A stretch of 64,000 nucleotides of DNA from Gammaproteobacteria bacterium (lineage in GTDB: Bacteria; Pseudomonadota; Gammaproteobacteria; Steroidobacterales; Steroidobacteraceae): contig JANYAD010000104.1 in assembly GCA_025355165.1 (NCBI GenBank), positions 1-64,000 of the forward strand. The letters are read 5' to 3'. The notes below the pieces were generated by a model. The model was given only the letters and a program-made list of their open reading frames with translations, was not told the origin of the DNA and ran no database searches. The stretch's first letter is position 1, and each line of letters starts with the position of its first letter. Below, in pieces: positions 1 through 64,000 of the stretch. The translations under genes and the position numbers were made by a program.

Positions 1-333
1 GCCGAACGACTTTCCGCCGGCGAGCAGCGGCAGGGCGGGCAGTAGCACGCCGGCCGCTCGCACGGCTGCACGCACGGTGGCATGACAGAGCGCGGGAGGG
101 TCCGGCCTTCGGCTAAGCCTTTCCATGTACGGAAACTGGTAGCGCAACGTAGCGACTCGGCGCGCCGCGAGATCGTTCGCCAAATTTTCCATGAAGGAGT
201 GCCGCATTCCGGCGCCGGCGCCGTGCGCGAGCACGAAACAAGCGTTGGGTTCAGGGGGAGTCATCAAGATACCCGAGACTCGGGTCCCATCGCCGACCTC
301 GATATTTAAGGCTTGGGTGTTGGTTTGAGCCAT
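1..333 (-). CDS. alpha/beta-family hydrolase (Tex30/KANSL3-like), 3' end cut by window edge
   Basis: Reading the minus strand from the ATG at 333 gives 111 uninterrupted codons running off the left edge. The protein has an early oxyanion-type stretch (VLAHGAGAGMRHSF, about residues 35-48), the strand-turn motif ATLRYQFPYME, and ends at the window edge on AGGKSFG, which matches the nucleophile elbow GGKSxGG of the small alpha/beta hydrolases annotated as dienelactone-hydrolase- or Tex30-like. Substrates of this family are not well defined. In-frame ATGs at 366 and 372 would add 11 or 13 residues; none of the three has a convincing Shine-Dalgarno, so the start is uncertain. The catalytic Asp and His would lie outside the window. 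Confidence 0.75.
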   Translation of the reverse strand, partial: MAQTNTQALNIEVGDGTRVSGILMTPPEPNACFVLAHGAGAGMRHSFMENLANDLAARRVATLRYQFPYMERLSRRPDPPALCHATVRAAVRAAGVLLPALPLLAGGKSFG

Positions 334-544
334 ACTTGACAACAGCGGTAATTCATCGGCGATCATGGCCATGTCTGCGTCGCGATTTCGCTAACTGGTA
401 GAGGGCGGGCGAGGCCTCGCGACCGAGTTGCTGTTTTGCCTTTGCGCATGTTGGATATTCGACTTGTCCTAATTTACCTGCAACTCGTCTGCATTCGTAA
501 CAACAAACAGAAAACGGGTCCGCCCTTGTTTTCGCTGCCCGTCA

Positions 545-2461
545 TCAGCCGCGAGTGATACGTTTGATGGCGTCGGCCAGGGGACGCGCTCCGGCGCCGT
601 AATTTTCCCAGGGTCCGAGCTTATCGAGCAGCGTTGGCGCGCTTCGCAGAGTAAAGGACTTGGGATCGAGTCCGTTCTTGATGTTGCGCCAATCGACCGG
701 CATCGACACGGGTGCCCCCTCCCGGGCCCGGGGCGAGAGCACCGCCACAGCAGTCGCTGTTCGATCGTTTCTTAAGTAATCCAAAAATATTTTGCCCGTG
801 CGTTTGGCCTTCGACATATTGTCCAAATAGCGCGTTGGACTGTCGTGCGCCATTTGCGCGCAGACAAGGTGGGCGAAATTCTTGGCGATGGGCCATGCGA
901 CGGCTTTCTTACCGCCGCTCAAGGGCGTAACGACATGCAAGCCCTTGCCGCCGGTGGTCTTGCAGAAGCACACCAGGCCACACTTCTCCAGGCGTTCGCG
1001 TACGTCATGCGCGGCCGCGATGACGGCGTCGAATTCGACATCCGGCGCCGGGTCCAAATCAAAGACCAAGCGGCCCGCGAGCTGCGGCGCGTTCGGTGCG
1101 CAATTCCACGGATGCAATTCCAAACCACCAATTTGAGCCACGGCAGCAAGCGCTTCCTCGCGGTCGATCTGCACATAGGCCGCCTTATCGCCCCTGACTT
1201 TGACCAACTCAAACAACTCCGACATGCCGGGCATGGCGTGGCGTTGAAAAAATCGCTGCCCCGCCAGGCCATCCGGCGCGCGCACCAGAGAACACGGACG
1301 GCCCGCAAGATGCGGCAGCAGCCATTTGCCTACCCGTTTATAAAAGTGAGCGAGATCGAGCTTGGTTATTGCCGCCTCGCCGGCAACCGCCGGCCATAAC
1401 ACCTTATCCGGGTTGGATATGGTCACCCCGTACACCGTCGCCAAACCGGGTGCCGCCTGCTTGCGAGCGGCTTTGCCCCGGAGGAGCTTTGCAACTGTTG
1501 ACCGCGAGGACGGGGGCGGGGTCGGAGTCTCTCCCACCACATCCTGGGGATCCTTGTCCTCGCGCAAACCCTTGAAAGCGGCCTGCCTGATCATGCCCGC
1601 GCCGGTCCAGCCCTCGAACTCGATTTCCGCGATCAATGCGGGCTTGAGCCAACGGACGTTGCTCTGTTTCCGAGGCGCGTTGGGTCCACCGAACGGACTG
1701 CTTTCGCGGGTCAGCCTTTGCAATTTCGGCAGCAGTGCTTTTACCGCTTCTCGTCCGAAGCCTGTGCCGATTCGGCCCGCATAGACCAGATGGCCGTCGC
1801 GATTGACGCCCGCAAGCAGCGATCGCAGCGAGCCTGCTTCAATCGTCCAGCCGCCGAGGACGACCTCTTGACCGGCCCTACACTTGGCTTTGACCCAAGT
1901 GCCGGTCCGGCCGGAGTAGTAGGGCGCGTCAAGCCGTTTGGAAATGATGCCTTCCAGTCCGATCTCGCAAGCCGAGGCGAGAATCGTGTTCGCATCCGAC
2001 ACCAGATGCGGGACGAAGCGCAGCGCCCCATCGGACTTTTGTTCGCTCAGGAATTTTTCCAGCCGGGCTTTGCGCTCGCTCAAGGGCAGGGCACGTAAAT
2101 CCTCGCGGCCTTGGAACAGCATGTCAAATACGAAATAGACCAGTTTGTCGGTCTTCTGCTCGGATAAGGCGGCCTGCAACGCGCCAAAGTGCGGCAGCTG
2201 ATGTTCATCCAGCGCGACAATTTCACCGTCCAAAATACAGTCGGGCAGCCGCGCGCCTTGGCTGGCTACCGCGGCGAAGCGATCGGTCCAATCGAGACCC
2301 TTGCGCGTGCGAATTACCGACCTGCCGCTTTTCACCCGAAGCTGTGCGCGGTAGCCGTCGAATTTGACCTCATGCGCCCATCCGTTTTGCACGGGAGGCC
2401 GGTCGACCAATTTGCTCAGTTGAGGCTCGATGAAGGCGGGGATGTCGCGTCTTGCAATCAC
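545..2461 (-). CDS. ligD: LigD-type ATP-dependent DNA ligase/polymerase for NHEJ, no phosphoesterase domain
   Basis: 638 residues. The N-terminal half is an ATP-dependent ligase: the adenylation motif EVKFDGYR puts the nucleotidyl lysine at K33, followed by DGEIVALD and an OB-fold region (about 230-320). The C-terminal half (about 350-638) is the LigD primase/polymerase domain, with LVRAPDG, FDLDP (metal-binding acidic pair) and TTGGKGLHV. It seals double-strand breaks together with Ku. Many LigD proteins carry a third, N-terminal 3'-phosphoesterase domain; the ligase motif here begins within 33 residues of the start, so that domain is absent. The start codon overlaps the stop of the upstream MerR-TPR gene (ATGA), which indicates translational coupling in a ku-merR/TPR-ligD operon. 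Confidence 0.93.
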   Translation of the reverse strand: MIARRDIPAFIEPQLSKLVDRPPVQNGWAHEVKFDGYRAQLRVKSGRSVIRTRKGLDWTDRFAAVASQGARLPDCILDGEIVALDEHQLPHFGALQAALSEQKTDKLVYFVFDMLFQGREDLRALPLSERKARLEKFLSEQKSDGALRFVPHLVSDANTILASACEIGLEGIISKRLDAPYYSGRTGTWVKAKCRAGQEVVLGGWTIEAGSLRSLLAGVNRDGHLVYAGRIGTGFGREAVKALLPKLQRLTRESSPFGGPNAPRKQSNVRWLKPALIAEIEFEGWTGAGMIRQAAFKGLREDKDPQDVVGETPTPPPSSRSTVAKLLRGKAARKQAAPGLATVYGVTISNPDKVLWPAVAGEAAITKLDLAHFYKRVGKWLLPHLAGRPCSLVRAPDGLAGQRFFQRHAMPGMSELFELVKVRGDKAAYVQIDREEALAAVAQIGGLELHPWNCAPNAPQLAGRLVFDLDPAPDVEFDAVIAAAHDVRERLEKCGLVCFCKTTGGKGLHVVTPLSGGKKAVAWPIAKNFAHLVCAQMAHDSPTRYLDNMSKAKRTGKIFLDYLRNDRTATAVAVLSPRAREGAPVSMPVDWRNIKNGLDPKSFTLRSAPTLLDKLGPWENYGAGARPLADAIKRITRG

Positions 2462-3270
2462 GCGCCTTGATCCATCATCCGGCGGTAGGCAAGCAGATGG
2501 CGCAACGAGGATTGTGGATCTTTGGCTCGCTCGTACAGCCGCGCCAGGTTGAAGTGTGCATCGGCGAATTGCGGATCGAGTGCCAAGGCTTCCCGATAGG
2601 CAATGATCGCCTCGGGCTCACGGCCCAGATCTTCGAGCAGCACGGCAAGATTGAACACAAGAAACGGTTCTGCCGTGCCGCCGAATCGGTAAACCTGCTC
2701 GGCCTCCGCCAGTCGCCCGTCTAGGTGCAGCAGTCTGCCCAAGTTGATGCGCGCTTCCAGATGATTGGAGTCCGCTCTGAGGATCTCTTCGTAGGCGCTG
2801 CGCGCTTTTTGTGGATCGCGTTCCTCTTGCATCACGGCGTCGGCGTAAAGTTCCTCCGGCGAAGCGCCATTTAAAGGCACGGTTTCCTGGCGCGCGATGA
2901 CGTGCAGGCGGCCCTTCTCCTGGACGATCTCCAGCGCCAGTGCGTACTGTCCGGACTCCGACTCGCGCAGCGTCTGGCCTTCGCGGATGGCGATTCGATT
3001 CCCGAGCGCGGTCAGAGATAGTTGATGCAGCGCTGAGTCGGCAGGCAACGCCGAACGCAGCTCGTGCAAGGTCCTATTGATCCGCTGCGAGGAGATCTTC
3101 GCCGCCCGAAGAGCACTCGCGGTGCGCAGCACCACCAGGTCGTGAAAGGAATAGTGCAGCCTACCTGCACGCCTGACCGGATTGATATTGCCTGCGCGTG
3201 CTAAAGCACGGACTGCCGATGCCGGCAGCCCGAACAGCCGCTCCAGGTCTTTGCTGTCATAGGCATGCAT
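2458..3270 (-). CDS. MerR-like HTH plus TPR protein inside the NHEJ operon
   Basis: 270 residues from the ATG at 3270, which lies one base after the ku stop and behind a GATGAG stretch; the frame stays open further upstream but would run inside ku. Residues about 1-60 look like a MerR-type DNA-binding module (YDSKDLERLFGLPASAVRALARAGNI...YSFHDLVVLRTA). The second half is rich in tetratricopeptide-like helices (ARINLGRLLHLDGRLAEAEQ; VFNLAVLLEDLGREPEAI; AHFNLARLYERAKDP). It is coupled to both neighbours, so it is probably a regulator or assembly factor for Ku/LigD; this role is inferred from position only. I do not recognise a characterised homologue. Confidence 0.8.
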   Translation of the reverse strand: MHAYDSKDLERLFGLPASAVRALARAGNINPVRRAGRLHYSFHDLVVLRTASALRAAKISSQRINRTLHELRSALPADSALHQLSLTALGNRIAIREGQTLRESESGQYALALEIVQEKGRLHVIARQETVPLNGASPEELYADAVMQEERDPQKARSAYEEILRADSNHLEARINLGRLLHLDGRLAEAEQVYRFGGTAEPFLVFNLAVLLEDLGREPEAIIAYREALALDPQFADAHFNLARLYERAKDPQSSLRHLLAYRRMMDQGA

Positions 3271-3271
3271 C

Positions 3272-4141
3272 TCATCTGCGAGCGGACTTGCGGGCCGACC
3301 CTGTCGGGGCCGCACGCTTCGGCGCCTTGCGTTCCTTGAGGTCGGTGCTCTTCGATCCGCGTGCATCGATGCTGGCGCGCAGCGCTTCCATGAGGTCAAT
3401 CACATTACCGCTCTTGGCCGCAACCGGGCCTTCGGCAATGGAGACTTCTTTGCCTTCAACTTTTTTCTGAATGGCTAACTGCACGCGGGCCCGATGTTCA
3501 TCTGAGTATTCGTTGGGGTCAAAGCGCTTCGCCGCCAAATGCTCGATCAGCTGCTGGGCCAGCTTTAACTCCGGCTCGGACACGGGCGCGGCCTCGATTC
3601 CCAAATCTTTCAGCTCGCGGACCTCCGCTTTGAAATGCAATTGATGCAGGGCTAGTCCTTCTTCGATGGGGCGTATCACCACGATGTGTTCCTTACCCCG
3701 GGAGATCCAGCGGCCGACGGCGCATTGGCGCTGTTTGCGAAGGGCCGTGGCGAGCAGCGTGTAGGGCTTCGCGCCCCCCTTGTCGGGAGCCAGATAATAC
3801 GTGCCATCGAAGTACACCGGGTCCACCGATTCCAGCGGCACAAACTGGCCAATGTCGATGGCGTGACTGGTCGTATCCTCGAGCGCTTTCAATTCTTCAG
3901 GGCTGAAGATGACATATTGGTCCTTGGCAAACTCATAGCCCTTGACCATTTCGGCGCGTTCCACCAGCTTACCGTCATTCACGGCGACGTACTGTTGCTT
4001 GACCCGCGAGCCGTCCTTTTGGCGCAGCAGATTAAAAGAAATTCTTTCGGACGACACGGTGGCCGAATAGAGCTTCACCGGAATGGCAACAAGCCCGAAC
4101 GAGATTGTCAGAGAAGCGATTGATCGTGCCTGTGTAGCCAT
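3272..4141 (-). CDS. ku: Ku protein, DNA end-binding NHEJ factor
   Basis: 289 residues, the usual length for bacterial Ku. The N-terminus ARSIASLTISFGLVAIPVKLYSAT and the block GYEFAKDQYVIFSPEELKALE are typical of the Ku beta-barrel core (about residues 5-190). The tail is Lys/Arg-rich (KSTDLKERKAPKRAAPTGSARKSARR), as in Ku proteins whose C-terminus contacts DNA and LigD. The homodimer ring binds double-strand ends and recruits LigD, encoded two genes downstream. It is the first gene of the operon; the next start codon follows its stop after one base. The 259-base region upstream (4142-4400) must contain the operon promoter, but I see no clear -35/-10 pair there. Confidence 0.95.
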   Translation of the reverse strand: MATQARSIASLTISFGLVAIPVKLYSATVSSERISFNLLRQKDGSRVKQQYVAVNDGKLVERAEMVKGYEFAKDQYVIFSPEELKALEDTTSHAIDIGQFVPLESVDPVYFDGTYYLAPDKGGAKPYTLLATALRKQRQCAVGRWISRGKEHIVVIRPIEEGLALHQLHFKAEVRELKDLGIEAAPVSEPELKLAQQLIEHLAAKRFDPNEYSDEHRARVQLAIQKKVEGKEVSIAEGPVAAKSGNVIDLMEALRASIDARGSKSTDLKERKAPKRAAPTGSARKSARR

Positions 4142-4382
4142 GATGAGACCATCCCTACTAATGACTGCGGTTCTTTCCGATGTTATTGAATAAACGCGCG
4201 CAAGACCTTCGATTACTTACGGTTTACACCTAAGCCTAGGAACAATAGCAGCTGCTTTCAAGTGATTTTGCCTCAATCAGGTGTAGGTACGCCGGTGACG
4301 GGGGCGGGGGCAAAGCGCACGGGGCACTATGTCGCCCGGCCTCCGATAGAGCGTAAAATCCTATCAAATTAGACACTTAGGT

Positions 4383-4398
4383 GCCGCCTTGGGGCGGC
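4383..4398 (-). terminator. short GC hairpin after msrA
   Basis: A perfect 6-bp stem (GCCGCC / GGCGGC) with a 4-base loop begins 2 bases after the msrA stop codon. No T-run follows on the minus strand, so it is only a weak candidate terminator or a 3'-end stabilising hairpin. Confidence 0.35.
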
Positions 4399-4400
4399 GA

Positions 4401-4922
4401 TTACGCCTGACGGGCCGCCGCGCGTACCGGGAGCTTCCACTCGGGACGGATAAAATGACAGGTGTATCCGTCCGGGATTCGCTCCAAATAGTCCTGATGT
4501 TCCGGCTCGGCCTCCCAGAAATCGCCCGCCGGAGCCAGTTCGGTCACGACTTTTCCCGGCCAAAGGCCCGATGCCTCAACGTCCTCAATCGTGTCCTCGG
4601 CAATCCGTTTTTGTTCATCGCCGATATAAAAGATCGCGGAGCGGTAGCTCAAGCCGCGATCGTTTCCCTGGCGATTCAGCGTGGTCGGATCGTGTAACTG
4701 GAAGAAAAACTCCAGCAGCTGGCGATAGCTGATGAGCTTGGGGTTGAAGAGGATTTCCACCGCCTCGGCATGTGTGCCGTGGTTGCGATACGTGGCTCTC
4801 GGCACATCGCCGCCGGAGTACCCCACTCGCGTGGCGATGATACTGGGATAGCGGCGCAGCAAATCCTGCACGCCCCAGAAACAGCCGCCAGCGAGAATTG
4901 CGCGTTCAGTTGCTGCAGACAT
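4401..4922 (-). CDS. msrA: peptide-methionine (S)-S-oxide reductase MsrA
   Basis: 173 residues. Residues 12-16 are the MsrA active-site signature GCFWG with catalytic Cys14, followed by [19 protein letters not shown] and the [26 protein letters not shown] block. It repairs methionine-S-sulfoxide in oxidised proteins using thioredoxin. I placed the start at the second ATG (4922) because AAGGAG lies at ideal spacing just before it; the in-frame ATG six codons upstream (4940) would put this ribosome site inside the gene. It stands alone between the NHEJ operon and a two-component system on the same strand. Confidence 0.95.
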
Positions 4923-5130
4923 GTTCACTCCTTCATTCATTATCGTGCGACGCCGCAGGCATGGACTTTCCGCTCGTCGAGCGTGTACCGCACGGCGGTG
5001 ATCGATTTTCGATGCGCGCGCTTCATGCTTTGCAGCTCATATGATCACCGGTCGAAGGGTCGTAACTATGGATATTACACCGAAGCGCGTGATCTGAAAT
5101 GATGGCCTCTGCCTTGCCAGGGCTTATCGA

Positions 5131-5910
5131 CTACATCTGTTTGAACAAATGGGCAAATTGTCGGCTGACCGCAATCACTTCCTTACGGCCTTTGAGCGCC
5201 AAGCTCAGGTGTCCCAATTCATCACGCTTTGCGAGCTCGATGTGCTGCGAGTTGACTACCGTGCCGCGGTGGACCTGCCAGAAGGTGTCCTCGTCGAGCT
5301 GCTCCAGCAGTTCCCTCAGAGGCATGCGGATGATGCTGTCGCCTTCGCGCGTGGCAACGGTAATATATTTATCCTGCGCCTCGAACCACAGCACGTCTTT
5401 CACCGGAATGAGTTTGACCGTGATGCCGGCGCCGGCGCGCACGAAGCGCAGCCTTTCCTTACCGCGGGCGCCCGATCCCAATAAGTGAGCGATCCGCGTC
5501 GCCATATCCCCCGCGGAATCCTCCTTTCCAGCCCGGCTGAGTTGCTGCGACAGGCGTTCAATGCACTTGACCAGCCGCGCGACCTCGACGGGCTTTAGCA
5601 GGTAATCGATCGCGGCAGTTTCGAAGGCGTCGAGCGCATAGGCGTCGTACGCGGTCACGAAGACGATGAGGGGTGGGTGATCCTGCAAGCACAGTTGCCT
5701 CGCAACCTCCAGTCCGTCCAGTTGCGGCATGCGCACGTCGAGAAATGCGACATCGGGAGAATATTGCTCGGCGAGTTTTAGTGCGTCGGCACCATTGGCT
5801 GCAATGGCCGCGCAATGCGCCGAGGGCCAATGATCGCCCAGTTGTTTGGCAAGCGCGCGAGCCAGCAGCGGCTCATCCTCGGCGAGGATGTAGCTGTAAG
5901 GAGGGCTCAT
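5131..5910 (-). CDS. LytTR-family response regulator
   Basis: 259 residues. N-terminal receiver domain (about 5-125) with acidic pocket EDE at 11-13, phosphoacceptor Asp58 (VAFLDVRMP) and conserved Lys (DYLLKPVEV). The C-terminal 100 residues form a LytTR DNA-binding domain (VKDVLWFEAQDKYITVATREG; QVHRGTVVNSQHIELAKRDELGHLSLALKGRKEVIAVSR). Proteins of the LytR/AlgR type bind paired direct repeats at promoters. The upstream kinase gene overlaps it by 4 bases, so the pair is one two-component system. No target can be read from the window. Confidence 0.93.
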   Translation of the reverse strand: MSPPYSYILAEDEPLLARALAKQLGDHWPSAHCAAIAANGADALKLAEQYSPDVAFLDVRMPQLDGLEVARQLCLQDHPPLIVFVTAYDAYALDAFETAAIDYLLKPVEVARLVKCIERLSQQLSRAGKEDSAGDMATRIAHLLGSGARGKERLRFVRAGAGITVKLIPVKDVLWFEAQDKYITVATREGDSIIRMPLRELLEQLDEDTFWQVHRGTVVNSQHIELAKRDELGHLSLALKGRKEVIAVSRQFAHLFKQM

Positions 5911-7004
5911 CCGGCGGGTCTGGAAAGCAAATTCAGCGGTACCTCGATGGCGGCATGGGTACCGCGCGGGATGCGGGGTTCCAGGATCAATCGCGCCGAG
6001 CTGCCGAACAGCGACTGCAGACGGGCGCGTATGTTCTGTATGCCAGCCCCGGTGCCGACCGTCAGTGCCTTACCCAAACCAATGCCGGTATCATCGACCC
6101 AGAGTTTCAGCGTGTCCGCGGTACAGTGCACGGTGACGCGGATGGTGCCGCCGTCGCCGGCCGGCTCGATGCCGTGGGTGATGGCGTTTTCAACGAGCGG
6201 CTGCAGCAGCATCGCTGGAAATTTCAGGCTCAGGCAGGCGGGATCACAGTCGAATTCGGTGGTGAGACGGTTGGGCAGACGCAGCGCCATGATGGCAAGG
6301 TAAGCCTTCAACAGTTCGACTTCGGTTTGCAGCGTCGCCGTTTCGCTGCGCGCATGCGTGAGCGCGGCCCGCAAATAGCGAATCAGATTGGCGAGCAGGG
6401 TGCGTGCCTCGGGAGGATCCACCGCGATGAGGGCGTCGAGATTGGCCAGCGTATTGAACAGGAAATGTGGCTCGATCTGCGCCTGCAGTGCCCGCAATTG
6501 CGCTTCGACGGCCGCGCGTTCGGCGCGTTCCACGTCGCGCTTGCTTTGAGCGAGCTGCACCCAGCTGAAATTGATGAGAAGCGCGATGCTGCCTGCGATG
6601 AGGGAAAACACGATGCAGACGATCCAAACATAGCTATGTTGCAAGTTGAAAACGCTAGAGGCCTGACCACTCAGAAACAGTTGAGAGAGCAGCTCGCCGA
6701 TGATCGCGCCGATGATCACAAGTCCGAAGTAAATCCCGATGCGCGAGCCGACGTTGCCGCGAAAGTGCCGCATCACGGTGCAGCGCACCGAAGCTATCAA
6801 GGCGAGGATCGACAGGCCGATGCAATAGGAAATGACGAGGTTCGGCACCACCGCTTCCCAGGAACGCAGCAGCAAGGCAATCATCAGGGCGATGACGGTA
6901 TTGATGGCTAGCGTCATGGGCAGGCGACGCCGCAAAAAATCCATCACCGTATCGTCCGTATCGTCGAACGGAGAAAAGCCGTTGCCTTGCAAATTGATAT
7001 TCAT
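5907..7004 (-). CDS. LytS/YehU-type membrane sensor histidine kinase
   Basis: 365 residues. Four predicted membrane helices (about 31-47, 53-71, 88-108, 126-147) are followed by a short coiled stretch and the His_kinase signature IEPHFLFNTLANLDALI with phosphoacceptor His180. The C-terminal HATPase domain shows LLQPLVENAITHGIEP (N box) and DDTGIGLG plus GTGAGIQNIRARL (G boxes). There is no large extracellular sensor domain, so it probably senses a membrane or small-molecule signal. It overlaps the LytTR regulator gene (ATGA). The 188 bases upstream (7005-7192) hold no gene and should contain the promoter. Confidence 0.93.
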   Translation of the reverse strand: MNINLQGNGFSPFDDTDDTVMDFLRRRLPMTLAINTVIALMIALLLRSWEAVVPNLVISYCIGLSILALIASVRCTVMRHFRGNVGSRIGIYFGLVIIGAIIGELLSQLFLSGQASSVFNLQHSYVWIVCIVFSLIAGSIALLINFSWVQLAQSKRDVERAERAAVEAQLRALQAQIEPHFLFNTLANLDALIAVDPPEARTLLANLIRYLRAALTHARSETATLQTEVELLKAYLAIMALRLPNRLTTEFDCDPACLSLKFPAMLLQPLVENAITHGIEPAGDGGTIRVTVHCTADTLKLWVDDTGIGLGKALTVGTGAGIQNIRARLQSLFGSSARLILEPRIPRGTHAAIEVPLNLLSRPAG

Positions 7005-7192
7005 TGATGCCCAGCGCCCCGCCTGAGCGTTAGTTTATCGCCCTTGGAGCGGCGACGCATGATTGGCGGGCATGGGGCTTGCTTTTCATGGGTATCTCCG
7101 TAAGTGATCAGTGTCGCGGAGGTACTCTAGATATCGCCCAGACCGCTGCGGGGCATTTGCGCCGGAAAGCCAGCCGGGTGGCGCAAACGGGG

Positions 7193-8083
7193 CTACGCGG
7201 TCGCGAACGGTTCGATCAACGTTATGTCCATCCTCGCGCAAAGAGACGCGCCGGGGGTTAGCATGAATATCCCCGGTTTGTCCTTGAAATCCCCGCAAAA
7301 GCCCTCCGGATCGGTGATCCCGTGCCATGGTTCAATACAGATAAAAGGCGCGCCAGGTTTAGTCCAAACACCCAGACACGGCGCATCGGGGAAGCCGATT
7401 TTAATGCGTGGGCCTCTCGCTCCTCCGTAGCTCACCGAGCGGCTTCGGATCTCCTCGAAGATAATGACATCGCCCTGAAACAGGGAGTCGCTTAAGTTAA
7501 GCCGCCGCCCGACGATCGGCGTCGGATGGCGTTCGGCGGTGAGCAATCCGGCGGCATCGATGCGTCTCGCGGGAGCCGGTTCGTCCTTTTCGAACTCGAT
7601 AAAATGCGTGGAACGCGGCTGCCCGAAGGGTAGCGGCCAGCGGAATCCTGGATGATAGCCAAAACTTGCAGGCATCTCCTCATCGCCTTGGTTGCTGATG
7701 TCCGTGGTCACGGAGAGCGTCGCGCCGCTGATCGCGTAGCTTACGTCCAGCTGAAAATGAAACGGGTAGACCTGCAGGCTGGCCGCGTCTGCATTCAAGC
7801 GAAATCTCGCGGCGCGCGGATCCTGGTTTTCGATTGAGAACATTCTGTCACGTGCAAAACCGTGTCTAGGCAACTGAAAACTCTTCGAACCCAAGCGATA
7901 GATACCGCCGGCCAAAACACCGATAATGGGAAACAGCAGGGGCGCGCGTCCTGCCCACACCTTAGGATCTCCATCCCATAACAGATCGAGGGCCGCCCGA
8001 TTTTTCAGCGAACTCAATTGCGCACCGAGCGGGTCGATTTGAGCCGTTAACGCGTCGGACGCAATGGAAACCCAACGGTGCAT
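7193..8083 (-). CDS. aldose 1-epimerase family protein (GalM/LacX-like)
   Basis: About 296 residues with the conserved framework of bacterial aldose-1-epimerase-like proteins: LGAQLSSLKN near the N-terminus, GDPKVWAGRAPLLFPIIG, then the LPRHGFARD block holding the catalytic-type His, SFGYHPGFRWPL with the second His, and a C-terminal Glu region (PFICIEPWHGITDP). Such enzymes interconvert sugar anomers; the substrate here is unknown. The ATG at 8083 lies five bases after the stop of the upstream MipA/OmpV gene. A GTG at 8095 in frame would overlap that gene by 7 bases and cannot be excluded. Confidence 0.85.
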   Translation of the reverse strand: MHRWVSIASDALTAQIDPLGAQLSSLKNRAALDLLWDGDPKVWAGRAPLLFPIIGVLAGGIYRLGSKSFQLPRHGFARDRMFSIENQDPRAARFRLNADAASLQVYPFHFQLDVSYAISGATLSVTTDISNQGDEEMPASFGYHPGFRWPLPFGQPRSTHFIEFEKDEPAPARRIDAAGLLTAERHPTPIVGRRLNLSDSLFQGDVIIFEEIRSRSVSYGGARGPRIKIGFPDAPCLGVWTKPGAPFICIEPWHGITDPEGFCGDFKDKPGIFMLTPGASLCARMDITLIEPFATA

Positions 8084-8088
8084 GTCTT

Positions 8089-8937
8089 CTACCACTGATA
8101 GTCGATCGAGAGTGCCGCTTCTCGCTGTGTTGTGCGCTCCGTCAGGGGGCTCGCCTGCGCGCTGCCTTTGAATTTCGAAATGCCCAAGTCCACGTTAATC
8201 AGCCAATGCAGCGAGAGGAATCGAGTCGCGGTGAATCCCGCGCCCACCGAATCGATGCCGCTATGCGTGCTGAAAACCGGATGGCCCGAAGTGCGTGACT
8301 GGGGCGGCGTCACGCCGAATTCACTCTGCAGGTAGCGATGGGTGGCAAAAGTCGCCGTCGGCCCGGCGAACATCACGAACTTTCGCGAGCTGCCCGGAAG
8401 CGGCAGGTAGAAGCCGACATCCCCAACGGTACCGTTGACACCGCCGAGGATTTGCCTGGCATCGACGCGTAGCACCAGCGGGAATTTTTTCGACAGCACG
8501 TAGGATGCGAATACCTTGGCGGCGGGCGCCGGTGAGAGGTCGCCCATGCCTCGCAGATTGCCATAGTCCTCGCTTGCGCGCCGGCCGAGGTCATACGCCA
8601 GAGCCACGCCGATGCGATAGTGGTCACCGCGAAGAAAATTGACGCCGATGCCGTCACCCGTGCTGATAAACGCGATGTCCTTGTAAAGGATGGTGATGGC
8701 TGGCCCGGCTTGTACTTCGTAAGCTGCAGCGCCCGCATAGACCGGTTGAGTTTCCACGGCGCCGCCGACAACCCTGAACCAATCGGGAAGATCGGGTTCA
8801 AAAAGCTTCGATAGAATGATGCCGGCAGAGTATTGCCATTCAGGCAGCGGCGAGGGCGTTTGCGCCCATGCGGACCTGGGAATCAGCGCGCACAGCAACA
8901 GTGCCGTCCAGGCCAGTTGAGCGTAGGCCTTCGACAC
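8089..8937 (-). CDS. MipA/OmpV family outer-membrane protein
   Basis: 282 residues with a signal peptide (cleavage after SAWA, about residue 25). The mature part has alternating beta-strand pattern typical of the MipA/OmpV family: YSAGIILS...PDWFRVVGGAVETQPVYAGA, a middle LGRRASEDYGNLRGMGDLSPAPAAKVFASY block, GDVGFYLPLPG, and a C-terminal strand ending in Trp (ALSIDYQW). Members are porin-like barrels or scaffolds for murein enzymes. It is upstream of, and close to, the aldose-epimerase gene, suggesting co-transcription; why these two functions pair is not clear. Confidence 0.88.
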   Translation of the reverse strand: MSKAYAQLAWTALLLCALIPRSAWAQTPSPLPEWQYSAGIILSKLFEPDLPDWFRVVGGAVETQPVYAGAAAYEVQAGPAITILYKDIAFISTGDGIGVNFLRGDHYRIGVALAYDLGRRASEDYGNLRGMGDLSPAPAAKVFASYVLSKKFPLVLRVDARQILGGVNGTVGDVGFYLPLPGSSRKFVMFAGPTATFATHRYLQSEFGVTPPQSRTSGHPVFSTHSGIDSVGAGFTATRFLSLHWLINVDLGISKFKGSAQASPLTERTTQREAALSIDYQW

Positions 8938-8971
8938 GAACTGTAGGGTGCTTGCTGGCGCCGGAAAAATT

Positions 8972-9277
8972 CTATTTGGGGGGCGCAGGCGGACTGCGAC
9001 GAGCCGAAATCTTTCGGGTCACTCCTGCGGCTTGCCACTTTGCATCGGCATTGACCGGTGGTTTGTCAGGCAGTTGGCTGGCCGGCGGATCGCTCGCTGG
9101 GAAACTCGCCTTTAAGGAATCATCGACTTTCGCCGTTGAAATCGGCGTTTTCAGGGGCGCGGCACGCAGTTGCCGCTCCGCTTCTAGCCAGTCATGCTCG
9201 GCACTTCCCTGAGGGCAGCCCCGCGCTTGCCAAAGTTGGTAAGCGAGTTCGCCGATAGAGCGGTGGTCTTTTGGCAT
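8972..9277 (-). CDS. DUF2934 domain protein
   Basis: 101 residues. The N-terminal 35 residues fit DUF2934 (IGELAYQLWQARGCPQGSAEHDWLEAERQL), a short helical domain of unknown function found mainly in soil proteobacteria. Residues about 52-66 contain DDSLKASFPASDPPA, a phrase that recurs in many small proteobacterial proteins. No signal peptide or membrane helix. A purine-rich AAGGAGAA site sits just upstream of the ATG at 9277. Function unknown; the family is often found near stress or envelope genes. Confidence 0.8.
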   Translation of the reverse strand: MPKDHRSIGELAYQLWQARGCPQGSAEHDWLEAERQLRAAPLKTPISTAKVDDSLKASFPASDPPASQLPDKPPVNADAKWQAAGVTRKISARRSPPAPPK

Positions 9278-9343
9278 CGTATTCCTTCTCCTTTGATAGT
9301 TGCACGATAGCAGGAATATCTCGAAGCCCCGCCTGTGTTTAAG

Positions 9344-9838
9344 TTAGGCCGCTTGACGGCCCGTTTGCAGCGCACGCTTGCGCGTCAGCATCTGCTCGCC
9401 CAAAGCCTCAAGGTCCATCTTGGATTTTTTGGCCTCCGAGAACATACCGCCTCGCTGCTCTTCTTCCTTGACGTGATGCTTTATCATTTCAGACAGTACG
9501 GTGACCTTGGCATCGAAGTATTCATCTGCCGGCGTCGTCGCTCCGATTTGTGCGATGAGTTTCTTCGCGCCGTCGTGCTCGACGATGGCTTCGTGATGCA
9601 GGTCCTTGTCGGCGGTAGCCGCGAGGAACGCCGGGTAGAAGATTTCCTCTTCCAGCGCGGTGTGGACCGTGAGCGCAGCGCATATCTGCGCCGCCAAAGC
9701 CTGCTTCTTCGAATCCGACCGCGATTTACTAAACTGTGCGAACCAGCCTTCGACTTGCCGATGATCCGCCTTGAGCATCGCCACGGCATCGGTGGCGCGT
9801 TTAGCGCGGCTCGAACTTCGAGGTTTTTTGGCGGCCAT
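9344..9838 (-). CDS. hemerythrin HHE-domain protein
   Basis: 164 residues, cytoplasmic. A basic N-terminal tail precedes a helical bundle with the metal ligands of HHE domains: LKADHRQVEGWF, then ALTVHTALEEEIFYPAF, LHHEAIVEHDGAKKL and MIKHHVKEEEQRGGMF. These His and Glu residues fit a diiron site that binds oxygen or nitric oxide. Proteins of this length are generally small cytoplasmic oxygen/iron or redox-stress proteins. It is transcribed away from the YkvI-like gene; a 315-base region separates the two start codons. Confidence 0.9.
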   Translation of the reverse strand: MAAKKPRSSSRAKRATDAVAMLKADHRQVEGWFAQFSKSRSDSKKQALAAQICAALTVHTALEEEIFYPAFLAATADKDLHHEAIVEHDGAKKLIAQIGATTPADEYFDAKVTVLSEMIKHHVKEEEQRGGMFSEAKKSKMDLEALGEQMLTRKRALQTGRQAA

Positions 9839-10153
9839 GTCGCACTCTGTTGTGGTTGATGGTCGGCATAATCGCTTTCGCGCGTTCGCTCATGTGTAGG
9901 CAAAGGGAGCTACTGCGGGTCGGAAATTTACGCGTTGCTACGAGGGAAGGCGCGCTTGCCGTCACTAACGGGCTCCCCCAGGCCACTAGGAGCCTAATTG
10001 GAAAAACGGGTGGCTTGTTTGTGCTAGCTTTGAACCCCCGAGCCGGCCTGGCCGGGAGCGATGCAAAAAATCAGAGGTGCGCATGAGACTACGCGTCGCT
10101 CACGCGAATTGGGTGATGAAAATAGCGGTTGCGGGCCCGCCTGAGCTTGCGCG
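9839..10153. other. 315-base divergent intergenic region
   Basis: No convincing gene. It separates the divergent hemerythrin and YkvI-like genes and so must hold two promoters. An in-frame TGA at 10142-10144 forces the downstream gene to start after 10145, which leaves the GTG at 10154. I see no strong -35/-10 pair or long palindrome. Confidence 0.5.
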
Positions 10154-11305
10154 GTGAGCCCACCGCAGGTGGCAGCCCCGCCGCATTCCTCCTGGTTCCA
10201 GCGTTACTTGCTGCCGGGATTTGCGTTCAAAGCGGTCGTCATTGGCGGCGGCTACGCCACCGGTCGCGAGTTGGCTGAATTTTTTCTGCCGAGCGGGCCG
10301 CGCGGCGGCTTACTCGCCATGCTGCTCGCGATGCTCATTTGGAGCGCGGTTTGCGCCGTGACTTTCGCTCTAGCCTACGCCACTCACAGCTGGAATTACC
10401 GGGCCTTTTTTCAGAATTTACTCGGGCCCTTCTGGGTGCTCTTCGAAGTTGCTTATCTACTCTTCATCATTTTAATTCTTGCGGTTTTCGGCGCAGCCTC
10501 CGGAGCAATCGGGACGGCCGTGCTCGGCTGGCCGCCGATCGCAGGCACCCTTTGCCTGATCGTTTGCATCAGTTTGGTGGCCGCCTATGGGACGGCATCC
10601 GTGGAACGCCTGTTCAAGTGGGTGTCGATATTTTTGTATGCGACGTACGGCATCTTCGTCGCGCTGTCGTTATTTGCGTTCGGTGACAAAATTCTGGCGA
10701 ATATGGCGGTTCCCGCGCCGGCACCCGGGTGGGTGCTCGGCGGCCTGACCTACGCAGGCTACAATGTGGTGGGCGCGGTGATCATTTTGCCGGTGTTGCG
10801 ACACCTGCGAAGCAACCGCAACGCGCTGCTCGCCGGGGCGCTGGCGGGACCACTGGCCATGCTGCCCGCGCTGCTGTTTTTCATCTGCATGATCGCCTAT
10901 TATCCGCAAATAGGCGCCGCAGCGCTGCCCTCGGACTATCTGCTGCACCGCCTGAATTTCCCGGCCTTTCATTATCTGTTCCAGCTCATGATCTTTCTCG
11001 CGCTGCTGGAGAGCGGCACAGGCTGCGTCCATGCGTTCAATGAGCGGGTAGCCCAGGCGTACGCGGCGCGCCGCGGCCGAAGCCTGACCAACGCGGCACG
11101 CCTATCGGTCACCGCCGTTCTTTTGCTGGGTTCGATTTTCCTGGCGGCCCGATTTGGCTTGGTCACCCTGATCGCCCGAGGCTATCGTGGGCTCGCTTAC
11201 TTATTTCTCGCGGTGTTCGTTGTGCCGGTCATGACCGTGGGAATACGGCAATTGTTGGCGCGATACGCGAAGTCCGCTAACGTCGGCGAGTCTTCGCCGC
11301 TTTAG
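10154..11305 (+). CDS. YkvI-like integral membrane protein, putative transporter
   Basis: 383 residues with about ten hydrophobic helices. The sequence FAFKAVVIGGGYATGRELAEFFLPSGPRGGL and the later LTYAGYNVVGAVIILPVLRHL block match the YkvI family of membrane proteins, related in layout to amino-acid transporters; no substrate is established. The GTG start is set by a stop three codons upstream. The last 29 bases overlap the convergent XRE-cupin regulator. Because it flanks that regulator and a peptide-catabolism operon, transport of an amino acid or small peptide is a reasonable inference, not a demonstrated role. Confidence 0.8.
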   Translation: MSPPQVAAPPHSSWFQRYLLPGFAFKAVVIGGGYATGRELAEFFLPSGPRGGLLAMLLAMLIWSAVCAVTFALAYATHSWNYRAFFQNLLGPFWVLFEVAYLLFIILILAVFGAASGAIGTAVLGWPPIAGTLCLIVCISLVAAYGTASVERLFKWVSIFLYATYGIFVALSLFAFGDKILANMAVPAPAPGWVLGGLTYAGYNVVGAVIILPVLRHLRSNRNALLAGALAGPLAMLPALLFFICMIAYYPQIGAAALPSDYLLHRLNFPAFHYLFQLMIFLALLESGTGCVHAFNERVAQAYAARRGRSLTNAARLSVTAVLLLGSIFLAARFGLVTLIARGYRGLAYLFLAVFVVPVMTVGIRQLLARYAKSANVGESSPL

Positions 11306-12032
11306 CCGGTGGCCGCGACGGCTCCGCACTTTTCGCCGGCACAGCTGGGCTCACATCGCCGTGCAGCGACATCAGCGAGTCCAACAGACTTTCATCCGTG
11401 CTCGAACACACGCCGAGCACGGTTGCCTCATCGCAGCCTTCCGCGGCGACGTAGGCATGGCCCATGTTGCTGTCGAGGTAGATCGATTCGCCTACGTTGA
11501 GACTGACCGGATCGTAGAACTCCGTGAGGACCTTGATGCCGCCTTTCAGGACGTAGATATATTCCTCGCCGGAATGGCGCACCAAATCGCCGAACTCTTG
11601 CGCGCTCTTGGCGCGGATGCGTGTCAAAATCGGAATCATGCGCTTTCGACGCAGTTCCGGGCACAAGTAGTAGTAGTCGTAGTTCTTGGTATTTACCCGG
11701 ACTGCATCGTCAGTAAGGCCGATGCTGCGGCGGGCTGTCACCGCCGGTTCGATGCTGTCCGCCGGATCAGCGAATAGCTCCGAGATGCGAATGTTGAGGC
11801 GCTGGCTCAGTTGTACGAGCTTGTCATAGGTGAGGGTGAGGCGGTCGTGCTCGACTTTCGACAACGTCGAGACGGGTATGTTGGTGCGCTGGCTCATTTC
11901 CTTCAGCGTCCAACCGTTTCTCGCGCGCAGCGAACGCAGCAGGCTCCCGAGCGTCGGGTGCCGCGTCTTCACGTCCATAGGGCCAGCGGCATCACTTTCT
12001 TTGATTCTCCTGCTAGAGGTCGTTTCCGGCAT
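11277..12032 (-). CDS. XRE-cupin transcriptional regulator
   Basis: 251 residues. Residues about 27-88 are an XRE helix-turn-helix (LGSLLRSLRARNGWTLKEMSQRTNIPVSTLSKVEHDRLTLTYDKL). Residues about 130-215 form a small cupin domain (SGEEYIYVLKGGIKVLTEFYDPVSLNVGESIYLDSNMGHAYVA). XRE-cupin proteins usually bind a small-molecule effector in the cupin barrel and control neighbouring amino-acid or polyamine catabolism genes. It is divergent from the dipeptidase-led operon, with 133 bases between the starts holding a palindromic element. The 3' end overlaps the convergent YkvI-like gene by 29 bases. Confidence 0.92.
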   Translation of the reverse strand: MPETTSSRRIKESDAAGPMDVKTRHPTLGSLLRSLRARNGWTLKEMSQRTNIPVSTLSKVEHDRLTLTYDKLVQLSQRLNIRISELFADPADSIEPAVTARRSIGLTDDAVRVNTKNYDYYYLCPELRRKRMIPILTRIRAKSAQEFGDLVRHSGEEYIYVLKGGIKVLTEFYDPVSLNVGESIYLDSNMGHAYVAAEGCDEATVLGVCSSTDESLLDSLMSLHGDVSPAVPAKSAEPSRPPAKAAKTRRR

Positions 12033-12103
12033 GAAGCATACCTATGGAGCGTGACAGGTCAACCGACCCCAATTGCTGCAATGCGCCTGAATAGAGAATC
12101 GCG

Positions 12104-12141
12104 TTGACAATTCTCCAATCAGGATTAACCTGTCTTGATTG
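12104..12141 (+). promoter_or_regulatory. promoter and palindromic operator of the peptide-catabolism operon
   Basis: A perfect -35 box TTGACA (12104-12109) is followed after 16 bases by TAACCT (12126-12131), a weak -10. Two nested inverted repeats cover the -10: CAGG-ATTAA-CCTG at 12120-12132 and CAATCA (12116-12121) with TGATTG (12136-12141). The position, between the XRE-cupin gene and the operon it probably controls, suggests the regulator's binding site. Seen in sequence; function inferred. Confidence 0.55.
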
Positions 12142-12165
12142 CGACAGCATGTTGGGGTGCAAACA

Positions 12166-13350
12166 ATGTCGGCGGATACTAATTTTCGTCTGGGCCGACG
12201 TCGCTCGCTTGCTGCCATTGCAGGTTCCGTTGCGGCCCTCGCTGTGACGCGGCTCAATTCCAGTCTCGCCGCGCCGCGCACAGAGCCCAAAAGAGACTAT
12301 GCGGCCAAGGTCATCGATCTGGTCGAGCGTTCACTCGTCATCGACATGCTAGGGCCCCTCAAGCTTGATTTCACGCCCGAAGCGTATGCCATGCCGTTGA
12401 CCGATGCGGAGGCGGCGATGTTCCGCTCGAGCGGGATTACCGCATTTCACAATTCGGTGGGCGTCGGGGGGCTGAGCGCTTATGACGATGCGCTGCAATT
12501 CATCGCCGCATGGAGCGGATTCTGTGGGCGCAACCCGGACGTGTTTTCCCTCGTCGGGCGGGCAGAGGACATCGACCACGCGAAGGCGGGCAAGAAAATC
12601 GCGGTGATCATGGGTTTGCAGAACGCGGATGAGTTTCGCGAACCCAAGGACGTCAAAGTATTTTACGAACTGGGGCTGCGTTGCGCTCAGCTGACCTACA
12701 ACACCCAGAACCTCATCGGCAGCGGTTCGACCGAGCGGGTAGATGGCGGGATCAGCGATTACGGGATCCAAATCATCAAAGCGATGAACGAAGTGGGCAT
12801 GCTCATCGATGTTTCGCACAGCGGCGACCGCACCACCCTTGAGGCGATCGAACTCTCGCCCAAGCCCATCGCCTTCACGCATTCCAATTGCCGTGCGCTC
12901 AACGATCATCCGCGTCTGAAAACCGACGAGGCCATTCGCAAGCTGGCAGCGCACGGCGGCGTGATGGGCATCACCGGCGTGCGCAACTTCGTTAAGGACA
13001 AAGAGCCCACCACGGTGGAAGACATCGTCGATCACATCGATCATGTCGTAAAACTGGTCGGCATCGAGCACGTCGGTATCGGCACGGACTCAGACCTGAT
13101 GGGATACGACCACATGCCCGCCGATCAGTACAAGCAGCTCAAAGCAGGCTACAAAGCCTCCTACGCCTTCCGCGACAAAATCGACACCGATGGCTTCAAT
13201 CATCCGCGAAAGATCTACGACCTTACCGCAGCGTTGCTGCGCCGCGGATACAGCGATGCCAACATTCAAGCCGTGCTCGGCGGGAATTTCCGCCGCTTGC
13301 TCGGTAGCACGTGGATCGACATAAAGAGAAAACCCGAGGAAAAATCATGA
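12166..13350 (+). CDS. M19 membrane-dipeptidase family protein with Tat-type signal and altered metal ligands
   Basis: 394 residues from the ATG at 12166, which has a GGGG stretch upstream; a longer frame starts with TTG at 12139. Residues 10-36 form a twin-arginine-like signal (GRRRSLAAIAG... to SLAA). The rest follows renal-dipeptidase (peptidase M19) architecture: IDVSHSG (His218), FTHSN (His239) and VGIGTDSD are metal and substrate positions. However the usual N-terminal H-x-D is replaced by IDMLGPLKLD, and the bridging Glu region reads GLQNADEF (Gln152). The family cleaves dipeptides, including those with a C-terminal D-residue. It is first gene of the operon and overlaps the TonB receptor gene by 4 bases. 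Confidence 0.88.
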   Translation: MSADTNFRLGRRRSLAAIAGSVAALAVTRLNSSLAAPRTEPKRDYAAKVIDLVERSLVIDMLGPLKLDFTPEAYAMPLTDAEAAMFRSSGITAFHNSVGVGGLSAYDDALQFIAAWSGFCGRNPDVFSLVGRAEDIDHAKAGKKIAVIMGLQNADEFREPKDVKVFYELGLRCAQLTYNTQNLIGSGSTERVDGGISDYGIQIIKAMNEVGMLIDVSHSGDRTTLEAIELSPKPIAFTHSNCRALNDHPRLKTDEAIRKLAAHGGVMGITGVRNFVKDKEPTTVEDIVDHIDHVVKLVGIEHVGIGTDSDLMGYDHMPADQYKQLKAGYKASYAFRDKIDTDGFNHPRKIYDLTAALLRRGYSDANIQAVLGGNFRRLLGSTWIDIKRKPEEKS

Positions 13351-15557
13351 ATTTGACACTGAGACTCGCTGTCCTCGCCGTGCTCGGCACGGCAGGAATC
13401 TGCCTCGCGCCGCGCAGCTGGGCAGCGGATGCTCTGCCAGCGGATAACGCGGATGCCCTGAGCACCATCGTCGTGACGGCGGAGAAACGCGAGGAGAAGC
13501 TCAAGGATGTGCCCATGAGCGTCACCGCCTTGAGCGGCGATACGCTCGATAAGCACCAGTACCGGGATTTTCGCGACTATGCGGTAATGGTGCCGGGTTT
13601 GTCGCTGGTGAGCGGCCAGCCAGGCCTGACCACGCTGGCCCTGCGGGGCCAGAATGCCGGCGGCGTCGGTTCCACCGTGGCAGTCTACATCGACGAGTCG
13701 CCCTTCGGCTCCAGCAGTGCGTTGCTCAACGGGGCCATTCTCAGCGGCGACTTCGATACCTGGGACCTGCAGCGCGTCGAGGTGTTGCGTGGGCCCCAAG
13801 GCACCCTTTACGGCGCCAATAGCGAGGGCGGCTTGTTAAAATTCGTCACGCAAGCGCCGGTGCTGGGCAGCTTTTCGGGTGCCGGTGAAGTCACGGGTGA
13901 GAGCGTCGCGCACGGCGCGAATGGCGCCGACGTGCGCGGCGTCGTGAACCTGCCCATCGGTGATAAGATCGCCTTGCGCGTCGGCGGGTTCGACCAGGAC
14001 GTCGCCGGATATGTCAGCGATCCATCGCGCAAAATGGTGGATTTCAGTGGCGGGCACAAATATGGCGGCCGCGCTTCCTTGCTGTTCCAGCCCATCGACA
14101 GCCTGACCATTCGCCTGACCGGGACTTCACAACAGTCGAACTACAACGGGACCCCGGATGTCGATGTGAATCCGGTCACTTTCAGGCCGGCGGTAGGCGA
14201 TCTGCAGCAGGAGCGATTCGTCAATCAGCCGAGCTCTTTTCAATATAAGAACTACAACGCGACCATAACCTGGAATGCTGGGCCGTTCAGCATTTTATCG
14301 ACAACAACCTACGGCATTTTGAACTCCGATTTGTTCAGCGACGACACCAACGTGCAGATTGCGCCCGGCGTAACCTTCCAGACCGCACTCGGGGGGCTGG
14401 GAGCGACGCTCGACAATCTCGTCAATCTGAAGAAGTTTGCGCAGGAAGTTCGCGTATCCTCTGCGGCGAACGACTTCATTGAATGGCAGGTGGGCGGCTA
14501 TTTCACGCGCGAACAGGGCCATTTGTTTCAGCACTTGGTCGCGATCGACGTGCCGGCCGGTACTCCCACCGTCGGCCTCCCGGTACTGGAATTTGCGGAG
14601 CTGGATTCCATTTACAAAGAGTCTTCCGGATTCGGCAATGTGACAGTCCACGTCATCCCGCAATTCGACGTCCAGGCCGGCGGCCGCTATTCGAAGAACG
14701 AGCAAGTCGCCACCGAAAGTCTTTCCGGGCTGCTTGTGCCCGCGCCGATTTCCTTCAGTACACCCGCCTCCGGACATGTCTGGACCTATTCCGCGGCGCC
14801 GCGCTGGCATATTGACGCGGACAACATGCTCTATTTCCGTTGGGCAACGGGCTTCCGGCCGGGCGGGCCCAATGCATTGCCACCGGGGGCTCCGCCTGAT
14901 GTGCCGCGCCAGTTCGGCGCCGATAAGACCAGCAACTTAGAGCTCGGAATCAAATCGACCCTGTTGCAGGGGTTGCTGTCCATCGACGCCGCGTTCTTCC
15001 ATGTTGATTGGACCAACATCCAGCTGCTTGAGATCGTCAACGCGAATGGGGTCAACGGCAACGGCGGCAAGGCAAGAAGCCAGGGCTTCGAATGGGCTCT
15101 CGGCTATGTTCCGATTCACGGGCTGACCTTGCAATGGACGGCAGCTTACACGGACGCCAAGCTGACCACGGATGCGCCCGGGGTCAAAGGCCACACGGGC
15201 GACCGGCTGCCTTACGCTCCGAAGTGGGGTACCTCGGTGGATGGCGAATATGACGCACCTGCATTCGGTCAATGGAAATATCTGGTCGGTGCCACCTGGA
15301 GCTTTGTGGGCAACCGCAGCACTGATTTTGGCAGCGACCCAACCGCAAAGACCCAAGTGAGCTTGCCCAGCTACAACACGTACGGCGCGCGTGTCGGGCT
15401 CGACAATGATCTCTATCGGGTGACGCTGTACGCGAAGAACCTGAGCGATTCGCGCGGCATTACCAGCTACGCTTACAGCGGAGCCCCGGGTTTGAACGGC
15501 TCAATCGGTATCACTCAACCGCGCACGGTCGGCGTTACGTTGTCCGCAAAATTCTAA
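13347..15557 (+). CDS. TonB-dependent outer-membrane receptor
   Basis: 736 residues from the ATG at 13347, which overlaps the dipeptidase stop (ATGA) and follows a GAGGA site. Signal peptide to about residue 26 (PRSWA), TonB-box-like STIVVTA at 39-45, plug domain (KDVPMSVTALSGD; VEVLRGPQGTLYGANSEGG), then a 22-strand-type barrel ending with VGVTLSAKF. The plug's GPQGTLYG...GG and the C-terminal Phe are hallmarks. Receptors of this group import large or scarce substrates with energy from TonB-ExbBD. Since it is sandwiched between a dipeptidase and D-glutamate-type genes, peptides or muropeptide fragments are the likely cargo; this is inferred. Confidence 0.93.
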   Translation: MNLTLRLAVLAVLGTAGICLAPRSWAADALPADNADALSTIVVTAEKREEKLKDVPMSVTALSGDTLDKHQYRDFRDYAVMVPGLSLVSGQPGLTTLALRGQNAGGVGSTVAVYIDESPFGSSSALLNGAILSGDFDTWDLQRVEVLRGPQGTLYGANSEGGLLKFVTQAPVLGSFSGAGEVTGESVAHGANGADVRGVVNLPIGDKIALRVGGFDQDVAGYVSDPSRKMVDFSGGHKYGGRASLLFQPIDSLTIRLTGTSQQSNYNGTPDVDVNPVTFRPAVGDLQQERFVNQPSSFQYKNYNATITWNAGPFSILSTTTYGILNSDLFSDDTNVQIAPGVTFQTALGGLGATLDNLVNLKKFAQEVRVSSAANDFIEWQVGGYFTREQGHLFQHLVAIDVPAGTPTVGLPVLEFAELDSIYKESSGFGNVTVHVIPQFDVQAGGRYSKNEQVATESLSGLLVPAPISFSTPASGHVWTYSAAPRWHIDADNMLYFRWATGFRPGGPNALPPGAPPDVPRQFGADKTSNLELGIKSTLLQGLLSIDAAFFHVDWTNIQLLEIVNANGVNGNGGKARSQGFEWALGYVPIHGLTLQWTAAYTDAKLTTDAPGVKGHTGDRLPYAPKWGTSVDGEYDAPAFGQWKYLVGATWSFVGNRSTDFGSDPTAKTQVSLPSYNTYGARVGLDNDLYRVTLYAKNLSDSRGITSYAYSGAPGLNGSIGITQPRTVGVTLSAKF

Positions 15558-15567
15558 TGGCGGTGGC

Positions 15568-16629
15568 ATGAACACGAAACGTGGGCTGCAGCCGCGGGAG
15601 GCGAGAAGCTCGCAGGTGCTGGATCTACCTCAGCCGTATCTGCTGTTTCTGGGCGACTCCACGGAGAAGGGGTACGCCAAGACGGCGTTCGGGCTGCGTG
15701 ACTGGGCCCCCGATCGGTGCGTCGGCGAATGGTCCTGTGCCGGTGCGACGGTCAGCACCGGGCTAGCGCGTTTGACTCCCAAAGAAGCGCGCGCCCGCGG
15801 TGCGAAAGCCCTGGTGATTGGTGTGGCGAATACCGGCGGGGTGATCAGCGAGAGCTGGCTGCCCTCGCTCATGGAGGCGCTCGAGTCAGGTCTTGACATT
15901 ATTAGCGGCATGCACGCAAAACTGGCCGATGTGCCGCAGTTGAAAAGTATGGCGGAGCACACAGGGCGCAGGCTTATCGATGTGCGGACGCCGCCACGCA
16001 CGATTACCATCGCCACCGGCGCGAAGCGATCCGGAAAGCGATTGCTTACAGTAGGCACGGATTGCGCTATTGGCAAAAAGTACACCGCCCTCGCTCTGGC
16101 ACGCGCCTTTACTCAGCGCGGTATCGATAATGATTTTCGTGCGACCGGCCAGACCGGGATTTTGATCGCGGGCGGCGGTATGCCGATGGATGCGGTGATA
16201 GCCGACTTTGAAGCCGGAGCGGCTGAGATGCTGAGCCCCGATGCAGCCGCGCAGCATTGGGATGTGATTGAAGGTCAGGGTTCTCTATTCCATCCGGCGT
16301 ATGCGGGCGTATCGCTGGGACTGCTGCACGGCAGTCAACCCGACGTAATTGTTGTGTGCCATGACCCGGATCGAAAGCAGGTGCTGGGTCTGCCGATTTC
16401 ATTGCCAGACCTCGCCGAAACAATCGACATGAATTTGCGCCTGGGGCGAAGGACCAATCCCACCATTCGGTGCGCAGGGGTCAGCTTGAACACCTCGGAC
16501 TTGGACGAGAACACGGCGATACGATTGCTTGCGGACGAGAGCGCACGCTTGGGTTTGCCGGTGGCGGACCCGATGCGCGCCGGCGAGGCGTTCGAGCGGC
16601 TCGTCGATGAATGTCTCAAACAAAACTAA
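15568..16629 (+). CDS. dgcN: DUF1611 protein, D-glutamate N-acetyltransferase-like (DgcN family)
   Basis: 353 residues. The N-terminal part (about 20-140) has a Rossmann-like pattern, and residues 163-173 form a P-loop-like motif, GTDCAIGKKYT, diagnostic of DUF1611. Later blocks include RATGQTGILIAGGG and WDVIEGQGSLFHPAYAGVSLGLLHG. DUF1611 members called DgcN acetylate D-glutamate in a pathway in which an enolase-superfamily enzyme, DgcA, then racemises N-acetyl-D-glutamate. A DgcA-like gene lies two genes downstream, so the assignment is well supported by context, though not proven for this sequence. It starts 10 bases after the receptor's stop codon. Confidence 0.85.
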   Translation: MNTKRGLQPREARSSQVLDLPQPYLLFLGDSTEKGYAKTAFGLRDWAPDRCVGEWSCAGATVSTGLARLTPKEARARGAKALVIGVANTGGVISESWLPSLMEALESGLDIISGMHAKLADVPQLKSMAEHTGRRLIDVRTPPRTITIATGAKRSGKRLLTVGTDCAIGKKYTALALARAFTQRGIDNDFRATGQTGILIAGGGMPMDAVIADFEAGAAEMLSPDAAAQHWDVIEGQGSLFHPAYAGVSLGLLHGSQPDVIVVCHDPDRKQVLGLPISLPDLAETIDMNLRLGRRTNPTIRCAGVSLNTSDLDENTAIRLLADESARLGLPVADPMRAGEAFERLVDECLKQN

Positions 16630-16657
16630 CAGCGACAGCGTCGCGAAAAGAGAACCT

Positions 16658-18634
16658 ATGCGCAAGCTCACCCCAATGTCCGCGCTCTGCATGCTATGCA
16701 TGAGCGTCGCTGCACAAAATGCTTCTTCTCCGGTATCGAAAGCCGCCGCTCTGGCCGCTATAGCGCCAAGTGCCACCGCCATGGAAGCGGTGCCCTTGAC
16801 GGCGCAAGATCTCAACGCTTGGCTCGACGGATACATGCCCTACGCGCTGCACAGCGGAGACATCGCGGGCGCCGTGGTTGCGGTCGTTAAGGACGGGCAA
16901 GTATTGACCGAGCGTGGTTACGGGTATTCAGACGTGGCGGCGCACACACCGGTGGATCCCAAACTGACGCTATTCAGGCCGGGCTCGGTGTCGAAACTCG
17001 TTACCTGGACCGCGGTGATGCAACTGGTGGAGCAAGGCAAGATCGATCTCGATGCCGACATTAATCAGTATCTGGACTTCAAGATTCCGCAGCGCGAGGG
17101 CAAGCCGGTCACCATGCGCAACCTCATGCAGCACACCGCGGGTTTCGAAGAGCAGGCGAAGGGCATTTTGTCGGAGGACCCGAAGTCGCTGCGGTTCGAA
17201 GCCCTGCTCAAGCAGTGGGTTCCGGAGCGCGTGTTCGCCCCGGGTAGCACGCCGGCCTACTCCAATTATGGGGCTTCGCTTGCCGGCTACATTGTGCAGC
17301 GTCTTTCCGGGGAGTCGTTCGATGATTACGTCGAGAAGCATATTTTCGTGCCGCTCGACATGAAATATTCATCCTTTCGTCAGCCGCTGCCATCGAACCT
17401 CGAGCCGCTGATGTCCAAGGGGTATGTGCTAGCGTCCGACACGCAGAAAAAGTTTGAGTTCATCGGTCCAGCGCCCGCCGGTTCGCTGTCCTCGCCGGGC
17501 GAGGACATGGCGCATTTCATGATCGCGCACCTACAAAACGGCGAATATCACGGCAACCGGATTCTGCGCGCGGAGACTGCCGAAATGATGCACAACAGTC
17601 CGCTCACCGTCCTGCCCCCGCTCAACCGAATGGAACTGGGATTCTTCGAAACCAATATCAATGGACGCGAGGTGATCGCGCACCTCGGCGACACGCAGGC
17701 TTTTCACACCTCGCTTCATCTGTTCCTCAAGGAGGGCGTGGGTTTTTACGTCTCATTCAACAGCGTGGGAAAAAAGGGCGCGGCCGGCGGATTGCGCGGG
17801 GCGTTGTTCGAAGATTTTGCGGACCGCTATTTTCCCGTCGCCGAGACGGTCACCGGCATCGACCAGAGCACCGCGGCCAAAGACGCCGCCCTGCTGAAGG
17901 GCAGTTGGGGCAACTCGCGCGCGTCGCAATCAAGTTTCTTGTCCTCGCTGGGTTTATTCGGCCAAACGAAAATTAGCACCAATGCCAAGGGAGAACTCGT
18001 CACCCCGCTTAAGGGGCTGAACGAAAAGCCGCGCCGCTGGATTGAAACGGCGCCCCTTGTCTGGCGCGATCAGGACAGTCACGAACGGCTGGCCGCCAAG
18101 GTGCAAGACGGCCGAGTGGTGAGATTCAGCATCGATGGCATCTCGCCCTTCATGGTGTTCGATCGGGTGCCCTGGTATGAGGATGCCGCCTGGTTGTTAC
18201 CGGCGTTGTACGCTTCTTTGGCGGCGCTCTTGCTCACGGCGTTGTTCTGGCCCATCAAAGCCCTTGTGCGCCGAAGCTATGGCGTCACCCTGGCACTCGA
18301 TGCTCACGCGCTGCGCTCCTATCGTCTCGGCAAGATCGGCGCCATCTTGATGCTTGCGGGTTTGGGAGTATGGGCTTTGACCGTCATTCGAATGTTCGGC
18401 GATTTCAACAATCTCAGCAACAAATTCGACGCCACCGTGCGCTTCTCGCAGCTGTTCGGCATCGTCGCCTTCATCGGCGGCTTCGCATTGATTTTATGGA
18501 ACCTTTGGACTGTTTGGAGCGGCGAGCGTCGCTGGCCGGCAAAGCTGTGGAGCGTGGTGCTGGTTTTCTCGGCGCTCACGGTTCTTTGGATCGCGAACGC
18601 ATTTCATCTGATCGGTTTCGGGCTGGATTTTTGA
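16658..18634 (+). CDS. serine hydrolase (class C beta-lactamase fold) with C-terminal membrane domain
   Basis: 658 residues from the ATG at 16658; the longer open frame runs back inside the dgcN-like gene. A signal peptide (about 1-20) leads to a penicillin-binding-protein/beta-lactamase domain with catalytic S110-x-x-K113 (PGSVSKLV) and Y201-S-N203. Residues about 510-658 carry four hydrophobic helices (WLLPALYASLAALLLTALFW; IGAILMLAGLGVWALTVI; GIVAFIGGFALILWNLWTVW; LWSVVLVFSALTVLWIANAF), so the enzyme is anchored with its active site outside the cytoplasm. Relatives include D-Ala-D-Ala carboxypeptidases, D-aminopeptidases and esterases. It lies between the DgcN- and DgcA-like genes and overlaps the latter by one base. 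Confidence 0.88.
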   Translation: MRKLTPMSALCMLCMSVAAQNASSPVSKAAALAAIAPSATAMEAVPLTAQDLNAWLDGYMPYALHSGDIAGAVVAVVKDGQVLTERGYGYSDVAAHTPVDPKLTLFRPGSVSKLVTWTAVMQLVEQGKIDLDADINQYLDFKIPQREGKPVTMRNLMQHTAGFEEQAKGILSEDPKSLRFEALLKQWVPERVFAPGSTPAYSNYGASLAGYIVQRLSGESFDDYVEKHIFVPLDMKYSSFRQPLPSNLEPLMSKGYVLASDTQKKFEFIGPAPAGSLSSPGEDMAHFMIAHLQNGEYHGNRILRAETAEMMHNSPLTVLPPLNRMELGFFETNINGREVIAHLGDTQAFHTSLHLFLKEGVGFYVSFNSVGKKGAAGGLRGALFEDFADRYFPVAETVTGIDQSTAAKDAALLKGSWGNSRASQSSFLSSLGLFGQTKISTNAKGELVTPLKGLNEKPRRWIETAPLVWRDQDSHERLAAKVQDGRVVRFSIDGISPFMVFDRVPWYEDAAWLLPALYASLAALLLTALFWPIKALVRRSYGVTLALDAHALRSYRLGKIGAILMLAGLGVWALTVIRMFGDFNNLSNKFDATVRFSQLFGIVAFIGGFALILWNLWTVWSGERRWPAKLWSVVLVFSALTVLWIANAFHLIGFGLDF

Positions 18635-19635
18635 TGCCGGCGCTGCAGCTGCGCGTGGAGGTCGAGAAACTGCGCCTCTGCGCACCGTTTCGGATTTCGG
18701 GGTTTGTATTCGACGAGCAGGATGTGGTCATCGCCACTGTCGCGGACGGAGTTTATCGCGGCCGTGGGGAAGCCTCGGGTGTTTACTATTTAGGCGATAC
18801 CGCGCAGGCGATGGTGGCGGCAATCGAAGCGGCGCGGGAGAACATCGAAGCGGGCGCGGATCGGGCCGCGCTCCAGGCATTGATGCCGCCCGGGGGTGCG
18901 CGCAATGCCATTGATTGCGCTTTGTGGGAACTCGATGCGCAACGCTCAGGCATGCCGGTGTGGCAGCTGGCCGGTCTGCCGCCGCCCAAGTCTCTAATTA
19001 CTACCTTCACCCTAGGGGCGGACGAGCCTTCAAGGATGGCCGAAGGCGCACGCAAGTACGCCCAGGCGCGGGCGCTGAAACTGAAATTGACCGGCGATCT
19101 TTCACTCGACATCGATCGGGTGCGCTCGGTGCGCGCGGCTCGTCCCGAGGTGTGGATGGGCGTAGATGCGAATCAGGGCTACGCCATCGATGCGCTCGAT
19201 TCGCTCGTGGCCGCGCTGCTGCCATTGGACATCTCGCTGCTCGAACAACCCTTGAAACGCGGGCGCGAGGCGGACTTGGATGGCTACCACTGCAAGATCC
19301 CCATTGCGGCCGACGAAAGCGCGCTCAGCATGCGAGATATTCCCGGCCTGGTGGGACGTTTCCAAGTGGTGAATATCAAGTTGGACAAGTGCGGCGGACT
19401 GACCGAAGGGCTGGCGATGGCGCATGAGGCGCGGCGACTTGGTCTTCGCGTCATGGTGGGCAATATGGTGGGCACGAGTCTCGCGATGGCGCCTGCCTTC
19501 GTGCTCGGGCAACTGTGCGACGTGGTGGATCTGGATGGGCCGATATTCTTGGCTCAGGATCGAAAGCCCAGCATGACTTACTCCGATGGCAAGGCGTGGA
19601 GCGGTGAGCATGTATGGGGAGGGACGAGCGCTTAA
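18634..19635 (+). CDS. dgcA: enolase-superfamily dipeptide epimerase / N-acetyl-D-glutamate racemase-like (DgcA family)
   Basis: 333 residues; the ATG shares one base with the previous stop (TGATG). The muconate-lactonising subgroup signature is complete: K149-x-K151 (LKLKL), metal ligands D178 (VDANQGY), E204 (LEQPL) and D227 (AADES), and the second base region K249-x-D-K252 (IKLDKCGG). Such enzymes are L-Ala-D/L-Glu epimerases or, when paired with DUF1611 DgcN, racemases for N-acetyl-D-glutamate. The context favours conversion of D-Glu units to the L-form. Cytoplasmic, no signal peptide. Confidence 0.88.
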   Translation: MPALQLRVEVEKLRLCAPFRISGFVFDEQDVVIATVADGVYRGRGEASGVYYLGDTAQAMVAAIEAARENIEAGADRAALQALMPPGGARNAIDCALWELDAQRSGMPVWQLAGLPPPKSLITTFTLGADEPSRMAEGARKYAQARALKLKLTGDLSLDIDRVRSVRAARPEVWMGVDANQGYAIDALDSLVAALLPLDISLLEQPLKRGREADLDGYHCKIPIAADESALSMRDIPGLVGRFQVVNIKLDKCGGLTEGLAMAHEARRLGLRVMVGNMVGTSLAMAPAFVLGQLCDVVDLDGPIFLAQDRKPSMTYSDGKAWSGEHVWGGTSA

Positions 19636-19638
19636 GGC

Positions 19639-20952
19639 ATGAGCGCGAATCAGCAAACTTGGTTCGGCCAGCCGCGCGGACTCACCGTCCTGTTTCTGAC
19701 CGAGATGTGGGAGCAGTTTTCTTACTACGGTATGCGCGCGCTGTTGGTCTACTACATGACCAAGCAATTGCTCATCGCGCAGGAAAAGGCCTCCTTAATT
19801 TATGGCACTTACACGGCATTGGCGTATTTCACGCCGATCTTCGGCGGCATCATCGCCGATCGGTGGCTGGGCAAGCGCCGTGCAGTGATCATCGGCGGCG
19901 GCATCATGGCGGCCGGCCATTTCATGATGACGTTCGAACCTCTTTTTTACTTCGCTCTTGCCACGATTGCGCTCGGCAACGGTTTGTTCTTGCCGAGCTT
20001 GCCTAGTCAAATCGACGGTCTTTATCTCCCCGCAGACCCGCGCCGCGGTTGGGCCTATAACCTCTATTACGTCGGCATCAACATCGGCGGATTTCTCGCG
20101 CCGCTGATATGCGGCACCCTCGGTGAGTTTTACGGTTGGCATTGGGGTTTCGGCGCGGCCGGTCTCGGCATGCTCACCGGTCTCGTTATTTACATACTCG
20201 GCGGCAAGCATTTGCCGGAACAGGTGCGCGTCGGGGAAAACCTTCGGCTCAGATCTCGGGCACCGGCTGCGAGCTTGCGGTCCACTTTTGTTTTGCTGTT
20301 CGGCGTCGGTGTTGCGGTGACGGTATTTCGGGGGGCCTATGAACAAGTGGGCAATACCGTGGCATTGTGGGCCGACGTGGGAATCAATCGCACGAACGCT
20401 GCAATGAGCATTCCCATGACATGGTTCCAGGCGCTCAATCCATTGTTGGTCATCATCATGACGCCTCTGCTGCTCGCGCGCTGGCGACGAGGCGCCGATG
20501 CAGGTCGCGCCCACTTCTCCATGAGGAAAATGGCCTTCGGCGCGTTGCTGGTCGCTGCGGCTTATCTGCTGCTCGCCACGGTGGCATTTGCCGCCGGCAC
20601 CGGGCGCGCCGGCTGGATGTGGCTGGTTTTATTTTTCGTAATCTTTACCCTGGGCGAACTCTACATCTTGCCTACCGGGCTGGGTCTGTTCGCGCGGCTC
20701 GCGCCCATTGGATTCGGTGCCACCACCGTCGCGGCGTGGTTTCTCGCTATTTTCAGCGGCTCACTGACGGCAGGAGCGGTGGGCACGCTGTGGGGGCGCA
20801 TCGGCCACCCACAATTTTTTGCCGTTCTGGCGGTGATGGCGGCCATTGCCGCGGCCATGCTGCTCATGCTTGATGGCGCGATACGGCGCATCGAGGCGGC
20901 GCGAGCCTCAGAAACTACCCTCTTGAGCGAAATTAATCCGGAGCTCGTATGA
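19639..20952 (+). CDS. POT-family proton-dependent oligopeptide transporter
   Basis: 437 residues with about 12-14 predicted helices. The PTR2 motifs are clear: EMWEQFSYYGMRALLVYYMTK near the N-terminus (E-x-F-x-Y-Y-G-M), then GGIIADRWLGKRR, and YYVGINIGGFLAPLICG. POT proteins import di- and tripeptides across the inner membrane, driven by the proton gradient. It starts 3 bases after the DgcA-like stop and overlaps the next serine hydrolase by 4 bases, so it is the inner-membrane step of the same peptide-use operon. Confidence 0.93.
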   Translation: MSANQQTWFGQPRGLTVLFLTEMWEQFSYYGMRALLVYYMTKQLLIAQEKASLIYGTYTALAYFTPIFGGIIADRWLGKRRAVIIGGGIMAAGHFMMTFEPLFYFALATIALGNGLFLPSLPSQIDGLYLPADPRRGWAYNLYYVGINIGGFLAPLICGTLGEFYGWHWGFGAAGLGMLTGLVIYILGGKHLPEQVRVGENLRLRSRAPAASLRSTFVLLFGVGVAVTVFRGAYEQVGNTVALWADVGINRTNAAMSIPMTWFQALNPLLVIIMTPLLLARWRRGADAGRAHFSMRKMAFGALLVAAAYLLLATVAFAAGTGRAGWMWLVLFFVIFTLGELYILPTGLGLFARLAPIGFGATTVAAWFLAIFSGSLTAGAVGTLWGRIGHPQFFAVLAVMAAIAAAMLLMLDGAIRRIEAARASETTLLSEINPELV

Positions 20953-22517
20953 AAATTTTAATGCTGATGCCGCTAATTGTTTGCGCAGCTGCTTTTGCGG
21001 CGCCGCCGGCCGGGTTCGAGGCCCGGGTGGAAAACTTGCGCAAGGACATCGGCGTCCCCGGCATGGCCATCGCCATTGTCGAGAACGATCAGGTCACGAT
21101 GGCTAAAGGCTACGGTGTCAAGCGCCTGGGCTCATCCGATGTTATCGATGCCGATACTATTTTTCCGACCGGTTCCACCGGCAAGGCATTCACCGTCGCT
21201 GCGCTCGGCATTCTCGTCGATCAAGGAAAGATCGGCTGGGACGACAAAGTGATCGATCATTTGCCCGGTTTCCAGATGTACGACCCTTGGGTAACGCGCG
21301 AGATGAGCATCCGCGACCTGCTGGTTCATCGCAGCGGATTGGGGCTGGGAGCGGGAGATTTGTTATTCGTGCCTCGAACCAATTTGAGCCGGGCCGAATC
21401 GGTGCGGCGGCTGCGCTACATCAAGCCTGCGAGCAGTTTTCGAAGCGGCTTTGCCTACGATAATATTCTTTACATGGTGGCTGGTCAGCTGATCGAGGAT
21501 GTCAGCGGCGAGACATGGGAGAGATTCACCGCCGAGCACGTGCTCAAGGCGGCCGGAATGCTGCATTCCACCACCGATAACGAAGGCCATTTCGCCGCTG
21601 TCGACCGTGCGCAGCCACACGCCCGCATGAATGGGGGGTTGCGCGGAGTCGGAGATCAATCGGTCTTGAACGAGCGCGATAACCTGGGCAGCAATGCCTC
21701 TCCCGCCGGCGGATTGGCGGTCAGCGCCAACGACATGGCGCGCTGGCTGATGATTCAGCTCAACGGCGGCGCGCTTCCCGGCAGTGACGGCAGGCTATTC
21801 AGTCAGGCGGCGCACGATCAAATGTGGACACCGCTAGTGCTCCAGCCGATCGCACCGCGCTCGGGTGCGTTGGCGCCGACTCAGCCCATGTTCAATACTT
21901 ATGCGCTGGGGTGGGACGTCCGCGACTACCGCGGTGCGAAAATTGTCTGGCATGGCGGCGCGGTGTTCGGATTCCTCACCGCAGTGGTGCTCATTCCCGA
22001 AAAACATGTCGGGTTCTCGATCGAGATCAACAGCGAGGATGGCGAAATCATTGTTGGATTGATGTACGAATTGCTCGATCACTATCTCGGCTTGCCGGCC
22101 GACACCTGGCCTGAAAAAATTCGAGCTGACAAGACACAGCGCGTGCAGGAGGCCTTGAAGGTGTATCGCGCGGCCGCGGCCAAACCCGCTAAAATCGGTC
22201 CTTCGCTTCCGCCGGCGCGTTATGTCGGCACTTATGCCGATCCTTGGTATGGCAATATCGAAATCGGGCAATTTAGGGGCGGCCTGACCATCGATTTTAA
22301 ATCCACACCGCGCATGGGTGGGACGCTAGAACACTGGCAGCACGACAGTTTCGTTACGCGATTCGACGATAAAACCATCGAGCCGGCTTATGTGACCTTC
22401 GGTCTCGATGCCGAGGGCAAGGTCGAGCGCGTGACCATGAAGGCGGTGTCGCCTCTGGCCGACTTCAGCTACGACTATCAGGATTTATTGTTTACCCCGC
22501 TTGCCGCTCAAAAATAG
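20949..22517 (+). CDS. secreted serine hydrolase, D-aminopeptidase/AmpC-like
   Basis: 522 residues. A signal peptide ends near AAAFA (about residue 18). The beta-lactamase-family catalytic domain has S76-T-G-K79 (PTGSTGKAF) and Y170-D-N172, with a His-Gly-Gly third motif at VWHGGAVFG. A C-terminal domain of about 130 residues (from about 390, ARYVGTYADPWYGNIEIGQ) resembles the lipocalin-like DUF3471-type tail found on D-stereospecific aminopeptidases. It lacks the membrane tail of the other serine hydrolase in the operon, so the two are not simple duplicates. The 4-base overlap with the transporter shows coupling; it is the last gene of the operon. Confidence 0.88.
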   Translation: MKILMLMPLIVCAAAFAAPPAGFEARVENLRKDIGVPGMAIAIVENDQVTMAKGYGVKRLGSSDVIDADTIFPTGSTGKAFTVAALGILVDQGKIGWDDKVIDHLPGFQMYDPWVTREMSIRDLLVHRSGLGLGAGDLLFVPRTNLSRAESVRRLRYIKPASSFRSGFAYDNILYMVAGQLIEDVSGETWERFTAEHVLKAAGMLHSTTDNEGHFAAVDRAQPHARMNGGLRGVGDQSVLNERDNLGSNASPAGGLAVSANDMARWLMIQLNGGALPGSDGRLFSQAAHDQMWTPLVLQPIAPRSGALAPTQPMFNTYALGWDVRDYRGAKIVWHGGAVFGFLTAVVLIPEKHVGFSIEINSEDGEIIVGLMYELLDHYLGLPADTWPEKIRADKTQRVQEALKVYRAAAAKPAKIGPSLPPARYVGTYADPWYGNIEIGQFRGGLTIDFKSTPRMGGTLEHWQHDSFVTRFDDKTIEPAYVTFGLDAEGKVERVTMKAVSPLADFSYDYQDLLFTPLAAQK

Positions 22518-22541
22518 CGCGCAGGCCGGGCTTTGCGTACA

Positions 22542-22573
22542 AGGTGCCGCTGCACAGCCGTGCAACGGCACCT
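22542..22573. terminator. stable hairpin between convergent operons
   Basis: AGGTGCCG (22542-22549) pairs with CGGCACCT (22566-22573), and inside it TGCAC (22551-22555) pairs with GTGCA (22560-22564) across a 4-base loop, with one C/A mismatch between the stems. It lies 24 bases past the operon's last stop and 18 bases past the convergent DUF3309 gene, so it can serve both strands. No T-run follows on either side, so termination might need Rho or the hairpin may protect 3' ends. Confidence 0.5.
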
Positions 22574-22591
22574 GGCAGCGACTAAGTGCTG

Positions 22592-22753
22592 TTACAGACG
22601 TCTGCGACGGCTATTTAGCAGGAACGCCACGACCAGCACGGCGATGATCAGCCCGATCGGGCCGATTCCCCACCCGGCACCCATGCCCCAGTACAAGCCG
22701 CCGCCGCCGCCGAAGAGCAGTAGCAGAATTATCAAAATCACGACCATGTCCAT
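22592..22753 (-). CDS. DUF3309-like small hydrophobic protein (53 aa)
   Basis: A 53-residue frame with an excellent ribosome site (GAGGA, 7-8 bases before the ATG at 22753). It consists of a hydrophobic helix (MVVILIILLLLF), a Gly-rich turn (GGGGGLYWGMGAGWG), a second hydrophobic helix (PIGLIIAVLVVAFLL) and a basic tail (NSRRRRL). This matches the layout of DUF3309 proteins, which are tiny membrane proteins of unknown role. It lies 20 bases downstream of the DUF883 gene on the same strand; the two probably form a stress-related unit. It is short enough to be easily missed by gene finders. Confidence 0.7.
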   Translation of the reverse strand: MDMVVILIILLLLFGGGGGLYWGMGAGWGIGPIGLIIAVLVVAFLLNSRRRRL

Positions 22754-22773
22754 GGATTTTCCTCGTTCTGACT

Positions 22774-23106
22774 TTAGCGAATCATGCCCATCAATGATTT
22801 CTTTAAGGTTCTTTGCGGGGCCGCCATGTACCCCACGAGAAATCCGAGCGATGCCGCCACTCCGGCTATCACCCCCACGGCGACCCAGGGGTTGTCGCGC
22901 ACGTAATCATCGGCTGCACTCGCCGCATTTTTGAGGGTATCCAACGCCGCATTGTTCGCGTTTTCCAACGCAGTCTTGGTACTTTGGATGGTGTGATCGA
23001 CGCGCGCGCGCAATTGCTCGACTTGCGGGCTTTGATCGTTCGCGACCTTGCCCATCAGTCCTTGCACGTCGTCGGTAAGATGCTGCAATTCTTGCGTTCT
23101 ATTCAT
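22774..23106 (-). CDS. DUF883 (ElaB/YqjD-like) membrane-anchored protein
   Basis: 110 residues from the ATG at 23106, which has a GGGGG stretch upstream; the frame stays open further up but lacks a better start. A polar helical N-terminal region (ELQHLTDDVQGLMGKV...STKTALENANNAALDTLKNAASAADDYVRDNPW) leads to one C-terminal membrane helix (VAVGVIAGVAASLGFLVGYMAA). The DDYVRDNPWVAVGVIAG block is the DUF883 signature. In Escherichia coli the relatives ElaB and YqjD are inner-membrane stationary-phase proteins that can bind ribosomes. Confidence 0.88.
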   Translation of the reverse strand: MNRTQELQHLTDDVQGLMGKVANDQSPQVEQLRARVDHTIQSTKTALENANNAALDTLKNAASAADDYVRDNPWVAVGVIAGVAASLGFLVGYMAAPQRTLKKSLMGMIR

Positions 23107-23708
23107 ACTGGCCCCCGTTTGCCTCAGTGAGGCAAACATACTGTTAGAAGGGGCGGCGCCCGTCTGTAGGCGGACGCCCTCAACCACGGGTGCAAAATCT
23201 CACAAGCCCGAACAGCGAGGGGGCGCCGCCTTTTGGTTTCCAAAAATCGTCAATACCGCGTTTAAGCGTGCCCCGTACTTGATGAATGCGGCGGCCGCGC
23301 TTGTCGCTCAACGTCGTTGTGATGAGAGAGGCGTCTGTGCCCGATGTGACCCGCGCCCGGACAGCGCGGCCCCACGCGTCGTAGCCGAGCTGATCCAGTG
23401 CAATGACGTGATAGTGCGCGCTACAGACCTCTGCCGGCTTGCGCCAGGCATCCAGAAATCCGCGGATCACGACGCGCCCCTTGTCCGTGGCGACCTATGG
23501 GATTCTCACGCCGTTCGAATCTGCGTTTTGCTCAGCCCGGTTCCCATAGTTCCTTTGGTGCTGCGTCCTTCGCGATCAAGAGGGGCGCGCGCTGAAACAT
23601 CGCGATGAACACGGCGTCAAGCCATTTGTTCTCATAAGGGATTCCCTGGAAGTTAAGTTTCAGAATAGCAGATGCGATACAGTTCACTGCGTTTGAAGCG
23701 GGGGCTCG
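23107..23708. other. 600-base stretch without a supported gene
   Basis: Open frames occur here, for example minus-strand 23180-23470 (96 codons), but none resembles a known family, has a clear ribosome site, or looks constrained. An imperfect GC-rich inverted repeat sits at about 23153-23175 (GGCGCCCGTC / GCGGACGCC arms), which could act as a hairpin upstream of the DUF883 gene. The right end should contain the SDR gene's promoter; I see no clear boxes. It may be a decayed gene. Confidence 0.4.
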
Positions 23709-24551
23709 ATGAAAGGCAAAGTCGTCGTGATAACCGGTGCGACCTCGGGCATTGGCGAGGTGGCCGCTGCGCAGCTGGCCGCGATGGGCGCACGCATCGT
23801 GATGGTCGCGCGCGAGGTGACGCGTGGCCAGGAGATGTTGGCACGGCTCGCCGCCGTCGCGGGCGGCAGCGCCCATGCTGTCTACTATGCGGATCTGTCG
23901 CTGATCGCCGAAAGCAAACGTGTTGCCGCGCAAATCATCGCGGCGCATCCGCGCGTAGATGTGCTCATCAACAACGCCGGCGCCTTGTTCAGTTCACGCG
24001 AAATGACGGCGGATAATCTGGAGAAGACCTTCGCCACCAATCACATGGCGTACTTCGTGTTGACCTTGGGGTTGCGCGCCAGTTTGCTGGCGGGCGCCCC
24101 GGCGAGAGTCGTCAGTACTGCCTCTGCCGCCCACAGGGGTTACACGTTGGACTTCGACGACCTGCAAAGCGAGAAGGGGTATAGCGCGATGAGAGCGTAC
24201 GGTCGCTCCAAGCTGTGCAACATTTTGTTCACTCGCGAGCTTGCGCGCCGCTGGAAGGGCATGGGTATTACCGCTAACTGCCTGCACCCCGGGTTCGTTG
24301 CCACCCGATTCGGCGATGCAAGCGGCGGTGTGCTATCCCGGGTGGTGCGAATGGCCAAGACCTTCGCAATTTCCCCCGAGAAGGGCGCGCAGACCCTGGT
24401 CCACTTGGCTTCGTCTCCCGATGTTGCCAAACTCAGCGGTGAGTATTTCTATCAATGCCGTCGTGCGGTGCCGACCGAAGGTGGCCGTGACGACGCGGCT
24501 GCCGGGCGCCTGTGGCAAGAATCCTCAAAGATTGCAACGATCGATAACTAG
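23709..24551 (+). CDS. short-chain dehydrogenase/reductase (retinol-dehydrogenase-like)
   Basis: 280 residues of classical SDR type: NAD(P)-binding TGATSGIG (9-16), structural NNAG (88-91), catalytic Ser about 138 (VVSTASAAHRG) and Y164-x-x-x-K168 (YGRSK), followed by CLHPGFVATRFG. The spacing and the HRG-after-Ser pattern resemble the retinol/WW-domain oxidoreductase group, but the true substrate is unknown. It is followed 8 bases later by an M20 peptidase, so the pair is probably co-transcribed. Confidence 0.92.
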   Translation: MKGKVVVITGATSGIGEVAAAQLAAMGARIVMVAREVTRGQEMLARLAAVAGGSAHAVYYADLSLIAESKRVAAQIIAAHPRVDVLINNAGALFSSREMTADNLEKTFATNHMAYFVLTLGLRASLLAGAPARVVSTASAAHRGYTLDFDDLQSEKGYSAMRAYGRSKLCNILFTRELARRWKGMGITANCLHPGFVATRFGDASGGVLSRVVRMAKTFAISPEKGAQTLVHLASSPDVAKLSGEYFYQCRRAVPTEGGRDDAAAGRLWQESSKIATIDN

Positions 24552-24559
24552 GATATTGA

Positions 24560-25987
24560 ATGTACAAACAACTATACGCCGCCGTATTCGGTCTGGCGGC
24601 TGCCATGCAAGGGACAGCACCGGCGCAGGAAGCGCAGATGGAGCCGCTGCGGCCCGACCAAGTGGCTTTTCGCGCACTTTATAAGGAGCTGGTTGAGACC
24701 AATACCACCTTGTCGTCGGGAAGCTGCACGGCCGCGGCGCAGCGGATGGGTGCGCATCTGAAAGCAGCGGGCTTTTCGGGCAAGGACCTTACCTATTTTG
24801 CCGTTTCCGAGCACCCGAAAGAAGGCGGCTTGGTCGCCATTTTGCCAGGCGGCTCAAGCAGTGCGAAGCCCATGTTGTTGTTGGGGCACTTGGATGTGGT
24901 CGAAGCCAAGCGCGAAGATTGGACCCGCGATCCGTTCACCTTGATCGAAGAGAATGGATATTTTTATGGCCGCGGCACGGCGGACATGAAGGCCCTGGAC
25001 GCCACCTGGGTGGATATGCTGATTCGCTTCAAGAACAGCGGCTACCACCCGATTCGCACCATCAAGCTTGCGCTGACCTGCGGGGAGGAAACCACTTATG
25101 CGTTCAATGGCGCCCAGTGGCTGGCGAAGAATAAGCCGGATCTAATTGCCGCAGCCTTCGCGCTCAACGAAGGCGGCGGTGGGCGAACCGACGGTCACGG
25201 CAAGCTGATGGTAGAAGCCATTCAGGTGGGGGAAAAAGCATCGCAAAACTACCGGCTGGAGTCGCTCAATGTCGGCGGACATAGTTCCATTCCCATCCGG
25301 GATAACGCGATTTACCAACTGGCCGATGCCCTGACCAAGATTCGCGATCACGAGTTTCCGGTGAAGCTTTCCGATACCACCCGAGCCTTCTTCGCGAAGG
25401 CGGGTGCGGCACGGGCTGACGATCTGGGGGCCGCGATGGTGGCGTTGTCGAAAAATTCGAGCGACAAGGCCGCCGAGGTGATCGTTTCCAAAGATCGCAG
25501 CTACCACAGCATGTTGCGCACCACCTGCGTCGCGACCTTGCTGGAAGGCGGTCATGCCAACAATGCCCTGCCGCAACGCGCTGCCGCGAACGTCAACTGC
25601 CGCATTTTTCCGGGTGAAACAGTCGAAGCGACCCAGGCCGCGCTGGTCGCGGCCATTGGCGATACAGGCGTGAAGGTCACAGCGGTGCCGCCCATTCGCC
25701 CCCTTGCCGTGCCGCCGCCGCTGGACGCCATGATTATTGGTCCGGCAGAAACGTTGGTCGCCAAGTACTTTCCAGGCGTGCCGCTCATTCCTTCCATGTC
25801 GACCGGGGCGACCGATGGCATCTTTCTGGAGGCTATCGGCATTCCGGTCTATGGAGTGCCTGGCGGCTGGGGCGACCCGGATGGCAACGGCGTCCATGGT
25901 TTGAACGAGCGCCGCAGCGTGCGATCGGTCTACATCGGGCGCGATTTTCTAACCGAGCTAGTAAAATTGTACGCCGACTCAGGCTAG
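24560..25987 (+). CDS. secreted M20/M25/M40 metallopeptidase
   Basis: 475 residues with a probable signal peptide (to about residue 22, GTAPAQ). The zinc sites of family M20 are present: H110 and catalytic D112 (GHLDVV), bridging D142 (GTADMK), E176/E177 (CGEET), and a downstream SHSN-like dimerisation block GGHSSIP; the last ligand His is likely in [10 protein letters not shown]. Family members are dinuclear zinc carboxypeptidases, aminoacylases or dipeptidases. The export signal suggests a periplasmic peptidase, in line with the peptide-degrading theme of the left part of the window. Confidence 0.9.
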
Positions 25988-25997
25988 GCAGCCGGCT

Positions 25998-26008
25998 GGG
26001 GGGGGGGG
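25998..26008 (+). repeat. 11-base poly-G tract upstream of glpK
   Basis: Eleven consecutive G bases lie 53 bases before the glpK start codon, flanked by the palindrome CAGCCGGCTG on the left and a GGCCGGCTG copy on the right. Long homopolymers like this can change length by slippage and may also be prone to sequencing error. Confidence 0.85.
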
Positions 26009-26060
26009 CCGTCTGTGCGGCCGGCTGATGTCTCGGTGGCAGAATAAAAAGGAGAACGCC

Positions 26061-27560
26061 ATGACCCGATACGTAGGGGCAATCGATCAAGGAACCACGA
26101 GTACGCGATTCATCGTGTTCGACCGTGGCGGCAATATCATCAGCTCGGCGCAAAAGGAACATAAGCAGATATTTCCCAAGCCCGGTTGGGTCGAGCACGA
26201 TCCCATCGAAATCTGGCAGAACACCCAAGAAGTCGCAGGCGCTGCCCTAGGGCGTGCCGCGCTGGGACCGAGCGATCTGGCCGCGGTGGGTATCACCAAT
26301 CAACGTGAAACCACGATACTGTGGGATCGGCGCAGCGGAAAGCCGCTCTACAACGCGCTGGTCTGGCAGGACACGCGCGTCGATCAGCTGGTGGGGGAGT
26401 ATGCGCGCGACGGTGGGCCTGACCGCTTCCGTGCGAAGACCGGATTGCCGCTCGCCAGCTACTTCAGCGCTCTTAAGTTGCGGTGGCTTTTGGATAGCAT
26501 GCCGGAAGCGCGCCGCGAGGCCGCAGCGGGTAATCTGCTATTCGGCAATATCGACACCTGGCTGCTGTGGAATCTGACCGGCGGTCCCCGAAACGGGCTG
26601 CACATCACCGATGTGACCAATGCCAGCCGCACGCAACTGATGAATCTTGCGAGCCTGCAATGGGATGCCGGCTTGCTCGAGGAATTCCTGATTCCGGCCG
26701 CCGTACTGCCGCGCATTGTTGCCTCCAGCGAAGTCTATGGTGAAGCTCGAACGCCCGCCCTTCTCGGCGTCCCGATCAGCGGCATTCTCGGAGATCAGCA
26801 AGCCGCGTTGGTCGGCCAGGTTTGCTTCGAGCCGGGCGAGTCGAAGAACACTTATGGAACAGGATGTTTTCTGTTGATGAACACGGGTGAGAGGCCGATT
26901 GCTTCCACCGCCGGGTTGATTACCACCGTGGCCTACAAAATGGGCCAGGAAAAGGCCTGCTACGCGCTGGAGGGCTCGATCGCGGTGACCGGCGCATTGG
27001 TGCAATGGCTGCGCGATAACCTACGGCTAATCGACAGCAGCGGCGAGGTGGAAAGGCTGGCGGCGGAAGTGGAGGACAACGGCGGCGTTTATTTTGTACC
27101 GGCGTTCTCCGGGCTGTATGCGCCGCATTGGAACGAAGGTGCGCGCGGTACCATCATCGGGCTGACCCGCTACGCGACTCGAGCGCACATCGGACGGGCG
27201 GTGCTCGAAGCAACGGCCTTCCAAACCCGCGAAGTCTTAAGTGCGATGGAGCAGGATTCCTCGATCCGGATTCCGGAATTGCGTGTGGATGGCGGCATGG
27301 TTGGGAATGAATTGCTCATGCAATTTCAGGCGGATATTCTCGATGCTCCAGTGGTGCGACCGAAGATCACCGAGACCACTGCGTTGGGTGCCGCTTATGC
27401 GGCAGGCCTGGCCGTCGGCTACTGGCGCAACCGCGATGATCTCGTCAGCAATTGGGCAGTGGGCAAGCGCTGGACGCCGAAAATGACGGACAGCCGGCGC
27501 AGTACTCTTTATGAATCTTGGCGCAGAGCCGTGGCACGCTCTCTCAACTGGCTGGAGTAA
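26061..27560 (+). CDS. glpK: glycerol kinase
   Basis: 499 residues. AAAGGAGAACGCC before the ATG at 26061 fixes the start; a longer frame from 26028 has no such site. The FGGY-kinase signatures are full: [16 protein letters not shown] (phosphate 1 loop), [52 protein letters not shown] and the C-terminal [21 protein letters not shown]. It phosphorylates glycerol to glycerol-3-phosphate in the cytoplasm. The aquaglyceroporin gene follows after 6 bases, forming a glpKF unit; no glpD or glpR is visible nearby. Confidence 0.97.
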
Positions 27561-27566
27561 GCGACT

Positions 27567-28292
27567 ATGCATTCGGCATTTCTTGGCGAATTTCTAGGCA
27601 CGATGATCATGATATTGCTCGGCAACGGCGTGGTCGCGAATGTAGTGTTGCGCCAGACAAAGGGTGAAAAAGCAGGTTGGATAGTCATCACCACAGGTTG
27701 GTGTTTCGCGGTGATGGCAGGCGTATTCACCGCACTCGCCATCGGCAGCGACGGACATTTGAACCCCGCGGTGACGGTAGGTGTGGCCGTCTCCACGGGG
27801 GATTGGAGCCGGCTTTCATCGTATGTGCCGGCGCAAATCCTCGGCGCCATGCTCGGCCAATTACTCGTTTGGCTTACCTACCTGTCTCACTGGGAAAAAA
27901 CACCGGACCCGTCGGACAAGCTGGCTTGCTTTTCCACCATTCCTGCGATTAGGGCACCGCTGGCCAACATGCTGACCGAGGTCATCGGCACCTTCGTGCT
28001 GGTACTCGTGGCAGCGGCAATTTCTACCAAGTACGGCACCGGTGTTGGCTTAAGCCAGGGTTTGGGTCCATTTTTGGTGGGATTTCTGGTGTGGGGGATC
28101 GGACTGTCATTGGGCGGTCCCACGGGCTATGCCATCAATCCGGCTCGCGATCTGGGCCCACGCATCATGCATGCGGTTCTGCCCATCCCGGGCAAGGGCG
28201 GCTCGGATTTCGCTTACGCCTTCGTCCCCATCGCCGGTCCCTTACTGGGCGCGATCATCGCAGGCGTTGTGGTCAAAATGATTGGAATCTAG
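27567..28292 (+). CDS. glpF: glycerol uptake facilitator (aquaglyceroporin)
   Basis: 241 residues, six helices, with both MIP pore motifs: N66-P-A (HLNPAVTVG) and N191-P-A-R-D195 (AINPARDLGPRI). The Asp right after the second NPAR is typical of glycerol-conducting aquaglyceroporins rather than water-only channels. It lets glycerol diffuse across the inner membrane, and glycerol kinase encoded just upstream traps it as the phosphate. Confidence 0.95.
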   Translation: MHSAFLGEFLGTMIMILLGNGVVANVVLRQTKGEKAGWIVITTGWCFAVMAGVFTALAIGSDGHLNPAVTVGVAVSTGDWSRLSSYVPAQILGAMLGQLLVWLTYLSHWEKTPDPSDKLACFSTIPAIRAPLANMLTEVIGTFVLVLVAAAISTKYGTGVGLSQGLGPFLVGFLVWGIGLSLGGPTGYAINPARDLGPRIMHAVLPIPGKGGSDFAYAFVPIAGPLLGAIIAGVVVKMIGI

Positions 28293-28343
28293 GGGTAATC
28301 GTGCGGTGAAATCGGTGCCGTTCTCTTCGCTCGATGTTCAGCA

Positions 28344-30936
28344 GTGCGCTATCGAGAAATGCGTGGTTGGCTAGGCGCGATATTGCCGCTTTGCGCAGCG
28401 GCTGCGGCTGTCGCGCAAGACGTGCGGATCATTGCACCGCTCGATGCGGGATGGCGTTTCATGCGAGCGCCGCAAGTGTTGGGCGCCGAGATGCCCGCGT
28501 TCGACGATGCCACATGGGACGCCGTGACCGTGCCGCACACGTGGAATCGGATCGGCAATGAGGGCACGCAGCGTTCGCCGGACTCAAGCGATGTACAAGG
28601 GGTCGGCTGGTATAGGCTGCATTTCGAGGCGCCTCCGATTGCCGGCGGCGCTCGTTACTTTTTGCAATTCAATGCGGTGGGAACGGTGGCGGACGTCTGG
28701 CTGAACGGCCGCTATCTGGGCAAGCATGCGGGAGCGTTTTCGAAATTCCGCTTCGACGTATCGGCCGCCATCAAGTCTTCCGGCACCAATGTACTGGTCG
28801 TGAAAGCCGACAACAGCCGTCCGCAGCCCGGCTCGGGCACGCAGGATGTGATTCCGCTGTCCGGCGACTTTTTTATGTTTGGCGGCATCTATCGAAACGT
28901 GTCGCTGATCGTCACGAACTCCGTGCACGTGGATATGCTGGACTTCGGCGGCCCCGGGTTGTATGTGCGCGCACTTGATGTCGAGGCAGCGGCGGCGAAC
29001 GTAGTTGCCTCGGGCCGCATCGTGAATCAGCTTAAAATCGCTCAGCGCGTCGCGGTTGAATTTGCAATCAAGGATGCCACCGGAGCCACCGTGGCCGTGC
29101 GGTCCTTTAAAACAACAGCAGCGCCGGGAAGCGCGGCGATACAGGCGCAGCTGCGGGTGGAGCATCCGCGGCTTTGGCAAGGTGTGGAAGATCCGTATCT
29201 GTATCGCGCGGTCATGACAATTCGTTCCAAGCGCGGCGCAATACTCGACTCCGTGAGCCAGCCGCTGGGTTTACGCAGCGTGAAGTTCGATGCCGAGAAC
29301 GGCTTCTTCCTCAACGGCAAGCACGTGTTTCTGAGAGGCGCTTCCATGCACCAAGATCGGCCCGTGAAAGGCTGGGCAATCTCGGCTGCCGATCAGCGCC
29401 AGGATTTCGACCTGCTTCAAGAACTCGGCGCCAATGCGGTGCGCCTGGCGCATTACCAGCACGATGATTATTCCTACACCCTAGCCGATACGCTCGGGAT
29501 TCTTGCTTGGGCTGAGATTCCCCTGGTCAACAAAGTGTCATTCGACGGCTCACCGGCCAACACGGCGCTGACGGCCAATGCGCAGCAACAGCTGACCGAG
29601 CTGGTGCGTCAAAACTACAATCATCCGTCGATTGTTGTATGGTCCATCGGCAACGAGATCGACTTGACGGCAACGATGATCCACGGGCCCAGCAACCCCA
29701 CGGCGCTCGTGAAGTCACTGAACACACTCGCGAAGCGTGAAGACCCTCTCGCGCCACGACGCTGGCGGATTGCTGCGAGACCGGCAGTGCCGCTGCTTCG
29801 GGCCGCGAGCCTTTGGTGGGGGTCGCCGACACTGTCGGCTATAACCGATACTTCGGGTGGTACACGGGGGAGGTCTCGGATTTCGGCAAGATGTTGGACG
29901 ATGCCCATTCGCGCCATCCCAAGTTGCCCCTGTCCGTGTCCGAATATGGCGCCGGTGCGGCACTTACCCAGCATACCGACGATGCACGCGGCGGTCCGAT
30001 CAATTTTCATGGCAGACCGCATCCCGAAGAGTACCAAACTTGGTATCACGAGAAATCTTGGGCCACGCTCGCGGCGCGCCGGTATTTGTGGGGCGCTTTC
30101 ATCTGGAATCTTTTCGACTTCTCCAGCGATTATCGCCAGGAAGGCGACCTGACGGATGTCAACGACAAGGGCCTGGTCAGCCAGGACCGGCAAACTCGCA
30201 AGGATGCCTTCTATTTCTATCGAGCCAATTGGAGCAGCCAACCGACCTTGCACTTAGCGGGGCGGCGCTATCTCGATCGGGCGTACGCGGTGACGGAGGT
30301 CACGGCCTACAGCAACGCGGAGCAGGCGCGCCTCACGATGAACGGCAATGACCTCGGCACGGCGCCCTGCCGGAACGGCATCTGTTTGTGGCCCGCCGTT
30401 CACTTGAGTGCGGGCGCGAATGAGCTGATCGTCGCGGCGAAAATCGCCGGGTCGATGGTCTCCGATTCGATGCGCTGGATGTTGTCGCATGCGGATCGCG
30501 CCGCGAATATCAAGGCCGGAGATCTTGCCGGGTATGTGCTTGCGGACGGCAGCGCTTTGGATCGGATAGCTATTTTGTCGGCGGTGTCGGACGCAGCGAA
30601 AATCTCCCGGACGCATCCGGTGATGCGAAACTTTACGACAGCTACCGCGAGGGCGACTTCTTTTATCGCTTGCCGCTGCCGAATGGAGACTATCGGGTGC
30701 GCCTCATGTTTACGGAGCCCACGGAAAGTGCAGTTGGAATGCGGATATTCGATGTCGAGGCGAATGGCGCGAGGCGGCTCAAGAACTTCGATATTTTTAA
30801 AGCGGCGGGTGGCAAGCTGCGAGGCGTGGATCGTACGTTTGACGTCTTGGTGAACGACGGCTTTTTGTTACTCGCATTTCGGCCGCGGCGTGGCCAGGCG
30901 GTGGTGTCGGCGCTCTCGATCGCGCCGCGTGAGTGA
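28344..30936 (+). pseudogene. glycoside hydrolase family 2 (beta-galactosidase-like), broken by two frameshifts
   Basis: Three consecutive frames together make one GH2 enzyme of about 860 residues. Segment 1 (28344 to about 29745) has a signal peptide (MRGWLGAILPLCAAAAAVAQ, ATG at 28359), the sugar-binding jelly roll and the catalytic-barrel opening (GASMHQDRPVKGWA; VWSIGNEIDLT, with the acid/base Glu). It loses one base in a C-run near 29743-29746; segment 2 continues with ATTLADC...VADTVGYNRYFGWY, the nucleophile region LSVSEYGAGA and a DUF4982-like domain to about 30555. A second missing base there shifts into segment 3, a malectin-like C-terminus (YFVGGVGRSENLPD...YRVRLMFTEP). Both shifts are single-base losses, so recent decay or sequencing error are equally possible. 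Confidence 0.85.
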
Positions 30937-30965
30937 GCCCGGCGCGCGAGCGGACGCGAGCGGGA

Positions 30966-30994
30966 CGAACTCGTCGATTTCCGGGACGAGTTCG
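30966..30994. terminator. 10-bp stem hairpin after the GH2 gene
   Basis: CGAACTCGTC (30966-30975) pairs perfectly with GACGAGTTCG (30985-30994) across a 9-base loop, 30 bases past the GH2 stop. There is no T-run, so factor-independent termination is uncertain. Confidence 0.45.
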
Positions 30995-31040
30995 AGTGCG
31001 TCCTATAAACACGGCGCACCGTGGGCGCATCTGATAGGCA

Positions 31041-32057
31041 ATGCGTTTATTGGACCGCGTTGCTCAATGCCACGAGCCGTTGATCTTGCCCTGCCAAGAC
31101 TCGAAACCATTCGAGGTCGCGGGTGCCAGCCGGTTCGCTCAGCAAGTCGCCGCTTGCCCGTTGCGATTCGTGCTCGGCGATGACTTGACGCGTGCCAGCA
31201 CGGATCTCGCGTATGCGGACGGGGCACGCCTGGTCGGCTGCCTGGACCTATTGCGCATGCCGGCGCCTCAGTTTTGGATTGAATGGAATGACGAAATTCA
31301 CATGCGTGTGATTCACGAGACGCAATCGATTGCGAGGTTTGATGCGGCCGCGCCGGGCCGCAAAGTCGGGCTGCTATTGCAGTCCTGCAAAAATGGGTTT
31401 GGCGCGGTTGCGCGAACTTTCTGGCTCGACGCCGCAGCCGCAGACTGCGCCGAGCCCACCGTTTCACCTCTGGAAACGCACTTCGACCTGCGCGGCCAAT
31501 TCGCGAAAAGCACGCAAGATATGTTTTCAGGCGGCTTTCTCGATGCCACCGACGGCGCAAACGCCGCAACGGCCGCGCTTTTTGGCTATGTGAAGTTTCG
31601 ATTCGATCAATCCTGGTCAGGCTATTATCGCGCCGCGGCCGCTGACGCCGCGTTCAAACGCCGCCTGGTCCTGGATTCAGTCCAGTCGGTCGCCTGGGAT
31701 GCACCGTTCTTGCTGGCATTTCTTCTGTTGTTGAGCGCACGCAATGCCACCCGCAGCCTGCCGGTTTGCCGTGCGGCCATCAACCGCAAACGCTGCGCCA
31801 GCGGGCGCAGGCCTCTTCTCGATCATGTCGAAGTCAACGCTAGTCTGGAGGCCGTGGCCACAACCGAGGCGACGGGCGATATCAGCGGCCGCCAGCCTCC
31901 CCGGTTGCATCACGTGCGCGGTCACCTGGTGCGCCGTGATCAGCGGGTTTTTTGGCGCGTGCCGCACTTGCGCGGCAACGCCCTGCGCGGCGCGGTTCGC
32001 TCGCGTACTGTGTGTCTGTCATTTTGCCGCACGAGCGATCGTGAAGCACGCGTATAG
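31041..32057 (+). CDS. conserved hypothetical protein with C-terminal His/Arg-rich motif
   Basis: 338 residues, no signal peptide or confident membrane helix (one hydrophobic run at about 223-232). The N-terminal part (about 20-215) contains VLGDDLTRASTDLAYADGARLVGCLDLLRMPAPQFWIEW, which I associate with a family of uncharacterised alpha- and gammaproteobacterial proteins. The C-terminus carries HHVRGHLVRRDQRVFWRVPHLRG and GAVRSRTVCL, a pattern that recurs in phage- or plasmid-linked hypothetical proteins and may bind nucleic acid; that is speculation. It converges on the MBL gene with a 6-base gap. Confidence 0.65.
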   Translation: MRLLDRVAQCHEPLILPCQDSKPFEVAGASRFAQQVAACPLRFVLGDDLTRASTDLAYADGARLVGCLDLLRMPAPQFWIEWNDEIHMRVIHETQSIARFDAAAPGRKVGLLLQSCKNGFGAVARTFWLDAAAADCAEPTVSPLETHFDLRGQFAKSTQDMFSGGFLDATDGANAATAALFGYVKFRFDQSWSGYYRAAAADAAFKRRLVLDSVQSVAWDAPFLLAFLLLLSARNATRSLPVCRAAINRKRCASGRRPLLDHVEVNASLEAVATTEATGDISGRQPPRLHHVRGHLVRRDQRVFWRVPHLRGNALRGAVRSRTVCLSFCRTSDREARV

Positions 32058-32063
32058 TCATTT

Positions 32064-32990
32064 TCATGGCCGCATTCGCAGGCCGTCTTCGGCGAAGGTC
32101 ACGGCGCCAGGATAATTTGCCCGGATGGATTGCAAAACGGCATCGCGGCTGCCCTCAACGGCCGGTGAAATGTGACTCAACAAAAGCGCGCGAACGCCCG
32201 CATCTTGCGCCAGCTTGCCGATGGAACTTGGCGGCGTATGCAAGCCGTACAGAACCGCGGGGGAGCCTGGCGGATCCCGCACGACGCTGTTGAAGACCAG
32301 CAGGTCGGTCGAGCGCGCAATGCGCCGTAAAGCCGGAAGTCCCGCCGCGTCGATATCGCCCGAGAATGTAACGCTTTTGCCCTTGTGCTCGATGCGGTAG
32401 ATCACGGCGGGCGCATCGCCATGATGTCCTGCGATGGCGAAAATCGAGACCTCACCTTGCTTGAGAATTTGGCGCGACTCGGCATCTCCGGCCGGTGTTC
32501 GAAAGTCGTGTGCATGGATGGTTATCGGCGCGGCGAAATTGCGCAAGTAGGCATACGCCCCCTTGGGCCCGAATAACAATTGCATCAAGTCTCGCGTGCT
32601 GGGGAAATAGGCGTTCTGACCGCCTCCCGGTGAGCCGGCAGGGCCCCAGACGTTAAACTCGATGGGACCTGCACTCGAAACGGCGCGGGCCTTGAACAGA
32701 CCGGGCAGTTCCCCCGCGTGATCGATGTGCAGATGAGTAAGCAGCACGACCCCCACATCATCCAAAGAAGCTTGAGCTTCGCCGAGCCGAACAAAGGAGC
32801 CGGGACCTGCATCAACCAGGATTCGTGGGGTTCCCTCGACGAGCACCAGATAGCTCGACCCCGCTCGGCCCACCGCTCCGGGGCCGCCCGAGCCGAGCAC
32901 CAACACTTCGAGCGACGGCGGGGCTGCTTCAGCGAACACAGCGGTACTCAGGCCAAAGGATAGAAACAGCATCGCGAACGCGCGAATCAC
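32064..32990 (-). CDS. secreted MBL-fold metallo-hydrolase
   Basis: 308 residues from the GTG at 32990, which follows AAGGGGG at good spacing; a longer frame begins inside the upstream CPBP gene. Signal peptide MIRAFAMLFLSFGLSTAVFA. The metallo-beta-lactamase metal signature H86-x-H88-x-D90-H91 (LTHLHIDH) is intact, with later ligands in IAGHHGD, SGDIDAAGL and LLLSHISP. The layout resembles RNase Z/arylsulfatase-like periplasmic hydrolases; substrate unknown. It is the last gene of a four-gene minus-strand operon. Confidence 0.88.
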   Translation of the reverse strand: MIRAFAMLFLSFGLSTAVFAEAAPPSLEVLVLGSGGPGAVGRAGSSYLVLVEGTPRILVDAGPGSFVRLGEAQASLDDVGVVLLTHLHIDHAGELPGLFKARAVSSAGPIEFNVWGPAGSPGGGQNAYFPSTRDLMQLLFGPKGAYAYLRNFAAPITIHAHDFRTPAGDAESRQILKQGEVSIFAIAGHHGDAPAVIYRIEHKGKSVTFSGDIDAAGLPALRRIARSTDLLVFNSVVRDPPGSPAVLYGLHTPPSSIGKLAQDAGVRALLLSHISPAVEGSRDAVLQSIRANYPGAVTFAEDGLRMRP

Positions 32991-33039
32991 GGGTCGCCCC
33001 CTTGCCCTAATCGATAAAATTTCGGCGATTTCCCCGATC

Positions 33040-33963
33040 TTAATCGGTCCAGGTACGGATGAACTCAGGCAGATTCGGCAGGACATCCACCAAGGCGTGC
33101 AACAAAACGATCAGAAGCAAGCTGCGCGTGCGTGCCCATAATGTCCCGAACAGAACTGCGATGGGAGAAAGCACGGCCACCGTAAAGCTGACCACCTGGA
33201 TCGGATCGGTGGAATATCCGTCGACTCCTGGATGGCCGCGCAAGTAAAGCCCCGGCACGTGAGCCAATGCGAATAACAGTGCGCCCGTCACGACAGCCCC
33301 GGCTTCGGTCTTGAGCACTGCAGCCAACCGAGTTTGCAATACGGCGCGGAACAAGAACTCCTCGCATAGGCCGGCCTCGAGCGATACCCAGATGAACGCG
33401 GCCGGTGCTGCCCAGGCGAGGGTGAACGCAGAGGCACGCAATTGCGCGATGTCGTTGAGCGCGGGCGAGACCACGCTTATCAATGCAAGAATTATCGAGC
33501 CCAGAACCAGCAACGGCGGCCAAAAGCCCGGGCGGGTGATACGGCTGCTGAACAGCGGCGCGAGCTTCGCGCCGAGCGCGACCAACAACAGCGTCGGCAC
33601 TCCTACATGCACAAATAGTTTCACCGCCAACAGCAGCAACTCCTGCTCGCGTCCCGGTGGAACAGCGGCACGTACCTGGTTCATCCCCCATCCTAAAAAA
33701 GCCACGGCGTAGAGCCCGAGAAACGTCAGAAACGCCGCTAATTCCAGGGCGGGTCGTCGCACCGCGACCGGCGAGGGCGCCGCCTTGCGGGTCAACGCCA
33801 TGCTCAATGCAGGCAGGCCGATACCGAATACAGCGAGAGAGATAGCGGCGAAGGTCCAGTCAGCATCTTTGTGCGCGAGATACGCGCAAGCGGCAGCCCA
33901 CAGCGACAAATAACCGCCGACAAAGGATGCCGCTCTGGGACGGATGGGTGGCAATGCGGGCAT
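33040..33963 (-). CDS. CPBP-family intramembrane metalloprotease
   Basis: 307 residues with eight or so hydrophobic helices. The Abi/CPBP signatures are present: E201-E202-x-x-x-R206 (GLCEEFLFRAVLQT) and the second motif with H235 (FALAHVPGLYLRG), followed by a third helix region. Such proteases (relatives of Rce1) cleave proteins within the membrane or protect against bacteriocins. It is 15 bases downstream of the GlcG/HbpS gene and upstream of the MBL gene, all on the same strand. Confidence 0.9.
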   Translation of the reverse strand: MPALPPIRPRAASFVGGYLSLWAAACAYLAHKDADWTFAAISLAVFGIGLPALSMALTRKAAPSPVAVRRPALELAAFLTFLGLYAVAFLGWGMNQVRAAVPPGREQELLLLAVKLFVHVGVPTLLLVALGAKLAPLFSSRITRPGFWPPLLVLGSIILALISVVSPALNDIAQLRASAFTLAWAAPAAFIWVSLEAGLCEEFLFRAVLQTRLAAVLKTEAGAVVTGALLFALAHVPGLYLRGHPGVDGYSTDPIQVVSFTVAVLSPIAVLFGTLWARTRSLLLIVLLHALVDVLPNLPEFIRTWTD

Positions 33964-33978
33964 CAGCAGCGGCGCCCG

Positions 33979-34425
33979 CTAGGAGGCGGGTGCTGCACCC
34001 GTGTCGGCGGTGAATCCGGCAGCCGCGATACCCGCCACCGCGCAAGCCTCGTCTTGCTCGGAATTCGCACCGGTGATTCCAACCGCGCCGACAATCAGCT
34101 TGCCCGATCGAATCAGAACGCCGCCCGGAACCGGAATAATTCGTCCGCCGGCCAGCGCTGTCACGGCGGAGAGGAATGCGGGCGCGACCGTTGCGCGTTG
34201 CGCGATGGCGCGGCTGCCCATACCCATCGCCAGCGTGCCGAAAGCTTTGGCTTGCGCAATCTCGGGCCGCAGCAAACTCGAGCCATCCTCCCGCTTAAAA
34301 CATACCAGGCAACCCGCGCCGTCGAGGACGGCGACGGTAATCGGCGGAAGACCCAGTGTTTTGCCATGTTCGAGCGCTTTATCGACAATCGTGCCCGCTT
34401 GCGCCAAGCTCAAGATGCCGTTCAC
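33979..34425 (-). CDS. GlcG/HbpS family heme-binding-type protein
   Basis: 148 residues matching the GlcG/HbpS domain: LSLAQAGTIVDKALEHGKTLGLPPITVAVLD, GCLVCFKREDGSS, the LAMGMGSRAI stretch and IIPVPGGVLI...VGAVGITGANSEQDEACAVAGI at the end. Family members bind heme or cobalamin or accompany glycolate or propanediol catabolism; here no such neighbours exist. Its start overlaps the stop of the alpha/beta hydrolase gene by 4 bases, so the two are translationally coupled. Confidence 0.9.
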   Translation of the reverse strand: MNGILSLAQAGTIVDKALEHGKTLGLPPITVAVLDGAGCLVCFKREDGSSLLRPEIAQAKAFGTLAMGMGSRAIAQRATVAPAFLSAVTALAGGRIIPVPGGVLIRSGKLIVGAVGITGANSEQDEACAVAGIAAAGFTADTGAAPAS

Positions 34426-35438
34426 TTCAGTAACCCCTCCATGAGCGCCTTATGGAAGGCCGCGGGATCTTGAATCTGCGGCGCATGCCCAAGCTCCGGG
34501 AATTCAACCAGTTTCGCGCCCGGTATCAGTGTGGCAGCGCGCTTTCCAAGTTCCGGATAATTTCCCAAGGCCGCGCGAATTTCGGGTGGCGCGAAATCCT
34601 TGCCGATGGCCGTGTTGTCCTTATCACCGATGATGAGCAGCGTCGGCACCGTGATTTTGGAGAATTCGTAAAACACCGGTTGAGTGTAAATCATGTCGTA
34701 AATCAACGCGGAGTTCCAAGCAACGAGTTCCTTTGCCGGCCCGGCGTTCAAACCGGCGAGCATTTGCACCCAGGGCTCGAAACTCTCGTTCCAGTGGCCT
34801 GCATAGTAGGTGGCCTGTTCGTAACGGCGGATGCTGTCGGCATTGACTTTCAACTCACGCGCATACCAGTCATCCACCGATATGGCCGCAACGCTGTTTG
34901 CCTTCCAGTCCTCAAGGCCCAGCGGATTCACTAAAACCAGTTGCTTGGTCTCGGTCGGAAACATCAGAGCATAGCGCACCGCAATCATCCCGCCGGTGGA
35001 GTGGCCGATGAGGGTGGCGTTCTTAATTCCCAGCGATACCAACAACGCATGCGTGTTTCGCGCCAGCTCCTGAAAGCTGTATTGGTAGCGCTCCGGTTTG
35101 GTCGACTTGCAAAAGCCGATCTGATCGGGCGCGACCACGCGATACCCGGCTGCGGTCAGAGCATCGATGGTGCCGCGCCAGGTGGCGGCGCAAAAGTTCT
35201 TGCCGTGCAAAAGCACGGCGGTGCGCCCGACCGCCGTCTCGATGGGTTTGAGCGTAGCGAGATTCGTGGGTTGAACGTCCATGTAGGCCATGTGCAAGGG
35301 CTGGCGTTGAGAGACGAAGTCGAATTGTTCGACGGCGTAGGGGTACGAATACCCCTGCAGTTCCGCGCCGTACGAGCGACTCTCCGCGGCCGGCGCTGCG
35401 GACCCCAGGGTCAGAAGCCACGCAGCGCCCGCGAGCAC
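34422..35438 (-). CDS. secreted alpha/beta hydrolase
   Basis: About 339 residues from a GTG at 35438, chosen because it creates a clean signal peptide (LAGAAWLLTLGSAAPAA) behind a purine-rich GCGAAGAA; the frame is open to 35678 without a better start, so the N-terminus is uncertain. The alpha/beta fold is clear: AVLLHGKNFCAATW (oxyanion), nucleophile elbow IGHSTGGM, LLIIGDKDNTAIG (acid) and ELGHAPQIQDP (catalytic His). It resembles haloalkane-dehalogenase/epoxide-hydrolase-like esterases. First gene of the hydrolase-GlcG-CPBP-MBL operon. Confidence 0.82.
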   Translation of the reverse strand: MLAGAAWLLTLGSAAPAAESRSYGAELQGYSYPYAVEQFDFVSQRQPLHMAYMDVQPTNLATLKPIETAVGRTAVLLHGKNFCAATWRGTIDALTAAGYRVVAPDQIGFCKSTKPERYQYSFQELARNTHALLVSLGIKNATLIGHSTGGMIAVRYALMFPTETKQLVLVNPLGLEDWKANSVAAISVDDWYARELKVNADSIRRYEQATYYAGHWNESFEPWVQMLAGLNAGPAKELVAWNSALIYDMIYTQPVFYEFSKITVPTLLIIGDKDNTAIGKDFAPPEIRAALGNYPELGKRAATLIPGAKLVEFPELGHAPQIQDPAAFHKALMEGLLK

Positions 35439-36039
35439 AAAATTCTTCGCAATCGCCGGATTACTGCTGCGATCAGGTGTTACGGATGCCGCGGCCCCGC
35501 CACTACGATGCGTGATGGAGAGGAGCACATGAGCAGCAAGTAATGATCGGTTCAGGACGCACTCATTTCCGCATTTGTGCCTCTTGAAGGCATCAATTGC
35601 CGTGGGATGTTTGCTTAGAGCGAGCCTAAAGTTACACGAAATTGCAGCGACCATGAGTACGGAGCTTAAAATCTGCATCCCTACGCTGCGCTTGAAGGTA
35701 AAAAAAGGCGAGGCCTGCTCCTGGCTTCACGCCGCAGCGATCGATGTCAACGAGGTCCAAAACCTCTGCGAAGGAGCGTTAGAAAGCTTGCCGCGCGTTT
35801 GCAGGACCGACCAAGTGGCTCTCATCCTTTCTTTAAAACCAAGGCCTGTCCGTGTCGGCCGTCAGGAACCATAAGTACATAAGATGGGGTGAGATCTACG
35901 ATCGGACCTCCATGGCCGCGAGGAAGGTACGCCCCGTTCGTGCGCAGGAACGAGTTTTCAACTACAGTCGCTGAGCGCGGCCAGGCCCATGCTTGGTGCG
36001 AGGACAATGCAGCTTGCAGTTGACGGCACGAACACCGGA
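35439..36039. other. 600-base divergent intergenic region
   Basis: Separates the minus-strand hydrolase operon from the plus-strand TPR-tgt operon. Open frames here (for example plus 35575-35874) show no family resemblance or ribosome site. I see no RNA gene. Promoters for both operons must lie in it; only the plus-strand -10 at its right end is obvious. Confidence 0.45.
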
Positions 36040-36045
36040 TATAAT
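36040..36045 (+). promoter_or_regulatory. consensus -10 box immediately before the TPR gene
   Basis: TATAAT ends eight bases before the ATG at 36054. Transcription from it would begin within a few bases of the ATG, giving an mRNA with almost no leader; there is no Shine-Dalgarno. Candidate -35 boxes TTGACG (36020-36025) and TTGCAG (36014-36019) sit at 14 and 20 bases spacing, neither ideal. Confidence 0.5.
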
Positions 36046-36053
36046 CCTAAATT

Positions 36054-37661
36054 ATGAAAACAATTACGCTGTTGGTCATGGGCGTGCTGGCGCAGGCGCA
36101 GCCCGCCGAACGTCTCGGCACCGTGTCATTCGAAGTGTCTTGTGCGCCGGCCGAGCAGGTGCACTTCAACCGTGGCGTCGCCTTGCTGCATGATTTCTGG
36201 TATCAGGAAGCGCGGCGACAATTCGAGGACATCGCCAAGGCCGACCCAAGCTGTGCCATGGCGCACTGGGGCGTGGCCATGAGCCTGTTCCATCAGATTT
36301 GGGATCGGCCCGACGAGGCGACCGTTGCGCAGGGCTTAAAGGAAATGCAGGCGGCGCAGGCGCATCCTGCGAAGTCCGCACGAGAACGCGCGTATGTGGC
36401 GGCACTGCGCGGTTTCTATCAGTCCGATAGGCGCGACTACCAGTCGCGCATCGAGGCCTACAGCCGGGCCATGGGCAAATTGTTTCGCGCGTATCCGAAT
36501 GACACGGATGCGGGCGCCTTCTACGCCCTGTCGCTGCTCGCGGCGCAGGCTCCCACCGATGACACCCTGAAACTCAATCATCAGGCGATGGCTGTGCTCG
36601 AGCCCCTGTTCGCGACATATCCGGATCATCCGGGAGTGGTGCACTACATTATTCATGCCTGCGACACCCCGGCATTGGCGCACGAGGGACTCACCGCGGC
36701 CCGACACTACGGCGAGATCGCCGCATCCGCGCCCCATGCCGTGCACATGCCAGGCCACATATTTTCTCGATTAGGGCTGTGGCAGGCCGACATCGACGCC
36801 AACCTGGGTTCGGTGGCCGCCTCTCATGAGGCAGAGGCGAGAAAGCAGAGCGGCGCAATGGACCAGTTTCACTCGGATGACTTTCTGCTTTATGCCTACC
36901 TGCAAAGCGGCGAGGAAGCACGCGCCAAAGCGGTCCTCGCCGAGTCGGACGCCGCAATCGACCGCTTCGAATCCATGCCGGACATGGGCGAGCATTACAT
37001 GACCGGCATGTTCCCGTACTATCGTACGAAATTGCGGATTTTCTTCGACCTGGAGATGCGCGACTGGAACTCTGCCGAGGCGCGCACCGCAATTGAAAAC
37101 GCTCCGCCGCAAACGCAGACGCTGACTTATTGGGCGCGGACCGTGGCTGCGGGGCACCTACATCACGCCGGCCAAGCACAGGCAGACTTGCGCGAGTACG
37201 ACTCGCTCATCGAGAAAATCAAGCAGGGCAGGGATGCCTACCTCGCGCAATCGACCGGCATCAAAATCCAGCGCGGCGAGATGCTGGCGTGGATCGCATT
37301 TGCTCAGGGCAAGTCCGCCGAAGCACTCAAGCAAATGCGGCAAAGCGCGGACCTGCAGGACAAAGTGGGCCAAGGGGAAGTCGATATTCCCGCACGCGAG
37401 ATGCTGGCTGACATGCTGCTCGAACTTAAACTGCCGCAAGAAGCGTTGACCGAGTATAAAAAAGCGTCGAGCTTAAGTCCTAATCGCTTCAATGGCCTGC
37501 TCAATGCTGGCATGGCGGCGGAAGCGGCTGACGACAAGGCACAGGCGGAGAGCTACTACGCAACATTGATGCAGATCACGCACAACGGTGCGCAATCCAC
37601 ACGCCCTGAGTTCGAACACATCAAGAGCGTCATTGCATCCTCGAAGCTCGCCCTAAAGTGA
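36054..37661 (+). CDS. exported TPR-repeat protein
   Basis: 535 residues with a short N-terminal signal (MKTITLLVMGVLAQA). Helical tetratricopeptide-like repeats run through the protein: VHFNRGVALLHDFWYQEARRQFEDI near residue 40 and EALTEYKKASSLSPNRFNGLLNAGMAAEA near the end. A central segment carries HYIIHACDTPALAHEGL and PHAVHMPGHIFSRLG, a His pattern typical of a widespread family of uncharacterised TPR proteins. It is possibly periplasmic. Its stop overlaps the GTG of the tgt fusion gene by 4 bases, an unusual partner for a secreted protein. Confidence 0.85.
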   Translation: MKTITLLVMGVLAQAQPAERLGTVSFEVSCAPAEQVHFNRGVALLHDFWYQEARRQFEDIAKADPSCAMAHWGVAMSLFHQIWDRPDEATVAQGLKEMQAAQAHPAKSARERAYVAALRGFYQSDRRDYQSRIEAYSRAMGKLFRAYPNDTDAGAFYALSLLAAQAPTDDTLKLNHQAMAVLEPLFATYPDHPGVVHYIIHACDTPALAHEGLTAARHYGEIAASAPHAVHMPGHIFSRLGLWQADIDANLGSVAASHEAEARKQSGAMDQFHSDDFLLYAYLQSGEEARAKAVLAESDAAIDRFESMPDMGEHYMTGMFPYYRTKLRIFFDLEMRDWNSAEARTAIENAPPQTQTLTYWARTVAAGHLHHAGQAQADLREYDSLIEKIKQGRDAYLAQSTGIKIQRGEMLAWIAFAQGKSAEALKQMRQSADLQDKVGQGEVDIPAREMLADMLLELKLPQEALTEYKKASSLSPNRFNGLLNAGMAAEAADDKAQAESYYATLMQITHNGAQSTRPEFEHIKSVIASSKLALK

Positions 37662-39676
37662 GGAAAGCCGCCGCCGGGCGGCTGCACTTCACGCTCGAAG
37701 CCACAGCCTTAGGTTCGAGCGCGCGAGCCGCCCGCTTCACCACGCGCCACAACGAGGTGCTGACCCCTACCTTTATGCCGGTAGGCACCCACGCCGCGGT
37801 CCGCTCGCAGCGTCGCGAGGATCTACTGGAATGCGAGGCCCAAGTTTTGCTGGCCAACACATACCATTTGCTGTTGAGGCCGGGCATGGAGATTCTCGCA
37901 AAGTTCGGCGGCATTCATGGCTTCATGAATTGGCCTCGGTCGGTGCTGACCGATTCGGGGGGCTACCAGATATTTTCGCTGCCGGGAAGCCGCACCTTGA
38001 GCGAAGAATTTGCTGAATTCACCAGCTACGTCGACAACACGCTGGTGCGCCTGAGCCCGGAGCGCAGTATCGAGGCGCAGAAAATCATCGGCGCCGACAT
38101 CATGATGGCGCTTGATCAATGCGTACCCTCGACGGTGGATCACAGCGTCGCGCGCAGCGCGATGCAAGTGACCCATCGTTGGGCGCAGCGCAGCCTCGAT
38201 GCGCGCGGCGACTCTTCGCAAGCGCTGTTCGGCATCGTGCAGGGGGCCAGCTACACCGATCTTCGGATCGAGAGCGCCAAAGCCATTACGCAAATGTCTT
38301 TCGATGGCTTCGCCATCGGCGGGCTTGCCGTCGGGGAGACCAATTCGCAGCGTGAAGATTGCACCGCCACCGTGACTGAAGCGTTGCCTATGGACAGGCC
38401 GCGGTATCTCATGGGCGTGGGCACAACGCGCGATCTGCTCGAAGCAGTGCACCGGGGCGTGGATATGTTCGATTGCATTCTGCCGACTTCTTTGGCCAGG
38501 CAGGGCGTGGCCTTCACCAGTGTCGGAAGGCGGGATCTGAGACGTGCCGCCTATCGCGGCATGGAAGGACCCATCGACCCGGACTGCGGCTGCTACACCT
38601 GCAGGACTTATTCGATTGCGTATCTTTTCCATTTGCAACGCGTCCATGAAAGCTTGGGCTGGCAGTTGCTGAGTCTTCACAATATTCATTTCTACCTGCG
38701 CTTGATGCGCACCATGCGCGAGCATATTCTCGCCGGCACGTGGCTGCCGTTTTATCGCACGCAACGCGAGGTGCTGGACGCCCGAGACAGCTACGGCAAA
38801 CCGCCCACTCACCTCACCCGAGCCGCGCTGCGCGAATTGAAGCGCAAGCGCGGGCGGTATGAGGTCATCGTAAGGGAGAGCGTGGGACACATACGTGACT
38901 CGGTGTCGGGCGAGACCATGCATCCGCATGCGGATCCGGCCCTGGAAGCGCAATCACTGTACGTCGAGCAGTCTCGGCTCGCCGAACGCTTGCAGATTCC
39001 GTGCGAGCGGCCGCTGGTTGTTTGGGACGTGGGCTTGGGTGCGGCGGCCAATGCCATGGCCGCCATCCACGCTGCCGAGAATCTCGCCGCATCGCAGGCG
39101 CGGCGGCTGATGCTGGTGAGTTTCGAAAACGATTTGGATGCGCTCAAGCTCGCGTTGCATCACCCACGTTGGTTCAAACACTTGCGCCACGCGGCCCCGC
39201 GAAAACTGCTGGCTGAAGAGCGCTGGAGCCATGGCAGCGCAGCGATCGATTGGCTGTTGTGGCGCGGTGATTTCGCGGTCCGAAAGTTCGATGCACCGCC
39301 GCCGGACTTGATTTTCTTCGATCCATTTTCGTTCAAGACCGATAGCGCCTTGTGGACGCTGCAGGCCTTTCGGGAACTCGCCCGGGTGTGCTCGCAAAAG
39401 CCGGCGGAGCTTTTCACCTACACGTACTCGACCAGCGTTAGAGCGGCGATGCTGGCGGCTGGTTTTTATGTCGCCAAGGGCCGCAGTACGGGCGCCAAGG
39501 CCGAGACGACCATAGCCTTATCCGCGCTTGCGGCGGCTCTGCCGCATGAGCACTCACTGTTGGGAACGCAATGGCTGGCCAAGTGGCAGCGCAGCACGAG
39601 CCAAGCTCCGTTCGGCAGCCACGCGGAGGACCTGTCGTGGCACACAGCCGTGACTTCGCACCCTCAATTTGTCTAA
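37658..39676 (+). CDS. tgt: tRNA-guanine transglycosylase fused to an MnmC-like methyltransferase domain
   Basis: 672 residues, nearly twice the usual Tgt length of about 375. Residues 1-390 are Tgt: D99 (TDSGGYQIFS) as the general acid/base, nucleophile D272 (VDMFDCILPT), zinc ligands C310, C312, C315 and H341 (CGCYTCRTY... SLHNIHFYL). The TRNxR-like loop reads PTSLARQG, a small change. Residues about 400-672 form a Rossmann methyltransferase with DVGLGAAANAMAAI and LIFFDPFSFKTDSALW, like the methyltransferase part of MnmC (DUF752). Tgt swaps guanine 34 for preQ1 in tRNA; MnmC methylates U34 derivatives. The GTG start overlaps the TPR gene. Confidence 0.88.
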   Translation: MRKAAAGRLHFTLEATALGSSARAARFTTRHNEVLTPTFMPVGTHAAVRSQRREDLLECEAQVLLANTYHLLLRPGMEILAKFGGIHGFMNWPRSVLTDSGGYQIFSLPGSRTLSEEFAEFTSYVDNTLVRLSPERSIEAQKIIGADIMMALDQCVPSTVDHSVARSAMQVTHRWAQRSLDARGDSSQALFGIVQGASYTDLRIESAKAITQMSFDGFAIGGLAVGETNSQREDCTATVTEALPMDRPRYLMGVGTTRDLLEAVHRGVDMFDCILPTSLARQGVAFTSVGRRDLRRAAYRGMEGPIDPDCGCYTCRTYSIAYLFHLQRVHESLGWQLLSLHNIHFYLRLMRTMREHILAGTWLPFYRTQREVLDARDSYGKPPTHLTRAALRELKRKRGRYEVIVRESVGHIRDSVSGETMHPHADPALEAQSLYVEQSRLAERLQIPCERPLVVWDVGLGAAANAMAAIHAAENLAASQARRLMLVSFENDLDALKLALHHPRWFKHLRHAAPRKLLAEERWSHGSAAIDWLLWRGDFAVRKFDAPPPDLIFFDPFSFKTDSALWTLQAFRELARVCSQKPAELFTYTYSTSVRAAMLAAGFYVAKGRSTGAKAETTIALSALAAALPHEHSLLGTQWLAKWQRSTSQAPFGSHAEDLSWHTAVTSHPQFV

Positions 39677-39840
39677 CCAATGATGGCGAGGGCTATGGGA
39701 ATAAGGCAGGGCGGTCCGCCGATGGGGGTCCGGATGGTGGTGGCGCTGACCGGCAGACTGCTGATCGCGGTCACCGTAATGTTCCGTCCGGCTGATTCGC
39801 GACATAGGCAAAATCGACGCACATCTGAAGGAGTGTTTAC

Positions 39841-40263
39841 ATGCCGAGCAAAGCTGAAATTGTGGAATTACTGGCGCGTGAATTTCCGCACGATCAATGC
39901 GTCGTGGAGGCCGTGGGTGACCGCTCGGCCACCGTATCGCACGCCATCGGCCCGGCTCAGCTTCGGCCCGGAAACACCGTATCCGGTCCGCTCCTCATGG
40001 CGGTCGCGGATGTGGCGTTGTACGTCGCCATTCTTGGCACCATTGGTCTCGTGCCTTTGGCCGTGACCACCAGCTTGACCATTAATTTTCTCAAGAGGCC
40101 TGCATCGGCCTATCCCATCAAGGGCGTGTGCCGGCTGATGAAGGTGGGCAGAGTCTTGGTGGTGGGCGAGGTGGCGTTGTATTCGTCCTCAAGTGAGGAC
40201 ATGATTGCGCACGCAGTGGGTACCTACTCGCTACCGCCGACACGGCCGCGCAAAACCGAGTAA
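39841..40263 (+). CDS. PaaI-like hotdog-fold thioesterase
   Basis: 140 residues with an AAGGAG site ten bases before the ATG. Hotdog-fold acyl-CoA thioesterase pattern: LRPGNTVSGPLLMAVADVALYVAIL (helix with catalytic-type Asp), VPLAVTTSLTINFLKRP and CRLMKVGRVLVVGEVALYS. It is convergent with paaK, ending three bases before it. PaaI-type enzymes release CoA from stalled phenylacetyl-CoA ring-cleavage intermediates, which fits the neighbourhood, though it is on the opposite strand and I cannot prove it belongs to the pathway. Confidence 0.82.
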   Translation: MPSKAEIVELLAREFPHDQCVVEAVGDRSATVSHAIGPAQLRPGNTVSGPLLMAVADVALYVAILGTIGLVPLAVTTSLTINFLKRPASAYPIKGVCRLMKVGRVLVVGEVALYSSSSEDMIAHAVGTYSLPPTRPRKTE

Positions 40264-40265
40264 GC

Positions 40266-41543
40266 CTAACGGCGGTCGCGAACGCGGTTGGCTTTACCGG
40301 CTGAGCGGGTCAGGGAATTGTGCGGCACGATGCGAATGTCGGCCGAAATGCCGATGTGGTCCTTGAGTTTAACGGCGAGGCGCAACGCCTCCGCCGCTTG
40401 CGCTTCCTCATTCAAATCCGTGCGGGCCTCGATGAGAATCTGAATCTCATCGAGCCGATTCCGCCGCGTGATCTCGATTTCGTGGTGCGGTGTGAGGCCG
40501 GCGCAGCGCAGAATCATTTCTTCAATTTGAGATGGAAAGACGTTGACGCCGCGGATGATCAGCATGTCATCGCACCGGCCGCTGATCTTGGCCATGCGCC
40601 GCATTGCCGTGACGCTGCCAGGAAGCAGCCGCGTCAGATCCCGAGTACGGTATCGGATCACAGGCATGGCCTCTTTCAGCAGCGAGGTCAATACCAGTTC
40701 GCCCTCCTGTCCCTCATCGACCGGCGTGCCGGTTTTCGGTTCGACAATTTCCGGGAGGAAATGATCTTCCCAGATAGTCGGCCCGTCCTTGGTTTGCGCG
40801 AACTCCTGCGCGACGCCGGGACCCATCACCTCCGAGAGCCCATAAATATCGCAGGCATCGATACCGAACTCGCGTTCAATTTCGCTGCGCATGCCTTCGC
40901 CCCAGGGCTCCGCGCCGAAAAGACCCACCCGCAATGAGGTCGCGCGCGGGTCTCGCCCCTGGCGCCTGAACTCATCGAGGATCGCAAGCATATAGCTGGG
41001 TGTAACCATGATGATGTCGGGCTCAAAGTCGCAGATCAGCTGCACCTGCTTTTCCGTTTGACCCCCGGACATCGGAATAACCATGCAACCGGCTGCCTCC
41101 GCGCCGTAGTGCGCGCCGAGCCCACCCGTGAACAGCCCATAACCGTAGGCAATGTGCACTTTCATTCCGGCGCGTCCGCCAGCCGCCCTGATTGACCGAG
41201 CCACAAGACCGCTCCAGGCGTTGAGATCATTCTTGGTGTAGCCCACCACGGTCGGTTTGCCGGTCGTGCCCGAGGAGGCATGGATGCGCACCACTTTTTC
41301 CATCGGCACGGCGAAGAAGCCGAACGGATACGCTTCTCGAAGATCGGATTTCGTCGTGAAGGGGAACTTTGCGAGACAGTCTAGCGAACCGAGATCGTCG
41401 GGGCGGACGCCGGCAGCATCGAATTTGCGGCGGTAACTGGCATTGTTCTCGTAGGCGTGGTGCAGGATCGAGGTTAGGCGTTGCAGCTGCAGTGCGTCCA
41501 GCTCTTCGCGCGTGGCATGGAAGATCGGATCGAGCGCGCTCAT
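40266..41543 (-). CDS. paaK: phenylacetate-CoA ligase
   Basis: 425 residues from the ATG at 41543; the longer open frame overlaps the upstream hydratase gene. AMP-forming ligase signatures: [21 protein letters not shown] (P-loop-like), [38 protein letters not shown], and [11 protein letters not shown] with [20 protein letters not shown]. It activates phenylacetate to phenylacetyl-CoA, the first step of the pathway, and closes the paa operon on the minus strand. Confidence 0.96.
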
Positions 41544-41551
41544 AGTGTCCG

Positions 41552-42373
41552 CTATGGCGGTTTTACCGGTTCGAAGTCCGGACGGCGCTTCTCCCGCGCT
41601 GCCTTTAGTCCCTCGCGCACATCCGCCAACCTGAATCCCAGGAATTCCAAAGCGAGCGAGGTATCGAAGCTGGGTCCGGCCAAGCGCAGCCAATTGTTGA
41701 GTGCGTGCTTGGTCCAGCGCATGGCCGTGGCACTGCCGGATTCCAGAATGCGGGCAATCCCGAAGGCCGTGTCGAGCACTTCGGCATCCGGCACGGCGAG
41801 CGCAACGAGTCCGATGCGCTCGGCTTCGGACCCTGACAAAGGCTTGTTGGTCAATAGATGGTATCTCGCCTTGGCAAGGCCGCACAGCAGGGGCCAGATG
41901 ATCACGGCATGATCGCCGGCCGCAACGCCGAGCTTGGTGTGACCGTCGAGTATTCGCGCATTTTCCGCCGCCACCGACACGTCCGCGAGCAATGCAATCG
42001 CCAGCCCCGCACCGACGGCGCTGCCGCGAATGGCCGATACCACGGGCTTGGAGCAGTTGATGAGGTTATAGACCAGGTCGCTGGCTTCCTTCCATACGCG
42101 GATCAAGGTGGCCTCATCCTCGATCATTCGATCGATCATGTCGAAGTCGCCGCCGGAGGAAAAGTTCGAGCCCTCGCCGCGCACCAGCACCACGCGCACC
42201 GCATCGTCCATGTCGATGCCGCGCCACACTTGCGCCAGATCCCGGTGCATGGACTCGGTGGCGGCGTTCAACCGCCCCTTGTTGGACATGACCAGTTCGA
42301 GTATCCCGGCTTCATGGGCGAGGAATTGCAGGCTGGGGTAGTCCTTGGCGTAGCGGGCCGTATCGATGGGCAT
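41552..42373 (-). CDS. enoyl-CoA hydratase/isomerase family protein in the paa operon
   Basis: 273 residues. Crotonase-fold features: [21 protein letters not shown] (oxyanion) and [49 protein letters not shown]. The usual second Glu position reads as GDH, so catalysis may differ from classic hydratases. Two ATGs are adjacent (42376 and 42373); GGAGG is spaced best for the second, and both overlap the paaZ stop. It may be the PaaF-type hydratase of the pathway, or a specialised extra enzyme; PaaG is encoded separately upstream. Confidence 0.85.
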
Positions 42374-44427
42374 CATTTTCCTCCAACCGAATCGGGCACT
42401 GCATGAATGCTCACCATCGTCAGCACTTGATAGGAGGCGACAGTCTCCTCATTTTGATTGCTGATCTCCGTATCCCAGGCCACCTCGCCCCAACCCTTGT
42501 CCGCGCGCAGACTTTTTGCCGCGCAGGTGAGGCGCACCTTGATTCGATCGCCGGGTTTGACGGGTTTGACGAAGCGAAGCTCATCCAGGCCGTAGTTGCC
42601 GAGCACGGGGCCATAGTCGGGGTCGACGAACAGGCCGGCGGCGGCGGAAATCAGAAAGTAACCATGTGCAACGCGGCCGCCAAACAGCGGATTGCGTGCC
42701 GCTTCGGCTTCGCTCATGTGCGCGTAAAAATTATCACCGGTCAAGGCCGCGAATGCCTCGATGTCGGCGATCGTCACTTCACGGTCCGCTGATTTGCACG
42801 TATCCCCCAACTTAAGCTCGTTGAAGGGGATGCGGAACGGATGACGGCCCGGATCGAGTTGCCGAGCGCCGCGCGCCCAGCGGCCGCTGACCGCCGTGAT
42901 GGTGTCAGGCGAGCCCTGTACGGCGGTACGCTGCATGTAATGGAGCACGCCGCGAATGCCGCCCATCTCTTCGCCGCCGCCGGCCCGGCCCGGCCCACCG
43001 TGAATCAGCGGCGCAAGCGGCGAGCCGTGTCCGGTCGATTCCTTCGCGCAGCTGCGATTTACCACCAGAATGCGGCCGTGATAAGGCGCCAACCCTAAGA
43101 CGATCCGAGTGGCAAGCGAATCATCGGCGGAGAATACCGACGCGGCGAGGCTTCCGCCGCTGCGGCGCGCGAGCGCAATCGCCTCAACGGTGTCGTTGTA
43201 GGCCAACACCGTCGCCACCGGGCCGAAGGCTTCCACCTCATGTACCGCGCTCGCGGACTTGGCATCGTTGCATAACAACAGCAGCGGGGGGACGAAGGCG
43301 CCGCGATCTCGGTCGGCATCCTTGAGGTCAAAATGTTCCAGGTCGCCCGCGACCAGCCGTGCCTCGCTGCGCAAGCGGGCGACGCTTTTAAGGACATCCG
43401 TTCGCTGCTCCTGGCTTACCAGCGGTCCCATGCTCACGCCCGCCGCGCGCGGATCGCCTACAACGATTTTGGAGAGCGCGGCGTGCATGGCCGCGAGCAC
43501 CTCGCCCGCCACCCGCGTGGGCACGAGTGCTTTGCGAATGGCCGTGCATTTCTGGCCGGCCTTGACGGTCATTTCGCGAATGACCTCGGCGACGAACAGG
43601 TCGAACTCCGGCGTGCCGGGCACGGCATCTGAGCCTAAGATGCTGCAATTCAGCGAGTCGGTCTCGGCAATAAAAGGCACGGCCTGTCGAATGATGGCCG
43701 GATGCGTTCGCAGTCGAGCCGCCGTGCTCGCCGATCCGGTAAACGAAACGATGTCCTGGCAATTCAAGTGCTCGAACAGGTCTCCGATACTGCCGCATAC
43801 CAGCTGCAGCGCGCCCTCCGGCAGAATCTTCGAGTCGATGATGCGACGGACCGCCAGTTCGGTTAGATACGCCGTTGCGGTGGCAGGTTTGACGATGACC
43901 GGCATGCCGGCCAATATCGCCGGTGCCAATTTTTCGAGCATTCCCCATATCGGGAAATTAAAGGCGTTGATGTGGACCGCGGCCCCCTCGCGGGATACAT
44001 AGAGATGTTGCCCAACGAAGCTGCCGCCTTTGGATAATCCCTCGACAGCGCCGTCCACCAAGAACCGGGAGTGCGGCAAACCCCGCGCTCCAAAGCCTGC
44101 GAATGAAAAGACGGTACCGATACCGCCATCGATATCGATGGCGGCGTCGCCCTGAGTCGCACCGGTGCGAAAGGACAGCTGGTAAAATTCCTCTTTGCAC
44201 TCGACGAGTCGTTTCGCGAGCGCTCTTAGCAGCGCGGCGCGCTGGTGGAAGGTTAATTCGCGCAGCGCCGCGCCGCCGGCTTCGCGCGCGTATTCGAGCG
44301 CGCCGCGAAAATCGATGCCATCCGAGGAGGCGGTCGCCACCAGTTCCCCGCTGGTGGCATCGCGCATGGCGACCCCGCCGCCGCCGCCGCTTCGCCATTG
44401 TCCCGAAATATAACTCTGTGAAATCAT
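42373..44427 (-). CDS. paaZ: PaaZ bifunctional oxepin-CoA hydrolase / semialdehyde dehydrogenase
   Basis: 684 residues, close to the 681 of the Escherichia coli enzyme. Residues about 1-520 are an aldehyde dehydrogenase ([39 protein letters not shown] general base region; [12 protein letters not shown] with catalytic Cys). Residues about 530-684 are an R-specific enoyl-CoA hydratase ([29 protein letters not shown]). PaaZ opens the oxepin-CoA ring and oxidises the resulting aldehyde. The ATG at 44427 follows the paaG stop by one base. Confidence 0.95.
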
Positions 44428-44428
44428 C

Positions 44429-45217
44429 TCATCGGCCGGTGAACCGGGGTGCTCGCTTTTCGGTAAATGCCGCGACACCTTCGGGGTAATCACGGGTACG
44501 GCCCAGCTCGCGCTGCATGTCCCGCTCGACATCCAGCTGCTCGGCAAGGGAATGTTGCCAGCTGCTGCGAATCGCTTTCTTGGTCGCTGCAAGACCGCGA
44601 GTCGCCGCCACGCTCAACTGCCGCGCAAGTGCCTCAACGGTAGCGGCGAGATCGCCGTCCTCGACGCATTGCCAAATCATTCCCCACTCAGCAGCCTGGT
44701 CGGCGGGCACCTTGCTTCCCAGCATCGCCAGTCCCATCGCACGAGCGTTGCCTACTAATCGCGGAAGGATCCAGGTGCCTCCTGAATCGGGAATCAAACC
44801 GAGTTTCGAGAAAGCTTGCACAAAGCTCGCAGAGCGGGCGGCAATGACGATGTCGCAAGCCAATGCGATGTTGGCGCCTGCGCCCGCGGCCACCCCATTG
44901 ACCGCGGCAATCACCGGTATGGGCAGATTATGCAGGGCCATAACCAAGGGATTGTAACGATTCTCCAGAGACTCGCCGAGGTCTACGCCGCCTGAGACGG
45001 GCGCTACCGCTCGGTCGCTCAGGTCTTGACCGGCGCAGAATCCGCGGCCCGCGCCAGTTAACACCAGCACGCGCGCTTCGCTTGAGGCCAGGCTTGACAG
45101 CGACTCGCGAACTTCGAGGTGCATGTGTGCATTGAAACTGTTGAGCTTCTCGGGCCGGTTCAATGTCAGTCGTGCGATACCGCTGTCCACCGTGAATAAA
45201 ATGGTCTCGTATGACAT
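44429..45217 (-). CDS. paaG: PaaG, ring-1,2-epoxyphenylacetyl-CoA isomerase
   Basis: 262 residues, crotonase fold, with GAAGGG before the ATG. Conserved blocks: LNRPEKLNSFNAHMH, LTGAGRGFCAGQDLSDR, AAVNGVAAGAGANIALACDIVIAARSASFVQAFSKLGLIPDSGGTW (with catalytic-type Asp), and the C-terminal YPEGVAAFTEKRAPRFTGR typical of PaaG. It isomerises the ring epoxide to oxepin-CoA. It lies between paaE and paaZ. Confidence 0.92.
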   Translation of the reverse strand: MSYETILFTVDSGIARLTLNRPEKLNSFNAHMHLEVRESLSSLASSEARVLVLTGAGRGFCAGQDLSDRAVAPVSGGVDLGESLENRYNPLVMALHNLPIPVIAAVNGVAAGAGANIALACDIVIAARSASFVQAFSKLGLIPDSGGTWILPRLVGNARAMGLAMLGSKVPADQAAEWGMIWQCVEDGDLAATVEALARQLSVAATRGLAATKKAIRSSWQHSLAEQLDVERDMQRELGRTRDYPEGVAAFTEKRAPRFTGR

Positions 45218-45241
45218 GTGTTCCCTTCGGCGCTATGGCAT

Positions 45242-46324
45242 TTATTTTTCATCGTAGCTCAGTTCGAGCGTCGGCGTCGTGGGCCGCGCTTGGCAGCACA
45301 GCACGAAGCCGGCGTCGGTCTCCCAGCGCTCCAGGGCGATGTTGTGCGTCATCTCGGCGGCGCCCTCGATGATTCTGGTGCGGCAAGTCGCACAAATACC
45401 GGAGCGGCAGGAGAAGGGCAGATCCAAGCCTGCCCGTTCCGCGGCCTGCAGCACCGATGCATCGCTCGGCGCCATGGGAAAGCTGCGCCGCCGCCCATCC
45501 ATGACCACGGATATCATGGCAAGCACTTCCTGCCGAGCGGGGGCGCTGTCCTTTATCAGGATTTCCAAGGGACGTGAATTGGCGGCGGCAAAGCGTTCAA
45601 AGCGCATGACGGCGCTGCCGTTCAATCCTTTGATAGCATGGCGGACTTCATCCACCATGTCCCCGGGTCCGCAGATCAAGTACTCATCGGCACTTCGGAT
45701 ATCGGCGATGTGTTCGGCAAGTTCAACGACCTTGTTGCCGTCGATCCTGCCGTTCAGCAAATCGGTCTGCTGCGGCTCCCGGCTCATGACGAAATGCAAT
45801 GACACTCGGTCCAGATAGCGGTTCTTGAGCGCCAGTGTTTCCTCGAGAAACATGGTCCGTGCGATGCTGCGATTGCCATAGATCAGCGTGAACCGGCTCG
45901 AAGGTTCTCGGGTCAGAATGTCCGTCGCCAGAGATAAGATGGGCGTGATGCCGCTGCCTGCCGCAAAAGCCACATAGGAAAATCGTCGTGCAGGGTCGAC
46001 GGCGGTACGAAACCTCCCCATCGGCGTGCCGACCTCAAGCGTGTCGCCGGCGCGCAAATGGCCGGCGATGTCGCCGGAGACGCGGCCACCTGCCTGCAGG
46101 CGGATTCCTAATTTGAGCACGCTCGCGCCCGGGGCCGTCACGATGGAATAGGTACGCTGCTCGGCGCGCTCGTTGATCGTGCGCCGTACAGTGACATACT
46201 GGCCGGCATGGTGTGCGAACGTCTCGCGCAACGCGGCGGGAATTTCCAGCGTCACACACGTGCCATCTTCCGCCACGCGCTCAACCAACCTGACCTTTAA
46301 GGGGTGGAACGCTAGAGCCGCCAC
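45242..46324 (-). CDS. paaE: PaaE reductase of the phenylacetyl-CoA epoxidase
   Basis: 360 residues from the GTG at 46324, which follows AGGAG just after the paaD stop; the longer frame overlaps paaD. FAD-binding domain (AGQYVTVRR...RTYSIVTAPG), NAD domain (AAGSGITPILSLATDIL; CGPGDMVDEVR) and a C-terminal plant-type 2Fe-2S ferredoxin (LPFSCRSGICATCRTRIIEG, four Cys with the last at VLCCQARP). It passes electrons from NADPH to the PaaAC epoxidase. Confidence 0.95.
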   Translation of the reverse strand: MAALAFHPLKVRLVERVAEDGTCVTLEIPAALRETFAHHAGQYVTVRRTINERAEQRTYSIVTAPGASVLKLGIRLQAGGRVSGDIAGHLRAGDTLEVGTPMGRFRTAVDPARRFSYVAFAAGSGITPILSLATDILTREPSSRFTLIYGNRSIARTMFLEETLALKNRYLDRVSLHFVMSREPQQTDLLNGRIDGNKVVELAEHIADIRSADEYLICGPGDMVDEVRHAIKGLNGSAVMRFERFAAANSRPLEILIKDSAPARQEVLAMISVVMDGRRRSFPMAPSDASVLQAAERAGLDLPFSCRSGICATCRTRIIEGAAEMTHNIALERWETDAGFVLCCQARPTTPTLELSYDEK

Positions 46325-46334
46325 GGACAGGCTC

Positions 46335-46835
46335 CTAGATGCACTTGAAGTATTCGAAGGGTTCAAGACATGCTCGGCAGCGATGCAGCGCTTTGCAAGG
46401 CGTCGAGCCAAATTCGCTCAAGGTTTCGGTGTCGTGAGAGTGGCATCGCGGACAGGCCGCCGGGCGGTCGCCGCGCAGCACGTCGCGCAGGGTTGACACC
46501 AGGCGTTCGGGGGGAACGATGCCGTACGCCAATAGCTTGCGACGTCCCTCCGCGCTGATCCAGTCGCTGCTCCACGCGGGTGACAATACGGTGTGGACCT
46601 CGAAGTCTCCGACCTGCGCCTCCTCGAGGGCTTCGACTACCGATCGCAGGATGACCTCGGTTGCCGGACAGCCGACATAGGTCGGAGACAGCCCGACCTC
46701 CAGTTTCCCGTTGGGCTTTATTTTCACGAATCGAATGAGGCCCAGATCAGTAATGTTGATGGCCGGAATCTCCGGATCCTCGACGCGGGCGAGCGCAACC
46801 CACGCCGAGCTGACCCGCTCCTGTGGGCTCAGCAT
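46335..46835 (-). CDS. paaD: PaaD, epoxidase assembly / iron-sulfur maturation protein
   Basis: 166 residues. DUF59/MIP18-type domain (VEDPEIPAINITDLGLIRFVKI; GLSPTYVGCPATEVI) followed by a C-terminal Cys-rich zinc-ribbon-like region (ACPRCHSHDTE...PCKALHRCRACLEPFEYFKC). The start is placed at the ATG 46835, which has GGTGAG upstream; a TTG at 46853 would overlap paaC. Needed for epoxidase activity in other bacteria, probably in iron-sulfur cluster assembly of PaaE. Confidence 0.94.
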   Translation of the reverse strand: MLSPQERVSSAWVALARVEDPEIPAINITDLGLIRFVKIKPNGKLEVGLSPTYVGCPATEVILRSVVEALEEAQVGDFEVHTVLSPAWSSDWISAEGRRKLLAYGIVPPERLVSTLRDVLRGDRPAACPRCHSHDTETLSEFGSTPCKALHRCRACLEPFEYFKCI

Positions 46836-46843
46836 CACGCTGC

Positions 46844-47620
46844 TCACCAGCAAGCCTCCGGATAGGCGCGTTGCAGGTATTGCATCTCAGCGAGGATGTA
46901 GCCAAGGTGCTCGCTGTGTTGACCCCGCTTGCCGTGCCAGAGGTGCGGGCGATCCGCCGGCCGCAGCAAAGTGGAGTCGGCCAGTATCCCCTCCAAGCGC
47001 GCTGACCACGCGGCATGTACCGCGGACAATCGCGGGGCGATTCCGCTGTCGGCCATCAATTGGTCCAAATCATCCTCGGCGAATAACTCCACGGTGTACG
47101 GCCACAGGGTGTTGAGCGCGGACTGGACGCGCGCGTGACTCTCCTCAGTGCCGTCGCCAAGACGCACCAGCCAGCCGCTGCTGTAGCGCAGGTGGTAGCG
47201 GACTTCTTTGACCGATTTGGCGGCGATGGACGCCAAGCGCTCATCGAGGGATCCGGTCATGCGCTCATAAAGCTCCAGTTGGAACGCATCGATGAGTACT
47301 TGCCGAACAATGGTTTGACCGAAGTCGCCGTTCGGCTGCTCCGCCAATATCGCGTTGAAATACCCACCCTGTTCACGCAGGTAGGCGAGCTTGTCCTCAT
47401 CCCGGCCGCAACCTTCGATCTCGCCTGCGTAGCTCAGTAACAACCGCGCCTGGCCGATCAGGTCGAGGGCGATGTTGGCGACGCCCAGGTCCTCCTCGAG
47501 CGCTGGAGCGTGACCCACCCATTCACCGAGCCGCTGTCCCAAGATCAAGCTCAAATCGCCGAGGCGCAGCACATAATGAAACAGCGCTTGCGCATCTACG
47601 TTAGGCAACTTTGCGTTCAC
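46844..47620 (-). CDS. paaC: PaaC structural subunit of the phenylacetyl-CoA epoxidase
   Basis: 258 residues, ferritin-like fold: FHYVLRLGDLSLILGQRLGEWVGHAP, LEEDLGVANIALDLIGQARLLLSYAGE, AYLREQGGYFNAILAEQPNGDF and VKEVRYHLRYSSGWLVRLGDGTEESH. PaaC pairs with the catalytic subunit PaaA and holds it in place. GTG start overlapping the paaB stop by 4 bases. Confidence 0.95.
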   Translation of the reverse strand: MNAKLPNVDAQALFHYVLRLGDLSLILGQRLGEWVGHAPALEEDLGVANIALDLIGQARLLLSYAGEIEGCGRDEDKLAYLREQGGYFNAILAEQPNGDFGQTIVRQVLIDAFQLELYERMTGSLDERLASIAAKSVKEVRYHLRYSSGWLVRLGDGTEESHARVQSALNTLWPYTVELFAEDDLDQLMADSGIAPRLSAVHAAWSARLEGILADSTLLRPADRPHLWHGKRGQHSEHLGYILAEMQYLQRAYPEACW

Positions 47621-47907
47621 AGCGTCTTGACCTCGTCCGGGATCTCATAGAAGGTCGGGTGACGGTAGATCTTGTCGCGGGCCGGCTCGAACAACGAATC
47701 GTTTTCGGCCGGATCAGAAGCGACGATGGCCGTGGAGGGTACCACCCAAATGCTCACTCCCTCCTGGCGGCGGGTGTACAAGTCGCGTGCGTGACTCAAA
47801 GCCATAGCTGCGTCGGGGGCATGCAGACTGCCCGTGTGTTTGTGATCAAGTCCGCCGCGGGCGCGAACGAATACTTCGTACAATGGCCACTGGTGCTTAT
47901 CTTCCAT
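47617..47907 (-). CDS. paaB: PaaB subunit of the phenylacetyl-CoA epoxidase
   Basis: 96 residues, matching the roughly 95 of known PaaB; GGGAGC precedes the ATG at 47907, so I discard the in-frame ATG at 47922. Conserved sequence WPLYEVFVRARGGLDHKHTGSLHAPDAAMALSHARDLYTRR and VWVVPS-type strand VSIWVVPSTAI. It bridges PaaA/PaaC and PaaE in the complex. Confidence 0.96.
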   Translation of the reverse strand: MEDKHQWPLYEVFVRARGGLDHKHTGSLHAPDAAMALSHARDLYTRRQEGVSIWVVPSTAIVASDPAENDSLFEPARDKIYRHPTFYEIPDEVKTL

Positions 47908-47925
47908 TGGCGTAGCTCCCACAGT

Positions 47926-48921
<996 letters not shown>

Positions 48922-48953
48922 AGCGTCTCCAATACAGCCTTGCCGAGGTTCGC

Positions 48954-48996
48954 ATTCTGATACACAAAATACAAAATGGCAATAATTTGTGTGTCA
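48954..48996 (-). promoter_or_regulatory. paaA promoter overlapped by a PaaX-type palindrome
   Basis: On the minus strand TTGCCA (48977-48982) and CAGAAT (48954-48959) are separated by 17 bases, a good sigma-70 promoter for paaA. An inverted repeat covers it: TGATACACAAA (48958-48968) and TTTGTGTGTCA (48986-48996), 10 of 11 positions matching, spacer 17. The divergent paaX gene and the position make this the likely PaaX operator, relieved by phenylacetyl-CoA. Confidence 0.7.
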
Positions 48997-49026
48997 TAAA
49001 GAAGCGTGCAATACAATGGCGCCGAA

Positions 49027-49947
49027 ATGACCAAAAATGCTTCGCCTGCCGCCGAGTTGGTGGACCGCTTCCGGCGCCAGCGCCCGCTTCGCGGCGGCTC
49101 TCTGATCGTGACTATTTTTGGCGACTGCATCATGCCGCGAGGCGGAGCCGTTGCCTTGGGCAGCCTAATAGCACTGGCGCAACCATTTGGCTTGAACGAG
49201 CGGCTGGTGCGCACCGCCACAGCCCGGCTGGCACAGGAGGGTTGGCTCGAAGGCCGCCGCGAAGGCAAGCACAGCGAGTATTGCCTGTCGAAGAGCGGCC
49301 GCGCTCGGTTCGCCGAGGCGACCAAGCGTATATACGGTGAACCCGACGCCAAGTGGTCGGGCCGGTGGACGCTGATCTTTGTTCCGCCGATGCCGGCACA
49401 TGATCGCAAAGCGATCGGCAAGGAATTGGTGTGGCGCGGCTTTGGCGAGATCTCGGCAAACGTGTTCGCGCATCCCGAGTTTGATGCGCGCGAGCTGCGC
49501 TCGCAGCGGCGCTCGGCGCGATTGCTGTCGCGGGTGATCGCATTCGATGCCGCGCTGGCGGACGAGGACGCCCCGCGGCGCTTGGTTGATCTGGGGTGGG
49601 ATCTTGAAGACTTAAGCCAACGGTACCAGCGCTTCGTGAAGCGTTTTGAGGTCGTGGACACCGCTCTTGCAGCCCGTCGCAATATGGGTGTTGAAGAGTG
49701 CTTTGTGGTCAGAACGCTGTTGATCCACGAGTATCGACGTTTGCACCTTCGCGATCCGCTGCTGCCCAAACAGTTGTTGCGACCCAATTGGCCGGGAGTA
49801 CGGGCGGCGGCACTGTGCCGCGACATTTACGCCAAGGTCGTGGCGCCCTCGGAGGTGTATCTGTCGAAAATCGCCAGCAAACTGTCCGGACCTTTGCCCG
49901 GTGCCGACTCCTCCGTCATGCAGCGCTTCGGCGGGATTCAGTCTTGA
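49027..49947 (+). CDS. paaX: PaaX-family phenylacetate repressor
   Basis: 306 residues from the ATG at 49027; an in-frame GTG at 49006 would add seven residues. N-terminal winged helix (GSLIVTIFGDCIMPRGGAVALGSLIALAQPFGLNERLVRTATARLAQEGWLEGRREG) and the PaaX C-terminal domain (WSGRWTLIFVPP; VVRTLLIHEYRRLHLRDPLLPKQLLRPNWPGVRA). PaaX represses the paa genes until phenylacetyl-CoA binds. It is divergent from paaA, with the palindrome between them. Confidence 0.95.
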   Translation: MTKNASPAAELVDRFRRQRPLRGGSLIVTIFGDCIMPRGGAVALGSLIALAQPFGLNERLVRTATARLAQEGWLEGRREGKHSEYCLSKSGRARFAEATKRIYGEPDAKWSGRWTLIFVPPMPAHDRKAIGKELVWRGFGEISANVFAHPEFDARELRSQRRSARLLSRVIAFDAALADEDAPRRLVDLGWDLEDLSQRYQRFVKRFEVVDTALAARRNMGVEECFVVRTLLIHEYRRLHLRDPLLPKQLLRPNWPGVRAAALCRDIYAKVVAPSEVYLSKIASKLSGPLPGADSSVMQRFGGIQS

Positions 49948-49974
49948 CAGGCGGATGCGTGGAAGCGTGGGACG

Positions 49975-51165
49975 CTAGGCTTCTTGGTCCGGCCACTGCT
50001 CTAAAGTGGAAACCACCGCACTCAAAAAGGCGTTTGCTTGGAATGCATCCAAAGCGCGATGGTCAAGCGTCAAGGTCAAGTAGCACATCGATCGCACCGC
50101 GATGCTCTCATCGGCGCCCGCTCCCATGACGCAAATGCGGCGCTGAACTTTGCCTATGCCTAGAATAGCGACTTGCGGCTGATTGATCACGATGGGCGCC
50201 GCGAGCAAACTTCCGCCGACTCCGTGATTGGAGATCGTGAAGGTTCCGCCGCGGACATCCTCGGGAACCAGTTTGCCGGCGCGCGCATTCATCACCAGCC
50301 GATTCAGGCGCTGCGCAGTCTCGAAAAGACTCAAGGTTTGGGCGCGACGAATCACGGGGACGATCAATCCCTTATTGCCAAGCGCCGTGCCCACTCCGAT
50401 GTTCGCGTCGGCGTGCAGTTCGAGGGAATCTTCGTGGAACGTTGCGTTCACTTCCGGGTGAGCGCGCAGGGCGTGGACGCAGGCGCTGATGAAGTAAGCC
50501 GTCATTGTCAGGCGGGTGCCGCGCGACTCGAAACTCGCGGCGTGCGAAGAGCGGTGCTTGAGCACGCGGGTTAGGTCGGCCTCGAACAGCGTTGTGACGT
50601 GCGGCGCGTCGGTCAGGCTGCGAACCATGTGTTCGGCCACGCGCCGCCGCATGGTGCTGTGCGGAACTACGGTACCGCTCAGAGAAGCGGCGGAGCGCGA
50701 GACTTCAGTGGGTCGTTGCGACAGATGGCGCGTCACATCCTCGGCGGTGACGCGGCCATCGCGTCCCGTTCCCTCGATGGCACCGACGGCGAGCGAATGC
50801 TCCTGCAGCAGCCGCCGCACCGACGGGCTCAACGTCTTGCGGCCATCATGCGGGCCCGAGGCGGCCGGCGTGCTTGCGGCGGCGGCGAATTTCGGCACTG
50901 TGGGTTCCCTTACTGCCGCTTCGCCGTCCAGGCTCAAACGCGCGAGCACCTCATCAGGACTGACCTCGGCGTCGACGGCTTTGAGAATCTCGGTGAGCGT
51001 GCCGCTGACCGGGGCGGGCACTTCCACGGTGACCTTGTCGGTTTCAAGTTCAACCAGCGGCTCGTCTTTGGCCACGGTATCGCCGATGGATTTGCACCAG
51101 CGCAACACCGTGGCGCGCGTTCCTTCCGCATTAGCCGGCACCAGCACGTCTTGAAGGTGCGTCAT
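49975..51165 (-). CDS. 2-oxoacid dehydrogenase E2 (dihydrolipoyl acyltransferase)
   Basis: 396 residues from the ATG at 51165; the longer frame overlaps the E1 gene. Lipoyl domain with lipoyl-lysine K44 (ELETDKVTVEVP), peripheral-subunit binding domain (LSPSVRRLLQEHSLAVGAIEGTGRDGRVTAEDV), and a catalytic domain ending with LDHRALDAFQANAFL, holding the active His and Asp. One base follows the E1 stop. With the branched-chain-type E1 and the Lrp-family regulator, a role in 2-oxo-isovalerate oxidation is likely; no E3 gene is present, so a shared dihydrolipoamide dehydrogenase is needed. Confidence 0.9.
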   Translation of the reverse strand: MTHLQDVLVPANAEGTRATVLRWCKSIGDTVAKDEPLVELETDKVTVEVPAPVSGTLTEILKAVDAEVSPDEVLARLSLDGEAAVREPTVPKFAAAASTPAASGPHDGRKTLSPSVRRLLQEHSLAVGAIEGTGRDGRVTAEDVTRHLSQRPTEVSRSAASLSGTVVPHSTMRRRVAEHMVRSLTDAPHVTTLFEADLTRVLKHRSSHAASFESRGTRLTMTAYFISACVHALRAHPEVNATFHEDSLELHADANIGVGTALGNKGLIVPVIRRAQTLSLFETAQRLNRLVMNARAGKLVPEDVRGGTFTISNHGVGGSLLAAPIVINQPQVAILGIGKVQRRICVMGAGADESIAVRSMCYLTLTLDHRALDAFQANAFLSAVVSTLEQWPDQEA

Positions 51166-51166
51166 G

Positions 51167-53284
51167 TCAGATTTCAGAGAGGCTGATGATGGCGTGCTTG
51201 ATGGCCTCCATGCTGGGCAGCACGGCGTCCAAAAGAGCGGGATTATGGGGGCTCGGTATATCCGGCATGGCGAGCCGCTCGATCGGCGCATCGAGATCGA
51301 AAAAAGTTTCTTTCGCGAGCACGGCAGCAATTTCCGCGCCGAAGCCGGCCGTCATGGTGTCTTCGTGAACGATGAGACAGCGGCGCGTCTTGCGCACGGA
51401 TGACAGCGTCGCCTCGCGATCCCATGGTGACAAGGTCCGCAAGTCGAGCAAATCGGCGGATTTGCCGCTGGCATCAATGGCCTGCTCGCAGCGCTCCACC
51501 ATGGCGCCCCATGTGACCACCGTTACCACGGTGCCCTCGCGTAGCAGACTGGCTTTGCCGAAAGGCACGACAAACTCATCACCGGGGTAGGGGCGGCGGG
51601 CCCAGCTGCCGTCGAGCAGCGATCGATGCTCGAAAAATATGGTGGGATCATTGCCGCGCAGCGCGCTGCGCAATAAGCCCACGGCATCCTGCGCGTTCGA
51701 GGGCATGGCCAGCCGCCAGCCCACCCCATGCAGCCATTGAACTTCATTAGACTGGCTATGCCAGGGATCGCCGCATTTGAAAAATCCCCCCGGGATTCTT
51801 ACCACCATGGGGGCCGCGAACCGATTGACGGTGCGCCAGCGCATCGTGCCGCAATCATTGAGCTGCTCCGCGGCCGGATCGGCATATTTGCGGAATTGAA
51901 TTTCCGGCACGGGCATCAGACCGGCCGCCGCCATGCCCACCGCGCGGCCGATGATGCCCTCTTCGGACAGGCTGGTATCGAACACCCGGTCGGCGCCGAA
52001 CTTTTCCTGCAATCCCAACGTGACGGCGTGTACGCCGCCTTTGCGGCCGACGTCCTCGCCGAATACCAGCACGCGGGGGTTCGTCGCCAGCTCATGTTCC
52101 AGCGTGCGGCGCACCGCCGTCACTAAGTTGATGCGTGGACCCTCGGGGCGGGGCTGCTCGGTGCCGGCCGATGGAATCATCCCTGCACTGCGTATTCCAC
52201 CTTGTTGCTGCAGATCGATCGAACCGTCTGCGCCCGACTCGGAAAATACATAGCGTTTGATACGCGCGGGATCGGGAAGCGGGCGCTGCTCCACCGTTTG
52301 CAGGATCTGGGCGACGGCTGCGCGGCCTTGGGCCATATCCTGATCCCAGTCGGCGGCGCAGATCGTGTGCGGCACCAATTGCTCGCGCAGTTTCGCGAGC
52401 GGATCGCGGTCTTTCTCGGCGGCAATTTCCTCTGAGCTCTTATATGCCTGGGTGTCCTGCCCTGAGTGCCCCGAGAGCCGCGGTACGCGCAGCCTGAGCA
52501 ATGTCGGACCCGCTCCCGTTCTGACGCCTGAGACGGCATCTTCGATCAAGCTCGCCGCGGAGATCGGATCCGATCCGTCGCCATCGAGCACTCGAAGCCC
52601 GCCGAAGCTCTGGAGATTCCGAGCAACGTTGCCTCCCGGGGTTTGGTGCTGGGATTTGACTGAAATTCCGTAGCCATTGTCTTCGATGAAAAATAAAAAC
52701 GGCAAGTTTTCGGTGGTGACGATGTTGAGGGCAGCCCAAAAGCCGTTGGTAGCGATAGAGGCATCCCCGCCGTGCGCCACGGCGATGCTGCCTATGCAAG
52801 CCCGATCGCCCAAACGCGTGGTGCGATAACGCAGCGCTTGAGCCCAACCGACGGCGGGCGTGTACTGTGCGCCGACACCACCACATACCGGCAACACGCA
52901 GGGACCCGCCTTGCGGGGCAAGTTGAACACCACGCCGATATCGCGGCCCTCGCTCATCCCGCCGGCACGCATCATGGTTGAGGCAAGCGCCTCTTCGAGC
53001 GAAAGGCCGAGTCCGAGCAGCAGCGGCCGCGAACGATAGTAGCCTCCAACACCATCTTGCTGACCGGTGAGTTGCGCGCTCAACAACACTTGGGTCAACT
53101 CGTGTCCGCGAGCTGAGAATTGATATAGAACCTTGCGGTTCTTCAGCAGCGTGAATTCCTCCAGATCGTCGAGCGCGCGCGAAATACTGATTTGGCGTAG
53201 CACCGCACGCCACTCGGTCGCGGACTTGACGCTGCCGGAACCGGACTTCGCCGGGTGCTGCAAATGTAGGGAGCTGGCTACCAT
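51167..53284 (-). CDS. fused alpha/beta E1 of a branched-chain-type 2-oxoacid dehydrogenase
   Basis: 705 residues. Residues about 20-360 are the alpha subunit: RGHELTQVLL, YYRSRPLLLGLG, and the thiamine diphosphate motif GGDASIATNGFWAALN...FIEDNGYGISV. Residues about 385-705 are the beta subunit: RRTLEHELATNPRVLVFGEDVGRKGGVHAVT, DTSLSEEGIIGRAVGMAAAGL, FFEHRSLLDG and VHEDTMTAGFGAEIAAVL. In most bacteria the two are separate genes. GAGG precedes the ATG. It decarboxylates a branched-chain 2-oxoacid and passes the acyl group to E2. Confidence 0.92.
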   Translation of the reverse strand: MVASSLHLQHPAKSGSGSVKSATEWRAVLRQISISRALDDLEEFTLLKNRKVLYQFSARGHELTQVLLSAQLTGQQDGVGGYYRSRPLLLGLGLSLEEALASTMMRAGGMSEGRDIGVVFNLPRKAGPCVLPVCGGVGAQYTPAVGWAQALRYRTTRLGDRACIGSIAVAHGGDASIATNGFWAALNIVTTENLPFLFFIEDNGYGISVKSQHQTPGGNVARNLQSFGGLRVLDGDGSDPISAASLIEDAVSGVRTGAGPTLLRLRVPRLSGHSGQDTQAYKSSEEIAAEKDRDPLAKLREQLVPHTICAADWDQDMAQGRAAVAQILQTVEQRPLPDPARIKRYVFSESGADGSIDLQQQGGIRSAGMIPSAGTEQPRPEGPRINLVTAVRRTLEHELATNPRVLVFGEDVGRKGGVHAVTLGLQEKFGADRVFDTSLSEEGIIGRAVGMAAAGLMPVPEIQFRKYADPAAEQLNDCGTMRWRTVNRFAAPMVVRIPGGFFKCGDPWHSQSNEVQWLHGVGWRLAMPSNAQDAVGLLRSALRGNDPTIFFEHRSLLDGSWARRPYPGDEFVVPFGKASLLREGTVVTVVTWGAMVERCEQAIDASGKSADLLDLRTLSPWDREATLSSVRKTRRCLIVHEDTMTAGFGAEIAAVLAKETFFDLDAPIERLAMPDIPSPHNPALLDAVLPSMEAIKHAIISLSEI

Positions 53285-53315
53285 CGCAACCCTCGTGTGG
53301 ATAGCCCAAGACTAG

Positions 53316-53383
53316 TCCATGCGCGCGCATGGATATCTCCAAAAGCGGCTACAAAATCAGCTATGATTGGTGGTAATCACCAA
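53316..53383. promoter_or_regulatory. two palindromes between the E1 and Lrp-family genes
   Basis: The perfect 18-base palindrome TCCATGCGCGCGCATGGA spans 53316-53333, 32 bases before the E1 start. A second element, TTGGTG-GTAAT-CACCAA at 53367-53383, lies 26 bases before the Lrp-family ATG. Both are candidate binding sites of the divergent Lrp-family protein, as in bkd operons where BkdR controls the dehydrogenase. I see no clean -35/-10 pair. Confidence 0.5.
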
Positions 53384-53408
53384 AAACACTTCAACAATAA
53401 GGGAAACA

Positions 53409-53885
53409 ATGCCGTTTGATCGCTATGATGCCAAAATACTTGACGCGTTGCAGCGCGACGGCCGCGTATCGGTGGTCGATCTTGCCGAATCCATTGGCCT
53501 ATCACCCACTCCCTGCGCGCGGCGTATCAAAGCCCTGGAGTCGGGAGGCGCAATCGAGGGTTACGCGGCGGTGCTCAATCCGCCCAAGGTAGGGCTTGCC
53601 GTGCTTGCCATTGTGCAAGTCAAGCTCACCGAGCACACCGACGAAACCGTGGCGCGCTTCGAGCGGGAAATTCAACTCATGGACGAAGTCACGAGATGCT
53701 TCGCGATGACAGGCAGCTACGATTTCATTCTGGAAGTCTACGGCAAAGACCTGGATGCATTGAGCAACGTGGTGTTAAAGAAGCTGATACGCGTGCCCAA
53801 CGTGCGCGACATGCAATCGAGTGTGGTGCTCGCTACCATCAAGCGCAGCGCGCGCATTCCGCTCAGCCACTTGCAAAGCGTATGA
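53409..53885 (+). CDS. Lrp/AsnC-family regulator (BkdR-like)
   Basis: 158 residues from the ATG at 53409, which has AAGGGAAAC upstream; an open frame from 53367 lacks one. N-terminal HTH (FDRYDAKILDALQRDGRVSVVDLAESIGLSPTPCARRIKALESGGAIEGYAAVLN) and C-terminal RAM ligand-binding domain (ILEVYGKDLDALSNVVLKKLIRVPNVRDMQSSVVL). Lrp-type regulators sense amino acids; BkdR of pseudomonads activates branched-chain dehydrogenase genes. Divergent position next to the E1/E2 operon supports that role by analogy. Confidence 0.9.
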   Translation: MPFDRYDAKILDALQRDGRVSVVDLAESIGLSPTPCARRIKALESGGAIEGYAAVLNPPKVGLAVLAIVQVKLTEHTDETVARFEREIQLMDEVTRCFAMTGSYDFILEVYGKDLDALSNVVLKKLIRVPNVRDMQSSVVLATIKRSARIPLSHLQSV

Positions 53886-53915
53886 TTCGGCATTCGTCAG
53901 TCTTTAGGGGTGCGT

Positions 53916-54419
53916 ATGCTGCGTATATTTTTGTTCGGGCTGATTGCGTGCGGCCTAGCGGGTTATTCCCGTTCGCAGTCGCCGAGCACCGCATGCCCCC
54001 TTCCGGCAGAACCGGCCGCCATCCCTGCGGCGATTGATGCCGCGATCAGCGGCGATGCAGATAAGGATCGCAGCTGCATGAAAGAGCTTTTTACTGCCGA
54101 GGCGCGTCTGGTAGCCGTTGACAGCGCCGCTGATCACGCAGCGAGCTATACCGTTCTGAGCGTTGATGAGTGGACCGCCCGCGCAAAGCAGCATGGCCAT
54201 GCCTTGCTCGAAGAGAAACAAGTGAAAGTCGACGCCCAGCGCTTCGGCCGGATTGCCCACCTCTGGAGCACTTACGTTCTGCACATTGATGGCAAGCAGG
54301 TAGCGCGCGGCATCAACAGCATCCAAGCCATCAAGGTGAGCGGCGGTTGGCGAGTACTGGGGATTTTGTGGCAGACCGAATCGGCCGCGACGCCGCTGCC
54401 CAAGGCATTTCTACCCTAA
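53916..54419 (+). CDS. exported NTF2/SnoaL-like protein
   Basis: 167 residues from the ATG at 53916 (GGGG upstream; a GTG at 53910 is the alternative). Signal peptide LRIFLFGLIACGLAG. The mature part (AAIDAAISGDADKDRSCMKELFTAEARLVAV and SVDEWTARAKQHGHALLEEKQVKVDAQRFGRIAHLWSTYVLHIDGKQVARGINSIQAIKVSGGWRVLGILWQTE) follows the NTF2-like fold of DUF4440/SnoaL proteins, often of unknown role. It ends just before a hairpin shared with the convergent lipoprotein gene. Confidence 0.75.
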   Translation: MLRIFLFGLIACGLAGYSRSQSPSTACPLPAEPAAIPAAIDAAISGDADKDRSCMKELFTAEARLVAVDSAADHAASYTVLSVDEWTARAKQHGHALLEEKQVKVDAQRFGRIAHLWSTYVLHIDGKQVARGINSIQAIKVSGGWRVLGILWQTESAATPLPKAFLP

Positions 54420-54422
54420 AGT

Positions 54423-54450
54423 GGACCGGCTCTCGTTTCGAGGCCGGTCC
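54423..54450. terminator. bidirectional hairpin between convergent genes
   Basis: GGACCGGC (54423-54430) pairs with GCCGGTCC (54443-54450); inside, CTCG pairs with CGAG across a TTT loop, with a one-base bulge. It begins four bases past the NTF2-like gene's stop codon and lies ten bases past the lipoprotein's stop on the other strand. No T-run. Confidence 0.55.
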
Positions 54451-54460
54451 GTCAAATCGC

Positions 54461-54853
54461 TTATTGCTTCAACGAAAGTGCAGATGCCTTTGCAGTGGCC
54501 TTGGCGGCGTTGTAGTCCGCTTCAGCCTGCTCCTTGCAGGTCTTTTGCGCATCGCCGCTTAAGCCAAGACAATTAGCCAGAGCGACTTTGCGGTCCCCGT
54601 CGGCTTTTGCCACCGCAAGGTTATAAGCGTCTTTCGCCGCCGTGTTATTGAAATCCACCAGCTTGTCATCAACTTTTTCCGCAGCCTTGTTCAAGTCTTT
54701 TTCAGCTTTCTTCTCGCTATTGGCCATTTCACCGGCGGCTTTTTGCTCAGCTTTCGCAACATCCTTCGCGACCGTTTCGGGATTCTTGGCGTTGTCGCAT
54801 CCAGCCATCGTGAAAATAGCGACGACGATCGCCGAAGTTAACAGCTTATGCAT
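54461..54853 (-). CDS. small Ala/Lys/Glu-rich lipoprotein
   Basis: 130 residues from the ATG at 54853 with AAGGGG upstream; the longer open frame runs back under the acylase promoter. A lipobox (FTMAGC) gives a mature protein starting at the Cys near residue 19. The rest is highly helical and charged (TVAKDVAKAEQKAAGEMANSEKKAEKDLNKAAEKVDDKLVDF), with a two-Cys region (ANCLGLSGDAQKTCKEQAEADY). A coiled-coil envelope lipoprotein; function unknown. Confidence 0.82.
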   Translation of the reverse strand: MHKLLTSAIVVAIFTMAGCDNAKNPETVAKDVAKAEQKAAGEMANSEKKAEKDLNKAAEKVDDKLVDFNNTAAKDAYNLAVAKADGDRKVALANCLGLSGDAQKTCKEQAEADYNAAKATAKASALSLKQ

Positions 54854-55025
54854 ATCTACCCCTTTTAAAATTATGAATGAACGCGCAAACATCCCTTGAG
54901 GGAAGCGGCGAGCGAACCATAGCTTAGCATCCCCGCTTGTTTGAACGCTCACCGGCAACGCCGCAGGCTTTGACAAGCGAGGCGTGCGAGGCCAATGTTC
55001 GGCGGATACCACATCGGAGAATGGA

Positions 55026-57461
55026 ATGACGTGCTGGGGTTACCGTAATTGCGCGCTGATCGCGATCGTGATCGTTCTCGCGGCGCCATGCAATGATTCA
55101 ATGGCCGCAGAGGGCTCCTCGGCGGTGCGCGAGCAAAGTTGGAAGCTTGACGGTCTGAGGGCGCCGGCCGACATCGTGATCGATCATTGGGGAATTGCGC
55201 ATATCTTCGCGGCGAGCACGCACGATGCTTTTCTACTGCAAGGTTACAACGCCGCGCGCGATCGGCTTTGGCAAATCGATCTTTGGCGCAAGCGCGGCTT
55301 GGGACTGCTGTCGAAATCCTTCGGTCCCGCCTACATAGATCAGGACCGTGCGGCGCGCCTGTTTCTCTACCGCGGCGACATGGACAGTGAATGGGCTGCG
55401 TACGCGCCGCAGTCCAAGGCCTGGGTCGAGGCTTTCGTTCAAGGTGTGAACGCCTTTGTCGGCGAGGTGCAAAGCGGGTCCAAGGCGCTGCCATTCGAAT
55501 TCAAGTTGACGATGAGCCAGCCCGAAACGTGGGCTCCGGAAGATGTACTACGCATTCGCAGTCATGCGCTGGTGTCGAACATAACCTCGGAAGTGGCTCG
55601 CGCCCGCGTGGTTTGCGCGGCCGGTCTGAAGGCGGATCGGCTGCGCCGCAAGATTGAACCCGAAGTGCACAAAATGGTGATCCCTTCGGGCCTCGATCCG
55701 TGCGATGTGCCCGCCGATGTGCTTAAAGATTACCTATTGGCTACCAAGGCCGTGGATTTCAGAGCACTCGATCCGGCCGATCGGCATGCCGAGCTGACCG
55801 CCGAGCAGCAGCTGGCCGCAGCAATCGATGCCCAGTCCCTCGAAGGCTCGAACAACTGGGTGATTGCGCCTTCGCGCACGCACACCGGCAGGCCCATCCT
55901 CGCCAACGATCCACATCGCCAACTGGGGCTGCCTTCGCTGCGGTACGTGGTGGGATTGAACGCGCCCGGTTTGAATATCATCGGCGCGGGCGAGCCGGCG
56001 TTGCCCGGAATTTCCTTTGGACACAACGACGACATTGCCTTCGGCATCACGATATTCGCAATCGATCAAGAGGATTTGTATGTCTATGAACTGAAAAAGG
56101 GGGATCCGGAGAGTTACCGCTACCGATCCGGCTGGGAAAAAATGCGCGTGATCCGGGAGACGATCGAAGTCAAGGGCGCCGCGCCGCGTGAGGTCGAACT
56201 GCGCTTCACGCGGCATGGACCGGTGCTGGTCGAAGATGTACCGCAGAATCGCGCGTTTGCCATGCGCACCGTGTGGACTGAGCCCGGCCTTTCGGGGTAT
56301 TTTGGTTCCTCGCGCCTTTTTACGGCGAAAACCTGGGCAGACTTTAAAGCCGCCGGCAATGCTTGGGGTGCCCCGCCGCTGAACATGGTCTATGCCGACG
56401 TTGAGGGAAATATCGGCTGGATGGCTGCCGGCCGCGCACCGGTGCGCAAGAATTGGGACGGCCTGTTGCCCGTGCCCGGGCAGGGTATCTACGAGTGGAG
56501 CGGTTTCCATGGCAAGGATGTGCTGCCCTCCATCCTGAATCCCCCGCAAGGATATTTTGGCACCGCCAACGAGATGAACCTGCCCGGCGGCTATCCCAAC
56601 GAACAAAATCGCATTGCTTTCGAATGGACCGACCGCTCGCGCATCGATCGCATCAATGAACTGCTGGCGGTTAAAACGAATATGACCATCGTTGATTCTA
56701 TGTCGATCCAGACCGATTCGGTCAGTGTGCAGTCAAGGCGCGCGGTAGCGCTGCTTGGATCGTTATCATCTGCAGATCCGGAAATCGCTCAGGCACTGGC
56801 CGCGCTCAAAGCATGGGATCACGATGAGGCCACCGCGAGCGCAGCGGCCGCCCTGTATGAGGTGTGGGCGACGAAACATCTCGGCAGGTTAACTGTGGCT
56901 CGAGCCACGCCCGAGTCGGCGCGCAAGCTGTTGGGCGATGCGCATCTGGAGGCGGTGATCGAATATCTTGAGCGCCCCGATACTGCGCTAGGGTCAGATC
57001 CGCGAGGCGCTCGCGACGCGATTTTGTTGGAAAGCCTGAGGGCGGCCGTGCAAGAGTTGAAACAGCGTCTGGGACCCGCTGCCACTTGGACATGGGGCAG
57101 GTTGCATCGAGCGACGTTCGAGCCCGCCGTCGCGGTGTTAGCGGATCCTGAGTTGCACGCGCAGATCTCGGCCGGACCCCTGCAAACGCCGGGTTCTGCG
57201 TCCACGCCGCGCGCGCAAGCCTATCGTTCCTCTGATTTCTCCGTGGTGAGCGGCGCCTCCGTGCGCATGGTCATGGATGTGGGCGCGTGGGACAATTCAA
57301 TGGTGATCAATACACCCGGCCAGTCCGATGATCCAATGAGCGCGCATTATCGCGATTTATTTCCGCTGTGGGCCGCAGGATCATACGTACCGTTAAGATT
57401 CAGCCGGGCCGCCGTTGAGCGCGATGCGGAAGAACTGATTCATCTCGTCCCTGGGCGCTAG
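55026..57461 (+). CDS. penicillin-acylase-family Ntn hydrolase
   Basis: 811 residues from the ATG at 55026 (GGAGA upstream). Signal peptide to about AMAA (residue 28). The alpha part (about 30-270) precedes the autocatalytic cleavage point at G274/S275 (LEGSNNWVIAPSRT); S275 becomes the N-terminal nucleophile of the beta chain, with LANDPHRQLGLPS and later GDP- and N-type oxyanion residues. Relatives deacylate penicillins or acyl-homoserine lactones (quorum-quenching acylases). No signal in the sequence decides the substrate. DUF5062 follows after four bases. Confidence 0.9.
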   Translation: MTCWGYRNCALIAIVIVLAAPCNDSMAAEGSSAVREQSWKLDGLRAPADIVIDHWGIAHIFAASTHDAFLLQGYNAARDRLWQIDLWRKRGLGLLSKSFGPAYIDQDRAARLFLYRGDMDSEWAAYAPQSKAWVEAFVQGVNAFVGEVQSGSKALPFEFKLTMSQPETWAPEDVLRIRSHALVSNITSEVARARVVCAAGLKADRLRRKIEPEVHKMVIPSGLDPCDVPADVLKDYLLATKAVDFRALDPADRHAELTAEQQLAAAIDAQSLEGSNNWVIAPSRTHTGRPILANDPHRQLGLPSLRYVVGLNAPGLNIIGAGEPALPGISFGHNDDIAFGITIFAIDQEDLYVYELKKGDPESYRYRSGWEKMRVIRETIEVKGAAPREVELRFTRHGPVLVEDVPQNRAFAMRTVWTEPGLSGYFGSSRLFTAKTWADFKAAGNAWGAPPLNMVYADVEGNIGWMAAGRAPVRKNWDGLLPVPGQGIYEWSGFHGKDVLPSILNPPQGYFGTANEMNLPGGYPNEQNRIAFEWTDRSRIDRINELLAVKTNMTIVDSMSIQTDSVSVQSRRAVALLGSLSSADPEIAQALAALKAWDHDEATASAAAALYEVWATKHLGRLTVARATPESARKLLGDAHLEAVIEYLERPDTALGSDPRGARDAILLESLRAAVQELKQRLGPAATWTWGRLHRATFEPAVAVLADPELHAQISAGPLQTPGSASTPRAQAYRSSDFSVVSGASVRMVMDVGAWDNSMVINTPGQSDDPMSAHYRDLFPLWAAGSYVPLRFSRAAVERDAEELIHLVPGR

Positions 57462-57465
57462 TGTT

Positions 57466-57726
57466 ATGAAGAAACTGAAACACGAATCCGAATTATTCAA
57501 AGCTGCGCTGTTAGCCGGCGTCAAGTATGCGGAAGGCCGCAAAGCAGTCGAATTCGAAGCGACCGACTCGGCGAGCGACAAGGCGTTGTATGTGTATCGG
57601 CTTTTGGTGCACGACAAAGTGATTGCCCCGATGCCGGAGGAGCAAGTGAGCGAGAAGACGATTCGGCATCGGCTGGCCACCTGGTACGCCCATCAATTGC
57701 CGAAGGGCCATCCGCTGAGCGACTAG
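57466..57726 (+). CDS. DUF5062-family small protein
   Basis: 86 residues: MKKLKHESELFKAALLAGVKYAEGRK, ATDSASDKALYVYRLLVHDKVIAPMPEEQ and IRHRLATWYAHQLPKGHPL. This matches DUF5062, a small helical family from gammaproteobacteria. No signal peptide or membrane helix. It starts four bases after the acylase gene and is probably read with it; function unknown. Confidence 0.85.
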   Translation: MKKLKHESELFKAALLAGVKYAEGRKAVEFEATDSASDKALYVYRLLVHDKVIAPMPEEQVSEKTIRHRLATWYAHQLPKGHPLSD

Positions 57727-57750
57727 GTGGCGCTGAGGCGGTGCAATGAG

Positions 57751-58662
57751 TTAGTCGTAGAGGTATCCCATGGGCAGTCCGAGGCGCAGACACGACTGCA
57801 CCGCAGGACTTGCAGGCAACACTATCCGGTTAGCTGCTGCGCCAGCCATTCGCGTCAGCCAGCGCTCATGCGCAGCGAGACCCGCCCGTTCCATTAGTCC
57901 AAGTTGCTCCCTGATCCGCGGGGGAATGAGCTCAATCGCGGCCCGCACCAGCATCGGCTGCATCCATCGAAGCGGGCGCGGGAACGCCGGCGTCCTGCCC
58001 ATGATGCGCAAGAAATCAAAGATGATTGACGAGGGAGCAAATTGCGCCGCATTGGCTTCCAAGAGCGTATTCATGTCAGTCACGGAGCGCGGAGAATCAA
58101 AGGCGCCATAGCGCTCCGCGGACGGGATACCCTCGGCATAGAAGCGGTCGAATTCTGAAACGCTGAGCGGTTCTGCGTACTGGTGGTAGGCTTGCGCGAA
58201 TCCGAATGCGGCCGTGGCGTGCACCCAGGTAAGTAAGCGCGGGTCATTGGCCGAATACTGGGCTCCCGCAGCGGTAGTGCCCTGAATCGATTCGTGCATC
58301 TGCACAACGCCCGCGATCATGGGTTCAGCGATGCTACGTGCCCCATACACGGTGATCATCGCCGCCAACCCCGTGCGTTGCAGGCGCTTCAGGGGGTTCT
58401 TGCGAAACGAGGAGAATTCCCACACCCCGGCCCGCACCGAGGGTTCCGCCAATTCGAGTATGACGGCCGCGGTTCCACCAACGAACAGCGCGATTGGATT
58501 TTTAAAAACGCGCCACGCTATCGAGTGCGGCGGCACCAGTGCCTCTTCACTCAAAGGATGAGAGAAATCGGTGCCGCGGCTCGACTGTCCATACAGGAAA
58601 GAATGCAGGGTGGCATCGAGGTGACGCACCAGGAGAGCGGGCAATCGAATGGCGGAAATCAT
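57751..58662 (-). CDS. oxygenase MpaB family protein (DUF2236)
   Basis: 303 residues. The MpaB/latex-clearing-protein-like core is recognisable: PHSIAWRVFKNPIALFVGGTAAVILELAEPSVRAGVWEFSSFRKNPLKRLQRTG, TVYGARSIAEPMIAGVVQMHESIQG, and WVHATAAFGFAQAYHQYAEPL, whose His residues are thought to bind heme in relatives. Such proteins may be heme-dependent oxygenases, and the substrate is unknown. The neighbour upstream on the same strand is a winged-helix regulator 28 bases away. Confidence 0.88.
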   Translation of the reverse strand: MISAIRLPALLVRHLDATLHSFLYGQSSRGTDFSHPLSEEALVPPHSIAWRVFKNPIALFVGGTAAVILELAEPSVRAGVWEFSSFRKNPLKRLQRTGLAAMITVYGARSIAEPMIAGVVQMHESIQGTTAAGAQYSANDPRLLTWVHATAAFGFAQAYHQYAEPLSVSEFDRFYAEGIPSAERYGAFDSPRSVTDMNTLLEANAAQFAPSSIIFDFLRIMGRTPAFPRPLRWMQPMLVRAAIELIPPRIREQLGLMERAGLAAHERWLTRMAGAAANRIVLPASPAVQSCLRLGLPMGYLYD

Positions 58663-58690
58663 ACAATTTGCACCGACCCATCGCAGCCGG

Positions 58691-59083
58691 TTAAAGCTCG
58701 GGGCTTTTCTCGGGCACCGTTCTTGCGGCGGGCGCGCCGTCGAGGATTACCTGTTCCAATACAGCGAGATATTCCAGATAGCGCTTACGTCCCAGCGCGC
58801 TTATCCGATAAAAGGTCTGAGGACGTTCTCGCTCAGGGCCTTTGACAAGACAAACGAGTTGCGCCTCTACAAGCACTTGCAAGTGGCGGTTCAAGTTTCC
58901 ATCCGTGAGCGCACACAATTTTTTCATTTCCGGAAACGGCATGCCTCTGGAGTGTGTGACGAGGCAGGTGAGGACGCCAAGCCGAGCGCGCTCGTGGATC
59001 ACCCGGCTAAGCCCGTCATAGGCGAAGGGCGACCCGGATTGCGTCTTTCGGTTAACTTTCTGCACCGGTGTCTTCATATCCAT
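58691..59083 (-). CDS. winged-helix regulator (HTH_34/MarR-like)
   Basis: 130 residues from the ATG at 59083 (another at 59077). The winged helix reads LSRVIHERARLGVLTCLVTHSRGMPFPEMKKLCALTDGNLNRHLQVLVEAQLVCLVKGPERERPQTFYRISALGRKRYLEYL, the pattern of small DNA-binding regulators often paired with a membrane protein. The start codon overlaps the end of the upstream membrane-protein gene by about 30 bases, and no Shine-Dalgarno is visible, so the start is uncertain. Effector unknown. Confidence 0.8.
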   Translation of the reverse strand: MDMKTPVQKVNRKTQSGSPFAYDGLSRVIHERARLGVLTCLVTHSRGMPFPEMKKLCALTDGNLNRHLQVLVEAQLVCLVKGPERERPQTFYRISALGRKRYLEYLAVLEQVILDGAPAARTVPEKSPEL

Positions 59084-59660
59084 AACGTAACACAGCGGCC
59101 ACCAACAATTGCCCGACGCCGAACGGTATACCCATCGCCCAGGGCGAGAGTACACGGTGGCCGCCGCTCAGCAACAAACAAACGAGCCCCGCCGCCAGAT
59201 ACCAAGCCCCTACGGCGAACATTTGCCGGGGCAAAAACCGGCAGGACGCGAACACGCCCAGGCTAAACATCACTGCCCATAATCCCGGGAGCATCCACGA
59301 GGCTTCCGGCGCCACCCGCGTGAGCACCACCGTCAGCAGGATTCCGACCACAATGCAGGGAAGAAACTGCTCGACAGCAGCCTGGATCATTTCCACGGCA
59401 ATTCCGGAGTGAACTTTCCTCACCCGGAGCGTGGTTTCTAGCGCCGCCAGAAACACCGCTACCGCGGCGGTCGATATCCAGATCAAAAGAAAGAACTTTA
59501 TATCGCCATTGGGCCAGCGGACTTGAGCCGCGGCGACCCCAAGCGCCAAGACGCCGCTCGAGGCGATGGATAAAGGGCCATAGCCGCGAAATTGCGTCCC
59601 GCGCGCGACCTGAGTACGGATCGCGCTGATATCTTCAAGCGCTTGGCGCAGCTCCAGCAT
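59052..59660 (-). CDS. membrane protein paired with the winged-helix regulator
   Basis: 202 residues. A short polar N-terminus (ELRQALEDISAIRTQVARGTQFRGYG) precedes six hydrophobic helices (for example FFLLIWISTAAVAVFLAALE, FLPCIVVGILLTVVLTRVA, MLPGLWAVMFSLGVFASCRF, AWYLAAGLVCLLLSGG). The small-membrane-protein plus HTH_34 pairing is common and probably a sensor/regulator pair; not characterised here. It overlaps the regulator gene at its 3' end. Confidence 0.78.
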   Translation of the reverse strand: MLELRQALEDISAIRTQVARGTQFRGYGPLSIASSGVLALGVAAAQVRWPNGDIKFFLLIWISTAAVAVFLAALETTLRVRKVHSGIAVEMIQAAVEQFLPCIVVGILLTVVLTRVAPEASWMLPGLWAVMFSLGVFASCRFLPRQMFAVGAWYLAAGLVCLLLSGGHRVLSPWAMGIPFGVGQLLVAAVLRYGYEDTGAES

Positions 59661-59735
59661 GATGGACCCGATTTTCTAAATCCTAAGGGCGACTGACATA
59701 GCAAAGGTAGCGCCTCTCGCGACCCGATGCCACCT

Positions 59736-60794
59736 TCAGCGAGTCCCGACCACCACCACCACGAACGAATTGGGAACTAGCGACGGGCGAGGGTGCGGCT
59801 GATCGGTTGTTGCGGCAGGTGCAGCGCCGAAATCAGCGGTAGCAAGGTATATCTTCCCGGTTTTCTCGTCGAGGGCCATGGTGCGTGCGCCCTTTTGCGT
59901 TTGCACAGTGTCGACAACCGTGTAGCGGTCAGCGGAGTCTTGATGCGCGACCGACAACGTGCCTTCGCCATTCGAGCTCAACACCAGTGCGCGATTTTCA
60001 TCGTAGGCGGCGGCATCCGGGTGCTCGCCGATGGCCACGCGTGCAACCTGCTTGCCGCTGTTGGCATCGGTCACGGCCATCACCTTGCCGTCGCAAACTG
60101 AGAATAGTCGGTGATGGGAGCCATCGAGTGCAAGACCGCTCGGGCTGTTGCAGCCCGGCAAGGGCCAGGTGCTCGTCACCGTCAGCTTTTGCGTATCGAT
60201 CGCGACCATCTGGCCCGGATCGCTCTCGATATTCACGAAGATTTGACCATGGCCGTCGTCGACGGCAAATTCCGGCTTGTCCGGCACAGGTATTGTCGCG
60301 ACAACCGCCAGGCTTGTCGCGTCCAGAACCGTGACGTTTTTGCTCATGCCGTTGAAGGTGAAGACGTGCTTGCCGGTGGGTTCATACAAAATCGCATCCG
60401 GATTGCCGCCCGGAATCTTGGCTTCCTGGATGACCTTAAGGGTATCAAGTGCAAAGGCGGTCACTGAGTTCGACCGTCCGTTGCTTGCGTAACCGCGATT
60501 CAACTCTTTCGCGAGCGCAACGCCGTGCACACCTTGCGCCGTGGGAACGGAGCCCAGAAGTTTGCCCGTTTCCGTGCTGATGACATCAACGCGGTTCGCG
60601 CGCGTGATGAAAAGCCGCTGTGAGCCGGAGTCCAAAGTGAGGTAATCCCAACCGCCTTCGCCGCCGATTTTCCAGCGTTGCAAGACCTCCATCTTGGCAT
60701 CGGCGGCACTCGCCTGAAGAATCGGCGCGGTCACAAATCCCGTGCAAAGACTCAGCTTGAAAAACACGCTCAAGACGGGGCGAATAGTCGGCAT
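59736..60794 (-). CDS. periplasmic YncE-like beta-propeller protein
   Basis: 352 residues from the ATG at 60794, with GGAG eight bases upstream; a longer frame from 61001 lacks support. Signal peptide to ASA (about residue 31). Repeating blade motifs of the YVTN/YncE kind: GGWDYLTLDSGSQRLFITRANRVDVIST, GVHGVALAKELNRGYASNGRSNSVTAFAL, ...PSGLALDGSHHRLFSVCDGKVMAV and RTMALDEKTGKIYLATADF. Seven-bladed propellers of this family bind DNA or serve as secreted surface proteins; role unknown. Confidence 0.85.
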   Translation of the reverse strand: MPTIRPVLSVFFKLSLCTGFVTAPILQASAADAKMEVLQRWKIGGEGGWDYLTLDSGSQRLFITRANRVDVISTETGKLLGSVPTAQGVHGVALAKELNRGYASNGRSNSVTAFALDTLKVIQEAKIPGGNPDAILYEPTGKHVFTFNGMSKNVTVLDATSLAVVATIPVPDKPEFAVDDGHGQIFVNIESDPGQMVAIDTQKLTVTSTWPLPGCNSPSGLALDGSHHRLFSVCDGKVMAVTDANSGKQVARVAIGEHPDAAAYDENRALVLSSNGEGTLSVAHQDSADRYTVVDTVQTQKGARTMALDEKTGKIYLATADFGAAPAATTDQPHPRPSLVPNSFVVVVVGTR

Positions 60795-61188
60795 GGGAGA
60801 CTCCTGGGACCAGATTCGATGCAGCAGAAGCGACCTACTATGCCTCAGGATAAGAAGAATATCCTTACAAATTTGTATGTGAAAGCGAGAGTGGGGTCGC
60901 TTACTGTCGCAATGCAGAGCTGTCGAGGAACGGGCGTGGAGAACAGTGTCGCCCGCCGTATAAATCCGGTGAAAGTAGGCATTGAGAGCGCGCGGCGGCA
61001 CGATTCCCTCTATTGTACAAAGTGCACAGCAGGGAACTTGATGCGTCCTTCATCATAAGATCCGCTGCGCACGGCCGGCTGTTGACGGCGGCGCTATTTG
61101 CTATTCTGTTTTGCCGGCAAACCACGCAAATGCGCCATGAAGAACACGCCGTCGCTGCGCTCGACAACGTCGTGATAGGGTTCCAAGA
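60795..61188. other. 394-base divergent region with a 12-base palindrome
   Basis: Lies between the YncE-like gene and the RND operon. The perfect palindrome TACAAATTTGTA is at 60866-60877, 72 bases upstream of the YncE-like start, a candidate operator. A 13-residue open frame (ATG at 61136) precedes the outer-membrane factor gene and is too short to call. No RNA gene seen. Confidence 0.5.
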
Positions 61189-62607
61189 ATGAGGTTTAGG
61201 GTCTACTTCGGCTTGATCGCATTGAGCATCGTTGATGTGGGGTGCGCGCTGCATGAAGTTGCGCCAAAAGATCCGCAGCTGCCGGCCGCGTTTGAGAATC
61301 GCTCATCCGATAACGCACAAGATTGGCCTAGCCAGGATTGGTATAAGGGCTTCGGCAGTCCCGAGTTGCAAGCGCTCATTGGTCAAGCCGCGGGCAGCAA
61401 TCTTGATTTGACGATGGCGCGCGCGCGTGTCAGACAAGCCGATGCGCGCGCGCGTCAAGCGCACGCCGCAATTTTGCCGAGCCTCGATGCGAACGGAAAT
61501 GCGAATTATCTCGCCGGCCACTCCGCGCAGGGCAGTGCGCATGAAGCCGATTGGGCGGCGCTGCTCTCGGCTTCCTACGAGATTGATTTTTGGGGCAAGA
61601 ATCGGGCCAGCGCGCGCTCCGCAAGTTTGCTGGCGCAGGCCTCAAAAGCCGACCGCGATACGATCGCGCTGACAACTCTTGCCGGCGTCGCCAACAACTA
61701 TTTTCAGGTCTTGTCGCTGAGCGATCGCCTTAAGAATGCGGCATCGAACCTCGACGCCGCGCAGAAGTTGCTCACCGTAATTCAGTTCCGCTATGAGGCG
61801 GGGTTATCCAACCCCGTTGAGCTTGCGACCCAAAAAGCAGTCGTGGCAACGGCCGGCTTGGTCATCCCCGACCTTAACCAACAACGTTCCGAGGCGCTCG
61901 CTGCGCTCGCGATTCTGTTAGGACGTGCTCCGGAGGGGTTTTCGGTGGACGGACAAACGCTCGATCCGTTGATCGAGCCCGCGGTGGGTTCTGGGCTGCC
62001 TTCTGAACTGTTGACGCGTCGGCCCGATGTGTTCATGGCGCAGGCCAATATGCGCGCCGCAAATGCGGATTTGCTCGTCGCGCGCGCGGCGTTGTTCCCC
62101 TCGTTCACGCTCACGGCCAGCGGCGGTGTGCAAAATCCGGCACTAAATGCCGCCATCCTCAGCCTGAGCGGTGTAGGACAGACCTTAAATCTCGGCGCGG
62201 CGATTACTCAACCCATCTTTAACGGCGGCCGTTTGCGCGCCGCGAGAAGCGAAGCTGAAGCCAAAGAGGAAGAACTGGTGGCCGCCTACAATGCAGCCAT
62301 CCTCTCTGCGCTGGTGGATGTGGAAAACGCGCTCTCGGCGTTGCGTCACCTGGACGATGCCAGGCCCTTGCAGGAAGAAAATCTGGCGCAAAGCGTGCGC
62401 GCCTTCGAGGGGGCATCTATTCGGTATAAGGCCGGCGCCCAAGATTTCCTGACGCTTCTCGAGGCGCAACGCACCTTATACGCCGCGCGCGAGCAATACA
62501 CACAGTACAAGCTGGCTCGATTTCAAGCGCTGGTCGCGCTTTGTAAAGCGCTCGGCGGGGGCTGGCAAGTGCAATCGCCCGTGACTTCCAACAAGGAAAT
62601 TCGATGA
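61189..62607 (+). CDS. outer-membrane factor lipoprotein of an RND efflux system (NodT family)
   Basis: 472 residues. Lipobox at DVGC (Cys about residue 19) and two OEP repeats: SPELQALIGQAAGSNLDLTMARARVRQADARARQAHAAILPSLDANGN and the second half LTRRPDVFMAQANMRAANADLLVARAALFPSFTLTASGG ... ITQPIFNGGRLRAARSEAEAKEEELVAAYNAAILSALVDVENALSALR. It forms the TolC-like channel of the exporter. It overlaps the adaptor gene by 4 bases. Confidence 0.93.
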   Translation: MRFRVYFGLIALSIVDVGCALHEVAPKDPQLPAAFENRSSDNAQDWPSQDWYKGFGSPELQALIGQAAGSNLDLTMARARVRQADARARQAHAAILPSLDANGNANYLAGHSAQGSAHEADWAALLSASYEIDFWGKNRASARSASLLAQASKADRDTIALTTLAGVANNYFQVLSLSDRLKNAASNLDAAQKLLTVIQFRYEAGLSNPVELATQKAVVATAGLVIPDLNQQRSEALAALAILLGRAPEGFSVDGQTLDPLIEPAVGSGLPSELLTRRPDVFMAQANMRAANADLLVARAALFPSFTLTASGGVQNPALNAAILSLSGVGQTLNLGAAITQPIFNGGRLRAARSEAEAKEEELVAAYNAAILSALVDVENALSALRHLDDARPLQEENLAQSVRAFEGASIRYKAGAQDFLTLLEAQRTLYAAREQYTQYKLARFQALVALCKALGGGWQVQSPVTSNKEIR

Positions 62608-63671
62608 AGACCCAATGGCTGCTCGCGGCCGCCGGCTGTTCTGCCCTCCTGATGCTGGGCGGATGCCAAAAGTCGCCACCCGACGATCAAGCAAAATCCG
62701 CACCGCAAGCGAAATCCGCAAGTGATCCCAAGGCAGGCGAGGCGAAGTCAGCTACCGATGCGAAGCCCGGCGATGCCGCGCAAGCCGAAGACAAAGCAGA
62801 GGCTAGGGATGCTGAAAAACCCGCCGGCGAGGTGACTTTGACGCAGGAGCAGATCGGAAAAATCAGTTTGCAGATTGACCAGATCGAGGCGATCGAGCAC
62901 GCCGAGGAGACGGCAGGCTACGGCGTGGTGATTCCCCATGAAGCCATTGCCACCGGCGTTGCGGAACTTGCCACCGCAGAGGCGACCGAAAAACAAAGCC
63001 GCTCGTCGCTGAACAGAATCAAGCGTTTGGCCGGCACGCCGGGCGCCATGTCGGCAGATGTGGAAGAGGGCGCTGCACAGAAGGCCGCGGTGGATAGCGC
63101 CGCGTTGATGTTGTCGAAACAGCGCCTCTCCTCGACCTATGGGCAAAATCCACCGTGGGCGAAAGGCGGCAACCAGAGCCTCCTGCCGGGTCTGGCCAAC
63201 GGCACGATTCAGCTGGTACGAGTTACCTTCCCGTTGGGCGCCGTGCAAGGCGATCCTCCTAAGACGCTGCGCGCCGCGCGGATCGGCACCTCGGCTGGCA
63301 GCAAGGGGTGGAATTTGAGTTCCCCGTGGCCGGCCCCGGCCGATGCGACGGTTCCCGGACGCAGTTTCTACGCGCTGCTGCGTGCGAAGGATGTGGGCGA
63401 GGGGGAGAGGATTCTGGTGTGGGCACCGACCGGCGCGGCGCAATCAGGTGCGCTGGTACCGGGAGAAGCTGCGGTCATCAGCGACGGTAAATACTGGTGC
63501 TACATCGAGGAGAAGGTCGGTACCTACGTCCGGACTCCGGTAGACACTTCCAAGCCTTTCGCGGATGGATATTTCGTCACCACAGGCGTCAAGCCGGGCG
63601 ACAAGGTTGTCGTCAAGGGCGTGGCGCAGCTGCTTGCGCAGGAATCAAATTCCGGTGCGGAAACCGATTAG
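62604..63671 (+). CDS. RND efflux periplasmic adaptor lipoprotein
   Basis: 355 residues. Lipobox LMLGGC (Cys21) and then a low-complexity Ala/Lys/Asp/Glu stretch (about 23-75), followed by VTLTQEQIGKISLQIDQIEAIEHAEETAGYGVV, an alpha-hairpin segment (ATAEATEKQSRSSLNRIKRLAG...AAVDSAALMLSKQRLS) and a C-terminal barrel (EGERILVWAPTGAAQSGALVPGEAAVISDGKYWCYIEE, KPFADGYFVTTGVKPGDKVVVKGVAQLLAQE). It bridges the permease and the outer-membrane factor. The permease gene starts on the next base. Confidence 0.85.
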   Translation: MKTQWLLAAAGCSALLMLGGCQKSPPDDQAKSAPQAKSASDPKAGEAKSATDAKPGDAAQAEDKAEARDAEKPAGEVTLTQEQIGKISLQIDQIEAIEHAEETAGYGVVIPHEAIATGVAELATAEATEKQSRSSLNRIKRLAGTPGAMSADVEEGAAQKAAVDSAALMLSKQRLSSTYGQNPPWAKGGNQSLLPGLANGTIQLVRVTFPLGAVQGDPPKTLRAARIGTSAGSKGWNLSSPWPAPADATVPGRSFYALLRAKDVGEGERILVWAPTGAAQSGALVPGEAAVISDGKYWCYIEEKVGTYVRTPVDTSKPFADGYFVTTGVKPGDKVVVKGVAQLLAQESNSGAETD

Positions 63672-64000
63672 ATGATGCGCGCCATCGTAAGCCTGTGCGT
63701 GCGTCACTTCGGCGCCGTGACCGCGTTGAGCCTTTTTGCATTGATTCTGGGGGCTTGGGGTGCAATTCGTTCTCCGTTGGACGTGTTCCCCGAGTTCGTG
63801 CCCTCGCAGGTCGACGTTCAAACCGAGGCCCCGGGGTTTGCACCGGAACAGGTTGAGCAGCTGGTGACCAAGCAGGTCGAGAATGCCGTCAACGGAGCGT
63901 CCGGCCTGGCCACGCTTCGGTCCGAATCCATTCCGGGACTCTCGGTGGTGACGATCACATTCACGGATGGGGTTGATGTTCACATCGCCCGGCAAGGCAT
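63672..64000 (+). CDS. heavy-metal-type RND permease (CzcA/CusA family), 3' end cut by window edge
   Basis: 109 codons of a permease starting at ATG 63672, directly after the adaptor's TAG. The sequence (AIVSLCVRHFGAVTALSLFALILGAWGAI first helix, then PLDVFPEFVPSQVDVQTEAPGFAPEQVEQLVTKQVENAVNGASGLATLRSESIPGLSVVTITFTDG) is the conserved N-terminus of the HME-RND family. DVFPEF and QVxQxVTxQxE-type motifs support metal-efflux transporters rather than drug exporters. The rest of the gene lies outside the window. Confidence 0.9.
   Translation, partial: MMRAIVSLCVRHFGAVTALSLFALILGAWGAIRSPLDVFPEFVPSQVDVQTEAPGFAPEQVEQLVTKQVENAVNGASGLATLRSESIPGLSVVTITFTDGVDVHIARQG

What the first reader, a model, noticed from the sequence alone, without database searches (positions are those of the whole stretch)
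12104..22517. Seven-gene operon that looks like a complete D-amino-acid peptide uptake and degradation system
Every gene is either overlapping or within 30 bases of the next: M19 dipeptidase-like (12166), TonB receptor, DUF1611 DgcN-like, serine hydrolase with membrane tail, DgcA-like racemase, POT transporter, serine hydrolase. Outer-membrane uptake, periplasmic or surface D-specific hydrolases, inner-membrane di/tripeptide import and cytosolic D-Glu conversion are all in one transcript. D-Glu is a core part of peptidoglycan, so muropeptides are the likely cargo. DgcN-DgcA has been described for D-glutamate in marine bacteria; the addition of the receptor, transporter and two serine hydrolases in one operon is, as far as I know, not described.
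Basis: partly seen in the sequence, partly recalled or inferred. Interest (0 to 1): 0.82.

Follow-up and report, generated by a model that had tools for sequence, protein, structure and literature searches.

The report
Conserved D-glutamate-peptide scavenging operon
This is a real, tightly packed and widely conserved bacterial gene set, probably switched by its own regulator, that most likely imports peptides containing the mirror-image amino acid D-glutamate, cuts them up and turns the D-glutamate into ordinary glutamate; its peptide transporter is a relative of the one in the microcystin-degradation cluster.

Summary
The seven co-directional genes at 12166-22517 are real (gaps -4, 10, 28, -1, 3, -4 bases). 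They are a rearranged version of a conserved cassette: XRE-cupin regulator, two S12 serine hydrolases, DgcA-like racemase, POT transporter, TonB receptor, DgcN-like protein and an APC-fold transporter, often with an M19 protein. It occurs in Xanthomonadaceae, sphingomonads and other Alphaproteobacteria, and a second copy with nearly the same order lies in the same genome. That site (3 mismatches allowed) occurs once in this 4.16 Mb genome; across 99 loci almost every copy lies in a cassette or cassette fragment. Gene order is not fixed. The M19 protein lacks canonical metal ligands, and the transporter lacks the ExxER arginine and TM4 lysine. All 26 cassette transporters share these losses with microcystin-cluster MlrD; 12 other POTs in the same genomes keep them. 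D-Glu-containing peptide scavenging is the best reading; peptidoglycan cargo is plausible but unproven. New variant of a known kind.

The parts
10154..11305 (+). YKV: membrane protein with no Pfam/NCBIfam match, predicted APC-superfamily (LeuT-fold) amino-acid transporter; conserved cassette member
   Evidence: No family hits; orthologues directly follow DgcN in most cassette loci; AlphaFold2 model pLDDT 87.4; Foldseek matches include BasC, LAT1, AdiC, ApcT
11277..12032 (-). REG: XRE helix-turn-helix + cupin transcription regulator, divergent from the operon
   Evidence: HTH_3 + Cupin_2; 59-80% identical orthologues in the same divergent position in cassette loci
12104..12125 (+). Conserved promoter/operator TTGACAATTCTCCAATCAGGAT (first six bases are a perfect -35 TTGACA)
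   Evidence: Within 2 mismatches of the 12-base core in 18 of 25 REG-first-gene intergenic regions (mononucleotide shuffles mean 0.28, max 2); only site at <=3 mismatches in the 4.16 Mb genome, none for the reversed control; 32 sites in cassette loci, 3 elsewhere
12166..13350 (+). Non-canonical Peptidase_M19-family protein with N-terminal Tat-like signal (GRRRSLAAIAG)
   Evidence: PF01244 271.9 bits; closest PDB sequence 2i5g; HxD replaced by IDM and bridging Glu by Gln
13347..15557 (+). TonB-dependent outer-membrane receptor
   Evidence: PF07715 Plug and TBDR profile hits
15568..16629 (+). DgcN-like (DUF1611) protein, proposed D-Glu N-acetyltransferase
   Evidence: NF041892 458.9 bits, cut-off 480; family-wide invariant residues present; closest PDB sequence 7xrj; tree
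16658..18634 (+). SH1: exported S12 serine hydrolase with four C-terminal TM helices
   Evidence: PF00144; SxxK, YSN, HLG intact; hydrophobic segments 510-654 of the protein
18634..19635 (+). DgcA-like enolase-superfamily racemase/epimerase
   Evidence: NF042940 369.5 bits, cut-off 400, L-Ala-D/L-Glu epimerase model 225.7; K149, K151, D178, E204, D227, K249 and D299xD301 invariant in both clades
19639..20952 (+). POT peptide transporter of a motif-altered subfamily shared with MlrD
   Evidence: TIGR00924 277.9 bits, cut-off 130.2; EMWEQF and GNGLFLPS motifs; tree
20949..22517 (+). SH2: exported S12 serine hydrolase with DUF3471
   Evidence: PF00144 + PF11954; STGK, YDN, HGG intact; PDB matches include ClbP and alkaline D-peptidase

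Best explanation
A dedicated, regulated scavenging system for peptides that contain D-glutamate. The TonB receptor takes the peptides across the outer membrane. The exported S12 hydrolases (and the M19-family protein, if active) trim them in the periplasm. The atypical POT carries short peptides, and the APC-fold protein probably free amino acids (perhaps D-Glu), into the cytosol. There the DgcN-like enzyme N-acetylates D-Glu and the DgcA-like enzyme racemises N-acetyl-D-Glu to N-acetyl-L-Glu, which enters the L-Glu/arginine pool. The XRE-cupin regulator controls the unit through the site at 12104. Shown: gene content, conserved association, conserved dedicated site, intact catalytic residues of the S12 and DgcA-like proteins, predicted fold of the APC-like protein. 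Inferred: enzyme activities, direction of flow, that REG binds the site, cargo identity. Peptidoglycan stem peptides are the most abundant candidate cargo.
For: Family assignments. SH1 accompanies DgcN in 25 of the 30 named loci with closest DgcN, and in none of the more distant DgcN loci at the same cut-off; of the 5 without it, 2 lie on truncated contigs. Cassette DgcN and DgcA form clades nested in the wider families. Paralogous operon in the same genome. Site specific to cassettes, in operon orientation, before the first gene and often again before the TonB-receptor block, so these genes look like one regulon. Linked D-aminoacylase-like Amidohydro_3 genes and canonical M19 genes in other loci. 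MlrD, in a cluster that degrades D-Glu-containing microcystin, falls beside the cassette POTs and shares their lost residues. DgcN/DgcA activities: EC 2.3.1.312 and 5.1.1.25 as cited in PMC11747546; DgcN-DgcA pathway in PMC10845958 and PMC12363236.
Against: No experiment. DgcN-like and DgcA-like proteins score just below the curated equivalog cut-offs. DgcA retains the DxD motif typical of dipeptide epimerases, so it may act on dipeptides. M19 lacks canonical metal ligands. Receptor sequences diverge (about 25-59% identity), so cargo may vary between loci. A few close DgcN relatives (L019, L021, L023) lack the cassette.
Confidence: 0.68

Rival explanations
1. The cargo is specifically peptidoglycan stem peptides (L-Ala-gamma-D-Glu-DAP and shorter); a muropeptide-scavenging operon.
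For: D-Glu is a core peptidoglycan residue and such peptides are abundant in soil (general knowledge). Near relatives of the racemase are L-Ala-D/L-Glu epimerases. S12 enzymes include D-Ala carboxypeptidases and AmpH. A class A beta-lactamase is linked in L010 and L022, and amino-sugar genes (NagK-like and AgaS-like, below cut-off) lie beside the cassette in L006.
Against: No amidase, LD-carboxypeptidase, gamma-D-Glu-DAP endopeptidase or amino-sugar gene is part of the conserved cassette. The AgaS/NagK-like link was seen in one locus, on the opposite strand. The closest cluster of known function sharing the POT subfamily degrades microcystin, not peptidoglycan.
Confidence: 0.42
2. It processes D-Glu-containing secondary metabolites (microcystin/nodularin-like cyanopeptides or other non-ribosomal peptides), as food or as detoxification.
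For: MlrD groups with the cassette POTs (38-43% identity vs 22-30% to other POTs; clade support 0.82) and shares the lost Arg and Lys. The mlr cluster in L119 also has S12 MlrB, an M19 gene 44% identical to M19s of cassette loci L114/L031, a D-aminoacylase-like gene and a nearby TonB receptor.
Against: MlrA and MlrC counterparts are absent from the operon. MlrB is only 24-33% identical to SH1/SH2, and the D-aminoacylase match is generic, about 31%. The cassette is widespread, suggesting a common cargo.
Confidence: 0.2
3. The DgcA-like enzyme is a dipeptide epimerase: imported L-Ala-D-Glu becomes L-Ala-L-Glu and ordinary peptidases finish the job; the DgcN-like protein handles only spilled free D-Glu.
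For: DxD motif retained; RefSeq names it 'dipeptide epimerase'; E. coli L-Ala-D/L-Glu epimerase 1jpd is the second-best PDB match; POT in the same operon.
Against: The DgcA model scores much higher than the epimerase model (369.5 vs 225.7). The gene stays with a DgcN-like gene in cassette and non-cassette loci. DxD is equally invariant in non-cassette DgcA, so it does not discriminate.
Confidence: 0.25
4. A generic D-amino-acid nutrient island: independent peptide and D-Glu genes placed together without a shared pathway.
For: Gene order varies and single members drop out; receptor sequences are diverse.
Against: Same gene set across families, common dedicated site, paralogous operon.
Confidence: 0.07

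Closest known systems
DgcN-DgcA D-glutamate catabolic pathway (described in marine Proteobacteria and haloarchaea)
   Same: Homologous DUF1611 protein and N-acetyl-D-Glu racemase-like enzyme in one gene cluster
   Different: Here they form a separate clade (just below equivalog cut-offs) inside a regulon with TonB receptor, atypical POT, APC-fold transporter and S12 hydrolases; DgcN and DgcA are separated by SH1 in the window
mlr microcystin-degradation cluster (mlrA-D) of sphingomonads
   Same: Exported S12 hydrolase (MlrB) plus POT (MlrD) acting on a D-Glu-containing peptide; MlrD shares the altered POT motifs and groups with the cassette POTs
   Different: No MlrA (CAAX-type) or MlrC (M81) in the operon; MlrB only distantly related to SH1/SH2; no DgcN-DgcA found in the mlr stretch read (L119)
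dgcN-dgcA with glutathione-type ABC transporter on Klebsiella/Enterobacter plasmids
   Same: DgcN-DgcA next to a peptide-type transporter
   Different: ABC importer, no TonB receptor, POT or S12 hydrolases in the stretch read
Atypical POT DtpC of E. coli
   Same: ExxER replaced (NxxEY) with the second Glu kept (PMC9309889)
   Different: The cassette POTs also replace the TM4 Lys with Leu, and are shorter (437 aa in the window)

Membership tests
DgcN (NCBIfam NF041892, equivalog) | Curated score cut-off 480 bits | tested here: not met
   458.9 bits over the whole model; nested clade of the family in the tree. Called DgcN-like, not DgcN
DgcN (NCBIfam NF041892, equivalog) | D-Glu N-acetyltransferase activity | not testable with these tools
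   Needs enzyme assay
DgcA N-acetyl-D-Glu racemase (NCBIfam NF042940) | Curated score cut-off 400 bits | tested here: not met
   369.5 bits, best of all models. Called DgcA-like
DgcA / dipeptide epimerase (enolase superfamily) | KxK, D/E/D metal ligands and catalytic K | tested here: met
   K149/K151, D178, E204, D227, K249 invariant
POT / PTR2 (TIGR00924, PF00854) | Family score cut-off | tested here: met
   277.9 vs 130.2; 137.2 vs 27
Canonical POT | E1xxE2R and TM4 Lys | tested here: not met
   EMWEQ and GNGLFLP; cassette POTs with readable motifs plus MlrD lack the Arg and the Lys, while 12/12 paralogues from the same genomes have them
Peptidase M19 | Pfam cut-off | tested here: met
   271.9 vs 26
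Canonical M19 (renal-type) dipeptidase | Binuclear metal ligands HxD, Glu, His, His plus Asp | tested here: not met
   HxD -> IDM, Glu -> Gln; two His and Asp kept; the closest cassette M19s (L005, L010, L022, L030, L031) agree
S12 serine hydrolases (PF00144) | SxxK, YxN, HxG motifs | tested here: met
   SH1 SVSK/YSN/HLG; SH2 STGK/YDN/HGG
AmpH / D-aminopeptidase / class C beta-lactamase equivalogs | NCBIfam cut-offs | tested here: not met
   SH1 77.7 vs 266, 57.4 vs 443, 75.5 vs 415
mlr cluster | mlrA and mlrC present | tested here: not met
   No CAAX-type or M81 family hit among the operon proteins
APC-superfamily amino-acid transporter | LeuT/APC fold | tested here: met
   Predicted model only: Foldseek probability 1.00 to BasC, LAT1, AdiC, ApcT; TM-scores about 0.6, 11-16% identity
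APC-superfamily amino-acid transporter | Amino-acid transport activity | not testable with these tools
   Needs uptake assay

The most novel reading that the evidence does not exclude
The cassette is an undescribed, dedicated D-Glu-isopeptide uptake regulon with its own POT subfamily that has dropped the residues that normally clamp the peptide C-terminus, as an adaptation to D- or gamma-linked peptides; the microcystin-degrading mlr cluster was assembled in part from relatives of it.
Probability: 0.35. Interest if true: 0.75.

Novelty: new variant of a known kind. Interest (0 to 1): 0.6.

Why it matters
D-amino acids of bacterial cell walls are a large, slowly degraded pool of organic nitrogen. 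The route from free D-Glu to L-Glu via DgcN-DgcA is known, but how Gram-negative bacteria take in D-Glu locked in peptides is less clear. This gene set gives a testable candidate from outer membrane to cytosol, with a ready reporter (the 12104 promoter). It also places the unexplained microcystin transporter MlrD beside a transporter subfamily with a guessable substrate class.

Tried and rejected
YKV-SH2 gene fusion in L031: rejected, an overlapping reading frame. Substrate-diagnostic residues between cassette and non-cassette DgcA: none found. MlrB as a close relative of SH1 or SH2: rejected, 24-33% identity. PDB profile search with the APC-like protein: no hit by sequence, answered by fold. 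Downstream SDR and M20 genes (23709-25987) as operon members: rejected, more than 1.1 kb away and not seen as cassette genes. Sigma-70 scan: no more promoters than shuffles, and it did not list the 12104 site because its -10 is poor. The original DgcN-DgcA paper was not found in the library. Some ORF frames picked by the greedy caller were wrong; tblastn was used instead.
Full report
OBSERVATION. The seven ORFs are present with the stated order, strand and spacing: M19 12166-13350, TonB receptor 13347-15557, DUF1611 15568-16629, S12 hydrolase SH1 16658-18634, DgcA-like 18634-19635, POT 19639-20952, S12 hydrolase SH2 20949-22517. Gaps are -4, 10, 28, -1, 3 and -4 bases. Upstream and divergent lies an XRE-cupin regulator (11277-12032), and beyond it a membrane protein without family match (10154-11305).

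CONSERVATION. The window's DgcN-like protein was used to fetch 80 named loci and loci in relatives. tblastn of the nine window proteins shows a recurring cassette, typically REG(divergent) | SH1-DgcA-POT-(M19)-TBDR-DgcN-YKV-SH2, in Lysobacter, Luteimonas, Pseudoxanthomonas, Arenimonas, Sphingomonas, Novosphingobium, Caulobacter and others; Glycocaulis and Oceanicaulis carry a reduced form. SH1 is present in 25 of the 30 named loci with the closest DgcN (60-76% identity); two of the five without it lie on truncated contigs and three (L019, L021, L023) are real exceptions. No locus with more distant DgcN (below about 60% identity) has SH1 at the same cut-off, although L060 and L064 hold diverged SH1/SH2/TBDR relatives at 30-39%. 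Cassette DgcN and DgcA sequences form clades nested in the wider families. RefSeq plasmid records of Novosphingobium, Croceicoccus and Sphingobium show the same cluster, annotated gene by gene. The window's own genome carries a second operon on contig C173 with the order TBDR-DgcN-SH1-DgcA-POT-S12; the first five are 41-74% identical to the window proteins, the last S12 is only a 25% relative of SH2. So the window order is one rearrangement of a conserved gene set; in the wider group order is not fixed. Among the 23 genomes of the window's genus that were searched, the cassette was seen only in G000 and G021, so it is patchy.

OPERATOR. Intergenic regions between REG and the first gene share gTTGACAATTCTCYnATYAGGATcATTAT. 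18 of 25 match the 12-base core within 2 mismatches; mononucleotide shuffles average 0.28, maximum 2. In whole genomes the 22-base site with up to 3 mismatches occurs once in G000 (at 12104) and one to four times in eight others, mostly on the contigs and at the positions of the cassette; the reversed control gives none. Across 99 loci, 32 sites lie in 30 cassette loci (21 of them have at least one), all on the operon strand, between REG and the first gene or before the TonB-receptor block, with a few variants (after a DgcA gene in L014, before DgcN in L014, upstream of DgcA in truncated L068). Only 3 lie in 69 other loci, of which two are truncated cassettes. In Xanthomonadaceae there are thus probably two co-regulated transcripts; in the window one site precedes all seven genes. 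That REG binds it is inferred from position and co-occurrence. The site starts with a perfect -35 hexamer.

PARTS. S12 hydrolases: catalytic motifs intact. SH1 has four C-terminal hydrophobic helices; SH2's PDB matches include ClbP and an alkaline D-peptidase. D-specificity cannot be read from sequence. DgcA-like: all catalytic residues and the DxD motif are invariant in cassette and non-cassette sequences, so N-acetyl-D-Glu racemase and dipeptide epimerase cannot be separated; the DgcA profile scores far above the epimerase profile. DgcN-like: 458.9 bits against a cut-off of 480. M19: the window protein and its closest cassette relatives replace HxD by IDM and the bridging Glu by Gln while keeping two His and the Asp (the ligand roles are from general knowledge of renal dipeptidase); other cassette loci carry a canonical M19 instead or as well (L114, L109, L008, L011, L031). 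YKV: AlphaFold2 model (pLDDT 87.4) matches APC-fold amino-acid transporters. POT: the cassette POTs with readable motifs lack the Arg of ExxER and have Leu for the TM4 Lys, whereas 12 of 12 POT paralogues from the same genomes keep both. In canonical POTs the Arg contacts the substrate C-terminus, and E. coli DtpC works with NxxEY (PMC9309889). Altered recognition of the peptide C-terminus is therefore expected, and uptake is still possible.

LINK TO mlr. A published mlrA primer (PMC6563193) found one Sphingomonadaceae contig with a complete mlr cluster. Its MlrD is 38-43% identical to cassette POTs and 22-30% to other POTs, groups with them (support 0.82; cassette-only clade 0.95) and shares both losses. 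The contig also has an M19 gene 44% identical to those of L114/L031, a D-aminoacylase-like gene and a TonB receptor. MlrB is only 24-33% identical to SH1/SH2. MlrB and MlrD properties are from PMC12474180. Only one mlr cluster was compared.

MECHANISM AND CARGO. The parsimonious reading is scavenging of D-Glu-containing peptides. D-Glu N-acetyltransferase (EC 2.3.1.312) and N-acetyl-D-Glu racemase (EC 5.1.1.25) are cited in PMC11747546, and the DgcN-DgcA route in PMC10845958 and PMC12363236. Further D-amino-acid genes (Amidohydro_3 of the D-aminoacylase type, my reading of a generic family hit) accompany the cassette in several loci. Peptidoglycan is the most abundant source of such peptides, but the cassette lacks the usual muropeptide enzymes, so I keep that as the leading cargo guess only.

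NOVELTY. Literature searches in the held open library found no description of this gene set; the original DgcN-DgcA paper and most subscription journals are not held, so this is weak evidence of absence. New variant of a known kind: DgcN-DgcA catabolism extended to a regulated peptide-uptake system.

Noticed in passing
L119 (G424:C30:426500-440400): Complete mlr microcystin cluster (MlrB, MlrD, MlrA, MlrC) with a canonical M19 dipeptidase gene, a D-aminoacylase-like gene and a TonB receptor alongside.
   Followed up: partly
G041 (genome of L019, Sphingosinicella sp. MCMED-G19): Seven DgcN-family copies in one 3.6 Mb genome; the cassette-type site occurs four times there, two of them on contig C2 and one on C16, which carry DgcN copies.
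   Followed up: no
L010 11008-11988 and L022 12163-13170: A class A beta-lactamase (above the NCBIfam cut-off) sits inside or next to the cassette in these alphaproteobacterial loci.
   Followed up: no
L115 (NZ_CP069863.1 41258-54259): Klebsiella plasmid with dgcN-dgcA followed by a glutathione-type ABC transporter; DgcN is also on other Klebsiella and Enterobacter plasmids in the collection.
   Followed up: no
L065, L068, L073: Contigs labelled Verrucomicrobia MAG carry cassette genes 71-73% identical in DgcN to the window, so they may be misbinned or recently transferred.
   Followed up: no
L024 7046-8188: A SapR-like regulator (weak match, below cut-off) lies within the cassette between POT and SH2.
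   Followed up: no
window 24560-25987: M20-family metallopeptidase (PRK09133 type) about 2 kb downstream, outside the operon.
   Followed up: no
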